The notes beneath the pieces are model-generated. The model saw only the letters and a list, made by a program, of their open reading frames with translations. It made no database searches and had not been told where the DNA came from. Below, one piece after another: positions 1 through 45,527 of a DNA stretch of 45,527 nucleotides; the stretch's first letter is position 1, and every line of letters starts with the position of its first letter. A program made the position numbers and the translations under genes. This DNA comes from a virus, in the IMG/VR virus record IMGVR_UViG_3300036761_001572, positions 1-45,527 of that record; one strand, 5' to 3'.

Positions 1-144
1 CCCGCTCTCGCCTCCAAATAATCCCACAATCTACCGGCTAACCGGCCATTCTCTTAATTACAGATCAAGATAGATGTACAGTTCTTTAATCTTCTCTTCT
101 CTTTTACTCTGCAGGGGGGATATAAGTGGGGAGAGTATGAGAGG
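1..144. repeat. Terminal direct repeat, left copy
   Basis: This stretch is repeated at 45384-45527 with a constant offset of 45,383 and one substitution at base 127 (T here, G in the other copy). It shows that the sequence closes on itself, so the genome is circular or terminally redundant. It may be assembly overlap or a physical terminal repeat; the sequence alone cannot separate these. Confidence 0.95.
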
Positions 145-168
145 GGGGACAAAGGGGGGATTGCAAGC

Positions 169-186
169 TGGGTAAATGTTTACCCA
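169..186. promoter_or_regulatory. 18-bp dyad, candidate operator
   Basis: TGGGTAAA and TTTACCCA are perfect inverted arms around a two-base TG centre. The 18-bp size and perfect symmetry fit a dimeric repressor site. The XRE-type protein at 806-1000 is a candidate binder by proximity only. Confidence 0.45.
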
Positions 187-248
187 ATTCATAAGGCGGG
201 GATGATTACAGCGGCTACGATCGCCAGCGTACAATCCTCAATCGCCTA

Positions 249-264
249 CAGGATGAACATCCTG
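249..264. promoter_or_regulatory. 16-bp dyad, candidate operator
   Basis: CAGGATG and CATCCTG are perfect 7-base inverted arms around AA. The two-base centre is too small for a stable RNA loop, so protein binding to DNA is more likely. Its sequence differs from the 169-186 dyad. Confidence 0.35.
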
Positions 265-301
265 GGCCAGGCGCTACTACCTGCCCAAAGTGCTATCATC
301 C

Positions 302-324
302 TGCATAATCAAGGTGCATAATCA
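302..324. repeat. Tandem 10-base direct repeat
   Basis: TGCATAATCA occurs at 302-311 and 315-324, a 13-bp period. Short closely spaced direct repeats in a gene-free region fit binding sites for a regulator, but two copies are weak evidence. Confidence 0.35.
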
Positions 325-475
325 GGTCGATCTTCGCAAGTGCATGCAAGCGCATAGCTTGCGGGGATATCGTAGTTGACACAATACTCATTATGCGACA
401 CGGGGAGGGGGCGCCTACTTTTCAAAGGGGAGGGGGAGGGGGACACCCCATATGGGACGCTTGCCCCTGGGGTAG

Positions 476-490
476 CAGTGCGTAGCACTG
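476..490. promoter_or_regulatory. 15-bp dyad upstream of the promoter
   Basis: CAGTGC and GCACTG are perfect inverted arms around GTA. The dyad lies about 60 bp upstream of the -35 box at 551, where an activator or repressor could bind. It could also form a small RNA hairpin if transcribed. Confidence 0.35.
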
Positions 491-550
491 TCATCCGCGA
501 CCATACGCGTGATAAATTTGGCAAAGTTGGCATTTATATAATAAATTATC

Positions 551-579
551 TTGACAAGGAAGAAAAGGGGAGGTAACAT
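551..579 (+). promoter_or_regulatory. Sigma-70-like promoter for the rightward genes
   Basis: A consensus -35 box TTGACA at 551-556 is followed after 17 bases by TAACAT at 574-579, a fair -10 box. Transcription would begin near 586, right at the AGGAG ribosome site of the gene at 600. That gives an unusually short leader, so a second promoter further upstream (AT-rich stretch around 531-550) is possible. Confidence 0.45.
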
Positions 580-599
580 AATTATAGGAGAAAAGGCAC

Positions 600-809
600 A
601 TGGCGGAAGCAGATTTTTTTATTATGAAGAAGGGGAATGAGTTAAGGTCGTGTCCATTTTGCGGGAACAAGAGGCCGGAGATGGTTGGTCCGGATTACAT
701 GACAGGTGCTTATGGATTTTGTGCAAGGTGTGGGACGTCCGGTCCTTGGAATCATGGCCAGGGGGTAAAGAGGGCGACGCGATTATGGAACACAAGGGAG
801 GGGGGATGA
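600..809 (+). CDS. Lar-like small zinc protein
   Basis: This 69-residue protein has CPFCG at residues 18-22 and CARC at 41-44, then an RLWNTRE ending. That order matches the Lar (restriction alleviation) family of small zinc-finger phage and prophage proteins, in which classical Lar modulates type I restriction. Most relatives found this way have no tested role, so the link to restriction is an inference. The ATG at 600 has AGGAG nine bases upstream; ATG at 624 is an alternative. Its stop overlaps the next start as ATGA. A second Lar-like gene lies at 36199-36441. Confidence 0.7.
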   Translation: MAEADFFIMKKGNELRSCPFCGNKRPEMVGPDYMTGAYGFCARCGTSGPWNHGQGVKRATRLWNTREGG

Positions 810-1000
810 ACAATTTACGAAGGATAAGGCGGTTGAAGGACGTAACGCAGTGGGAGTTGGCGGGGAAGACGGGGATATTGCAGGGGAGGGTTTCGTTATT
901 GGAGCAAGGGAGGTGGGAGCCCGGGGAGGAGGTAAAGGGGAGGATAGCGGGGGCATTAGGGTGCACGGTGGAGGAGGTATTTCCGAAGGAGGGGTCATGA
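806..1000 (+). CDS. XRE-family helix-turn-helix regulator
   Basis: The 64-residue product is a single helix-turn-helix domain of the Cro/C1 (XRE) class: LRRIRRLKDVTQWELA, then a recognition-helix region with RVSLLEQGR, and an ending around CTVEEVF. The start at 806 was chosen because it overlaps the previous stop as ATGA; a longer in-frame reading would run through the upstream gene. It lacks a dimerisation or protease domain, so it resembles a Cro-sized regulator. The dyads upstream of 600 are plausible targets, which is an inference from position. Confidence 0.8.
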   Translation: MNNLRRIRRLKDVTQWELAGKTGILQGRVSLLEQGRWEPGEEVKGRIAGALGCTVEEVFPKEGS

Positions 1001-1260
1001 AGATAACGAAAGAAGAGCGGGATGGGTGGGCGAAGCGGGCGAGGGTAGGGATGACAAGGTCGGTTGCGATACGGAGGTATTGTTTGGAGTGTGCCGGTGG
1101 GAATACGGTGGAGAGGTTGATATGTCATCTTGAGGATTGCCCGTTATGGAATTTTAGGACGGGGCGGTCGATAAAGTTTAATGAAGAACGGTTAAAGGAT
1201 TATCTGGAAAAGAACCCGGCGACGGCGAAAGAACGAAAATGGGTGATGGATGGGCTGTAG
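997..1260 (+). CDS. Small cysteine-rich phage protein
   Basis: This 87-residue protein has a cluster of cysteines in CLECAGG, then ICHLEDCPLW, followed by a basic FRTGRS segment. The pattern suits binding of one zinc ion. I have seen this kind of small protein next to phage regulators but know of no function. The ATG at 997 overlaps the XRE gene stop by four bases; a longer in-frame reading would overlap that gene entirely. Confidence 0.65.
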   Translation: MKITKEERDGWAKRARVGMTRSVAIRRYCLECAGGNTVERLICHLEDCPLWNFRTGRSIKFNEERLKDYLEKNPATAKERKWVMDGL

Positions 1261-1372
1261 AAGGGCTGTTTTTGCCGGATTTTGATATAGGGTTCTCGTT
1301 AGTTTCGAGGAAAGTCACCCGGGTTGGTACAAAGGGGCGGGCAAGGAACATTTTCCCCAAGGAGGATTAATC

Positions 1373-1591
1373 ATGGAAATTAAAGAGAAGAAGTCGATGG
1401 AAGCGAAGAGGGACCTGATGTCGTTATTGAGGGCGGCATGGGGGATTTTGGAGGGGGTTGACGACCACGAGGACAGTCCGGTGGCGGTCATTGAGCATTG
1501 GAGGGTGGACGAGCTCAAGGAAGAACTGGCAAAGTGGGAGGGTTGGTATTCACCGTTGGATAAGGAGAAGGCTGATGGGAAAGAAGGGTGA
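1373..1591 (+). CDS. Small hypothetical protein
   Basis: I do not recognise this 72-residue protein. It is charged and probably helical, with a WGILEGVDD stretch in the middle. The ATG has a strong AAGGAGG ribosome site about eight bases upstream. The 112-bp gap before it holds no recognisable feature. Its end overlaps the next start by 17 bases. Confidence 0.6.
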   Translation: MEIKEKKSMEAKRDLMSLLRAAWGILEGVDDHEDSPVAVIEHWRVDELKEELAKWEGWYSPLDKEKADGKEG

Positions 1592-1850
1592 GCGGCAGGA
1601 GGCGGGTTGTGAGGACGGGTATAAGGACTTGATGGCGGCGGTGGTCACGCAGCAGGTTGAGGACGCCAAGGACGTGAGGAGTCCATTGAGGTGTATGGGA
1701 GCGCGACACTACGTGTTCAGCAACGATTCGGAGAGTGAGAATTACATCTTCGGGTTTAAGTCCGTACTGAATTATTTGGGGATTGATCCGGAACGTGCGC
1801 GGACTGCAATCCGGAAGAAACTCTTGCCGATTCCGAAACAGATAACTTGA
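1575..1850 (+). CDS. Small hypothetical protein
   Basis: I do not recognise this 91-residue protein. It has a conserved-looking middle (ARHYVFSNDSESENYIFGF) followed by a helical segment with LNYLGIDPERARTAIRKKL, which could bind DNA. The ATG at 1575 is chosen because earlier in-frame codons lie deep in the preceding gene. The position in an unbroken run of small genes before the terminase supports it. Confidence 0.55.
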   Translation: MGKKGERQEAGCEDGYKDLMAAVVTQQVEDAKDVRSPLRCMGARHYVFSNDSESENYIFGFKSVLNYLGIDPERARTAIRKKLLPIPKQIT

Positions 1851-1944
1851 CTTTCTGAAAATCGGGTATATCTTTGGGGGTATGGGAATAAGAATACGGT
1901 CTGTATTTTTACGTCTTGGTTTGTATCGCAAGTGTCCCTCATTG

Positions 1945-2082
1945 ATGGTCTGTCCGTACTGTCATAAATTTTTCGGGGTGTATTCCGAGTTGAGGAAACC
2001 AACGGTTAACATTGAAGGGACGACCACGGAAAGCGCTACTTCAGCGGACTGGACGAGGAACGGGCGATTTTATGTCGGCTAG
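1945..2082 (+). CDS. Doubtful small ORF with one CxxC pair
   Basis: A 45-residue reading starts MVCPYCHKFF; a longer one begins at 1882. Neither start has a good ribosome site. The stop at 2080-2082 touches the AGGAG site of the next gene, which fits an operon position. With a single CxxC and a low-complexity end it may not be a gene. Confidence 0.3.
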   Translation: MVCPYCHKFFGVYSELRKPTVNIEGTTTESATSADWTRNGRFYVG

Positions 2083-2090
2083 GAGAAAAT

Positions 2091-2360
2091 ATGGAAACGA
2101 CAATCAGTTTGATTAAAATTCAGGAGATTCTCCTGAAGATCGGGGAGAATGAAATTAAACTCACTCTTCAGGAGGTCAGGGAACTCCAAGCACTTCTGAA
2201 CAAAACGTTCGACGCGCTCGGCAACGAGAAGGTCGTCTTTACTGTATTATATACCCCTGTTCCAAACTATTACCCGAGCTATTATTATCCGAGCTACGCG
2301 TATTGGCCGAACCCATGCACGCTTGACTCGGCGACCGGGAACAGGACGGAGAAACCATGA
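2091..2360 (+). CDS. Small hypothetical protein with Tyr/Pro-rich tail
   Basis: This 89-residue protein has a helical first half (IKIQEILLKIGENEIKLTLQ and following) and a second half rich in tyrosine and proline, around YYPSYYYPSYAYWP. I do not recognise it. The ATG has AGGAG directly upstream, and the stop overlaps the next start as ATGA, so the two genes are probably translated together. Confidence 0.65.
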   Translation: METTISLIKIQEILLKIGENEIKLTLQEVRELQALLNKTFDALGNEKVVFTVLYTPVPNYYPSYYYPSYAYWPNPCTLDSATGNRTEKP

Positions 2361-2518
2361 GTCCTTATCGTAGAGTAGGCAAGTGTGTTCATCATGAGAA
2401 TCCCGATGGGTCTGTCGGGGCGAAAAAGGGATGTTCCACGTCGGTAGAGGGCGCGAAGGCATATCTGAGGGCGCTTTACTCGCATACGACAGACATCCCC
2501 AAGAAGAAAAAGAAATAG
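2357..2518 (+). CDS. Small basic protein before the terminase
   Basis: A 53-residue protein starting MSPYRRVGKCVHHENPDGS and ending in a KKKKK tail. It sits between the 2091 gene (ATGA overlap) and the small terminase start at 2520. The basic tail and the Cys/His motif suggest nucleic acid binding, but I know of no function. Its tight fit between two genes supports it despite its size. Confidence 0.6.
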   Translation: MSPYRRVGKCVHHENPDGSVGAKKGCSTSVEGAKAYLRALYSHTTDIPKKKKK

Positions 2519-2519
2519 G

Positions 2520-3065
2520 GTGCCTGAAGACGACGTTATCGTAGCCGAGTTGGTCGAAAAGACCGACGAAGAGCCCGTCAATAAGAAAAAATACAAGAAT
2601 CTTTCCCGCCTTGAACGCAAGTCCATTTCGGCACTTGAATATCGGACGATCAACAACTACGTCGAGGGCATAAAAGGGGGCGAAAAGACATCTCTTCGTC
2701 AGGCCGCCATCAAGGCCGGGTACAAAAAGAGTTATGCCGGTCAGGCCGGGAGGAGAATTCAGGAATTACTCACCCAGAATCAGTCTGTCCGGATCATGAT
2801 GGAGAAAAAAGGCATCGGGTTGGAGACCATCGTTAATGATTTGCAGGAAATTCGAGGGGCAACGTGCCCGCCGACCAAGTATGACCCGAATGGGGAGCAC
2901 CCGGACAATATGGTTCGGCAAAGAAATGTCGAGTTTCGCGCTCAGATCATGGATGCCCTTCCTCCAAAAAGAATCGAAGTCGAAAGCCGGTCAATAAATA
3001 TCAATATTACAAGCGAAGACATCAAAAGAGTATTAGAAATAAAAAAAGACGCAATATTCAAGTGA
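2520..3065 (+). CDS. terS: Terminase small subunit
   Basis: The small terminase recognises phage DNA and hands it to the large subunit for packaging. This 181-residue product has a helix-turn-helix-like segment around residues 60-85 (TSLRQAAIKAGYKKSYAGQA) with the AxxAGY pattern typical of small terminases, a helical middle for oligomerisation and a basic end. It uses GTG one base after the preceding stop; no strong ribosome site is seen. Its stop overlaps the next start as GTGA. The position two genes before the large subunit supports the call. Confidence 0.75.
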   Translation: MPEDDVIVAELVEKTDEEPVNKKKYKNLSRLERKSISALEYRTINNYVEGIKGGEKTSLRQAAIKAGYKKSYAGQAGRRIQELLTQNQSVRIMMEKKGIGLETIVNDLQEIRGATCPPTKYDPNGEHPDNMVRQRNVEFRAQIMDALPPKRIEVESRSININITSEDIKRVLEIKKDAIFK

Positions 3066-3682
3066 CCATGACCAAGGAACAAAGGATTGCCTACCAGAAG
3101 GCTTATCGTGTTGCCCACCGGGAAGAACTTAAAGCCGCTGATAGGATTTATCGGACCGGGCGTAAGGAAAAGGATGCGGTTTATAAAAAAACTTGGCGAA
3201 TGGCGAATAAGGAAAAGATTTCGGCTCATATGAAAATCTATCATGCTTTACATAAAGAAGAACGACAGGCCTATAGGAATGCGCACAAGAAAGAGATTGC
3301 GGCTTATCGTGACGAAAACGGGGAAGCTATCCGCGCATATGCTAAGGCCTATCATATTAAACACAAAGAAAGAATTCACGCTAACGCCAAGGTTTATCGA
3401 GCCTCTCATCAAAAAGAAATTATCATTCGTTCTAGACAATATAAATACGGCCTATCCCAAGAATCGTTTGATTTCTTAATTGAGAAACAAAAACAAAAAT
3501 GTGCGATCTGTGGAAAAGAGGGATGGAATGGTCATGGGCCACACGTTGATCATGATCATGTCACGGGCAATGTGCGCGGAATACTTTGTAATAACTGCAA
3601 CTCGGCCCTGGGCATGGTCGGGGAAGATGCCAAGGTCGCACGTAAAATGGCTGATTACCTTGATTCGGATGGCGTTCAATGA
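3062..3682 (+). CDS. Recombination endonuclease VII-like HNH nuclease
   Basis: The C-terminal third carries CAICG (C147, C150), HVDHDH (161-166) and CNNC (C176, C179), the zinc and catalytic arrangement of the endonuclease VII branch of HNH nucleases. T4 endonuclease VII resolves branched DNA before packaging. The first 130 residues are basic helical repeats built on a Y-x3-HKEE-like unit, common ahead of this domain. It starts at GTG 3062 or ATG 3068 and ends with a four-base overlap into the large terminase gene. It could resolve branches at the packaging motor or be a homing-type nuclease lodged between the terminase genes. Confidence 0.8.
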   Translation: MTMTKEQRIAYQKAYRVAHREELKAADRIYRTGRKEKDAVYKKTWRMANKEKISAHMKIYHALHKEERQAYRNAHKKEIAAYRDENGEAIRAYAKAYHIKHKERIHANAKVYRASHQKEIIIRSRQYKYGLSQESFDFLIEKQKQKCAICGKEGWNGHGPHVDHDHVTGNVRGILCNNCNSALGMVGEDAKVARKMADYLDSDGVQ

Positions 3683-5199
3683 CTCAAATAATTACTCAAA
3701 ACGACTTAAAGGATCCTCTTTGGTGGAGATCAGAATGTAAAGATTTATTCTTTACTTGCAGAGCCGTTTTAAGTACGGCTTGGCCTGACAAAATGAAGGA
3801 CTTCGGCTCTCTTCAGCTTCAGATGTGCAATTTTCTTGAGCCTTCGCACAACCCGTCTAAGAAAAAGCTCCTCTCGGTTTATCGTGAGTCTTTAAAGACG
3901 ACGGTTCTCCTTGGATTTGTCACCTGGCTCTTTGCCTGGTATCACGTCAAGAAAGAACCGACGATCATCAACTACAACACGGCAACCGTGACGAACGCCA
4001 CGAGTTTCATGGATGATTTTCGTCACACTCTTCTCAATTGTCCCCTGCTCCAAGCTGCGTTTGATCTTCCGTCAAGGAAAGAGGATTATGATTCCTGGAC
4101 GAAATCCCTCGTCAAGCTGGGGCACGTCCGGTTCACGGTTTCTTCGTTCGATGAGCAGCAGGCATCGCGTCATGCGCGTATCATCATCAACGACGACCTG
4201 GTAAATGAGATGAATTATTTCACGGAACATTCCCGTGAAGATACAAAACGCAAGTGGCGTTACCAGAAGTCGGTTTCTTCGCAAATCAAGGCCACCGACC
4301 TTTCCATGGAAATAGACGTCGGGACACCGTACCACTACGATGACTTGATGTGGCACTTGATGAAGAAAAACAAGACCTATGACAAATTCATCGTGGCCTG
4401 CGTCAAGGGTTGGCCGGACGTCACCGTGTCGGATGTTATCGGCAGAACGAAGCCGCTTTCCAATCCTGAAATCATGACTTATGAAAAGCTCATTGAGAAA
4501 TACGAAGAGCAACAAAACAGTATTTTTTCGAGTCAGTACTGTTTGCGGCCGTTAGCCGAAGCGGACGCACTTTGTCAGGAACGATGGATTCATTACTGGA
4601 ATAATCTTCCCCCGACGGCATGGAGAACGATGGTCATAGACCCAGGCGGATCCGTGCCGGGGGTTTCCGACCCAACGGGAATCACGATCTGCGATTGTGA
4701 TCCCCAGGGAAACCTTTACGTTGCCTATGCCGAAGAGATTTGGCTTACAACCAAGCAAATTGTCAAGACGGTCAAGGACCTGATGGACCAATACAAGCCG
4801 GACGACACGCGGGTTGAAAAAGAAAAATACGCGATAACGATAGCTGATATTTTTGAAGATGATTTCAGGAGATACAATATTTCATTCGTTGAACATAAGC
4901 ATCGAGACAAGGATTCCCGAATTTGGAGGCTTAGACAATGGTTCGAGAAAGGCCGGATATTCATTCATGATACCCAGAAAACGCTCTTCGATCAACTTGT
5001 CCAGTATCCTCAGACGACACGCGATGATATACTCGATTCACTTTCTTACCACCTGGATATCCTTCGTGTCCCGAAGGAGACCGCAGCGCCGAGGTTCGAG
5101 CCGAAGATAGAGGTCGGATTTGCTCAGGAATTTGATGACTACATGCAAGGCATACAAAATAAACGACAGGGAGGGCTGGACTATGACGCTTCTTACTAA
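3679..5199 (+). CDS. terL: Terminase large subunit
   Basis: This 506-residue protein is the ATP-driven packaging motor and nuclease. The P-loop is atypical: RESLKTT at residues 69-75 has no GxGK core but keeps K73, T74 and T75. Walker B is IIINDD with D172 and D173. The nuclease half has MVIDPGG (D321), IADIFED (D390) and RDDILDSL (D449, D450), fitting an RNase H-like site with three acidic positions. Length is normal for the family. It overlaps the endonuclease VII gene by four bases and the next gene by 17. Confidence 0.88.
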   Translation: MTQIITQNDLKDPLWWRSECKDLFFTCRAVLSTAWPDKMKDFGSLQLQMCNFLEPSHNPSKKKLLSVYRESLKTTVLLGFVTWLFAWYHVKKEPTIINYNTATVTNATSFMDDFRHTLLNCPLLQAAFDLPSRKEDYDSWTKSLVKLGHVRFTVSSFDEQQASRHARIIINDDLVNEMNYFTEHSREDTKRKWRYQKSVSSQIKATDLSMEIDVGTPYHYDDLMWHLMKKNKTYDKFIVACVKGWPDVTVSDVIGRTKPLSNPEIMTYEKLIEKYEEQQNSIFSSQYCLRPLAEADALCQERWIHYWNNLPPTAWRTMVIDPGGSVPGVSDPTGITICDCDPQGNLYVAYAEEIWLTTKQIVKTVKDLMDQYKPDDTRVEKEKYAITIADIFEDDFRRYNISFVEHKHRDKDSRIWRLRQWFEKGRIFIHDTQKTLFDQLVQYPQTTRDDILDSLSYHLDILRVPKETAAPRFEPKIEVGFAQEFDDYMQGIQNKRQGGLDYDASY

Positions 5200-5464
5200 C
5201 ATGAAATTGTTTTTTGTTCGACGTGTTTATTGGAAAAACACAAAACGAAACATCTTCCTGAAGGCTGAGGCGTTCTTCGATAATCAGGGAAAGATATCCG
5301 AACAAACAAAAAAAGCTGTAGATGAATTGGCGAAATGCGCCTCCCTTCTTGCGACCTATCTCATGGAGGCTACGAGGGAATCCGAAGCCTCGAGGAAAGT
5401 CATTGAAGCGAAAGCGAAGCAGGAAGAGGACACTAAGCCGTCCAAGTATGACGAGAAATACTGA
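5183..5464 (+). CDS. Small hypothetical protein between terminase and portal
   Basis: I do not recognise this 93-residue protein. It begins with a basic, aromatic segment (MKLFFVRRVYWKN) and continues as charged helices likely to form a coiled coil. The ATG at 5183 follows GGGAGGG and overlaps the large terminase end. A role in head assembly is suggested only by position. Confidence 0.6.
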   Translation: MTLLTNMKLFFVRRVYWKNTKRNIFLKAEAFFDNQGKISEQTKKAVDELAKCASLLATYLMEATRESEASRKVIEAKAKQEEDTKPSKYDEKY

Positions 5465-5481
5465 GGTATAGGGAATCTGCC

Positions 5482-7458
5482 ATGGCCGAAGATAAAAAGA
5501 CCAACTACCTTCCGGATGAAGAGAAGGAAAAGTTTCTTGAATTTCTTAATGACCAGGTTACAAAACATCCTGTCGTTAAGAACCATCATCCACACTGGAA
5601 AGAACTGATAGAGTGGGCCGATAACGGCAATCAGTATTGTGAATTTGAGGGTGGGACGATGATTGATGTTCGTCCGCTTCTCAGGAAAAGAAAACGCCAC
5701 ATCGTCATTAATCTGATGAAGCCGCTTATTGAGGCCATCGACGGAAAACTCAATATGATGCAATCGCTCATCGGAACTCCAAATTCTTCCGAGATGGGAG
5801 ATATCGAAGGAGCGCAGGTCGCCACCAAGGTTCTTTCTCACAACGATTATATTAATTCCGTGGATAATCTTTTTGAGGATTTTAAGTATGACCTTACCAG
5901 AACCGGATTGGCTTGGTTCAAGTGGATATGGGATACCGGCGGATCGGGACTCATAAAACATGAAACAAAGGACGGAAAGATTGAGTCCGTCGAACAGGAG
6001 GGAGAGGTTATCGGGTATGTTCCGTCGGTATTCAATATCCGCCAAGACCCGACCGCCAAGGATCGGGAGCACATGCGTTGGCTTATCGAAATCGATGAGG
6101 TTACGAAGGATGATATTTTAAAGAATTTCCCGAAGGTGACGAAAGAAGATCTCGACAAGTCCGGCCAAAGTTTTTCATCGGGATCGAAACGCGAAGGAAT
6201 GAACGAAAGCGAGAAAGACAAAAGTCCCGACGAAACGACTTATCTTGTTAAGTATTACTGGGAGAAAAAAACCGATAAATATCCTAGTGGTCGATATATC
6301 ATAGCCATCGGGAATATCGTTCTCTACAAGGGGCCGAATCCCGCACTCGGAGAAATTCCTTACTTCTGTGCATATTTCAAGCGACTGGGAAACTCTTTTT
6401 ATGGGACAGGACCGCTTCATCATGTTCAGGAAATTCAGCGGGCCTATAACCGCACGAAATCGATGACCATGGAACATATCGAGGGATGGAGGGCCAAGAT
6501 GGCCGTTCCTCCCGGCGCTCTTCCGAAAGAAGGTTCTTTTACGTCCGACTCTTTTGAGTTTGTCGAGGTTGATACGAATCGTGGGCCTGTTCAGCCGTTG
6601 ACCATGCCGGAACTCTCTCCGCAAGTCAATGCTTTTTCAGACTTCTTGGCCGGAGCGTTTAATACTGTTTCGAATGTTCACGAAGTCAGCTACTCGCAAC
6701 TTCCGCAGTATTCGTCACGCGCTCCCGCGTCTCTTTACTCCATGATGCTTGAACAGGAAAATCTGAAAATTGATCCGCTCGTCAAGCGTCTAAATAAAAT
6801 GCTTATCGTCATGGGGAAGTTTCGACTTCGACTTATCGACAAGTATTATACCCAACCGAGACTTATCAAGGTCGTGGGAAAGGGCAGGGAAGCATCCATC
6901 AAGTATTTCAAGGGGTCCGACCTTAACGGCAATTATGACGTGAAACTATCCATCGGCATTTCGCTTCACCAGAGCGCAGTCGTCCAACAACGACTTCTTC
7001 TCGAACTTAAAGACACCGGGGTTATTCAGGACAATAACAAGATTCTTAAACTCCTCAATCTTGGATCTGTCGAGGAAGAACTTCGTGGAGACATTGCCGA
7101 TGAAACGAGGGCCATCGGAGAAAACCAGGCTTTCGCCGACGACACCTATTCAAAGCCGAAGGAGAAGGGTGGGGTGTTTGTTTATAAACACGACAACCAT
7201 GAGGTTCACATGGACTATCATACGAACTTCATTAAAACCGACGAGGCGCAATCATGGCCGGTGGAAAGATGGGCTGCGCTTGACGCCCACATCGAGGAAC
7301 ATTACGTTTATATCCAAATGTTGATGCAAACCATGGCGGGGGCTCCCGGAGCCGCACCCCTTCCCAGCGGAGGGTCCGCCCCATCGGCGGAAACTATGGC
7401 TGAGGGTGCCCCAACCACTCCCGAAGTCGCCGCAGAGCGATCAATGATAACCGTCTAA
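5482..7458 (+). CDS. Portal protein
   Basis: The portal is the dodecameric ring through which DNA enters and leaves the head. At 658 residues this fits the large portals of short-tailed phages. It has the usual early helical region (WKELIEWADNGNQY), a central mixed region including GTGPLHHVQEIQRAYNRTKS, and a Pro/Ala-rich, disordered C-terminus. Position directly before scaffold and capsid genes is the standard order. The assignment rests on size, composition and order rather than a catalytic motif. Confidence 0.85.
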   Translation: MAEDKKTNYLPDEEKEKFLEFLNDQVTKHPVVKNHHPHWKELIEWADNGNQYCEFEGGTMIDVRPLLRKRKRHIVINLMKPLIEAIDGKLNMMQSLIGTPNSSEMGDIEGAQVATKVLSHNDYINSVDNLFEDFKYDLTRTGLAWFKWIWDTGGSGLIKHETKDGKIESVEQEGEVIGYVPSVFNIRQDPTAKDREHMRWLIEIDEVTKDDILKNFPKVTKEDLDKSGQSFSSGSKREGMNESEKDKSPDETTYLVKYYWEKKTDKYPSGRYIIAIGNIVLYKGPNPALGEIPYFCAYFKRLGNSFYGTGPLHHVQEIQRAYNRTKSMTMEHIEGWRAKMAVPPGALPKEGSFTSDSFEFVEVDTNRGPVQPLTMPELSPQVNAFSDFLAGAFNTVSNVHEVSYSQLPQYSSRAPASLYSMMLEQENLKIDPLVKRLNKMLIVMGKFRLRLIDKYYTQPRLIKVVGKGREASIKYFKGSDLNGNYDVKLSIGISLHQSAVVQQRLLLELKDTGVIQDNNKILKLLNLGSVEEELRGDIADETRAIGENQAFADDTYSKPKEKGGVFVYKHDNHEVHMDYHTNFIKTDEAQSWPVERWAALDAHIEEHYVYIQMLMQTMAGAPGAAPLPSGGSAPSAETMAEGAPTTPEVAAERSMITV

Positions 7459-7471
7459 AAGGAGACACGTT

Positions 7472-8572
7472 ATGGAAAAAGCGGAAGACCAACCTCAATC
7501 TACGGGGGAGTCTAAGGTATCGGAGTTGGATAAGGTCTGGGGAAGCGATTTCTTTCAACACGGACTTGAAACGTTCGACAAAGCCACGGAGAAGGCCGCA
7601 AAACAATCCGACGAACCGTGCCAGGCCCCGGATTGCGTGAAGGCAAGGGAAGCGGAGGCTGCCGCAGAGGCGGCAAAGGCCAAGCCCCCTTACAAGATTC
7701 TGAAGGTTCAGGGAAGGGATATCCCCGTTGGTTCCGAAGAGGAACTCATCGCCTTGGCCCAGAAGGGGGTGGACTATACCCAGAAGACGCAGACGGTTGC
7801 CGAAGACAGGAAGAAAGTCGAGGGAGAGAGGACTGAATTCTCTCAGACGATGGACAAGTTTAATGAACTCATGGAGCGGTTGAACAAGGGGAACGTCTCT
7901 CAGGCAAAGGAGTCCATCAAGGCCGCCGAACCTCCCCCCGTCGAAAAGACGATTGAGGAAGAGTACGGGATAGATCCTGAACTTGCCGACCCATGGGCTA
8001 TAAAGATGGCTACGGACCTCCGAGCCATGAGAACGAAGAACGATCAGCTTGAGCAAACGACCCAACTTTTCCTCATGGATAAGATCGTCGGCGTGATGCG
8101 GGATTCCATCGGAAACGCCGTAAAAGAGTTCCCGATAAACGATATTATTGACCCATCCACAGGAAAAAGCTTGACACAGGGTCAATTTATAGGCATATTA
8201 AAAGCGAAGTTGGAATCCCCGGATAACAAGGGGACGCCCCTTCCGCAGATTGCGCTTGAGGCGGTTAAAGAACTTCACATGAGTCAAAAGATGATGACCG
8301 ATGCCAACACCGAAAAGGTTAAGGGCGAAGTCATCTCTGAAGATATTAGTCCCGAAGAGTTCAAGGTGAAACATCCCAAACTCTTTGCAAAACTCTCGGA
8401 CCAGAACGTAGCAGATTATCTCGCTACGAAGGGTCAAGTGCCGCCAACCCTCAAGTCGAAGGGAGCGGAAATAGACACCAAGCCTAAGTCCAGAGTAGGG
8501 GTAGGCACGATCAGGGATATGGTCGATGCCGCCTTTGAGGATGAGGACATCCTCGCGTCATTCAATCAATAG
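7472..8572 (+). CDS. Capsid scaffold protein
   Basis: This 366-residue protein is rich in Glu, Lys and Ala, with long predicted helices (for example around residues 95-155) and no enzymatic motif. Such proteins fill the procapsid and direct shell assembly, then leave. It lies between portal and capsid genes, the usual place for a scaffold. The ATG follows AAGGAG. No protease motif is seen, so removal without cleavage is likely. Confidence 0.7.
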   Translation: MEKAEDQPQSTGESKVSELDKVWGSDFFQHGLETFDKATEKAAKQSDEPCQAPDCVKAREAEAAAEAAKAKPPYKILKVQGRDIPVGSEEELIALAQKGVDYTQKTQTVAEDRKKVEGERTEFSQTMDKFNELMERLNKGNVSQAKESIKAAEPPPVEKTIEEEYGIDPELADPWAIKMATDLRAMRTKNDQLEQTTQLFLMDKIVGVMRDSIGNAVKEFPINDIIDPSTGKSLTQGQFIGILKAKLESPDNKGTPLPQIALEAVKELHMSQKMMTDANTEKVKGEVISEDISPEEFKVKHPKLFAKLSDQNVADYLATKGQVPPTLKSKGAEIDTKPKSRVGVGTIRDMVDAAFEDEDILASFNQ

Positions 8573-8587
8573 TAACAGGAGGCCATA

Positions 8588-9898
8588 ATGGCCACGACAA
8601 GCCTCTCCACCACGGGGATGGATAAGCTCTTCTTGGACTATATCCTGCCCGGCTTGGAGAAACAGTATTATCAGAACACGACCGTTTATGGTCGGTTCAA
8701 AACTCAGACCGAAACCTGCCTCGGCAAGTACGGGACAATCAAGGTCATGACGGGCGGAGCCCAGTCAATCGGCCCTCGTAGCACTACGACATGGCCGACC
8801 GCTCTTTCCGGCGGGTATAACGAGTTCAGGTTCTACATGAAGCGCGGCATGTACGCTTCATTGCTCTTTGACGGGCTGGCGGTCGCTTGCGGCAAGGGAT
8901 CCGGAGCTGTCAAGGAGTTGGTCAAGAACGAGATCGAGGGGATCACGGATTCCATGTCCAGGCGTCTTAACCGGATGTTCTGGGGCGATGGGTCCGGGCG
9001 GCTTGCCCAGGTTGAGACAGGCGCGACGTCTGCCACCCTCACTCTCGACAGTCCCATTTTCGGGAAGGATTCAAACTACTACACAAACCCCGCTCAGTAT
9101 CTTGATGAAGGCATGGCGTTGGACGTCTATCCCAACACCCCCGGTTCGATTGAGGTCACGGCCATTGTCGCCAGCGGCCTCACCGACGACGGGGACGGGA
9201 CGGGATCCCTCACCCTCGCCTCTTCGCAGACATTTTCCACGGATGCGTGGCTTTATTCGCCAAACTCGTATGCGACGACCGAAGCCGCCGGAACCGGCGT
9301 TCCCATGGGACTCGCGGGAATTATTTCCGCAAGCAATCCCTATGTCGGTTCAACGCCAGCCGGGGCGTTCCAGTATGTCAGCAGAGCCACGGCGGCAAAC
9401 GCTTGGGCATGCGCCCAGGTGTTCAACATGGGCGGGGGTACTTCTACCACTCAGACGGTTGTCACGACCGAAAAGATGATGGAAGTCGTCCAGAAGGTCG
9501 AAAGATACGGAACCATCAACGTCATTATCACCAATCCCGTGATCTGGCGGAAACTCGGTCATATCCTTGTAGCCGATCGCACACTTCCGAATGAGAAAGC
9601 GATGTGGGGTGGATTCACCGGCATCACTTTCTACGGCGGGAAGACCAAGGCGATTCCGATCATCTTTGACGAGGACTGCCCGGATAGCAAGATGTTCTTC
9701 ATCGACGACAGCAAGATTGTCATTTCGTCCCCTGAGAAGGGCGGGATGCAATGGGTTCCCGGAACCGACGGCCACGTTCTTCGGATGCTCGAAAGCGCAG
9801 ACGAATACGCGGCCCATCTCAAGTGGTACTACAACATGACAACGAATCAGCCAAAGGCACTCGGCCTGTTGCAGTACGTAAAGCACTCGGATAGCTGA
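8588..9898 (+). CDS. Major capsid protein
   Basis: A 436-residue protein with the N-terminal pattern of large phage capsid proteins (FLDYILPGLEKQYYQNT), a basic helix region around FWGDGSGRL, and a C-terminal beta-rich half. It follows the scaffold gene after 16 bp, with AGGAGG before the ATG, and is followed by a terminator, which fits a highly expressed gene. An HK97-type fold is expected for this class but was not tested here. Confidence 0.82.
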   Translation: MATTSLSTTGMDKLFLDYILPGLEKQYYQNTTVYGRFKTQTETCLGKYGTIKVMTGGAQSIGPRSTTTWPTALSGGYNEFRFYMKRGMYASLLFDGLAVACGKGSGAVKELVKNEIEGITDSMSRRLNRMFWGDGSGRLAQVETGATSATLTLDSPIFGKDSNYYTNPAQYLDEGMALDVYPNTPGSIEVTAIVASGLTDDGDGTGSLTLASSQTFSTDAWLYSPNSYATTEAAGTGVPMGLAGIISASNPYVGSTPAGAFQYVSRATAANAWACAQVFNMGGGTSTTQTVVTTEKMMEVVQKVERYGTINVIITNPVIWRKLGHILVADRTLPNEKAMWGGFTGITFYGGKTKAIPIIFDEDCPDSKMFFIDDSKIVISSPEKGGMQWVPGTDGHVLRMLESADEYAAHLKWYYNMTTNQPKALGLLQYVKHSDS

Positions 9899-9922
9899 GG
9901 CAACTGAAACAATGACAAGACT

Positions 9923-9960
9923 GGGGGCGGAGAGTGACCTTCAAGCTCGCGTCCCCTTTT
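9923..9960 (+). terminator. Intrinsic terminator after the capsid gene
   Basis: GGGGGCGGAG pairs with CTCGCGTCCCC (one bulge, one G-U pair) around a 13-base loop and is followed by TTTT. It sits 24 bp after the capsid stop. Since essential genes lie beyond it, it probably acts as a partial terminator that sets expression of the capsid above downstream genes. Confidence 0.65.
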
Positions 9961-9976
9961 ACCAAGGAGAAGGAAA

Positions 9977-10927
9977 ATGGCTTACATAAAAGGGACAATG
10001 CTTTCGCAGAGGGTCAAGACAAAACTCGGCCTTGATTTCTCTCCACGGGGAAATAACTCGGGGGTAGATGACCCAGACTCTACAAAAGCAGATATCATCT
10101 TCCACAGTGGGGCTACTCTTGGGAACAACCCCGGAAAGAGTGGAGAATGGGAAAAGGGTATTTTGGTTACCGCAACACTAGATGCGGGAACACTTACTAC
10201 TGAATACAAGGGAAGATATGCAAGTGCCTTCACGATTTCAGCAAACACGACGGCTACTGGTACTAGCGTAAATGGTCATACTAATGGTGCGGCTCTTCGG
10301 GTAGATTTTACGCGCGAGTCGAGCTATCCCCACTCCGGTGGGTCGGAAGACATCGCCGCTCGTATTAATGCGACGAACTATGCCGTCTGCACCGGGATGA
10401 GGGCCTTGAACATCACGGCGACCAACCGGACGGCAACCGCTGGAGTAGTTCAAGGGATGTTGGTTACAGCTCATCAAAGGGATAGCGGTGGATTTACGAC
10501 TGGGATTTATGGGGCTAGGATTGTTTCAAAGAACCAATCCCCAAGTGTCGCCACGGGCTATCAGCACGCTCTGGAGGTGGCCGATGAGTCGGACGGCGTT
10601 CAGCCGGCCCTGAACTCAATCGTCTGGATTGAGAAGCAGTCGAACTCCTATACGGCCGCGACAAGGGCGGGAGTCGAGATCGTCAACAACTGTCTCACGG
10701 CCCAAGCCAAGGTCATCACCAACGGCATCTACTTCAAGTGCGGGGCGAGTGGTTCTAATATTACAAACGCCTTCGGGTTTGATAGCACTGACGGAACCGA
10801 TTCCGCTGGTTACAACGCAAGCTTTTCTACTCCCTCTTCCTTTGCCGTCCCTGATGGGTATATTACTGTAGTGATTGGTACAACCACACAGTATATTTAC
10901 ACATATACAGCTATTCCATCAGCCTAA
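9977..10927 (+). CDS. Possible head decoration or structural protein
   Basis: I do not recognise a family. The 316-residue product is rich in Ser, Thr, Gly, Ala and Asn and reads as mostly beta strands with repeated short turns, like surface-exposed phage structural proteins. It is bracketed by two terminators, so it is its own small expression unit right after the capsid gene, where decoration proteins are often found. A strong AAGGAGAAGG ribosome site precedes the ATG. Confidence 0.55.
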   Translation: MAYIKGTMLSQRVKTKLGLDFSPRGNNSGVDDPDSTKADIIFHSGATLGNNPGKSGEWEKGILVTATLDAGTLTTEYKGRYASAFTISANTTATGTSVNGHTNGAALRVDFTRESSYPHSGGSEDIAARINATNYAVCTGMRALNITATNRTATAGVVQGMLVTAHQRDSGGFTTGIYGARIVSKNQSPSVATGYQHALEVADESDGVQPALNSIVWIEKQSNSYTAATRAGVEIVNNCLTAQAKVITNGIYFKCGASGSNITNAFGFDSTDGTDSAGYNASFSTPSSFAVPDGYITVVIGTTTQYIYTYTAIPSA

Positions 10928-10940
10928 GAAGTTTGGCTAT

Positions 10941-10966
10941 GGGGAGGCTTTGGCCTCCCCTATTTT
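10941..10966 (+). terminator. Intrinsic terminator
   Basis: GGGGAGGC and GCCTCCCC form a perfect 8-bp stem with a TTTG loop, followed by TATTTT. This is the clearest terminator in the window. It lies 14 bp after the 316-residue gene and about 20 bp before the next start, so read-through or a further promoter must supply the genes beyond. Confidence 0.85.
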
Positions 10967-10983
10967 CTCGTAGGAGGCCGTGA

Positions 10984-11328
10984 ATGGCGGATGAAAAGAA
11001 TTTGAAACTCGGGTTGAAGGATCGGCTCATGATTTCGGAACTGTTTCCCGAAAGGTCCAACCTTATCAATCAGACATTGGCAGAGGACATCGGGAAGAAG
11101 ATCCGAATCAGTCAGGAAGAAATGACTGCTGTCAATTTCAGGACAACCCCTTCGGACGTTGAGGGTCATTCTAATTATGTCTGGGATGGGAGCAAGGATT
11201 CAGACAAAGATGTTTCATTTTCTCAGGCTGAAATTGACTTCCTTAAAAAGCAGATTGATCGGTTCGATAAAGACGAACAAATCACCCCTGATATGCTTCC
11301 GCTGTTCAGGGCAATTCAAGGTCTATGA
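10984..11328 (+). CDS. Hypothetical connector-region protein
   Basis: I do not recognise this 114-residue protein. It is charged and mostly helical, with a C-terminal segment (SQAEIDFLKKQIDRFD) likely to be a coiled coil. TAGGAGG lies upstream of the ATG. Its stop overlaps the next start by four bases. The position between capsid and tail genes suggests a virion or assembly role. Confidence 0.65.
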   Translation: MADEKNLKLGLKDRLMISELFPERSNLINQTLAEDIGKKIRISQEEMTAVNFRTTPSDVEGHSNYVWDGSKDSDKDVSFSQAEIDFLKKQIDRFDKDEQITPDMLPLFRAIQGL

Positions 11329-11741
11329 CCAAAAAACCTGAATACCCCTGCGATGTGTCCGGCCCTCCTGCTTTCTTTGTGCGGGAGATAAATGACATCG
11401 CCCCGGATTGTTATCTGAAGTTCAATTCAGATCTACGGACATGGCAAGTATGGAAAGACCTGGACGTGTTCTCGGACACGGATGAGAACGGAACCAGGCA
11501 ACATCAGAAAATGTCAATAGTTAGGGCCGTCTTTGAGGCCCTTGACCAGCGTGCGCTCGACAATCTCCGTTATCGTCGGTGGGTCGGCAACCGCTACATG
11601 AAGGATTCGCAGACCTACCTTCGCTGGTTAAAAAAAGAAGAGCGGGAAGCCAAGGCGAAGGAAAAAGAAATTGCCCTCGATATGATAACCGAGGGCCTCA
11701 TGAAGGGCTACGAATCCTCCAGGCGTACTTATTTTACCTGA
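11325..11741 (+). CDS. Hypothetical protein
   Basis: I do not recognise this 138-residue protein. It has a mixed N-terminal half (CDVSGPPAFFVREINDIAPD) and a long basic/acidic helix in the second half (YLRWLKKEEREAKAKEKEI). It starts by a four-base overlap with the previous gene and ends 15 bp before the ferredoxin start, so the three genes are likely one unit. Confidence 0.6.
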   Translation: MTKKPEYPCDVSGPPAFFVREINDIAPDCYLKFNSDLRTWQVWKDLDVFSDTDENGTRQHQKMSIVRAVFEALDQRALDNLRYRRWVGNRYMKDSQTYLRWLKKEEREAKAKEKEIALDMITEGLMKGYESSRRTYFT

Positions 11742-11756
11742 CGCGTGGAGGGTAGC

Positions 11757-12008
11757 ATGCCTACCCGGTATCGGATCGTAACCGAAACGTGTGTTGAATG
11801 TGCCGCCTGCGTTGAGGTTTGTCCGTTTGCGGCCATATCCGAAGGTCCTTACACAATAAATCCTGAACTGTGTAATGGTTGTGGGGAATGTACGGAATCC
11901 TGTCCTGTTGAGGCGATAGAACCGTATGAGTGGAGCCCTCCTCCCCCGGTCAATCCCTTAATTGTCCCTATTTTAGGGATATATATATCGTTAACTTTGA
12001 AAGAATAG
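11757..12008 (+). CDS. Dicluster [4Fe-4S] ferredoxin
   Basis: This 83-residue protein has two complete ferredoxin motifs: C12, C15, C18 with C22-P23, and C39, C42, C45 with C49-P50. That is the bacterial 2[4Fe-4S] ferredoxin pattern, which carries low-potential electrons, typically in anaerobes. After the clusters comes PPPP and a hydrophobic tail (residues 65-81) that ordinary ferredoxins lack. The ATG at 11757 was chosen over GTG 11745 because GGAGGG lies between them. It is in line with its neighbours on the same strand, inside the head-to-tail connector genes, so it may be an auxiliary redox gene or an iron-sulphur part of the virion. Confidence 0.85.
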   Translation: MPTRYRIVTETCVECAACVEVCPFAAISEGPYTINPELCNGCGECTESCPVEAIEPYEWSPPPPVNPLIVPILGIYISLTLKE

Positions 12009-12017
12009 GAGACTACT

Positions 12018-12332
12018 ATGGCTGACGATTATGCAGGAGAACGTTATTGGACCCTATTGCCCGCCGACGCAACAGACGTCATTCGGGCGGTTGGGATCCC
12101 CGTCGTTGTGAGAAAAATCGTGCTTTATCCGAACGCTGCGAATGACGTTGCCGTTCTTCAAGAATATGGTCCCGGCGGAACCTTGAGGACGGCGATGAGA
12201 ATCAAGGCCGGAACGGCAAACGCCGATCTCGTGTCTCTTGACTGGGGTGCCAAGGGAAGACGATTCAATGGATTTGTGCTTGGGTCTCTAAGCACCTCTG
12301 CTGTTCTTGACGTCTATGTTGGAGAAAATTGA
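12018..12332 (+). CDS. Small beta-rich structural protein
   Basis: I do not recognise this 104-residue protein. It reads as alternating short strands (VVVRKIVLYPNAANDVAVLQ, then a run to VLDVYVGEN), like small phage decoration or connector proteins. It begins 10 bp after the ferredoxin stop with TAGGAG upstream. Confidence 0.6.
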   Translation: MADDYAGERYWTLLPADATDVIRAVGIPVVVRKIVLYPNAANDVAVLQEYGPGGTLRTAMRIKAGTANADLVSLDWGAKGRRFNGFVLGSLSTSAVLDVYVGEN

Positions 12333-12344
12333 TAGGAGGCTCCC

Positions 12345-13064
12345 ATGACCAAGGCCGAAATCCTTACGGCTACTCGTGCCTTAGTGAACGAAGTCTCCGG
12401 GGACGCAGGAGCTCTATTGTCAGATACGGCAAATCTCCTGGAGTACATTAATGATTCCATGGAACATGTCGTTCTCGACCTCCTGGAGTTTATGCCCGAA
12501 GAGTTCTTGGCATCGCAAACGGTGAGTCTTATTGCAGGAACAGCAAACTATGATCTTAACCCTCTTGCGGCGACGCCGTTCTATCAAGTGTTCAAGGTTG
12601 AGAAGAACGTGACCGGGGATGCCCCGAAGGAAATCCGGATCATCAACCAGCTGGAGAAATCTTACCGGACAGACGTAGGTGAAACAGAGGCGGAGCCGAC
12701 GGCATGTTATTTCATTGGAGACGTAATCTACTTCGTTCCGACTCCCTCAACCACGACCGCCAACTATGCAAGGGTCTGGCTTGTGATGGCGGAGGCGGCC
12801 ACGATGGCCACGGATGGGCCTGCATATATCCCTGTTCCGGCGCACCGCCTCATCGTTTATCGGGCGGCTTCACTTGTCGCCACGATGCTTGAGGCCAACT
12901 CTACAAGATTCGATAACCTCTACGCCCAGAGACTTGCCGCAGTGCGTAACGTATGGATTAGGCGATTCCGTTCACAACCCAGGTTCGTTATGCCGTCCAT
13001 CGAGGAACGAGTGGCCAAAAGCGGAAGAACCAGTGAATTGTTTGATAGGTGGTTCCCTGAATGA
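12345..13064 (+). CDS. Head-to-tail adaptor (tail tubular A-like)
   Basis: This 239-residue protein has the mainly helical layout of short-tailed-phage adaptors: an N-terminal helix pair (residues 1-45, with LLEYINDSMEHVVLDLLEF), a small beta domain, and a C-terminal helical bundle (PAHRLIVYRAASLVATMLEA). Adaptors form the ring under the portal. Its size, and its four-base overlap with the giant nozzle-like gene, match the usual adaptor-nozzle pairing. I rate the family moderately sure. Confidence 0.65.
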   Translation: MTKAEILTATRALVNEVSGDAGALLSDTANLLEYINDSMEHVVLDLLEFMPEEFLASQTVSLIAGTANYDLNPLAATPFYQVFKVEKNVTGDAPKEIRIINQLEKSYRTDVGETEAEPTACYFIGDVIYFVPTPSTTTANYARVWLVMAEAATMATDGPAYIPVPAHRLIVYRAASLVATMLEANSTRFDNLYAQRLAAVRNVWIRRFRSQPRFVMPSIEERVAKSGRTSELFDRWFPE

Positions 13065-16000
13065 TAAAAATTCCTGGAATTAGGACACTCGATCTCCCCC
13101 TGACCGGAGGGATAGACGAGATTTCCCCGGTCAATAAAATCGACCTAAAGAACGCCCTGAAGATGGAGAACTTCAGGATTTCAAAGGATGGGAAGCGGGT
13201 CGAGAAACGTTTGGGATTGGCTGAAGAAACCACGGATTTCGGGGAAGATGTTTATGGGTATTCAACCTACTACGACAAGGACGGAGTCTTCAACGAACTT
13301 GCCGTACTTGAGAGTCAGGTAAAGCGGAAGGTTACCGGATACTCTTGGGCATCCATCTATTCTTTTTCCGGGGATGAGCTTGCGCCCTTGCTCCAGGCGG
13401 CGAAATGGACTTGTACGGACGGCTGGTCTGCGGGGACGACGACTTTGGTAAAGGCCGCCGGAACCGGAACCGGGACGGCAACGCCTACGGATACGCTTAC
13501 AATAGTACCCGGGATGAAGTACAAGGTTGTTATGACCGTCAGTGCGGCGGCGAATGGCCCAACCTATACGCTGGGCGGGGTAGCCGGGACAACCTTGACG
13601 GCGACAACGATTACCGATACCATCACAGCCTCTACCTCTGCGAAGATCATCTTTTCGGGCGGAGCATCGGCTACCTGTACGATTACGGAATTAAGTATCG
13701 TTCAAGCGACCGTCGGTCATCCCGTAAAGCCGCTTGAGATTCAAGGGAAACAATTTGTGATTACGGAAGCGGGTAGCCGGATGGTTCATGTCGATAAGGA
13801 AGACTACCAGATAGGGATATCGGCTCCAGGAATGATCGGAACATCTCCGGCAGTAACCATCCCAACGACAACGACCACTTATTCGACCGAAACGACCATG
13901 GCGCTGAATGATCTATTTGCCTATGCAGACACAGCCGCTCTTGATGTGGTTTGGGCGGATATACACGCCGGGAACGGAGCATCAACCATAGTCTCGTCAG
14001 GTCCTTCGGCGCAAGGGCCGGATGCCCATGATCTCTATCTTAAACTTACGGCGTCTTCATATTCATCGACAACGGTTGCCAAGAGGACGCGGACGCTTAC
14101 GACCATTCCTGGTCCGTCTTATACGCTTGAATTAAACACTTATTTCGGGCGTATCGGAGTAGTCAAGGACAGCCTCGATTTCCGCATCAATGTCTATAAC
14201 GGAACGTTTCTTCTCCCCCTCTATTACCGATATGGGAACCTGAGTATCTTCGACTCAAAGAACTCCGAGTATTCTTTTGGGACTCACCCCAAGGAAGGGA
14301 AGTGGCAAAATTGGAAGTTTATTATTGACGGGACGAACTCCACGGCGATTTCCGTGAAGGGATATTACGACAGCATATTGATGAAGGAGGTAATTTACAA
14401 TTACCCGATGACGGACACTCCGGGACTTGTCGAGATATATCAAAACAATAAAATTACGGACGCTGCCGTAATGGCGACCTATGTTGATAATATCAAGATT
14501 ACAGCTAGTTCTCAGGTAACGACCACGACAACTACATATGCCGATGCCCCCTATACTGCCATGTATCGCTACGCCGTGACATATTTCAGGGGGGGCAATT
14601 ACGGATGTGAAAGCAATCCGTTGAAAGGCGCTGTCGGAACGAAGGCGTTTACCGGTGGGGCCGGGAACGATGACATGACAACGGGCGGCACTTACACGGC
14701 GAGTTCCACGAAGACCTTCAGGGTACAGATAGACGGGGAGGGGACGCCGGATACTTACAAGTGGTCCGAAGATGGGGGGGCGACTTGGGTATCGACACTG
14801 AACCTGGTCACGGCGACGGTTTATCTTTCCTATGGAATTTCCATGACATTCGCGGCGACGACAGGGCATACGACCGGGGACTACTGGGTGTTCAGTGGTT
14901 ATGTTTGGTCGGGAACACCCGTTAATCAACAAGTCAATCTTTCCTCAATTCCGGTTTCATCGGATCCGCAAGTGACCGGTCGAAAACTTTATCGGACTAC
15001 AAAGGGCGGGAGTCGGTTCTACTGGTGCGCCACGATAAACGACAACACGTCCACGACTTATGTAGACAACCTCCCGGACATCGCCCTCGGAGAGGAAATG
15101 GAAGAGGATCATGACATTGCCCCGAACGGGAAACTCTCGGCTTGGTGGGACGAAAGGCTATGGATAAGCGGGGACGACATCGTCTATGATTCTCAGATTT
15201 CCTACCCTGAACATTTCGATATCAGTTCAAGATACATCACGGTACAAAGAGGCGACATGTCCGATGAGATAACCGGACTTGTCCCTTATAAGGACTCGCT
15301 TTATGTTTTCAGGAAACGCTCGATCTTTGTCATTCAGAAGGTCTCGCTGGGGTACGGGATGTTTTTAGTGACCGATGATGTCGGCTGTATAGCTCCGTTC
15401 TCTGTGGTCAGTGTGAACAATATGTTGATGTTTCTATCACACCGGGGGTTCGAGCTTTTCAACGGAAGCGACGTTTATGGGGTTGAGCCGTCTCTGTCGA
15501 TTGACAGAACGATTAAGACCATTGACATGACGAAGACCGATTTTATCTGTGGGGTTCACTACCCGGAGAAACGTGAAGTCTGGTGGTCTGTCCCGGACTT
15601 GACAAAAACAATCGTCTATCACTACCTTGCCGATGCGTGGTACTATTTCACGTTCTACAAGACACCCTCTTGTCTTGTGTCCTGCTACAATTCCAGCAAG
15701 GCTCTCGTGATAAAGATAGGGACGACGGACGGGTATCTTGATCTATGCGAATCCACCTACCGGGATAACACTACGGCGATTACGGCGACCTACCGGAAGC
15801 CTTGGCATGAGTGCGGAGAAATGGCCGACGTCAGAAGGATCGACGTGGAGTATGAGATACCGGCCACGATGGCACTCACGGCGAACATCTATGTCAACTT
15901 CGATAAGGATATTCAAAGAACGGATACGATGATAGGCGGAACCATTTCAGCAGGGACGGATATTGAATTGAGGCGACCGCACCTTGACTTCTCAGAGCTT

Positions 16001-16129
16001 GGACAACGGGCCAAATACGTGAGTGTCGAACTTACAAACGCTGAGAACTTGGGTGGGAACTTGAAAATTAATGAGATAACGCTCTACGTGAGGGATCGAG
16101 CGATTAAGGGTGAAGTCCATGGCGATTGA
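13061..16129 (+). CDS. Tail nozzle / stabilisation protein
   Basis: At 1022 residues this is like the large tail tubular B or nozzle proteins of short-tailed phages that form the DNA exit tube. The N-terminus (GGIDEISPVNKIDLKNALKM) and the propeller-like region near residues 680-850 (LSAWWDERLWISGDD, LVPYKDSLYVFRKRSIFVIQ) are typical. The region between residues about 105 and 630 is rich in Thr, Gly and Ala and looks like inserted beta domains, possibly carbohydrate binding. It overlaps the adaptor gene by four bases and the tailspike gene by 11. Confidence 0.72.
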   Translation: MIKIPGIRTLDLPLTGGIDEISPVNKIDLKNALKMENFRISKDGKRVEKRLGLAEETTDFGEDVYGYSTYYDKDGVFNELAVLESQVKRKVTGYSWASIYSFSGDELAPLLQAAKWTCTDGWSAGTTTLVKAAGTGTGTATPTDTLTIVPGMKYKVVMTVSAAANGPTYTLGGVAGTTLTATTITDTITASTSAKIIFSGGASATCTITELSIVQATVGHPVKPLEIQGKQFVITEAGSRMVHVDKEDYQIGISAPGMIGTSPAVTIPTTTTTYSTETTMALNDLFAYADTAALDVVWADIHAGNGASTIVSSGPSAQGPDAHDLYLKLTASSYSSTTVAKRTRTLTTIPGPSYTLELNTYFGRIGVVKDSLDFRINVYNGTFLLPLYYRYGNLSIFDSKNSEYSFGTHPKEGKWQNWKFIIDGTNSTAISVKGYYDSILMKEVIYNYPMTDTPGLVEIYQNNKITDAAVMATYVDNIKITASSQVTTTTTTYADAPYTAMYRYAVTYFRGGNYGCESNPLKGAVGTKAFTGGAGNDDMTTGGTYTASSTKTFRVQIDGEGTPDTYKWSEDGGATWVSTLNLVTATVYLSYGISMTFAATTGHTTGDYWVFSGYVWSGTPVNQQVNLSSIPVSSDPQVTGRKLYRTTKGGSRFYWCATINDNTSTTYVDNLPDIALGEEMEEDHDIAPNGKLSAWWDERLWISGDDIVYDSQISYPEHFDISSRYITVQRGDMSDEITGLVPYKDSLYVFRKRSIFVIQKVSLGYGMFLVTDDVGCIAPFSVVSVNNMLMFLSHRGFELFNGSDVYGVEPSLSIDRTIKTIDMTKTDFICGVHYPEKREVWWSVPDLTKTIVYHYLADAWYYFTFYKTPSCLVSCYNSSKALVIKIGTTDGYLDLCESTYRDNTTAITATYRKPWHECGEMADVRRIDVEYEIPATMALTANIYVNFDKDIQRTDTMIGGTISAGTDIELRRPHLDFSELGQRAKYVSVELTNAENLGGNLKINEITLYVRDRAIKGEVHGD

Positions 16130-19100
16130 TCGCAGACGGAAAACGGACGAGAAGGTCAAGCCTTTTCAGAATGTAGAGTTCCGTAAACCATCTCTTGATG
16201 CCGGGACAATTCAAGAAAGACGCAAGTTCGAGGCGAATCTTAGGAGGTATGGACTTGCCGGGGAAATCGTTACTACGCCTATTCCTGCAGCCGCTACCGC
16301 TATCCAAGATATCACCAATATCACGGTTACGGGTGATGTTGTAACAGGGCCTCCTCCTAGTCCGCAATACTGGGAAAAGGTAGGGGATGATCTCTGGTAC
16401 ACACAGGGGAACGTCTATAGTACGGGTGGGTCCGGCGATACCGCCATTACCGTTGCTCAGGATGCTCATGGGCTTGCTGAGGGTAACGTGGTTAAGTGTA
16501 CGGCGGCAAATACCTATGCCAAGGCGACGGCCGACACGGCGGCAAACGCCGAGGTTGCGGGGATAGTCAGCAAGGTGGCGAACCTCAATAAGTTCTCGTT
16601 GCTCATGGGTGGATATCTTGAGAGCACGAGTGTTCCGGTTGCCACAGCAGGAACCACGGTGTTTCTGTCCCCGACAACGGCAGGGCTTATGACAGTCACG
16701 GCCCCGACCGTTGGTGGCCAAATATCAAAGCCTCTCGGGATCGTGATAGAGAGCGGCGCGAAGATGCTCGTATTCAATATGCGGGGGGTCACGCTCGATA
16801 CCTTAGATCAATCCGACGTTGATGGACTGGGGACCGGCGACAGCCCTACTTGGGTAGGGGCAACGCTTTCCGGCCTTACCGCATCTGTTCCAGTCGTCAC
16901 AAACGGAAGCAAGGCATTGGCATCACAAACCTATGCGAATTTCAAAACAAGCCTCGTATTGGCACAGGCCGATATCCCTGAACTTACCACGGCGTCCGGG
17001 CCGACGTTCGACCACCTGCATATCACCAACACAATAGAATCGGCAGACATTCAGACACTTGGCCCGTGGGTGGACGTCAGGCGGTATGCCTCTTTCGCCG
17101 CCGCCATCACGGCGATCGGTGCAACTGAAACGACCCTGCTTATTCCAACCGCGCAAACAGTTGGAGCGGACGTAACGGTTCCTGAGACCACGACACTCAG
17201 ATTTCTGAGGGGAGGCAAGATAACCGTTAGTGCCGGATACATTGTCACCATAAATGGTCAGATCGAGGCTGGGAGTTTTCAGATATTCTCTGGGGCAGAC
17301 ACATCCAACCTCTTGACCAATGGAGACTTTGCAACTAACGATCTGACCGGATGGGCAGCGGCGGCAGGGTGGTCTGCGGCAACCGGTAAGGCTGTCCACA
17401 ACGGAGCGATTGCCGACACGACTGCACTGGACTCTACCTTTGCCGTCGTTGCCGGAAGAACCTATTGCTTAACATTCGGCATTTCGGGACGAACCGCTGG
17501 AAGCGTTAAGGTTTCTTGTGGTGGGAGAACGTCAGAAAACAAAACAATCGATGCGACCCAGTATAGTTGGAGATTTAAGGCAATGACCACGGCGACCTTA
17601 AAATTTACCCCGACTGCCGACTTTGACGGGGCCATTGATAATGTTGTCCTTATTTCCGGGTCCGTCGTGCTTGGCCCAGTTGCAGGAATAAACGTCCCCG
17701 CACAATGGTTCGGGGCAAGCACATCAAATTCTGCCGAAAGTAACGACATCGCCCTTGAGCAGGCATTGATGTCTGGCCGTTCTTTGTTCTTTTCAAAGGG
17801 CGGTTATTTATTTAGCACTCCCCTTATTGTGCCGGACCACATAAAAATCGCCGGAGAAAGCGTCCATTCGGAAACCTACCTATATTTTACGGGAACGGGA
17901 TCGTATGCCTTAAAGATATGCAACGACGTAGAATTAGAAAACTTCCTTGTCTCGCAAAGTACTGACGTGGTAACGGGTCGGGCAGGGATTTATATCGCGG
18001 AATCCCACAACAGGCTCCGCGATGTCATGGTGTCCGGGTTTAATGTGGGGATTCGATTTCACGGGGGCGGGGATACGGGCTGTGCCTATAACCATATTTA
18101 TTCCCCGCGCTTTTACAGTAATTTTTACGACCTGTATTATAGTACCTCTAACGATGGATGGAGTAACGAAAATCAAGTATTTGGGGGCGATGTTCACGGA
18201 TGCGGAGAGGCTAATTCCTATGCGATATACATTAACCATGACAATGGGTCTGGCGGGCATATCTTAAATGGGAATAGGTTTTTTGGTACATCAATAGAAA
18301 GTGGAACTAAGGCGGGCGTATATTGCGACGGGTGGTATAACGAATGGCATGGATGTAGGTTCGAGAATGGCGGTAACGATATTACTTATGGGGCAAACGC
18401 AAAGGGAAACCTAGTTGTCGGAACAGATGTTGCCGCAATAGTAGATACCCTCAATAAAAACCTATTCATTCGATACACCGGGGCTGGCTTTACCGGCCTT
18501 ACGTTATCCGACCTGACGGCCTCTGTTCCGGTTGTAACCGATGCCAATAAAATATTAACATCCCAGACGTATGCCAACTTTAAGACAAGTTTAGCGATAG
18601 CTCAGTCCGATGTTTCGGGATTGACGACGGCGTCCGGGCCGACGTTCGACCACTTACATCTCACAGATGCTCTTTACGCAGAATCGGCACGTCTAACACA
18701 GCTGGCCACAACTTGCATACTTAATCTATATACCTATTCCGACACGGCAGCTCATTATTGTGCCATTCAAACCTTGAGGTCTCATTCAGATACCGAAGTA
18801 AATGTCGAAACGATCAACGGGGAGGCATTGGCAGGCCTTAATTTTTTCGGAGTAAATACCACACCTGCCGTTGCTCTTGGGGCACGCATCCTAATAGTTC
18901 AAAACGGCGCAGCAGGAACTTATGTTCCTGCGGATATGCAATTTTTCGTTTACGATGCATCTGCTATTCATACCGCATTGTCATTAACTACATCCGGCGG
19001 AGTTCACGTTGGGGGCACGTCCGACGTTGCCGACAACTGCCTGCTGGTGGATGGGACGGGGACGATCACCGGGGCGTTCGGCTGCAACGCCAAGACGGCG

Positions 19101-19241
19101 CAGACGGCCTACGTAAGTGGTGGGGCCGTTGCACCCGGAGCGGGCGCCTTCGGTGCGAGTAGTGCGCCCAATTTCGCGGCCCTGGCGACGTTGGTGGCTA
19201 ATATAAGATTGGCCCTCGTGGCTAATGGGATAATGAGTTAA
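16119..19241 (+). CDS. Tailspike-like protein with beta-helix region
   Basis: This 1040-residue protein looks like a trimeric receptor-binding spike. The first 80 residues probably anchor to the tail. A Gly/Ala/Thr-rich fibre region follows, then residues about 530-790 read as a right-handed beta helix (VELENFLVSQSTDVVTG, NRLRDVMVSGFNVGIRF), the fold of pectate-lyase-like depolymerases. A fibre unit of about 55 residues occurs before and after the helix. The C-terminus ends in LVANIRLALVANGIMS. ATG 16119 was chosen over GTG 16110 because of AAGGG spacing. The carbohydrate target is unknown. Confidence 0.72.
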   Translation: MAIDRRRKTDEKVKPFQNVEFRKPSLDAGTIQERRKFEANLRRYGLAGEIVTTPIPAAATAIQDITNITVTGDVVTGPPPSPQYWEKVGDDLWYTQGNVYSTGGSGDTAITVAQDAHGLAEGNVVKCTAANTYAKATADTAANAEVAGIVSKVANLNKFSLLMGGYLESTSVPVATAGTTVFLSPTTAGLMTVTAPTVGGQISKPLGIVIESGAKMLVFNMRGVTLDTLDQSDVDGLGTGDSPTWVGATLSGLTASVPVVTNGSKALASQTYANFKTSLVLAQADIPELTTASGPTFDHLHITNTIESADIQTLGPWVDVRRYASFAAAITAIGATETTLLIPTAQTVGADVTVPETTTLRFLRGGKITVSAGYIVTINGQIEAGSFQIFSGADTSNLLTNGDFATNDLTGWAAAAGWSAATGKAVHNGAIADTTALDSTFAVVAGRTYCLTFGISGRTAGSVKVSCGGRTSENKTIDATQYSWRFKAMTTATLKFTPTADFDGAIDNVVLISGSVVLGPVAGINVPAQWFGASTSNSAESNDIALEQALMSGRSLFFSKGGYLFSTPLIVPDHIKIAGESVHSETYLYFTGTGSYALKICNDVELENFLVSQSTDVVTGRAGIYIAESHNRLRDVMVSGFNVGIRFHGGGDTGCAYNHIYSPRFYSNFYDLYYSTSNDGWSNENQVFGGDVHGCGEANSYAIYINHDNGSGGHILNGNRFFGTSIESGTKAGVYCDGWYNEWHGCRFENGGNDITYGANAKGNLVVGTDVAAIVDTLNKNLFIRYTGAGFTGLTLSDLTASVPVVTDANKILTSQTYANFKTSLAIAQSDVSGLTTASGPTFDHLHLTDALYAESARLTQLATTCILNLYTYSDTAAHYCAIQTLRSHSDTEVNVETINGEALAGLNFFGVNTTPAVALGARILIVQNGAAGTYVPADMQFFVYDASAIHTALSLTTSGGVHVGGTSDVADNCLLVDGTGTITGAFGCNAKTAQTAYVSGGAVAPGAGAFGASSAPNFAALATLVANIRLALVANGIMS
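16872..17031 (+). repeat. Fibre-unit repeat, first copy
   Basis: This in-frame segment encodes LTASVPVV, SQTYANFKTSL and LTTASGPTFDHLH and recurs near 18496-18669. A 27-base core is identical between 16989-17015 and 18627-18653, while the rest has drifted. It marks a duplicated fibre module on either side of the beta helix. Confidence 0.85.
18496..18669 (+). repeat. Fibre-unit repeat, second copy
   Basis: This is the second copy of the fibre unit, downstream of the beta-helix region. It keeps SQTYANFKTSL and TTASGPTFDHLHL with many silent changes from the first copy, so selection has kept the protein while the DNA diverged, apart from the identical 27-base core. Confidence 0.85.
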
Positions 19242-19243
19242 CC

Positions 19244-19309
19244 ATGATAACATTACTGAATAATATCAGACTCGCGTTGCTGGCAAATGGAATTGCGGTG
19301 AATGCATGA
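19244..19309 (+). CDS. 21-residue ORF copying the tailspike C-terminus
   Basis: This begins two bases after the tailspike stop and reads MITLLNNIRLALLANGIAVNA. It resembles the last residues of the tailspike (LVANIRLALVANGIMS). It could be a tiny expressed peptide or the remnant of a duplicated fibre end. No clear ribosome site is present; its stop overlaps the next ATG. Confidence 0.4.
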   Translation: MITLLNNIRLALLANGIAVNA

Positions 19310-19383
19310 TACAAGATGACAAGATCGGGATAGGCTTCGGGCGGCTCGCGCCGATGGACGAGTTCGGCATGTTCGACGGGTGA
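19306..19383 (+). CDS. 25-residue ORF, possible fibre-module remnant
   Basis: This reads MIQDDKIGIGFGRLAPMDE and ends FGMFDG. It starts by ATGA overlap with the previous mini ORF. The composition is protein-like and in-frame coupling suggests translation, but no function is known. It may be part of a transferable fibre tip cassette. The gap to 19418 holds only an AT-rich leader with AAGGA. Confidence 0.35.
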   Translation: MIQDDKIGIGFGRLAPMDEFGMFDG

Positions 19384-19417
19384 GAATGATTAATTATTTA
19401 GAATTAAGGAAAAATAA

Positions 19418-20440
19418 ATGCCAAGCGCAATAACATTTTCAGCGGGCGGTGGGGCTGGAGCGCCTACGGATGCCAAGTATATCGTTCAGGAAGCGAACAC
19501 CTCGCTGTCTGCCGAGCAGTCCCTGGGCGCACTTGCCACGGGGATGGTGAAGAACACGACGACGGCAGGTGTCGGGGTGCTGTCCATCGGTACGGCAGGG
19601 ACAGACTTTGAGGGTGGGCTAGGTAATCCTGCCGGCAATGGGTATGTTCTGCAATCGACGACGGCAGGTGTCAGGTCATGGGTCGCTCCCGCCGCCGCTA
19701 CGACGGCATGGCCCATAGGATCGGTATTCCTTTCCGTCGTTGCGACTAACCCGGCAACGCTTCTCGGTTTTGGGACGTGGACTCAAATAGCCGGAGGGAA
19801 GTTCCTTGTCGGGCAAACCGGCGGGGACGCAGACTTTGATGTGGCGGAAGATACCGGCGGAGCGAAGACCAAAAACCTCAGCCACGTTCACCATATCGAT
19901 AAATGGACGAATAACGAGGCAACACACACGCACGGGAACGGTACTTTGGTTAATGCGGCGGAGGCGGCGCACACGCACGCGATTGGGACGCTGAGTGTCA
20001 ACTCTGAGGCGGCGCATCGCCACGAATTTAGTACGGGCTTATCTACGGGTAGTGCTGGAGCGCACGTGCACTCTGTCAACCCGCCGAGCACGACATCAGG
20101 CGGTCCTAGTGCATATCAAGATTTGGGTTATACGGCTGGAACAGTAAACGTAGCCACATATAACCATACCCACGATACGAACATCAGCGCTTTCAATTCA
20201 GCCTCTGACGGAGCGCACACCCATGCTTTTGCGGGCGACACTAAGGCGATATCGCATACTCACGGCTTGTCGGGGGCTCCGGGTGCAGGGTCTTCCCATA
20301 ATCATTCCATCAGCGGTGCAACAGCGGCAGGGGCGGCACATGGTCACCGACTCCACGAAGATTCTGAATCGGCAGGAAACGCAAGCCAGGACATACTTCC
20401 GCCTTGGTTTACGGTTTACATGTTTAAGAGGACTGCATGA
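19418..20440 (+). CDS. Tail fibre with baseplate/collar-type tip
   Basis: This 340-residue protein has a fibre region (residues 1-100) followed by a tip starting GFGTWTQIAGGKFLVGQ near residue 116 and ending DILPPWFTVYMFKRTA, a pattern found in T4 gp10/gp12-like fibre tips. Between them lie many HxH pairs (HTHGNGT, AHTHAIGT, AHVHS), which in T4 short and long fibres bind metal ions along the trimer axis. It likely binds host receptors. It lies between the tailspike and a glycosidase-like gene, and its stop overlaps the next start. Confidence 0.75.
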   Translation: MPSAITFSAGGGAGAPTDAKYIVQEANTSLSAEQSLGALATGMVKNTTTAGVGVLSIGTAGTDFEGGLGNPAGNGYVLQSTTAGVRSWVAPAAATTAWPIGSVFLSVVATNPATLLGFGTWTQIAGGKFLVGQTGGDADFDVAEDTGGAKTKNLSHVHHIDKWTNNEATHTHGNGTLVNAAEAAHTHAIGTLSVNSEAAHRHEFSTGLSTGSAGAHVHSVNPPSTTSGGPSAYQDLGYTAGTVNVATYNHTHDTNISAFNSASDGAHTHAFAGDTKAISHTHGLSGAPGAGSSHNHSISGATAAGAAHGHRLHEDSESAGNASQDILPPWFTVYMFKRTA

Positions 20441-21480
20441 GAAAAATAATTTATGGCTTGCTTTGCCTTCTGGGTGACCCGCGTTTCCTGACATACGACG
20501 GGGCGACAGGCAAGTGGAATTTGCAAGAGAAAGCGCTGGACTCGCACCTTGCCAAGATACATGCTGCCGGAGCGATAGGGATTCGGATCCTGCCGTGGGA
20601 ACCGTGGGAGATGCACCCCTACGGCATCAAATCGCAGTTCCAGCCCTACGCCGCCCTCGGCAGCAAATACGATCTGAGCAAGAAAAACACCTATTACAAA
20701 CCTATTGTTCGCAGGGCCGTTGAGATAGCCAAGAAAAACGGAATGAAAACATGGTGGTGCATGTTTGACAACTGTCAATTTGGTGGAACCTATAAGAGGT
20801 GGTCGCCATGGGTGAACAACGTGCAGGGAATCACGACGGTCTATGAGAAGAAGGCTTGGCCTTATCTCCGTGCATTTTGGGAAGATTGTATCGCGCTGTT
20901 TGCCGGTCTCGATGTCCGCTATTGTTGGGCGAACGAAGGGAACAAGCCCGGCATGGTGGACATTGTCCAGAATGTTATTTTCCCGATGATAAAAAAGCTC
21001 ACCCTCGACCCGAAGAAGATGACCTACGGAGCGACGATGGAACCTGCCGAATACGTCAACGGGGTATACCTGGACACGAATGACGTCCAGAGTAAGTTGA
21101 AGGGAATGACCGAGGATGCGTTTGACAAAGCGACGAAGCTCGCCATCTGGCGGGAAGTTCACGGCATCGGCGGGAAAGGCTATCCGGCCAGGCCGAATCA
21201 GCTCGACCAGGCTATCGTTTCATGGGCGCGAAAACGTAACAATGGTATCCGCATCTGGCTATCCGATGATGGCGTCTGGGACGGTGACTCGCTTTGCGAT
21301 ACCGAATTCTATCTGGGCAAGTTGCGGCGACGGCCATCGGCAACTCGTTGGGCTGAGATCGTTAAAGCAACGAAGGGCTACGGTAACGACTTCACCTACG
21401 AACACTTGCCGAAGGGAACGAACGACGTTTGCCAAGTAGCGACGATCAAGGCCATCCATAAGGCAATCTATGGGAGTTAA
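20437..21480 (+). CDS. TIM-barrel glycoside hydrolase-like protein
   Basis: The 347-residue product reads like a (beta/alpha)8 glycosidase of the broad GH5/clan A type: AGAIGIRILPWEPWEMH early, a middle segment MKTWWCMFDNCQF, then YCWANEGNKPG with N166-E167 in the place of the conserved Asn-Glu acid/base pair. The partner nucleophile cannot be placed with confidence. It starts by four-base overlap with the tail fibre gene, so it may be a virion-attached enzyme that trims surface sugars. No signal peptide is evident. Confidence 0.6.
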   Translation: MRKIIYGLLCLLGDPRFLTYDGATGKWNLQEKALDSHLAKIHAAGAIGIRILPWEPWEMHPYGIKSQFQPYAALGSKYDLSKKNTYYKPIVRRAVEIAKKNGMKTWWCMFDNCQFGGTYKRWSPWVNNVQGITTVYEKKAWPYLRAFWEDCIALFAGLDVRYCWANEGNKPGMVDIVQNVIFPMIKKLTLDPKKMTYGATMEPAEYVNGVYLDTNDVQSKLKGMTEDAFDKATKLAIWREVHGIGGKGYPARPNQLDQAIVSWARKRNNGIRIWLSDDGVWDGDSLCDTEFYLGKLRRRPSATRWAEIVKATKGYGNDFTYEHLPKGTNDVCQVATIKAIHKAIYGS

Positions 21481-21482
21481 AC

Positions 21483-21812
21483 ATGGCAAGTTTTGTCATT
21501 TCGGACGCAGTCGTTATAGCGGTTACAGGACTTTTGGCAAAGGAGGTCGGTTTGTTATTTCTTAAATTCAAGGGCAGGAAAAAGGAGAACGGGAAGAATA
21601 ACTTCAGGGGACTCCTTGAGGACATACGCGGTCAGGGGAAGGTTACGTTGGACAAGGTTGCAGGCATAGAAAGAGACCAAGTGGATATCAAGGTTACATT
21701 GAAGGGCGTGACAACCGAGATGGTAAATTTCAAAGACAAGTGCATCGAACAAGATGACCGGTTGGATCAGCTCGACCAACGCATTTTCGATCACATCAAG
21801 GCAGGAGGTTAA
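21483..21812 (+). CDS. Small membrane protein with coiled coil
   Basis: This 109-residue protein has a hydrophobic N-terminal segment (residues 6-27, VVIAVTGLLAKEVGLLFLKF) followed by a basic patch and a coiled coil ending in DRLDQLDQRIFDHIKAGG. The layout resembles XhlA-like phage membrane proteins, but I cannot assign it. It lies two bases after the glycosidase-like gene. Confidence 0.55.
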   Translation: MASFVISDAVVIAVTGLLAKEVGLLFLKFKGRKKENGKNNFRGLLEDIRGQGKVTLDKVAGIERDQVDIKVTLKGVTTEMVNFKDKCIEQDDRLDQLDQRIFDHIKAGG

Positions 21813-21814
21813 TC

Positions 21815-22222
21815 ATGTGGGAAATTATAATGGCTCTTTTGGGAACATTGCTTCCGGCACTCTTTCCGGGAAGCAAGGAAGATCGATCGACGACCTCCAC
21901 GGGGAATACCACGGGAACCACGTCCACGACGATACCGGCATGGAAACCGAAGGACCCCGGATATGCCATGTTGAGCCCGGCGCTCCTAAGTATCCTCTCG
22001 CAGAATTACGGGAGACTTAGCGGAGCAGGATTTCCGGGCGGAGCGGGGATAGGGAACGACTGGATATCGGGGATCGTGGATACCCTGAAGAACGCTCAGG
22101 GGGATATTTTTAAGGGTTACAATGATCCGGCGACCCCGGCGGTTCCGGTGGCGCAAACCCCCGTGGAGAAAGCCGAAGAGATCCGAAAAGCGTTAACGCG
22201 GAAGATGCTCAGGAAATCGTAA
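21815..22222 (+). CDS. Hypothetical virion-type protein
   Basis: I do not recognise this 135-residue protein. A short hydrophobic N-terminus (residues 1-18) is followed by a Thr/Ser/Gly-rich linker and a helical C-terminal part (EKAEEIRKALTRKMLRKS). AGGAGG lies upstream of the ATG. The next genes are of ejection type, so it may be a minor internal or tail-tip protein. Confidence 0.55.
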   Translation: MWEIIMALLGTLLPALFPGSKEDRSTTSTGNTTGTTSTTIPAWKPKDPGYAMLSPALLSILSQNYGRLSGAGFPGGAGIGNDWISGIVDTLKNAQGDIFKGYNDPATPAVPVAQTPVEKAEEIRKALTRKMLRKS

Positions 22223-22234
22223 CAGGAGGATATC

Positions 22235-23881
22235 GTGGCATACTACCTTGGAAAGCAAACAACGGCACCGGCGACAACCGCACAGGGTCAGGCGGCTAAG
22301 CCCGTCACTCCGGTTTCCGGAGCGATACCGGAATGTATAAAGCATTGCGACTCAGACCTTGCGACGTGTCTGGTCGATGCCTCCACCTTTGAGGAGAAAC
22401 AGGCTTGCAGGACGGCAGCCGCAAGTTGCAGGACGAACTGCGGGGAGCAAGTAAATGCCGCTACTCCGGCAGTGAATGTTCCTTCTCCGGCTACCACGAC
22501 TCCGACTACTACGGGAGCTACGCCAACCGACCAGGGAGGGTTAGTCCAACCCCCAGCGGGGCCAACCGTTCCCTTAGGCGTTACCTGCACGGATGCCGAT
22601 TGCGTAGCAAAACACGGAGCCGGATGGCATTGTGAGAACGGATATTGCGTTCCCTCGCCCCTTAACCCTTGGGATTTAAGCCCTTGCCCTAAGGGTGGAG
22701 GGTATATAAGACCCATCAACGGACAATGTCCCGGCGGGTATTCTAGTGTTAAGGCCCCCCAGACAGGAGAATGGTGGTGTTGTCCAGGAAAAATAACCAA
22801 GAAATGTCAAGACGATGCTGAATGTATAAAGACACATGGAGCCGGATGGAAGTGTGGATCTGACGGAAAGTGCTATGCCGAAACGTGTACGAAAAACGAG
22901 AATTGTAAAGCAGGGGAAGAGTGTATAGATGGGAAATGTAAAAAGACTACCCCTAAATGCGTACCCGGAACAGCCTGTACTACTGCCAATATCCTGAGTA
23001 CGTGCCCAGGTGGAACATGTAAGGACGGGAAGTGCACGTGTCCGGAGGAACCGCCGGAACTAGATCATACCTGTAAGGAAGGAAAGGCCTGTGTTACGCC
23101 GGCGCAATGCGGGACCGGGACGTGCGAGGGCTTAAACGACCCGATTAATCCTAAACTTGGATATCGTTCCGGAATATGTCGGTGCGGGACTACGGGATGC
23201 CCCGAAGGGACTGGAGGAACCGCACTTGAAGGATGCCCTTGCGGAACCCTATACAACACATTAACCGGAACATGCGCCACGGGATATAAGTTCGTCAAAA
23301 GGAAATATACGGGCGATTCGAAAGATTGGGCGAAAGAAATTCCATATAAAACAGGAGCCGTAGGAACCTGCGAGTGCGAGAAGTGGATTACTCCTGGTGG
23401 CGGAGATGGAGACCTCGGCGAGTATCAATACCCTACCGGGATGCAGGAACTTATGACTCTTCTTCTTGGACGCGGTAAGGAACTCATGGGGATGCCCCTC
23501 GGGTACAGTCAACAGGCTCAGGATGCACTGTTCGGCAAAGGATTCGAGAACGTTCGAAAGCAAATCAATCCGACGAGGGAAGCGGTCAATAAGACGCTCG
23601 CAAGCCAGGGGATGCTCGGGACGGGTGCGGCGGCAGATCAGATGGGTGACTTGGCCTGGAACTCAGAGAACTCCATAACCGACTTGGCGAGAACGCTTTT
23701 CGTCGGGAACGAAGAGAAGAAGAAGGCTGATCTTCTAGACTATACGCAAGCAAGTCAGTCGATCCTTGGCGGCGGCATGAGCTACGAACAGTTGCTGGAA
23801 AGCATTAATTCGGGCAGGAGGGGAGAAGGGAACGCCGCCCTTCTTATGCTCCTGCAACTTCTATCACAACTAGGAGGATAA
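22235..23881 (+). CDS. Very cysteine-rich virion-type protein
   Basis: This 548-residue protein has about 40 cysteines, all between residues 34 and 380. They fall in short repeated units such as DADCVAKHGAGWHCENGYC and DAECIKTHGAGWKCGSDGKC, plus CKAGEECIDGKCKK and CTCPEEPP units, resembling small disulphide-knotted domains of secreted eukaryotic proteins. The C-terminal 150 residues have no cysteine and read as helical phage internal-protein sequence (PTREAVNKTLASQGMLGTGA). It uses GTG with AGGAGG. Disulphides would form only outside the cytoplasm, so it is probably exposed on the virion or delivered on infection. Function unknown. Confidence 0.7.
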   Translation: MAYYLGKQTTAPATTAQGQAAKPVTPVSGAIPECIKHCDSDLATCLVDASTFEEKQACRTAAASCRTNCGEQVNAATPAVNVPSPATTTPTTTGATPTDQGGLVQPPAGPTVPLGVTCTDADCVAKHGAGWHCENGYCVPSPLNPWDLSPCPKGGGYIRPINGQCPGGYSSVKAPQTGEWWCCPGKITKKCQDDAECIKTHGAGWKCGSDGKCYAETCTKNENCKAGEECIDGKCKKTTPKCVPGTACTTANILSTCPGGTCKDGKCTCPEEPPELDHTCKEGKACVTPAQCGTGTCEGLNDPINPKLGYRSGICRCGTTGCPEGTGGTALEGCPCGTLYNTLTGTCATGYKFVKRKYTGDSKDWAKEIPYKTGAVGTCECEKWITPGGGDGDLGEYQYPTGMQELMTLLLGRGKELMGMPLGYSQQAQDALFGKGFENVRKQINPTREAVNKTLASQGMLGTGAAADQMGDLAWNSENSITDLARTLFVGNEEKKKADLLDYTQASQSILGGGMSYEQLLESINSGRRGEGNAALLMLLQLLSQLGG

Positions 23882-23882
23882 A

Positions 23883-24281
23883 ATGAATACCTACGCTTCA
23901 AAAATGCTCGATCTTTTGAATCGCACAGGGCAGCCCGAGACCCAGACAACGACCTCGTCCGGCACGTCAAACCAGACGGTTGTTCCACCGAAGCCGGGGA
24001 TCAACATCGGTAACCTGATGCTGATGTTGATGATGGCGATGGACAAAAACAAGAATAAAGCCCAGGACAACGGAAAGTCCGAGGAGAAGTCCGAGGAAAA
24101 GTACCCCGGGTCCGATACAGACAATCCCTGGGGAAGTAATTTCAAGAATCCCGAGAACGAAATGACCCCATCCAGCGTTCCGGCGGGCATGATGGGTTCC
24201 GTCATCAACGGGAATTCCCCGAATCTTACGGTGGAGATGCTTATGAAGCTTCTGGGATTCGGAAAAATTCACGGTATCTAG
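23883..24281 (+). CDS. Hypothetical Met-rich protein
   Basis: I do not recognise this 132-residue protein. It has a Thr/Ser/Pro linker, a methionine-rich hydrophobic stretch (GNLMLMLMMAMDKNKNK, around residues 43-60), a charged repeat (SEEKSEEK) and a second Met-rich end (VEMLMKLLGFG). These hydrophobic patches may contact membrane. It starts one base after the previous stop with AGGAGG, between two virion-type genes. Confidence 0.6.
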   Translation: MNTYASKMLDLLNRTGQPETQTTTSSGTSNQTVVPPKPGINIGNLMLMLMMAMDKNKNKAQDNGKSEEKSEEKYPGSDTDNPWGSNFKNPENEMTPSSVPAGMMGSVINGNSPNLTVEMLMKLLGFGKIHGI

Positions 24282-24290
24282 GAGGCTCTC

Positions 24291-25328
24291 ATGGGAATAA
24301 AATTTGAATCGGGGGGCGATGACGCCATACAACGTCTCCTCCTAATGAGATATCAGGACATGATGGAAAAGCGGATGGCTGAATTTCGTGCGAATCAGCA
24401 GATGGAATATCTGAACAGGTCGAATGAGATTTACGGGCAACGACAGCTTGAGGGAATAAAAGCGACCGGAGAGATGCATAAGGATGTCGCCACCCATAGG
24501 GGCAAAATTATTTCTGATGCACTTGTCGAGAAAACAAACGCATGGCTTTTACAGCAACCGGAGGCGGTTCGATTACGGACTCTTATCAGAACTGAAACGG
24601 ACCCGGTTAAAGTACAGCAATATAAAGACAGGCTCGTCACTCATGCCGAAACGCTTGGTCGCCTTGCGGATAATGTCACGAAGGGGATTGATCCGAGCAA
24701 GGAAGACATAACCTCTATGGCCACGATGGTTTCACAGTCTGAATTAACTTCATATCTGAATTCTCTTTCAGTAAGTTATCGTTCAACCAAGACCAGGGGC
24801 ATTCAAAACAGGACACTCGACCTTAACACCAAAAAGCTTAACCTTGAAGAACGAAAGTTCCGGGACAAACTTACCAATCCTTCCGAGAAAAAGGCCGATC
24901 CGTTTAATGCAAGAATCGCCACTGCAGCAAAAGACGCCCTTGCCTCAGTTCAGTCACAATTAGAATATTTAGGGGTGGAAGGTAGCGCTGAGCTTTCTGA
25001 CGTTGCAACATATCTTTCTTCAATAAGAAGCAAGGCTATACAAGAAGGATGGAAGCCGAAATCTTTAGAAACCCAGGAAGCCCTTGATCTATTAGATTTA
25101 ATTAACGGAAGTGCGACAAAAGCATTTCCCATAATACAAGCAACGGCATGGCTAAAGAAAGCGGAGGCGGCAAGACCCGTTCGGAGAATGGAGGCGTTGC
25201 GTCAGGGTGGTTCTGTAGTCCAGGGGGCCGATCAATACGGATTTACCCTGAATGAAAAAAAAGTTTCTCCAAGGGACGGAAAGTCTTATGTATACGTGGG
25301 GAATAACGAATGGATAGCATTAGAATAA
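24291..25328 (+). CDS. Helical internal virion-type protein
   Basis: This 345-residue protein is mostly helical with coiled-coil stretches (residues 20-65 and 150-200) and no enzymatic motif. In short-tailed phages such proteins often sit before the large ejection proteins and form part of the channel that delivers DNA. That role is inferred from order and composition. Its end overlaps the next gene by 19 bases. Confidence 0.55.
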   Translation: MGIKFESGGDDAIQRLLLMRYQDMMEKRMAEFRANQQMEYLNRSNEIYGQRQLEGIKATGEMHKDVATHRGKIISDALVEKTNAWLLQQPEAVRLRTLIRTETDPVKVQQYKDRLVTHAETLGRLADNVTKGIDPSKEDITSMATMVSQSELTSYLNSLSVSYRSTKTRGIQNRTLDLNTKKLNLEERKFRDKLTNPSEKKADPFNARIATAAKDALASVQSQLEYLGVEGSAELSDVATYLSSIRSKAIQEGWKPKSLETQEALDLLDLINGSATKAFPIIQATAWLKKAEAARPVRRMEALRQGGSVVQGADQYGFTLNEKKVSPRDGKSYVYVGNNEWIALE

Positions 25329-28015
25329 AAACAGTCACTCCCCGGAGATACACGACGGAGGAGTTGTTCGGACCTCAGGCATGGTCGGCCAAGAAATTGC
25401 CTGAACCCCGGAGATACACGACGGAGGAGTTGTTCACTCCACCTGGCCAGGAGATCCCCTCTGACTTTAACGTGGAGACGCCGGACAAGGAAACCAGGAA
25501 GCGGATGGCGGCGGTCGAGGCTTCGGCAAACCCTCCTGCTTTTGGCCTACCGGGTTGGTATAAGAAATGGGCAGATGTTACCGATTTACCCGTCCCCGAA
25601 GCCCCTGCGCCTATTCAGGAACAGGAAAAGGTTCAGCTTGTCGCAAGACCGAGAACAAAACTAGGGGAAGGAGAAGAAAAGAAGTTTCAACTTTGGTATA
25701 AGAACTGGGCGAAGGTTGCAGGGATTGATCCAAGCCCAGATAACCCACTTCATAAATACGATTATCGCGGTGCCTATAAAGTGGGATTGAATCCTGTCCT
25801 GTCTCCCGAAGATGGTCTCTATCATTGGGATAGTCGATTTAAAGATGATGACCATCCTAATAGATTTGTAGGCGGGATCGATACAAAAACTGGACAACCG
25901 ATTGGAAGAGAACCGCTTGAGATTGGGAAAAGGCCCGGCTTAGGATACATCGGGGGAGCGCTGACATCCGAAGAGCTTGGTTTCCTAGGCCCCATAGTAA
26001 AGCCGACAAGCAAGGCAGCGTGGCAACAGGAACAGGGTCAAGCCCTGCCACCTCCGGGAACGCTTCCGCCTCCCTTAGGCCCGGACGAAACGCCTAGGCC
26101 AACACTACCGGAAATGACCAAAGGGGTCCTGAAGGGAACGGCAGAGGCGGGCCTTACGACGGCATCTGCGATGGTTGGGTTTCCTGCCGGGCTTGCCGCA
26201 TCGGTGGGAAAGGTATTTGTCGATGCCTGGGGTCCGGGAGGAAAAGACATTAGTTTCGTAAGTGCCCTAAAGTTGGGCGAGGACGTGATGGGTAAGATTA
26301 CCTATCAACCCCAAACGGAGGCAGGCCAGGAGATAGTGAGGAACCTGGCTTGGCCGTTTGAACAGTATACCAAGCTCGTCGATTCGACGGCAAAGAGCAT
26401 TGCACCGGACGACCTGGAAACACAGGCTATGATAAAGATAGCGGCCAATGGAGCCGCGCTGTGGGCCGGAGCGAAGATCGGCAAATTAACAAAGCTGGCC
26501 GGAAGGAAAGTTTCTGGAAAAATCTTTAGCAAAACCCTGGCGACGATGTATGACAAATTAGTTGAATCGGGCCTTGACCAGGCACAGGCCAGGTATATTG
26601 TTGATTCATATAAAAGAAGCTTTATGCCCGATACCATCTACACGGCATGGAAGCAAAATAAGGCAGCTCGTGAAGCAGTGGTTACCATAAGAGAAGGACA
26701 CCGGTTGGGGATGGGCACGGACTGGTCGGCATCGGAAACAGGCCCGAGGATACCCACTCCGGAAGAAGGCGTCCCGCTTCCGACAGAGGAAGCGGTGGCT
26801 GCGGCCAAGCGTTCCGCAGAACCGCCTCCGCCGGGTCCCAGAGAATTGCCGGTCGGAACAGATTTTTATTCAGGGAATTACGGCAGGACGTCTACCGCGT
26901 TGCCGAACGAACCCTTGAACGAACTTACGATGGCAACCCCTCCGGCTGACCAGGGATATATTTACAGCGGAACCAGAAGAAAGATAAACGCAAAGGGTAA
27001 TATCGTAGAGCAAGGGTTTCCTGTGACAAAACCCGTGGGGTCGCGGCTAATTTTTCGAGGTCTTCCTGATGGATCAATCTCGATGGAGAGTGAGCACAAC
27101 TTGGTTAGCCGTATGCAGGTTCCAGGCGGAAGGATAGAAACCAGGCTTGGCGAGCCATTCTATTCGCCGGAAGGAGCGCTTTCACCCGAAGAAGTAGAGG
27201 CGATAAAAATCAGGAATGCCGAAGAGAAGGACAAGCTTAAAAAAGATAAGATAGTCGATATGGAACGCCGCAGTAAAGAGGCAAAGAAGAGGGCAGAACT
27301 CTATCCGTTCATGCCGGCAGATTCACCCGATATATATTTCGACATAATGGCGGCTACGCACGGGAAAGGAATCGCACCTGATTATACCGCTAAAACTGAA
27401 AAAGACTTTGTGCCTGTAGAGCCTCGCCGAAGTTATGGAAAAAACTACAGGAAAGCAGTTGGAGACGAGCGTTGGATAGAAGATGATTATTGGTTAATTC
27501 CGAAAATACTCAGAAAATACGATAGTCCGTTTACCATGGGCAAGGCCACTGAGGCCCTGAGTCAATTTGGGGAGGGCACATGGGATGTGGAGACTGGAGG
27601 CGAAGCGGGAGTTGATTCCCTTGGCAGGAAGGGGTTTTTTGGTCATGATGGGGAAGTTTTGAGGTCGTATCTTTATGATGTTGAACGAGGGCTTGCCGGA
27701 GGATCGAGAGAGAAAGAGAAAGGGCCAGGGCTATATGGTGAAAACCCTCATCTTGATTATGGGGGTGAAAACGCGGCGCTTGAGGCGGAGGCCGCCGCAA
27801 AAGATGCTAGGGCAAGGGAATCTGCAAAAGAAGAAAAGGACGTATATTCTGAGGAAGAGCTTGAGGCCATCGGAACCGATGCTCAGGAATTCGGAGAGGA
27901 TATTGCAGAAGGTCCAGCCGCAGATCCATTGGTTATTGAAGCGGCCAGAAACGCGGGCAGTCTCGAAGAGTTTAAAAGCAAGTTCGACAAGCACGGAAAA
28001 CTGTTTTGCCTATAG
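25310..28015 (+). CDS. Large ejection-type virion protein
   Basis: This 901-residue protein starts inside the previous gene. The first 42 residues hold a duplicated RRYTTEELF motif from a perfect 30-bp DNA repeat. Two WYKxWAxV motifs follow, the second continuing into DYRGAYKVGLNPVLSPEDG and YHWDSRFKDDDHPNRFV, a conserved sequence found in large phage internal proteins. A small hydrophobic helix lies near residues 285-310, and the rest is charged and partly disordered. I infer that it enters the cell with the DNA. No catalytic site is seen. Confidence 0.6.
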   Translation: MDSIRIKTVTPRRYTTEELFGPQAWSAKKLPEPRRYTTEELFTPPGQEIPSDFNVETPDKETRKRMAAVEASANPPAFGLPGWYKKWADVTDLPVPEAPAPIQEQEKVQLVARPRTKLGEGEEKKFQLWYKNWAKVAGIDPSPDNPLHKYDYRGAYKVGLNPVLSPEDGLYHWDSRFKDDDHPNRFVGGIDTKTGQPIGREPLEIGKRPGLGYIGGALTSEELGFLGPIVKPTSKAAWQQEQGQALPPPGTLPPPLGPDETPRPTLPEMTKGVLKGTAEAGLTTASAMVGFPAGLAASVGKVFVDAWGPGGKDISFVSALKLGEDVMGKITYQPQTEAGQEIVRNLAWPFEQYTKLVDSTAKSIAPDDLETQAMIKIAANGAALWAGAKIGKLTKLAGRKVSGKIFSKTLATMYDKLVESGLDQAQARYIVDSYKRSFMPDTIYTAWKQNKAAREAVVTIREGHRLGMGTDWSASETGPRIPTPEEGVPLPTEEAVAAAKRSAEPPPPGPRELPVGTDFYSGNYGRTSTALPNEPLNELTMATPPADQGYIYSGTRRKINAKGNIVEQGFPVTKPVGSRLIFRGLPDGSISMESEHNLVSRMQVPGGRIETRLGEPFYSPEGALSPEEVEAIKIRNAEEKDKLKKDKIVDMERRSKEAKKRAELYPFMPADSPDIYFDIMAATHGKGIAPDYTAKTEKDFVPVEPRRSYGKNYRKAVGDERWIEDDYWLIPKILRKYDSPFTMGKATEALSQFGEGTWDVETGGEAGVDSLGRKGFFGHDGEVLRSYLYDVERGLAGGSREKEKGPGLYGENPHLDYGGENAALEAEAAAKDARARESAKEEKDVYSEEELEAIGTDAQEFGEDIAEGPAADPLVIEAARNAGSLEEFKSKFDKHGKLFCL
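25340..25369 (+). repeat. 30-bp direct repeat, copy 1
   Basis: The 30 bases here are identical to 25406-25435, 66 bp (22 codons) away and in frame. Each encodes PRRYTTEELF near the N-terminus of the 901-residue protein. Perfect identity points to a recent duplication or selection on the DNA. Confidence 0.95.
25406..25435 (+). repeat. 30-bp direct repeat, copy 2
   Basis: This is the second perfect copy of the repeat at 25340-25369. The 36 bases between them encode a spacer with no similarity to the next downstream segment, so it is a two-copy repeat, not the start of a longer array. Confidence 0.95.
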
Positions 28016-28024
28016 GTAAACAAC

Positions 28025-31000
28025 ATGAAAGAATGCTATACCGAAGCTGAGATACTTGCATTATATGAAAAATACGGCAAGTCATCCAGGGAACCCGAGG
28101 CGGCGAAAGGGGGAGCCCAGGAAATGCCTGGAATCGGCCTTGCTGGCCCCGTGGCAGGCAAAACTATTCCGGAAATCGCTACCCCTTCCCTACCTACGGG
28201 GAAACCCAAATTAACACTTGAACAACGCAAAATTCTCGATTTTCACTTTCATGAAGAAGCTATGAAGGCCAACGTTTCTCCGGAAGATCTCGGTCCTTTA
28301 TACGAAGACGCCCTCGATAACTTTGTCCCCGGTGAAGATCACGTTATCAATAGCGGTAACCGAAAAGGAGAGGTTGTCCCCGGAGCAGATGTGGCCAAGG
28401 CGATGCGTTCGTTTATTATCAACCGGAAGGTCAATGCCTTAAAGCCAAAATCTCCGAAGGACTTCCCTCTTCCTGATAAAGAAACCGGCATGACTTCGAT
28501 ATCGAGATTACGGGACAGAGACCCTGACATAACCCCGGAACACCAAGCTCAGCTGGATGCCCTTGATGTCGTTGAGCGAATTTCCGGTCCCAGCATTAAG
28601 CAGGCCATAGCCGACTTGCTGCAAGATAAAACAGTTGATGAGGTTGCTAAGGATAGGGGAATCCCCCGCAACAAGGTGTCCCGCCGAAACATTCGCGCTA
28701 AAAAACTGATTTTCGATGAGTACAAGAGAATCTTAGCTAGGGCAAGGGCAGATCCGGAGACCGTTGCAAATGCCTCTAGGCGAGATGATGAACTTGAGGC
28801 TAAGAGAAGTGCCGGAGAAAAACTATCCAAGGAAGAAGCGGAAGACTTTGTTCTTGCCAAGGTGCTTAAAGCCGGAGAACAGGGAACTATTGATTTTGGA
28901 TTCTTGTATGCAGCCTTTCCTCCCGAGTTCAGGAAGGCCATGGAGGACATGGGCGGGGCAATAGCGAAAATCGCAAATGAAGAAAACCTAAACAAAATCG
29001 AGGATTTCGGCTCAATGGCTTCACGCAAGGGCAGGGGAGGGTTGCAGAAAATTAAGGAGGGGCTTAGGGTCCCGGTTCGCTCAAAGCACTCGCGGGAATT
29101 GTCTGGTTATCTTTTAGAAAACGATAGGGAAGCATCCAGGGTTACAGCCGAAGCCGATAAATATTTCAAAGATTACTTTGCCCTGGAAGCGAAGGATCCG
29201 GAAAGATTTAGTAAAATAACCCAAACTCTTATTGATGAGGATCAGGCGAAAAAAAGATTCACGGAAGACGAACTTGTTAGCGAACGCGGGTACTCTCCAG
29301 GTGACCTAAGCGTTCATAAGCGTGCTCGAAGGGGAGTCTTGGCGCTTCAAAAATATGAAATGTGGCGCCACAAGAAGGCGTTGAAAGAAGAGCTGGACAA
29401 GTGGTTGGCAAAAGAAGACCCCGATGTAAGGGACGAAGCAAGTCGCCTTATCTCCGAAGGACGCAATGACCCGGCCAGAGCAAGAGACTTAATAAAAGAG
29501 GCGGCTTCCCTAAAAAAGGGCGAACCCGACACTAGGCTTTTCGATACAAACAAACGGGCTACCGTCATCGCCGGAGAACACTTGGCAGGCCTTTCCAAGG
29601 TGGGCTCGTCTTACATGGGAAATCCGGGATACCTGCCTCACCTGAGGCACGGGCGGTACATGATGGAGATAAAGGGGGTCCCGGTCGAGCAAGACCCAAA
29701 CCTTGCGGGCATTGAGGAAGAACCTAGGGCGATCACCATCGATGCCGAGATGTTTGATGAACTCAGCCAGACCAGGAGATTCGCTGAAAAATATCACGTT
29801 GGCGAGGTCGTTGAATTTCCAAGACCGAAGGACGGCGTACCGACCGAGTATGAGATAACAAGCATAACCGATCCGAAGAAGCCAAAGGACATGACGACCC
29901 TGAATGTCCCCGAGGAAGGCTTCATGCGGGCTGTTAACGCCTTCCCTATCTATGAGAAAACGCTTGCCAAGCACATGTCCGACGAAGAGATTAAGCATAT
30001 ACGGCAAGTCCTCTCTGACGAAACGCTGCGATTCTTTGCCCAGGGGAGGCTTGCCAAGAGAAAAAACATAGCCGGCTGGTCTCAGGATATTCCGAGATCA
30101 TTAAAACAATTCTCGGCTTCGTTTCCTCATGCCATAAATAGGCGCTACTCTATCCCCAAGGCCCAAGAGATTATTGAAAAACTTCCGACCGAGGATGCCC
30201 CCTACTCCCAAGACCTACTTGAATATTGGCGAGGCACGAAGGACAAGGAAGGCCCGGTAAACCAAGCGATCAGGTCTGCTATTTACAACTGGTATCTTGG
30301 GCTCAAGCCAGCCTTTTATCTCCTGAACTCGTCACAACCACTTTCTACAACCTTTCCCGTACTGGTGTCTTTGGTTGGGTACAAAAAAGCAGCGGCCATC
30401 TTTGGTTCAACGTCTAAGAAGTTGACTAGGATTATCGCGGACTTTACGGTTGCCTTTAAGAAAGACCGCCATGCGCAGCTCCTTGATATTACCAAGAACG
30501 CTCCGTATCTTTCCATTGCAGAGAAGAGAACCATTGAGCGCATGGCTTCGGGCGGATCAATCGGAGCATCGAGGACAAGAGAAATAATCGGCAAGAGCGA
30601 TATTTCCAAGGTGTTGAATATATTCGGAGAGCTTTCCGAGAAACAGAACAGGGTGTTTACGGCCATTGCCGGAGTTCACCTTGCTAAAACTAAGGGAGCA
30701 AAGATACAGGAAGCGATGGCCATTGCCGATGACTTAAACGACAAGACTCAGTTTGTTTATAGTAAGGCGAACCGCATGAAAATAGCCAGGGGGTGGTTGG
30801 CCCCGGTTACCATGTTTAAATCGTACTTCATGAACTTTTGGAGCCTCCAGCATGAGCTTCTTCAAACGGCATCTGTATTCAAGTCTTCGGGTCCGGATCA
30901 AGCTGGCCGCCCTCTTCTGGGCAGCCGTGACGGCGTTGGCGGAGTTGCCCCAAAACATAATTCGTTCGGACTATCTACCGCAATCTTGATAGCCCTGGGC

Positions 31001-31897
31001 GGGGTAGCGACCATTCCTGGGTATGAGTACCTGAAGGAACTAATACCAAGGCTCCTCCGGGCTACGGGAATTATAAGCGACGACGAGCCTATCGAAAAGC
31101 AGATATACGATGCCGAGAAGGCAATAGAGAAACACGACCTATCCAGGATTTTGCTTAACGGAATACCTTCGCTTGCCAACGTATCTGGAACCATGTTCGG
31201 TTCCGGGGATCCGTTTGGCATCGCCGGCTTACAGATAGTCAAATCAATCGGCCGGACGGTTCGCGGAATGTCTTCGGACGCTGGAGCTGATTGGCTTGAG
31301 CGTTTTGCCAGGGTCGCGCCAACCGAAGCTAAGCGATTAATTAGGCTTTATCAGCTGGTCGTTAAAAAGAAATTTGCGACCGATGAATATGGAAGATTGA
31401 AAATAACAGATGAAGACCTCAAGCGTTTTCCGGAACCTCATAGGGAGTGGGCCAAGAAAGCAACGGCAGCTCTTCCTAAGCCGAGCGACGTTGGCGCATG
31501 GGAAAAAATTCTTATGGCAATGGGTTTCCAAACGGAATCCAATAGGAAGTATTCGGTAGGCACCTATGCCATAAAATCAGTAGGGAAGTCTGTCCTCTCC
31601 GACAAGGGCGGGATGAATCGGGAAATCGGAAAACTCATTGCAAGCAGTTCCAATGAGGTCCTTGCGGGACGCTTTAAACGCATGACCCCAAGGGTTCTGG
31701 AATATAATTTCTCTGGTATCTTAAACAGGTTACCCCCGGATATAAGAAAGGAAATACTAAACATTAAGGCTGAATCAAAACGGACGGGGATAGCAATAAA
31801 CTATTCTTCGATCTTATCAAATATCAAGGAATTCATCGACCAGGGAAATTACCAAATAAGGAGCAACTATGGATCTCGGCGCAAAAGAGTTAGATAA
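28025..31897 (+). CDS. Giant ejection-type protein with sigma-like N-terminus
   Basis: At 1290 residues this is the largest product. Residues about 90-235 look like a shortened sigma-70 family protein: MRSFIINRKVNALK resembles region 2, RLRDRDPD the linker, and VERISGPSIKQAIADLL, then VDEVAKDRGIPRNKVSRR, a region-4 helix-turn-helix. The rest is long helices with a conserved phage internal-protein stretch near residues 910-940 (KIARGWLAPVTMFKSYFMNF) and a hydrophobic segment near 985-1005. It follows another ejection-type gene and overlaps the transglycosylase gene by 29 bases. It may carry a DNA-binding or transcription function into the cell. Confidence 0.6.
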   Translation: MKECYTEAEILALYEKYGKSSREPEAAKGGAQEMPGIGLAGPVAGKTIPEIATPSLPTGKPKLTLEQRKILDFHFHEEAMKANVSPEDLGPLYEDALDNFVPGEDHVINSGNRKGEVVPGADVAKAMRSFIINRKVNALKPKSPKDFPLPDKETGMTSISRLRDRDPDITPEHQAQLDALDVVERISGPSIKQAIADLLQDKTVDEVAKDRGIPRNKVSRRNIRAKKLIFDEYKRILARARADPETVANASRRDDELEAKRSAGEKLSKEEAEDFVLAKVLKAGEQGTIDFGFLYAAFPPEFRKAMEDMGGAIAKIANEENLNKIEDFGSMASRKGRGGLQKIKEGLRVPVRSKHSRELSGYLLENDREASRVTAEADKYFKDYFALEAKDPERFSKITQTLIDEDQAKKRFTEDELVSERGYSPGDLSVHKRARRGVLALQKYEMWRHKKALKEELDKWLAKEDPDVRDEASRLISEGRNDPARARDLIKEAASLKKGEPDTRLFDTNKRATVIAGEHLAGLSKVGSSYMGNPGYLPHLRHGRYMMEIKGVPVEQDPNLAGIEEEPRAITIDAEMFDELSQTRRFAEKYHVGEVVEFPRPKDGVPTEYEITSITDPKKPKDMTTLNVPEEGFMRAVNAFPIYEKTLAKHMSDEEIKHIRQVLSDETLRFFAQGRLAKRKNIAGWSQDIPRSLKQFSASFPHAINRRYSIPKAQEIIEKLPTEDAPYSQDLLEYWRGTKDKEGPVNQAIRSAIYNWYLGLKPAFYLLNSSQPLSTTFPVLVSLVGYKKAAAIFGSTSKKLTRIIADFTVAFKKDRHAQLLDITKNAPYLSIAEKRTIERMASGGSIGASRTREIIGKSDISKVLNIFGELSEKQNRVFTAIAGVHLAKTKGAKIQEAMAIADDLNDKTQFVYSKANRMKIARGWLAPVTMFKSYFMNFWSLQHELLQTASVFKSSGPDQAGRPLLGSRDGVGGVAPKHNSFGLSTAILIALGGVATIPGYEYLKELIPRLLRATGIISDDEPIEKQIYDAEKAIEKHDLSRILLNGIPSLANVSGTMFGSGDPFGIAGLQIVKSIGRTVRGMSSDAGADWLERFARVAPTEAKRLIRLYQLVVKKKFATDEYGRLKITDEDLKRFPEPHREWAKKATAALPKPSDVGAWEKILMAMGFQTESNRKYSVGTYAIKSVGKSVLSDKGGMNREIGKLIASSSNEVLAGRFKRMTPRVLEYNFSGILNRLPPDIRKEILNIKAESKRTGIAINYSSILSNIKEFIDQGNYQIRSNYGSRRKRVR

Positions 31898-32396
31898 ATT
31901 GTTTTGTCTGTACGGCAAGAAATACGGCATCAAGAAGCTTCTGCTCAAGGCCGTTGCGACCGCTGAGTCTGCCATGAACCAGACTGCCTACCGTTTCGAG
32001 AAAGGCTTCTGGGACAAGTACCTGAAGGACAACCCTGAGTGGATGTATCAGGACCAGTCGATCGTGTCGGCAAGTTATGGATTATTCCAGTTGATGTGGA
32101 CTACGGCCTGGGGCCTTGGCTTCCGGGGGACACAGGAAGACTTATGGAATCCCGTCTTCAACGTAGAGCTGGGGGCCAAGCTTCTCCGTCAACTTATCGA
32201 CAAGGTACGAACGAAGCTAGCATGGACGGGTAATCGCTTGTGGGATATGGAGATTGCTCTAGCCTGTTACAATGGAGGGACGGCAGGAAATCCCGACATT
32301 AAGGGCAACCTGAGAACACAGAAATACGTTGACCGCGTGATGAACATTTATTACGAATTGAAGAAAAAAGAAAGCGAGTGCCCGGATGAAGCTTAA
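31869..32396 (+). CDS. Lytic transglycosylase (SLT-like)
   Basis: The 175-residue protein has the lysozyme-like transglycosylase signature: catalytic Glu33 in ATAES, SYGLFQLM at residues 69-76, and ACYNGG at 132-137. These enzymes cut peptidoglycan glycan strands. No signal peptide is seen, so it either needs the neighbouring holin-like protein to cross the membrane or is packaged and works on entry. The ATG has AAGGAG five bases upstream. It is followed by two membrane protein genes, which favours a lysis role. Confidence 0.85.
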   Translation: MDLGAKELDKLFCLYGKKYGIKKLLLKAVATAESAMNQTAYRFEKGFWDKYLKDNPEWMYQDQSIVSASYGLFQLMWTTAWGLGFRGTQEDLWNPVFNVELGAKLLRQLIDKVRTKLAWTGNRLWDMEIALACYNGGTAGNPDIKGNLRTQKYVDRVMNIYYELKKKESECPDEA

Positions 32397-32613
32397 GAAC
32401 CAACTCGATTCCACGAGATTCTTTTATGTTCAGGAGGGGCTTGCGGTGGGCGTTCTTGGAGCTATTGCCAAGACCTTTCTTCCGACCTTTCCTGTCCTTG
32501 AACTCTATGGTTTTGTTGCACCGATTATAGCCATTGCCTTTGGACTTAAAACCTGGGGTAGCCTCAAAGAGAATGGCATTAAACCAAAGGATAACGAACT
32601 TCCTATCCGGTAA
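32386..32613 (+). CDS. Holin-like membrane protein
   Basis: This 75-residue protein has two hydrophobic segments (about residues 17-33 and 41-57, with VAPIIAIAFGLK), a short turn and a charged tail. Small two-segment proteins beside a cell-wall enzyme are typical holins, which open the membrane at lysis. It overlaps the transglycosylase end by 11 bases. No dual start is obvious. Confidence 0.6.
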   Translation: MKLKNQLDSTRFFYVQEGLAVGVLGAIAKTFLPTFPVLELYGFVAPIIAIAFGLKTWGSLKENGIKPKDNELPIR

Positions 32614-32624
32614 AAGGAGAAAAC

Positions 32625-33227
32625 ATGAAAAAAGCAATACCGTGGATTCTCTTGGGAATCGTCGGCGTATTCTTTCTGTCAGACCATGCCGGAAATAAGA
32701 ACAGTCTCAAAAAGATTGAGAGAGAATACCTGGATTATAAAAACATTCAAACGGCGAATGTCTCCATGCTGAACAAAAAGATCGACGAGAAGGAAGGGAA
32801 GATCTCTGAACTCAACGGCGCAATGGACTCGGCGAATACCGTCATCGCAAACCTTGAGGATAAGGTTGCCGGGAAGGACAATGACCTCGCGGCCCTTAGA
32901 AAGAAGTGGGGAGCGTTTAGCCTTGAGTGTCAGACAAACTTACGTGAGCTTGACTCGGTATGGACCGGGAAATTCGGCTTGGCCCAGGACGAAATAGCTG
33001 AATACAAGAGGCAGGTGAAACTTGCCGACGAGAGGGATATTTACAGAGTGGGGCAGATACTTGACCTGCGGAAAATTATAGAGGCGAAGGATCTTCAGCT
33101 GGTCGCTTGCGAGAAAACCTCTTCTGAAGTTGCCCTACTATATCTGAAAGCACAGCGATTGAGTCGTCTGAAAACCTGGGCTGCGGCGGGATTGGTTGCC
33201 GTAGGTTTCCTTCTGGGAAATCTGTAG
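32625..33227 (+). CDS. Membrane protein with both ends anchored, possible spanin
   Basis: This 200-residue protein has a membrane segment at each end (residues 4-19 and 183-199) and a long coiled coil between. Spanins link inner and outer membranes at lysis in Gram-negative hosts; this layout is not a classical Rz or lipoprotein spanin but could serve that role. There is no lipobox. Its last 152 bp overlap the opposite-strand gene ending at 33076. AAGGAG precedes the ATG. Confidence 0.5.
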   Translation: MKKAIPWILLGIVGVFFLSDHAGNKNSLKKIEREYLDYKNIQTANVSMLNKKIDEKEGKISELNGAMDSANTVIANLEDKVAGKDNDLAALRKKWGAFSLECQTNLRELDSVWTGKFGLAQDEIAEYKRQVKLADERDIYRVGQILDLRKIIEAKDLQLVACEKTSSEVALLYLKAQRLSRLKTWAAAGLVAVGFLLGNL

Positions 33228-33618
33228 TCAGTTTCCCCTTACGAATTTCGGAAAATTTTTCAAAAGTTCGAGTTTCGTTAAGTGACCACACTACAACCCT
33301 TCTGCCTGCCATCTTCTGCCAGACATTAACGTCGGAATGCCTCAGGCTCCACGGTATTGCAACCAATTCCTTGAACTTTCGTCCTATTGAACTATCACAC
33401 GTACACTGAATAAACGTGGGTTTGATATGTGGAGAAATAGCTATCAGATCAATACAGCCAAATATGTCGTTTCTTTTAGAGACCCATATCTCTCTAGCGC
33501 CTACCTTGATTCTTGACGCAACCGATACTTGGCGATGAACGACGCTACCTGGGACGTTCTTCAAAATCCAAGACTCACACCATTTCTCAAAAACATTTCC
33601 CGTTGCACGCTTACTCAT
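33076..33618 (-). CDS. PD-(D/E)XK nuclease-like protein
   Basis: A 180-residue protein with an early Glu (E11 in NVFEKW), then NDIFGCIDLIAI (D57) and FIQCT (Q71-T73), the spacing of small PD-(D/E)XK nucleases in which the usual Lys may be replaced. Such proteins can cut or resolve phage DNA. It ends the leftward accessory operon, joined to the upstream gene by a four-base overlap, and its 3' end overlaps the opposite gene by 152 bp. Confidence 0.55.
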   Translation of the reverse strand: MSKRATGNVFEKWCESWILKNVPGSVVHRQVSVASRIKVGAREIWVSKRNDIFGCIDLIAISPHIKPTFIQCTCDSSIGRKFKELVAIPWSLRHSDVNVWQKMAGRRVVVWSLNETRTFEKFSEIRKGKLTTDFPEGNLRQPIPPQPRFSDDSIAVLSDIVGQLQKRFSRKRPAEDPSPL

Positions 33619-33842
33619 TTCTTCCCCTTGTAATCGGCGATGGCCTTTTTTAATCTAGTAACAAAGTGCAGGTTCGCAAAACCCCAATATCCTTCCGAAA
33701 GGGAAGAGACCGCCTCACATAACTTGTCCGCCTTGGTAATTTTGGCATCATATTCTATTCGAACGTGATCGCTTATAATTTTGGCCGCGCTAAACGACAC
33801 CCCCAAGTCCGACGCTAGCTTCATCAGACTCTTCTCGCTCAT
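33615..33842 (-). CDS. Small accessory protein
   Basis: I do not recognise this 75-residue protein, which starts MSEKSLMKLASDLGV and ends IADYKGKK. The ATG at 33842 carries the shared ATGAGCGA start and GGAG upstream, so longer in-frame readings were rejected. A similar YKGK ending is found in the adjacent gene upstream in the operon. It is linked by four-base overlaps on both sides. Confidence 0.6.
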   Translation of the reverse strand: MSEKSLMKLASDLGVSFSAAKIISDHVRIEYDAKITKADKLCEAVSSLSEGYWGFANLHFVTRLKKAIADYKGKK

Positions 33843-34189
33843 AGCTTCTCCTTCCCCTTGTACTCGGCGATGGCCTGCTTGATGATGGCGTGAAGTTCCC
33901 GCAATGCGTTCTGAAGATATTCTTCGGAAGCGGTAATGGCGACAAACCAAAGTCCCTCATCCATCGCTTGAATGTTTATCTTCCGCTGCGCCGCTTCGAT
34001 TAGCGACTCCCATTTAGGCCAATCTTCGAGTACGCGGATGGCGGCTTGTATGTCCCCATAAAATTCTTTAGACGTTGGCTTCAATGCATAATATCTTTCC
34101 TGCCACCCAATATCTTCTGCAGTCGGAAGACAAGGTAGCTCTCCCTCAAGAGTTACTATCGCCGCGTCGAATTTAGCTGTCTTGGGCAT
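33839..34189 (-). CDS. Hypothetical protein, paralogue of 34667-35041
   Basis: This 116-residue helical protein begins MPKTAKFDAAIVTLEGEL and contains IQAAIRVLEDW. The same pattern (FDAAI, then IRAAIRVLE) occurs in the product of 34667-35041, so the two are probably diverged copies. No function is recognised. It ends with EYKGKEKL and overlaps the next gene by four bases. Confidence 0.6.
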   Translation of the reverse strand: MPKTAKFDAAIVTLEGELPCLPTAEDIGWQERYYALKPTSKEFYGDIQAAIRVLEDWPKWESLIEAAQRKINIQAMDEGLWFVAITASEEYLQNALRELHAIIKQAIAEYKGKEKL

Positions 34190-34422
34190 AGCTTCCCTCC
34201 TGATGATGATGACATGATGGCTATAAGTTCTTTTGAATCGACTCGGATCGCACCAAATAAAATGGCCCTATATGCAGCTCGATTCGTAGTCAAGTCATAG
34301 TGTGGATGTTCGCGCTTTTTGTTTTGAAACCAAGATTTCGGGAACCGCATTTTTTTAGCGAACGCGTGGAGTTCATCCAACGAATCAGCTATTAAATGGA
34401 CCCCATCCGTATAAACACTCAT
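34156..34422 (-). CDS. DUF4031-like protein
   Basis: The 88-residue product has HLIADSLDELHAFAKKM, then SWFQNKK and HPHYDLTTNRAAYRAILFGA, matching the DUF4031 family, small proteins common in phages and bacteria without known function. Conserved His, Asp and Tyr residues suggest a metal or nucleotide site. Its end overlaps the next gene by 34 bases. Confidence 0.75.
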   Translation of the reverse strand: MSVYTDGVHLIADSLDELHAFAKKMRFPKSWFQNKKREHPHYDLTTNRAAYRAILFGAIRVDSKELIAIMSSSSGGKLCPRQLNSTRR

Positions 34423-34445
34423 GATTTCTCCTTGCCGCTACGGCT

Positions 34446-34670
34446 TCATCCTCGGTTCCATGCTTGACTGCGAGTGATCTTTCCGGCTTTCTTCGCGCCG
34501 CGCTTGATTTTTTTCAACTCTGCCTGAACTTCTGCGAGAGTCATCTCGCCACTCGATAATTTCCGCATAAGTTCTATGCGAACTTCCTGGCTGTCGGCGA
34601 TGCTCCCTTCTTTCTCAGCCTGTTGGATGGCGGTTCTCTTCCGGAGAACTGATTCAAAAGATTCGCTCAT
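34446..34670 (-). CDS. Small accessory protein
   Basis: A 74-residue, highly charged protein with two likely helices and a basic end (KRGAKKAGKITRSQAWNRG). I do not recognise it. The start has the shared ATGAGCGA module with AGGAG, and overlaps the preceding gene's stop as ATGA. Confidence 0.55.
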   Translation of the reverse strand: MSESFESVLRKRTAIQQAEKEGSIADSQEVRIELMRKLSSGEMTLAEVQAELKKIKRGAKKAGKITRSQAWNRG

Positions 34671-35041
34671 TTCTTCTCCTTCTCCGGCTCCGGCCCCGGC
34701 AGGGCTTCGAGGAGGGTCGTTATTTCTTTATCTGCCCTGTTATAGTTTTCGAGATTGTGATCTTCTTTATAGGGGGCCATCATCTCGACATGATCTCGAC
34801 CTTGCGAAAACGCCTCATCTATATTCCACAGAGCATTCTCTTTATCCACCTTCCCCGCCGCTTCGAGTACGCGGATGGCGGCCCTGATGTCATTCGTTTT
34901 GGCTTTTATTTTAATTATGTCGCCATCTTCTGCGCCCGTGTATCTTTGAATTCTCTCGCAATCTTCTAGTGCATCAATCCAAGATTGAAGTTTCTGCTGT
35001 AATGTAAATATCGCTGCATCGAACGGCCTCGTGTCGCTCAT
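34667..35041 (-). CDS. Hypothetical protein, paralogue of 33839-34189
   Basis: A 124-residue helical protein starting MSDTRPFDAAIFTLQQKL with NDIRAAIRVLEAAG in the middle, shared with the 33839-34189 product. The two copies are separated by two unrelated genes, a sign of shuffling in this operon. It has the ATGAGCGA start with AAGGAG upstream. Function unknown. Confidence 0.6.
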   Translation of the reverse strand: MSDTRPFDAAIFTLQQKLQSWIDALEDCERIQRYTGAEDGDIIKIKAKTNDIRAAIRVLEAAGKVDKENALWNIDEAFSQGRDHVEMMAPYKEDHNLENYNRADKEITTLLEALPGPEPEKEKK

Positions 35042-35203
35042 CTACCCCTCCTTCTCCCAAATAACCCCCGTTCCACTACAGGCTGGACATGGATAAGGGC
35101 TCGAATCCGAGGCTGTCCAACTCGCCTGATCACCCGCTATATATGGTGGTTTACTTACTGTCCCCTGTCCATTACATACTGGACATTTGTACGGTTCGCT
35201 CAT
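35042..35203 (-). CDS. 53-residue DnaJ-type zinc-finger protein
   Basis: The product begins MSEPYKCPVCNGQGTV and later has YPCPACSGTGVIW: two CxxCxGxG units, the zinc-binding repeat of DnaJ. Such short proteins in phages often have no known role. It fills the gap between two genes exactly, its TAG touching the next ATG. It has the shared ATGAGCGA start with a good ribosome site. Confidence 0.7.
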   Translation of the reverse strand: MSEPYKCPVCNGQGTVSKPPYIAGDQASWTASDSSPYPCPACSGTGVIWEKEG

Positions 35204-35779
35204 CTACTCCTCCTTGCCGTCATGTCGACCGGGCTTCCTCGTGGGCGGTTTCTCCTTTGCCTTACATAGGGCGGCCATCCGTTCGTGATACGCAATTTCT
35301 TCCCGTATCCTTTTTGCCGCGCGGAGATGGTATCCTGCATTCCAAGCGAAGGATTTGATCTTGTTATTTTTGATATATGCGGCCTGCGTCTCTTGGTCTT
35401 TAATTTCTTGTTCGCATAGTTTAACAGACCCAGCCAATGCCTCCGCCTCCGTCTCAAAAGCTATATCTTGTCTATAAACATAACCTCCAGAACCGTAATA
35501 CATTACTTCCATAGATTTCCCTTCTCTGATTTCGCGCTCAATAATTGTCACTTGTTGGACGGATGGTTCAATCCTGTATTCCGTTGTCCATCCACGCGGT
35601 CCATCGAATCCTAATCCGCAATATGAACAGGGAGTTTTGACCTCTTCATCGTTTCCGAGGATTACGATTACAAACAACTTCCCGAAGCAAACCGGGCATG
35701 TGTCATGGAATTCCTGCCTTCCGTGCGAAGCGATCCATATTGTTTCTCCGATATTAAATATCTTAGTCGTATCGCTCAT
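35204..35779 (-). CDS. Zinc-binding accessory protein
   Basis: This 191-residue protein has CPVC near residue 28 and CSYCG near residue 51, which can hold one zinc, and a helical second half (AAKRIREEIAYHERMAALC). I do not recognise the family. It begins with ATGAGCGA, preceded by AAGGAGGA, directly after the previous stop. Confidence 0.6.
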   Translation of the reverse strand: MSDTTKIFNIGETIWIASHGRQEFHDTCPVCFGKLFVIVILGNDEEVKTPCSYCGLGFDGPRGWTTEYRIEPSVQQVTIIEREIREGKSMEVMYYGSGGYVYRQDIAFETEAEALAGSVKLCEQEIKDQETQAAYIKNNKIKSFAWNAGYHLRAAKRIREEIAYHERMAALCKAKEKPPTRKPGRHDGKEE

Positions 35780-36202
35780 CTAGTCCTCCTTCCCGTTCCC
35801 GAACACCAACTCTTTGACTATGTCCCCGATAATCCGCGAACGCTCCGGCCTGTCCTCCGGGCTTGCCTCGGGCTGATCGGCCTTCGAGAATGCCGCCTCC
35901 AGCTTCTCCTTCGTTGCCTTCGCCGCCGCGTCCATGCCCGCAAAGGTCGCCGTGTCCGTCTGCCCGTAGATACGTGCTTCCTTTTCCGTGTACTCCGCCG
36001 CACCCATGACCCCAATGGTCGTTCTGTCCGTCCACCCCTCCAGCAGGCGTCGGGCCAACTCCAGCTTTTCCTCTTCCCAATCCTTATCCCGTTCGTCCAG
36101 CTCCCCGGTCCCGCCACACGTCAGGCACAGGCGCAACTTCTCAAGGTCGGGGTCGTTCGGGACGTAGCCCGTTCCGCGACAGTCCTGACAAGCTTCGCTC
36201 AT
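35780..36202 (-). CDS. DnaJ-type zinc-finger accessory protein
   Basis: A 140-residue protein starting MSEACQDCRGTGYV with a second CLTCGGTGE, again the CxxCxGxG zinc unit, followed by an acidic helical region. The start at 36202 was chosen over an ATG six codons earlier because AGGAGGG lies between them. It overlaps the Lar-like gene as ATGA. Function unknown. Confidence 0.65.
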   Translation of the reverse strand: MSEACQDCRGTGYVPNDPDLEKLRLCLTCGGTGELDERDKDWEEEKLELARRLLEGWTDRTTIGVMGAAEYTEKEARIYGQTDTATFAGMDAAAKATKEKLEAAFSKADQPEASPEDRPERSRIIGDIVKELVFGNGKED

Positions 36203-36441
36203 TTTGCCCTCCTGTTCCATGTGGCACGCATCTTTAATCCAGTATCCCCGTATTTCTTCTCTACGTTTCCGGTTCTCTTATTCCATTCCGCTATGGCATC
36301 TTCCTTTTTGATGTGCCCTTCAGTAGAAAGACTACAGACATCAATGGCGACATACTTCCAGGCACCCAAATTTTTACTTTGCATAACAAAACCGGGCACC
36401 TTGCCGCAGAACGGACACGGTTTTAATTTAGCTTCGCTCAT
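36199..36441 (-). CDS. Lar-like protein, second copy
   Basis: This 80-residue protein has KPCPFCGKVPGF near the start, a conserved middle Cys (DVCSLST) and AIAEWNKR, the arrangement of Lar-family proteins. The central finger has lost one Cys relative to the copy at 600-809. A role against restriction is possible but unproven. It begins with ATGAGCGA and a GGAGGA site. Confidence 0.7.
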   Translation of the reverse strand: MSEAKLKPCPFCGKVPGFVMQSKNLGAWKYVAIDVCSLSTEGHIKKEDAIAEWNKRTGNVEKKYGDTGLKMRATWNRRAK

Positions 36442-36633
36442 TCAATCCTCCTTCTCATACGGGATTAGCTTAAACATCATCCGCCGCATCGTCGATATCA
36501 TCTTGGCAACGTGATGTCCTGAATGTCCGATTGGTGTCCGGTTCGGCTCATGGGCCTGCTCGTGCCGGCCACGGAAGCGCACCGGATCGCCGTGCTGCTT
36601 AGGCATGCTTGACCGAGGGCGCGGGTGTATCAT
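36442..36633 (-). CDS. Small basic His-rich protein
   Basis: A 63-residue protein rich in His, Arg, Pro and Met (MIHPRPRSSMPKQHGDPVRF). It is unlike its neighbours in composition and may not be conserved. Support comes from the ATGA overlap with the gene upstream and the lack of any gap to the gene below. Start could also be the Met at codon 10. Confidence 0.45.
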   Translation of the reverse strand: MIHPRPRSSMPKQHGDPVRFRGRHEQAHEPNRTPIGHSGHHVAKMISTMRRMMFKLIPYEKED

Positions 36634-36806
36634 TTCTTTAACCGCTCCAGGAAGTCGTCGGCCTCCTTGAGTTTTTCCCGCCCCTCTTCCAGTGCCTTAG
36701 TAAACAACGCAACCTTTCTCTCGCCCTCTGCAATGTCGGCAATCAAGACCTTCTGATACTCCACTAACTTTTTAATCGATACTTGAAGATCGTCAAAGTC
36801 GCTCAT
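36630..36806 (-). CDS. Small coiled-coil protein
   Basis: A 58-residue helical protein starting MSDFDDLQVSIKKLVEYQKV, with heptad-like spacing to the end (FLERLKK). The start with ATGAGCGA and a nearby TAGGAC-like site is chosen over a longer reading that runs through the gene upstream. Function unknown. Confidence 0.55.
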   Translation of the reverse strand: MSDFDDLQVSIKKLVEYQKVLIADIAEGERKVALFTKALEEGREKLKEADDFLERLKK

Positions 36807-36808
36807 GC

Positions 36809-36985
36809 CTAGTCCTCCACCGTGATGGTGATGCGCCGGACGCGATAGCCCAAGGAGTAAAGATCGACCCATGGTATTGATCCCTTACATGTGCCCATGC
36901 AGATTGCCTCGGTTTTTCGGGGCCATACTGTATGCCAATCTATTGAACCATCTCGAAAGAACACCGCCCACGCCTTGATTGTCAT
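36809..36985 (-). CDS. 58-residue hypothetical protein
   Basis: The product begins MTIKAWAVFFRDGSIDWHTV, contains CMGTCKG and ends RRITITVED. It reads as a small beta-rich fold. It starts immediately after the TAA of the gene upstream (TAAATG) and ends two bases before the next gene. I know of no function, but the exact fit makes it likely real. Confidence 0.6.
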   Translation of the reverse strand: MTIKAWAVFFRDGSIDWHTVWPRKTEAICMGTCKGSIPWVDLYSLGYRVRRITITVED

Positions 36986-37270
36986 TTAGTCCCCCGTGCT
37001 GGGCTTTCCCTTGAGATCGACGCCTTCAAGCTGCTTGCCGTCCGCTAGGCCCCTCAAGGTTGATTGCCAGAACCTTGTCTCACCTATGCTCGCAAGCAAC
37101 TCTTCCTTGGCCGCGTCCAGCTTGTTATTGAGCCGGGCGATCTCGGGTTTGTAGTACCCACCGGCTATCGCCCAGCCTGCCCAGAGCCCCAGCATGAGAA
37201 CGACCAGGCCCCCAGCCGCGACGAGCATCGCCCATACGTCCGACGGAAGCTTGATCTTAATGCCCCTCAC
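36986..37270 (-). CDS. Membrane protein with coiled coil
   Basis: A 94-residue protein with one membrane segment (residues 14-36, MLVAAGGLVVLMLGLWAGWA) and a periplasm-type helical tail with ARLNNKLDAAKEELLAS. It overlaps the preceding membrane gene as ATGA. The pair could form a complex; they look somewhat like inner-membrane spanin components but lie far from the lysis genes. Confidence 0.6.
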   Translation of the reverse strand: MRGIKIKLPSDVWAMLVAAGGLVVLMLGLWAGWAIAGGYYKPEIARLNNKLDAAKEELLASIGETRFWQSTLRGLADGKQLEGVDLKGKPSTGD

Positions 37271-37470
37271 TTGATTGCTCCAAGCTTCTTGGCAACCTCC
37301 CTGGCAAGTTGCCGCTGTAGGTCGGCGTTTTCCGCCCTCAGTTTAAGATATGCCACCTCGCACTTCCGCCACAGTTTCTCGAAGTTGTCCTCCTTGCCCA
37401 GCCTGTAGTACGTGAAGCACAGCAGGACAAATAGCGCCACCAAAGCTCCAAGAACAAAGTAACTAATCAT
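37267..37470 (-). CDS. Small membrane protein
   Basis: A 67-residue protein with a membrane segment at residues 3-22 (SYFVLGALVALFVLLCFTYY) followed by a charged coiled coil (AENADLQRQLAREVAKKL). Coupled to the next membrane gene by a four-base overlap. AAGGAGG precedes the ATG. Function unknown. Confidence 0.6.
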   Translation of the reverse strand: MISYFVLGALVALFVLLCFTYYRLGKEDNFEKLWRKCEVAYLKLRAENADLQRQLAREVAKKLGAIK

Positions 37471-37488
37471 GATTTTCCTCCTTCGATA

Positions 37489-38202
37489 TTAAAATGGGAC
37501 CTCATCTTCGTCCCCTGTCTTCTCAAACATGCTCGCCTGAACCTGACTGAGCTTTTCTTCTATCAGGCGCTTAATGCTGTCGGGGGGAACGATCCGCTTC
37601 CCCTCGCCTTCCTTCCTAAGTCTGGCCTCCACCCGAACGAGCATTTTATCGAGCTCTGCTCGCTTGTTTGCCATCCACAGGCCATGCTCAACCTCGGTAA
37701 GCTCCCAGAATCCTGCCGGGTTCCTCTCTTGTATCCCACAGACGGGTGGGCCGCCCATGGACGAAGGGAGCATAGAGAGGGCTCGCTCTACCCGTTCCTC
37801 GCGTTTATTGTCACCGGATACGCTCCATGCGGCCCGACGATACTTCCCCTTGTCACATACACAGAAGTGCGCCTGGTCGTCCTGCTCCAGATAAAACCCC
37901 GAATTGCCGCATTGCTGGCAATAATCCAGTTCTTTTGTGTCATGGGGTTGATCGGCTCCGCCCTCCGGCCCCTCGGTCATTCTGGAAATAGCCGATTTAA
38001 TTGTTGCCAAGCATGGGAACGATTCCGCAGGAAACGGCTTAAATGTTTCCATGACATCTTCGACCGCATCACCAAAAACCACCGAATCAACCCTGAAAAG
38101 TGACCTAAAGTAGTCGTTACGGATCCCTTCCCTAAGCCGTTCGTTCCTATTAAACATCCGCTCCAGCCTGGATATGCCTCCGTCAAACTCTGTCTTTGTC
38201 AT
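37489..38202 (-). CDS. Possible helicase loader
   Basis: This 237-residue protein begins with a helical domain (YFRSLFRVDSVVFGDAVEDV, then FPAESFPCLATIKSAI) whose spacing recalls phage helicase loader or inhibitor proteins of the G39P kind. A central CQQC and CVCDKG pair can bind zinc. It overlaps the initiator gene by 20 bases, the same order as lambda O and P. No ATPase motif is present. The call is from context and weak similarity. Confidence 0.4.
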   Translation of the reverse strand: MTKTEFDGGISRLERMFNRNERLREGIRNDYFRSLFRVDSVVFGDAVEDVMETFKPFPAESFPCLATIKSAISRMTEGPEGGADQPHDTKELDYCQQCGNSGFYLEQDDQAHFCVCDKGKYRRAAWSVSGDNKREERVERALSMLPSSMGGPPVCGIQERNPAGFWELTEVEHGLWMANKRAELDKMLVRVEARLRKEGEGKRIVPPDSIKRLIEEKLSQVQASMFEKTGDEDEVPF

Positions 38203-39070
38203 CTGCCTCTCCTGCTTCCCAAGGCTTTTTCTTCTCTCGTGGATCGACCGGAAGGTCCGGGTTGTTCATGGCTTGCTCAAGCCAGGATCGGCCCTCATCC
38301 CCTTTCTTCTGTTCATTCAGGTATCCCTCAAACTTATTCCCAAACAACGTCTCGGGGCGAATGAAAGCGCACATCTTAGGGTCGTTCTCCCATGCGGAAA
38401 CTTTAATGTCGATGACCTTCTTGAAGTCCTGAACAGTACGCCCCTCGGCTATTCGGGCAGAAATATGGCTCCTCGTTGCTTTTATCTTTGGGGAAAACTT
38501 CTTCCCCGACTTCAGGTTTAGGTAATCAATGACCTGCTCTATTGTCCCTTCTTCCAACCCTACGATGATCGTGGCTTCTTTCTTTGTCTTTAGGTTATTA
38601 TTAATACTATTACTAATACCATTACCATATCCATATCCAAAGGGAGCTAGGACTTTGCTACCCCCTTTGCTATCGCTTTGCTTTAAGTTTGCTACGCCTT
38701 TGCTTCGTGCCAGACCCCCCAATCTTCCACATTCAGACCTAATTCTTGACTTTTCTGAATCTCTTACCATTCTCCGGTTATATATAATACAATCAGCATC
38801 TTCAGAGAACACTTCATGCTTTCTAAGTTCATTTAAAAGCTGATCTACATAAGCATCTGTTTCTCCTACTAGCTTTGCTAGAGTTTTGCTATCCATTTGC
38901 TTGACTCCATCTAAGAGGTAGCCTCGTTTGCTAGAACTTGCCATCATGGAAAGCATGTTAATCCATAGTCCCTGGGCTGCCAAACAGCATGCCTGAAGAC
39001 CAACGTCTGCTCTCCAGTCGGCCCAAAACCACATGGTCCAAGGTTGCTTGTCTTCACGCCCATTGTTCAT
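38183..39070 (-). CDS. Replication initiator (O-like)
   Basis: This 295-residue protein has a winged-helix-like N-terminus (residues 10-85, with MWFWADWRADVGLQACCLAA) and a C-terminal domain of the phage Phg_2220_C/DnaD-like type: VIDYLNLKSGKKFSPK, ATRSHISARIAEGRT, then FIRPETLFGNKFEGYL. Such proteins bind the origin and bring in the host helicase. Iteron-like repeats lie just upstream of its start, suggesting autoregulation or an origin. A promoter about 190 bp upstream drives it. Confidence 0.75.
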   Translation of the reverse strand: MNNGREDKQPWTMWFWADWRADVGLQACCLAAQGLWINMLSMMASSSKRGYLLDGVKQMDSKTLAKLVGETDAYVDQLLNELRKHEVFSEDADCIIYNRRMVRDSEKSRIRSECGRLGGLARSKGVANLKQSDSKGGSKVLAPFGYGYGNGISNSINNNLKTKKEATIIVGLEEGTIEQVIDYLNLKSGKKFSPKIKATRSHISARIAEGRTVQDFKKVIDIKVSAWENDPKMCAFIRPETLFGNKFEGYLNEQKKGDEGRSWLEQAMNNPDLPVDPREKKKPWEAGEADDKDRV

Positions 39071-39082
39071 GTTTATCTACCC

Positions 39083-39140
39083 ACCGTTAGCGTTAAAGAA
39101 CCGTTAAGTAACGGTTGTTTAACCGTTAAGCAACCGTTAA
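39083..39140. repeat. Iteron-like CCGTTA repeats
   Basis: AACCGTTAA occurs at 39099-39107, 39121-39129 and 39132-39140, ACCGTTAG at 39083-39090, and an inverted TAACGGTT at 39109-39116. Spacing is about 9-22 bp. They sit 13-70 bp upstream of the initiator start, a usual place for initiator binding sites that also control its own expression. Confidence 0.7.
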
Positions 39141-39256
39141 TAGGAAATGAAAAAGGCCCCGTCAATCGCTGGTGGACAAGATGAGCGGAACGCCCAGGTT
39201 GACAGACGAAGGCGGAGCCTTTATTTACTTGGTTCATTCTTCTTGTCCACGTTCTT

Positions 39257-39285
39257 ATCTTATCCCTGCCTGAAGTTAAAGTCAA
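39257..39285 (-). promoter_or_regulatory. Promoter of the leftward replication operon
   Basis: On the minus strand TTGACT (39285-39280) is followed after 17 bases by TAAGAT (39262-39257). The transcript would run about 180 bases before the initiator start, passing the DnaA-box-like inverted repeats and the iterons, so its expression could be controlled there. Confidence 0.65.
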
Positions 39286-39302
39286 GCTTTTTCTTAAAAT
39301 AA

Positions 39303-39366
39303 CCGCCGGGGCAACCGCTCCCACGAGGAGGGGGTGAAAAATATATAGGAAGCGTCGCCCCGGCGG
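39303..39366. repeat. 10-bp inverted repeat with 44-bp centre
   Basis: CCGCCGGGGC at 39303-39312 is the exact inverse of GCCCCGGCGG at 39357-39366. An inner small inverted repeat (CTCC/GGAG) and a TATATA tract lie between. On the minus strand the outer arm is followed by TTATTTT, so it may end the leftward 390-residue gene transcript, or form a cruciform near the origin. Confidence 0.6.
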
Positions 39367-39459
39367 GGAATATTGTAGGAAAAGGCCCAGCCGGGAACGG
39401 ACGTTGCCGTGCCGCTCCTTGTTTTGCACCACCTTGTGCATGGACAGCCGGGCCTTGTT

Positions 39460-40632
39460 TCATGGCTTGAATAAATCGGTGTCGGTCTGGTCTTCAGCCA
39501 ACTTTGCTCCCAGCTTGTCACGGTAATAAGCGATAGCCTTCTTGTATTCCGCTTCTTCTTTCAGGGCGTTGACACGAGCCAGCTCTGTAGACGGGATAAT
39601 CACGCCGGCCTGCGAACACGAAGCCATGATCCCGGCAAGTTCGTCCCGGAGAACGGCAAGTTGGCTATAGCCGGGGAAGTCAGCGTCTTTCCCTCCCGGC
39701 AACTCGTCAACGGTTGACGCGCCGGCCTTGGCTCCATGGATACGCTTGTCTGTTTTTGTGGTAGGCTTTTCTTCGTTGGCTGGAGCTGGTTGCGCCGCCT
39801 CCTCCGATGAAGGTTCCGGCTCTTTCTCGGCCTTATTCTGTATCGGTTCGTAGGCGTCTCCATAGATGTCCTCAATGTCCTGCGTGAATAGATCGCTCAG
39901 CCGTCCAACCGACAGGGCTGCATCTACCAGGGCTCGTTTCTTGGCCATCTTTAAAAACGTATTGACCTGGTCGAAAATGTCCGGCGAAGGAACCTTGAAC
40001 ATGGTTGTGTCAACCGCAATCTCTTGTCCCCAATAAAGTTTTTTGGTTTTGGTTTCCTTTTGGACATGTTTTGCCCGACCCCCTTGAATCTCTTTGTCAA
40101 AAAGAAGCCAATGTTCCTTGGGCTTACCGTATTTGCCTTCCGTTTCTCGCTTTTCAAGGGCGAAGTCGAACTCGAACATCGTCTGCTTGCCGCCCATAGA
40201 CTCAAGCGTTTCCTTGTTCAGGTTTCTTGAGACTTGGTCTTCCCTGATCCACCGGAAAGCATATTTCTTCTCCAACGAGTTGCACGACCCCATGCCGGAA
40301 CTGACCGGAACCCCCGCAGCGATATCGCTCAAAATGCATTCAACTTGATAGTAGAAAAACGGTTTGTCCCAATCCTCAACGGATTTTAGGATCGTGTAGT
40401 GGTCGTACAGGTTCAAGAGCTTGGCTATCTTTTCCGCCCCCGGCTTGAGGAGTGTCGGTTTCGGAGTGCCGGGGATCGTCCCAAAATCATGTCCGTCTAT
40501 CATGCTTTCCTTGACGACACGCTGGAATTCCCTAATAGCCATGAGCTTGCTTGCGGCGTCTCTTGCCGAAAGGTCGATTGCCGTGATCGTTTCCTTTCGG
40601 ACGATAAGAGCGTTTGGTTTTTCGTCACTCAT
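39460..40632 (-). CDS. KPGAEK-family protein, likely recombination partner
   Basis: This 390-residue protein has the signature DFGTIPGTPKPTLLKPGAEK at residues 49-68, seen in phage proteins from many hosts that I know only as uncharacterised. It lies directly after, and overlaps by eight bases, a RecB/Cas4-like nuclease gene, the usual place of a single-strand annealing protein. That role is therefore an inference. The last third is Glu/Pro/Ala-rich and disordered. Confidence 0.5.
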   Translation of the reverse strand: MSDEKPNALIVRKETITAIDLSARDAASKLMAIREFQRVVKESMIDGHDFGTIPGTPKPTLLKPGAEKIAKLLNLYDHYTILKSVEDWDKPFFYYQVECILSDIAAGVPVSSGMGSCNSLEKKYAFRWIREDQVSRNLNKETLESMGGKQTMFEFDFALEKRETEGKYGKPKEHWLLFDKEIQGGRAKHVQKETKTKKLYWGQEIAVDTTMFKVPSPDIFDQVNTFLKMAKKRALVDAALSVGRLSDLFTQDIEDIYGDAYEPIQNKAEKEPEPSSEEAAQPAPANEEKPTTKTDKRIHGAKAGASTVDELPGGKDADFPGYSQLAVLRDELAGIMASCSQAGVIIPSTELARVNALKEEAEYKKAIAYYRDKLGAKLAEDQTDTDLFKP

Positions 40633-41338
40633 TCTTTTTCTCCTTTTTTGCTTTCTTGATTGCTTGGCGGGCCTCTTTCTTTTTTACCTTAAATTCTTTG
40701 TATGCTTGATGAATTTGAAGGCACGAAAGAAATATAGCCTCCATGTCTCCCCATTCCTGGAGAGTTTTTACCGCATAGTCTAGGCTCTCCGCCCTGGGGG
40801 CACTAACTAACATGAGTTGATTAACTGGTCGCCCGGATTCAATTATTGAAAGGGCGTAACCGGCTAGCTGTGCCCACATATCATCGTACAACTCGTTGCC
40901 AGTCTTGAAATCAAGAACGGTCCAGGTGCCGTTTACTTTTCCGTAAAAGTCCGGTGTTCCCCCAAACCCCATCATTTCAGAGATCGTTGCCGTTTCCAAA
41001 ACAAATTCTTCCAGATTGTACCCTCCCTTCATCCAACTAAACGCCGACAGGGCCGCGTTCTCTGCCGCGTCAACCTGGTTGGGAGTAAAGTCCTTGAGGT
41101 ATTCGTCTCTTAATGGGACACGGGAGAGTTCTGTCATAATCATGGCATGGGCGAGGGTTCCGATTGCGGCTTTTTCTTCCCAAACCTTTTTGTAGTCTTT
41201 TCCCTCGGTTCCCAGCTTCCATGCCGCATAGGTAAATGCTTCTCCGGAACTATTCCATATCCGAGTAAGCGTTGTTACCCCGGGAACCTGCGTCCCGTCT
41301 GCTTTGAAATAAGGCCGATGAACCTTATCCCTTGCCAT
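40625..41338 (-). CDS. RecB/Cas4-like PD-(D/E)XK exonuclease
   Basis: The 237-residue product shows the Cas4/RecB-like nuclease core: an early GTLAHAMI histidine motif, GTPDFYG with D130, VLDFKTG with D143 and K145, then WAQLAGYAL with the conserved Gln and Tyr. Such nucleases resect DNA ends for recombination. It begins inside the upstream zinc-ribbon gene (14-base overlap). The last 25 residues are a lysine-rich tail. Confidence 0.8.
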   Translation of the reverse strand: MARDKVHRPYFKADGTQVPGVTTLTRIWNSSGEAFTYAAWKLGTEGKDYKKVWEEKAAIGTLAHAMIMTELSRVPLRDEYLKDFTPNQVDAAENAALSAFSWMKGGYNLEEFVLETATISEMMGFGGTPDFYGKVNGTWTVLDFKTGNELYDDMWAQLAGYALSIIESGRPVNQLMLVSAPRAESLDYAVKTLQEWGDMEAIFLSCLQIHQAYKEFKVKKKEARQAIKKAKKEKKNE

Positions 41339-41474
41339 TTGCCACCTTCTTTGGCTTCCTGTCCCACTTGTAGCTCTTACAGATAGGGCATACCTCAGGA
41401 CGCCTCATATACCTTGGAATCCATTGATGTCCGCACCGATAACAGGTGTAATAAGGAACCTTGATCGTTTTCAT
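41325..41474 (-). CDS. 49-residue zinc-ribbon protein
   Basis: The product reads MKTIKVPYYTCYRCGHQW, then EVCPICKSYKWDRK, a complete CxxC...CxxC ribbon with a basic tail. It is the first gene of the recombination operon, with GGAGG upstream and a strong promoter 17 bp before its start. It may bind DNA or partner the nuclease; function unknown. Confidence 0.7.
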   Translation of the reverse strand: MKTIKVPYYTCYRCGHQWIPRYMRRPEVCPICKSYKWDRKPKKVANGKG

Positions 41475-41490
41475 CTTTGCCTCCACTTCT

Positions 41491-41519
41491 ATAATACGTA
41501 TAACTTATGTGAAAGTCAA
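41491..41519 (-). promoter_or_regulatory. Strong leftward early promoter with UP-like element
   Basis: On the minus strand TTGACT (41519-41514) and TATTAT (41496-41491) are separated by 17 bases. Directly upstream, 41520-41565 is a run of A-tracts with a 13-base direct repeat (41531-41543 and 41545-41557), the make-up of an UP element. ATACGTAT at 41495-41502 is a small palindrome overlapping the -10 box and could be an operator. Confidence 0.8.
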
Positions 41520-41678
41520 GGTTTATTTTATTTTTTATTTGATCTTTTTTATTTGATTTTCTTGCCTTGCCGTCCACGGTGGTCGGTTCGCGGGCCGGCG
41601 GCGGGCCGAGGCGGCAAGTTGTTGGTTTGGGACGTTTTCCGGGGTTTGCACACTCTAAGTGAGGAGGTACAAAGTACC

Positions 41679-41888
41679 ATGATTGAAAAAAAGTTCGTTT
41701 CGGGCGGCCGGTGCGTAAACTGCGGCCATGGCATGATCTTCTCTTATGAGGAGAGGATCGAGGGGCTCTTTCATCTCGGAGACCTTGTTTGTGTCGCGTG
41801 CGGCGTGAGTCAATTCCAGCGGTGCCTTGATGTCAAGCTGCCGGAAGTGGCGCCGGACTTCGGGCCGTTGTTTGGGGGTGCAAAGTGA
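41679..41888 (+). CDS. Zinc-ribbon protein opening the MoxR operon
   Basis: A 69-residue protein with RCVNCGHGM and LVCVACGVS, a likely zinc ribbon. GAGGAGG precedes the ATG, and GGTAC-AAA-GTACC forms a small hairpin between ribosome site and start codon, which could tune translation. Its stop overlaps the GTG of the ATPase gene. The divergent gap 41475-41678 holds the leftward promoter and a GC-rich stretch; I see no clear rightward promoter. Confidence 0.65.
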   Translation: MIEKKFVSGGRCVNCGHGMIFSYEERIEGLFHLGDLVCVACGVSQFQRCLDVKLPEVAPDFGPLFGGAK

Positions 41889-42865
41889 CGCCTTCAAAAC
41901 TAAAGCTGGCCTTAAAGGTGGCAATCAAGGCGCGGCGCCCGGTGATGATTTGGGGATCTCCGGGCGTTGGGAAAAGTGCGGTTGTCCGGCAAGTGGCGGC
42001 TGACCTTGGGCTGCCTTGTCAAGATGAAAGGGTTTCGGATCGGGATCCTGTCGATTTCCGGGGCCTTCCTCATGTCGTGGACGGCGTGACGCTTTGGACG
42101 TTGCCGGGGTTCCTTCCGGTGTCCGGGTCCGGGATTCTCTTCCTAGACGAGCTAAGCGCCGCGCCTCCGGCAATTCAGGCGGTCGCGTATCAACTGATAC
42201 TGGATCGGCGGCTGGGTGATTACAGGCTGCCGGAGGGTTGGTCAATCTTGGCGGCGGGCAATCTGGAAAGCGATCGGGCGGTTGTTTCCCGCATGTCGTC
42301 CGCTCTGGCCAATAGGTTTGTCCATCTGTCCTTCGATGTCGATCTTAACGACTGGGTCGGCTGGGCTCTTGATAATGGGATACGTCCCGAGATTGTCGCG
42401 TTCCTTCGGTTTCGTCCGGAGCTTCTCTTTTCCTTCGATGCGGCGCGGGGTGAAAAGTCTTTCCCTTCGCCTAGAACTTGGGAATTCGTTTCTGACCTTA
42501 TGCGGGCCGATGGTCAAGCTTGTGAAGCGGAGCTAATTCAAGGGGCGGTCGGTGAGGGGGCCGGGGTGGAATTTCTGGGATTCCTTCGAACGTTCCGGGA
42601 CCTGCCGGATATCGACGGGATTATTAAGGATCCGGCGGGGTCAATAGTTCCATCCGGTCCGGCGGCTCTGTATGCGGTGTGTTCGGCTCTGGCGCGGCGG
42701 GTGTCGTCGGTTACGTTCGGGGCGGTGATGGCCTATACCGGGCGGCTGGCTGGCGAATACCAGGCGCTATTTGTAAAGGACGCTCTCCGGATTCATCCGT
42801 GGACTGATTCTCACGGGGCGTTTATCGACTGGGCGGTAAAAAATTCTTGGCTGTTGAAAGGATAG
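41885..42865 (+). CDS. MoxR-type AAA+ ATPase
   Basis: The 326-residue protein has Walker A GSPGVGKS (residues 24-31), Walker B ILFLDEL (D88, E89), a sensor-1 AAGN (N126) and an arginine finger in LANRF (R144), the MoxR branch of AAA+ ATPases. These remodel or insert metal into partner proteins, usually working with VWA-domain proteins encoded beside them, as here. GTG start overlaps the previous stop. Confidence 0.85.
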   Translation: MTPSKLKLALKVAIKARRPVMIWGSPGVGKSAVVRQVAADLGLPCQDERVSDRDPVDFRGLPHVVDGVTLWTLPGFLPVSGSGILFLDELSAAPPAIQAVAYQLILDRRLGDYRLPEGWSILAAGNLESDRAVVSRMSSALANRFVHLSFDVDLNDWVGWALDNGIRPEIVAFLRFRPELLFSFDAARGEKSFPSPRTWEFVSDLMRADGQACEAELIQGAVGEGAGVEFLGFLRTFRDLPDIDGIIKDPAGSIVPSGPAALYAVCSALARRVSSVTFGAVMAYTGRLAGEYQALFVKDALRIHPWTDSHGAFIDWAVKNSWLLKG

Positions 42866-42869
42866 GAAA

Positions 42870-43724
42870 ATGAATTTATCTGACAAAGCAATGCTGGTCA
42901 ATCTGTCAATTTCTGCATGGTCCGGGCGTAAGCTTGATAGGAAAATTACGGGTGAAGTTACGGCTGCCCATGGGGCGGATCGTGATGCGGGCCGGTGGAA
43001 TAAGAATTTGGTTCTCGGGTCGGCGTTAGACGAAGTGAAAAAGGCTGCCGGGGATTCGAGGACGTTCCACTACTTTAACTCTCTGCCGTGGACTGATGAC
43101 GGGTCAAGGATACTGACGGCGGCGTTATTCCTCAAGTATTCGGGTGAGATAGGCAAGCTCGAACGGGCGTTTAACCTGGCGGTTGACAAGTTCATCCAGG
43201 GCTATTCTCTGGTAATTGATAACGCTCGGATCTCGCTCGGGGATATGTTTAACGAGTCGGATTATCCTTCCGAGTCTGAAGTCCGGGGCAAGTTCTCTTT
43301 CCAGGTCAAGTTCCTGCCGTTGCCATCCGGGGATGATTTCAGGGTTGACTTGTCGGCTGGGGACGTGGCGCGGATAAAGGCTGATATTGAGTGCCAGCTT
43401 CAAGCGGCGACAAGTGCGGCGATGACTGACCTTTGGAGTCGGCTGCATGGTGCGGTCCGGGCGATGGCTGACAAGCTCAAGGACGGGGACGCGATTTTCA
43501 GGGATTCGCTTGTCGGCAATATCAAAGAGCTTGTCGATATACTTCCGGCCTTGAACCTGACGGGGGACGCGGCCTTAACGGCTGCCGTTGTCGAGGTCAA
43601 GAACCGGCTGGCGTGCTATTCACCTGACGTCCTTCGGTTTCATGAAATTGAGCGGTCTCAGGTGGCGGCGGCTGCTGACGAAATAGCCCGGAAAATGTCC
43701 GGCTATTGTGGCGGCGTGCTATGA
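42870..43724 (+). CDS. DUF3150-like protein
   Basis: A 284-residue protein opening MLVNLSISAWSGRKLDRK after a short leader, which matches my memory of the DUF3150 family found in phages between MoxR and VWA genes. It has a mixed N-terminal half and a helical C-terminal half. No catalytic motif is seen. It starts four bases after the ATPase and ends in an ATGA overlap with the peptidase gene, so the three products are probably made together and act as one complex. Confidence 0.6.
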   Translation: MNLSDKAMLVNLSISAWSGRKLDRKITGEVTAAHGADRDAGRWNKNLVLGSALDEVKKAAGDSRTFHYFNSLPWTDDGSRILTAALFLKYSGEIGKLERAFNLAVDKFIQGYSLVIDNARISLGDMFNESDYPSESEVRGKFSFQVKFLPLPSGDDFRVDLSAGDVARIKADIECQLQAATSAAMTDLWSRLHGAVRAMADKLKDGDAIFRDSLVGNIKELVDILPALNLTGDAALTAAVVEVKNRLACYSPDVLRFHEIERSQVAAAADEIARKMSGYCGGVL

Positions 43725-44848
43725 CACTGGAAGAGCGGATAAAGCGGGCGCGGGTTCAATTGGTATTGAGGGAGCCGTTCTTCGGTCGGCTGGTGTTGCG
43801 CTTGGACATGGTAGAGGATCTAAAGGCGGATACTATTTGGACTGACGGGCGGCGGATCGGATACCGTCCGGATTTTGTCAATGGGCTAACGGATCTCGAG
43901 CTTCAAGGGACGTTGGTCCATGAGGTGATGCATTGTGCTAACTTACATCCATATAGGCGTGAAAGTCGGGATCCTAAAAAGTGGAATATCGCTTGTGACT
44001 TGGCTATTAACGGGCTGGTCCTTCAAGCGGGGTTCGCGTTGCCGTCCGGCGTGCTACATGATAGCAAGCTAGACGGTCAAGCGGCTGAGCGGATTTATCT
44101 CGGGCTGCCGGATCAGGATCCTCAAGCGGGCGGCGCCGGTTCGTTCGACGAAGTGCGGGACGGTGGCGGGGAGGGCGGGTTCGGTCAAGCTCCAAGGGCG
44201 GGCGGGTCAAGTGAGGATATTCAGGCGGCTGCGGAAGAGTGGCGCGGCGCGGTCGTCCAGGCTGCCGGCGCGGCTGCCGGCAAGCTGCCGGCGGGCTTCG
44301 ATAGGCTGATAAAGCGTATCCGGCGGGGTCGCGTAGACTGGCGGGCGGTCCTGCGGCAGTTCCTCAATCAAGTGCGGGCGTGCGATTATACTTGGTCGCG
44401 TCCATCCAGGCGGCATATATCAAGCGGCCTTATTCTCCCTTCCATGCGGTCTATTGAGTGCGGGCTGGTAGTGTTCGCGTTCGATACGTCCGGAAGTATG
44501 TGTCAATCAATTCTAGATAAGGCATGGGCCGAGTGCGTGAGTGCGCTGGAGGACGTCCGTCCGGAAGCTTACTTGATAGCGTGTGATTCTAAAGTTCAAC
44601 GGATCGAACATATTGAGGGCGGGGATCCTCTACCTGACAAGCTAAACCTGCCGGGTGGCGGGGGGACTGACTTCCGTCCGGTGTTCGATAGGATCGCGAC
44701 TGACGGGCTGCTTCCGGCTGTCGTCGTGTACTTCACTGACTTGGACGGGTGTTTCCCTTCGTTCATGCCGGGCTATCCGGTGCTTTGGATTACTGACGAC
44801 GACAAGACACTAGCGCCGTTCGGGCTGACGCTGCCGGTGCTTTCATGA
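43721..44848 (+). CDS. VWA-domain zinc metallopeptidase-like protein
   Basis: This 375-residue protein joins two domains. The N-terminal part has LVHEVMHCANLHP with H67, E68 and H71, and WNIACDLAIN with D93, like the DUF2201 metallopeptidase-type proteins. After a Gly-rich linker (residues about 135-165), the C-terminal VWA domain has FDTSGSM (D255, S257, S259), T316-D317 and D340, a complete metal-ion-dependent adhesion site. Partner of the MoxR ATPase by family and operon. ATG overlaps the previous stop; its own stop overlaps the next ATG. Confidence 0.82.
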   Translation: MTLEERIKRARVQLVLREPFFGRLVLRLDMVEDLKADTIWTDGRRIGYRPDFVNGLTDLELQGTLVHEVMHCANLHPYRRESRDPKKWNIACDLAINGLVLQAGFALPSGVLHDSKLDGQAAERIYLGLPDQDPQAGGAGSFDEVRDGGGEGGFGQAPRAGGSSEDIQAAAEEWRGAVVQAAGAAAGKLPAGFDRLIKRIRRGRVDWRAVLRQFLNQVRACDYTWSRPSRRHISSGLILPSMRSIECGLVVFAFDTSGSMCQSILDKAWAECVSALEDVRPEAYLIACDSKVQRIEHIEGGDPLPDKLNLPGGGGTDFRPVFDRIATDGLLPAVVVYFTDLDGCFPSFMPGYPVLWITDDDKTLAPFGLTLPVLS

Positions 44849-44916
44849 TGGACTTGGCTGTTGTCCTTTGGGTCGCTTTCTGGATTTGGCTATTCGGTCG
44901 GCGGGGTCGGCGGTGA
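44845..44916 (+). CDS. 23-residue membrane microprotein
   Basis: The frame reads MMDLAVVLWVAFWIWLF followed by GRRGRR: one membrane-length hydrophobic segment with a basic tail, expected to sit with the tail in the cytoplasm. It starts by ATGA overlap with the peptidase gene and ends by GTGA overlap with the next, so coupling supports translation. It may anchor the complex to the membrane. No own ribosome site is evident. Confidence 0.5.
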   Translation: MMDLAVVLWVAFWIWLFGRRGRR

Positions 44917-45140
44917 GAGTTCCAAGGCGGGCGATAGCTGCGGCCGTTGCGGCTGAGATAGAGCAGGGGAATCTATTTGAAGCGGCTGAGACTTTTGCGT
45001 GGCGGAAAGAGTGGCCTTCAAAGACTGAGCCTTGGCGGGCATATTCAGCAATGGGGCGGGTAGCGGCTGAGTTCGGTGTCAATCCGCTAGCGCTGCGGCG
45101 CGTCCTTCGAGGGCGGCGATATATTCGAGGGCTCAAGTGA
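44913..45140 (+). CDS. Small HTH-like protein, tandem copy 1
   Basis: The 75-residue product starts MRVPRRAIAAAVAAEIEQG and ends with AAEFGVNPLALRRVLRGR, a probable helix-turn-helix. The GTG at 44913 was chosen because it matches the start of the second copy and overlaps the previous stop; a TTG at 44868 would extend it through the microprotein. Its stop overlaps the next GTG. Confidence 0.6.
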   Translation: MRVPRRAIAAAVAAEIEQGNLFEAAETFAWRKEWPSKTEPWRAYSAMGRVAAEFGVNPLALRRVLRGRRYIRGLK

Positions 45141-45349
45141 GTGCGTCAAGGCGTGATATAGCGGCTGCCGTTGCGGCTGAGATAGAGCAGGGGCCTATGT
45201 GGCAAGCGGCGAATTTTTATAAAGAAACGTCCGAGGACTGTTTGGCGAGAGCTTATCTTTGGCCCACGTCAACGGTGGCGCGGCTTTTCCATGTCCATGT
45301 CCAGGATCTCGAGCGCGTCCTCCGAGGGCGTAAGGCGTCCAGGTCCTAG
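45137..45349 (+). CDS. Small HTH-like protein, tandem copy 2
   Basis: A 70-residue paralogue of the preceding product: MSASRRDIAAAVAAEIEQG at the start and VARLFHVHVQDLERVLRGR near the end, with a different middle. The shared 5' DNA (about 30 bases nearly identical) shows a fairly recent duplication. It is the last gene of the rightward operon before the hairpin at 45362. Confidence 0.6.
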   Translation: MSASRRDIAAAVAAEIEQGPMWQAANFYKETSEDCLARAYLWPTSTVARLFHVHVQDLERVLRGRKASRS

Positions 45350-45361
45350 CGCCCTTCAAGC

Positions 45362-45386
45362 GGGGGTCCTCAAGCTGAGGGCTCCC
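45362..45386 (+). terminator. Strong hairpin after the last rightward gene
   Basis: GGGGGTCCTCA pairs with TGAGGGCTCCC (two G-U pairs) around an AGC loop, an 11-bp stem 12 bp after the last stop. No T run follows, so it may slow or end transcription with Rho or protect the RNA end rather than act alone. Its right arm enters the terminal repeat. Confidence 0.5.
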
Positions 45387-45527
45387 GCTCTCGCCTCCAA
45401 ATAATCCCACAATCTACCGGCTAACCGGCCATTCTCTTAATTACAGATCAAGATAGATGTACAGTTCTTTAATCTTCTCTTCTCTTTTACTCTGCAGGGG
45501 GGATATAAGGGGGGAGAGTATGAGAGG
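45384..45527. repeat. Terminal direct repeat, right copy
   Basis: This repeats 1-144 with one change (G45510 for T127). In the circular unit it is the same place as the left copy. No gene is seen in it; CCGG-CTAA-CCGG near its start is a weak hairpin only. Confidence 0.95.

Follow-up and report, generated by a model that had tools for sequence, protein, structure and literature searches.

The window, meaning the whole 45,527-base stretch of DNA analysed here, is an IMG/VR virus record classed as linear. Terminase, portal and major head genes lie on its + strand, a block of replication and exonuclease genes on its - strand. A + strand operon occupies the right end, and runs from a zinc-ribbon protein through an ATPase (M), a middle protein (D) and a zincin-VWA protein (V) to small proteins ending at 45349 (Table 1). 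A three-gene operon had been predicted at 41679-45349, and small corrections only are needed: its ORFs are real, and the catalytic and metal-site residues are intact.

Table 1. Features of the operon and of its divergent neighbours
Feature	Position	Strand	Basis or remark
Small zinc-ribbon protein P0001 (CVNCGHG...CVACG)	41679..41888	+	First gene of the operon; weak zinc-ribbon matches only
M, MoxR/midasin-type AAA+ ATPase P0002, 326 aa, GTG start	41885..42865	+	PHROG 1297, motifs
D, divergent DUF3150-like protein P0003, 284 aa	42870..43724	+	Profile comparison, intermediates, fold
V, zincin (DUF2201_N) + VWA (DUF2201) protein P0004	43721..44848	+	Pfam, motifs, fold
HEVMH zinc/peptidase motif of V, residues 67-71	43919..43933	+	Motif
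DTSGS MIDAS motif of V, residues 255-259	44483..44497	+	Motif
Possible 23-aa hydrophobic peptide MMDLAVVLWVAFWIWLFGRRGRR, basic tail	44845..44916	+	ORF, 4-base overlaps on both sides
Small basic protein P0008; longer TTG-start form P0005 from 44868	44913..45140	+	Paralogue of P0006
Small protein P0006	45137..45349	+	Paralogue of P0005, 41% over 81 aa
PD-(D/E)XK exonuclease, divergent neighbour	40625..41338	-	PHROG 298; context, outside the machine
Second small zinc-ribbon protein (CYRCGHQW...CPICKSYKWDRKP)	41325-41474	-	Diverges from the first; lies upstream of the exonuclease

The junctions measure -4 bases between zinc ribbon and M, +4 between M and D, -4 between D and V, +19 between V and P0005 (from its first TTG start) and -4 between P0005 and P0006. 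Overlaps of 4 bases are found at three of the five annotated junctions, and the claim that nearly all genes are joined in this way was too broad, given the values at M-D and V-P0005. The +19 gap would be filled by the ORF at 44845-44916 together with a GTG start at 44913, via ATGA and GTGA overlaps; the product of this ORF is a possible membrane micropeptide. As to the flanking proteins, the zinc ribbon originally described is present, but the end proteins, described as HTH-like, match no family. The tandem paralogous small basic proteins encoded 3' of V at 44913-45349 (+) (IAAAVAAEIEQG) are likewise without family match. Neither the zinc ribbon nor the two small end proteins have relatives at the other triad loci compared; for this reason they are not counted among the conserved parts, and were dropped as components of the machine. 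The GC content is 57% at 41679-45349, whereas the remainder of the window averages about 50%; the excess is consistent with import as a cassette. A near-DNA search in phage records returned no match.

The ATPase, the middle protein and the zincin-VWA protein

M carries a Walker A (GSPGVGKS, with K30) and a Walker B (ILFLDE) motif, and sensor-1 N126, R144 and R197, which are conserved in 148/148 aligned M proteins. At the second acidic position of Walker B the window has Glu, and 106 of the 148 relatives have Asp. M matches AAA_5 in Pfam (E 5.6e-6) and PHROG 1297 (E 2.2e-96), and resembles midasin (E 4e-44) as well as NorQ/CbbQ/CobS. Its bpMoxR match stays below the cut-off (21.9 vs 27 bits). 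With Walker A/B, sensor 1 and the Arg finger intact, M belongs to the MoxR/midasin clade of AAA+ proteins, and is adjoined by a MIDAS-bearing VWA protein, as expected of a MoxR-type AAA+/VWA chaperone pair. An ATPase with all core motifs had been foreseen, and these motifs are present.

D was anticipated to be DUF3150-like. Because its direct match to DUF3150 (PF11348; E 0.018, 14.8 bits) falls below the gathering score of 24.9, assignment by Pfam match was rejected, and P0003 is termed DUF3150-like. The D-family profile picks up a protein (L159; 114 bits) which itself passes the DUF3150 cut-off (41.5 bits), and hhalign of the D family against plasmid DUF3150 proteins gives 92% probability (E 7.5e-7). 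The AlphaFold (AF2) model of D (pLDDT 87) is chiefly helical with a small beta part, and its top BFVD (viral) fold match is a protein named DUF3150 (TM-score 0.86). Searches of NCBIfam, PDB sequences and PDB folds gave nothing significant. Intermediates, profile and predicted fold concur in indicating that D is homologous to DUF3150, as proposed. More distant DUF3150-like proteins (L156-L177) of Desulfobacterota and Planctomycetes adjoin a PF00004 AAA ATPase, a family found in 16 loci; some of these loci also carry DUF1257, and genes for SSB, SWIM, exonuclease and helicase-like proteins lie nearby. As D-type proteins accompany a different AAA ATPase there, these neighbourhoods support D as a putative partner of AAA ATPases. 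A single origin of D was discarded, since the V tree, the root of which is unsure, implies that D was gained or lost several times (6 changes, at least 3 of them forced). No published function of either DUF3150 or DUF2201 was found in a literature search.

V scores above the gathering threshold in both DUF2201 halves, DUF2201_N (PF13203; E 2.6e-52, 178.5 vs 23.2 bits) and the VWA half DUF2201 (PF09967; E 4.1e-21, 75.8 vs 26.4 bits). The two-domain organization that had been read from this gene is confirmed: HEVMH supplies H67, E68 and H71, and the VWA metal site is complete (MIDAS D255-S257-S259, T316, D340). D93 adds a third ligand to the HExxH, as in zincins, the assignment of this ligand being drawn from conservation. 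V also matches PHROG 1314, which is labelled HNH endonuclease. The sequence gives no support to this identity, and no Pfam match backs the label. No match of P0004 to the CobT family was found at E up to 1. In the AlphaFold model of V (pLDDT 84) the N-terminal half is ordered and is followed by a low-confidence linker (about 137-161), then by a VWA fold. Compared with the PDB, the modelled VWA retrieves NorD of NorQD (E 1.2e-3) and the midasin MIDAS domain, the N-terminal half selecase (probability 0.99, E 0.024).

Residues were compared among 166 V proteins, all 300 aa or longer, 108 of which are phage or virus rows. H67, E68, H71, H76, N89 and D93 are invariant in 108/108 phage and virus proteins, and D255-S257-S259 is kept in 166/166. 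A broken ATPase or a missing zincin had been named as findings that would speak against the original prediction; neither applies, as M retains its ATPase motifs and the aligned phage proteins do not vary at the zincin site. The HExxH is changed, with the MIDAS intact, in 6 of the 58 plasmid/genome proteins (L015, L118, L134, L139, L144, L146). Four of them, from Paraburkholderia, read L, K, Q and Q at positions 67, 68, 71 and 93, one carries E68D, and one H67Q plus E68L. Within the LKQQ clade V has a dN/dS of 0.07-0.10, M and D have values of 0.02-0.08, and these figures indicate that the genes are retained under purifying selection. Loss of the peptidase site in such a clade counts against cleavage being the function everywhere, and suggests that remodelling can suffice in this plasmid lineage. 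Conservation of E68 in phages, in turn, favours a real peptidase there.

Distribution and genomic context

Among viral contigs the D profile identified 235 relatives, and the 80 with the best matches were examined. In all 80 D resides in a complete triad, or in one cut solely by the contig end. M, D and V occur together in 73/80 loci, and in M-D-V order in 70/80; in the other 7 a partner is missing or fragmentary at a contig end, with 413 bases or less on that side or, in L037, with V truncated by the start of the contig. The presence of all three genes in other phages, on which the original prediction depended, is thus established. Genome contigs added 58 loci (L098-L155), largely Burkholderiales replicons, and most host the same set, some truncated; T4SS genes lie 3' of the triad in 34 loci of Burkholderiales replicons. 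In PLSDB, D was found in 44 plasmids and V in 103. Among annotated phages V is present in 608 records and M in 850, D in only 3. These counts indicate that the M-V pair is widespread, and that it is chiefly uncultured phages and plasmids in which the triad is common.

The pair itself is already known. In coliphage N4 the core genes gp24 and gp25 (PHROG 1297 and 1314) encode a homologous ATPase and a DUF2201 zincin-VWA protein in the same order, at 28-29% identity, but with no DUF3150-like gene in between. They are middle genes of unknown function (PMC4193335, PMC7650795), flanked by the middle RNA polymerase genes on one side and the replication genes on the other. The genome-wide CRISPRi-ART screens found in the literature searched concern phages T4, T5, SUSP1 and PTXU04, not N4. 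Group 2.2 jumbo phages carry, according to the description of PMC7824862, a pair made of MoxR and a metallopeptidase-vWA protein, the metallopeptidase being N-terminal, again without a third protein. Pairs of this type were seen in PA5oct, phage G and Vibrio 2.275.O, and D was not found alongside the pair in N4, PA5oct, Bacillus phage G and others. What has apparently gone unreported is D as a standard third part, and the link to plasmid ATPase-DUF3150-VWA operons.

Such operons reside in IncC, IncT and IncP-7 plasmids. ORF101-103 of pCAR1 and the MoxR-DUF3150-VWA genes of IncC and IncT plasmids (PMC2642839) share with the triad the three-part order, a DUF3150 middle protein and a VWA protein with invariant HExxH and N..xD. 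In pCAR1, IncC and IncT plasmids the DUF3150-VWA genes lie near Bet/RecT and a lambda-type exonuclease, which they follow, with the ATPase mostly directly 5' of them. They differ from the triad in that the ATPase is CbbQ/NorQ-like, the VWA is of the generic PF00092 type and not DUF2201, and the proteins are longer; homology of D and V is detected by profile only (92% and 74% probability, respectively). The HExxH and N..xD motifs of the plasmid VWA proteins align with those of V in this comparison (E 2.9e-5), and the zincin halves are likely related.

In viral loci the triad lies on the same strand as genes for DNA polymerase (54/54), exonuclease (36/36) and helicase (25/25), and opposite those for terminase (39/39) and portal (21/21; family named from its place), counts which include near relatives and loci that are not all independent events. 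In the window 340 bp separate the triad from the divergently oriented exonuclease; the triad also diverges from the replication genes and shares the strand with the late genes. The window alone is consequently indecisive, and timing rests on the relatives. Gene order and strand agree better with an early or middle role, in DNA metabolism or establishment, than with one in virion assembly, and the context points to DNA replication, recombination or establishment rather than to host disarming or rival exclusion.

A candidate remodelling machine and its alternatives

In the reading that we favour, to which we give a probability of about one half, M, D and V would form a single ATP-driven machine of mobile DNA, able to remodel and probably to cleave proteins, and used in the early or middle phase of the cycle of the element. 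The M ring would engage V by its VWA half, and pull or twist it, as NorQ does with NorD; in NorQD the AAA+ ring takes hold of the VWA protein by a finger, and twists a linker (PMC9976466, PMC13036017). The choice of target may fall to the MIDAS of V and to the helical D, and the zincin half would cut this target once opened. In peptidase-dead relatives the complex would remodel the target only. This target would most likely be a protein, either of the element or of the host, sitting at replicating, recombining or newly entered DNA. Gene set, intact motifs, linkage, conservation and context are observed; complex formation, proteolysis and the identity of the target we infer. The occurrence of pairs apparently lacking D, as in N4, PA5oct and Bacillus phage G, counts against this reading. 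A self-contained MoxR/VWA remodelling machine including a zincin, as originally envisaged, is backed by sequence, predicted fold, near-perfect co-occurrence and strict co-orientation.

MoxR-clade AAA+ proteins with a MIDAS-bearing VWA partner or domain are also found in NorQD, RavA-ViaA, CobST and midasin. To our knowledge, the VWA partners of these systems are not fused to a zincin. In the triad V has this fusion, and a DUF3150-like partner is present as well. The MoxR-vWA ternary conflict systems (PMC7159879) similarly combine MoxR, vWA and a third protein. In the triad, however, the third protein is not VMAP, iSTAND or FtsH, and the vWA protein has no variable C-terminal effectors; family searches of the triad found neither VMAP, iSTAND, FtsH or beta-propeller partners nor such effectors. 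Two phage proteins called CobT (L204:1513-4023, L205:1620-3965) feature HEVAH and N-xx-ED before the VWA, and lie together with CobS upstream of DNA polymerase.

It is unlikely, in our opinion, that the machine serves host takeover or counter-defence, by inactivating a host protein such as a defence factor on behalf of incoming phage or plasmid DNA. Phages and conjugative plasmids share the triad and face the same defences, rIIA/rIIB genes lie nearby in N4 and in a vequintavirus, and the GC excess suggests cassette import. Counter-defence genes, on the other hand, are usually patchy, while the pair is core in N4-like phages and its active site is conserved. No match names such a role: PADLOC, which contains defence rather than counter-defence models, gave weak generic AAA matches only. 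The purpose first put forward, disarming a host protein or excluding rival phages, has no direct support, and the original prediction is, taken overall, partly supported. A virion role, in which M and V act as assembly chaperone and maturation protease on structural proteins, has been proposed for the jumbo phage pair by analogy with Acidianus two-tailed virus (PMC7824862). In roseophage RPP1 mid-phase structural genes lie near gp24/gp25 homologues (PMC4193335), and the PA5oct ATPase carries an ESI-MS/MS note, which may signify presence in the virion and to that extent weighs against the reading favoured above. Yet in every viral locus scored the triad runs against terminase and portal, its direction is that of the DNA polymerase, and it is found in conjugative plasmids, which build no virion; we regard such a role as quite unlikely.

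Well-studied MoxR/VWA relatives matched here, NorQD and CobS, insert metals. The triad could similarly load a metal into an enzyme, with the HExxH holding the metal without cutting; phage CobS/CobT have been proposed to hijack host CobN (PMC8651126), and phage CobT-like proteins carry an HExxH as well. However, no recurrent metalloenzyme gene was recognised among the neighbour families named, and E68, needed by a protease but dispensable for a metal carrier, is invariant in phages. Moreover, the one phage CobT-like protein compared, from RHEph10, aligns with true CobT in the VWA half only. Metal insertion seems to us improbable. That the operon is a degenerate or decorative cassette, functionless in this phage, is hardly credible: GC content is atypical and GTG/TTG starts are used, but all catalytic residues are intact, stops are absent, overlaps are tight, and conservation elsewhere is strong.

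The machine we favour could have a wider extension, which we advance as a doubtful conjecture. According to it, one MoxR AAA+/DUF3150 adaptor/zincin-VWA machine would be common to tailed phages, IncC-type conjugative plasmids and other mobile elements, would clear or cut DNA-bound proteins for establishment or recombination, and would include genes now annotated as phage CobT or HNH endonuclease, some plasmid lineages operating without proteolysis.

The M-V pair is a core component of a model coliphage and of its family (Schitoviridae), and more than a thousand sequenced plasmids, the majority of them predicted to be conjugative, carry DUF3150 genes (for the pCAR1 type, 1,139 records, 983 of them predicted conjugative). 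Joining the phage triad to the plasmid DUF3150 operons turns them into one question, for which several laboratory systems are tractable, and in the natural peptidase-dead lineage remodelling stands apart from cleavage. The comparison also corrects the HNH endonuclease label of PHROG 1314 and, perhaps, that of phage CobT.

Elsewhere in the window, the + strand region 28025-31897 encodes a 1290-aa protein, part of which resembles DarB-type antirestriction and other giant phage proteins (PHROG 11358, 10089).
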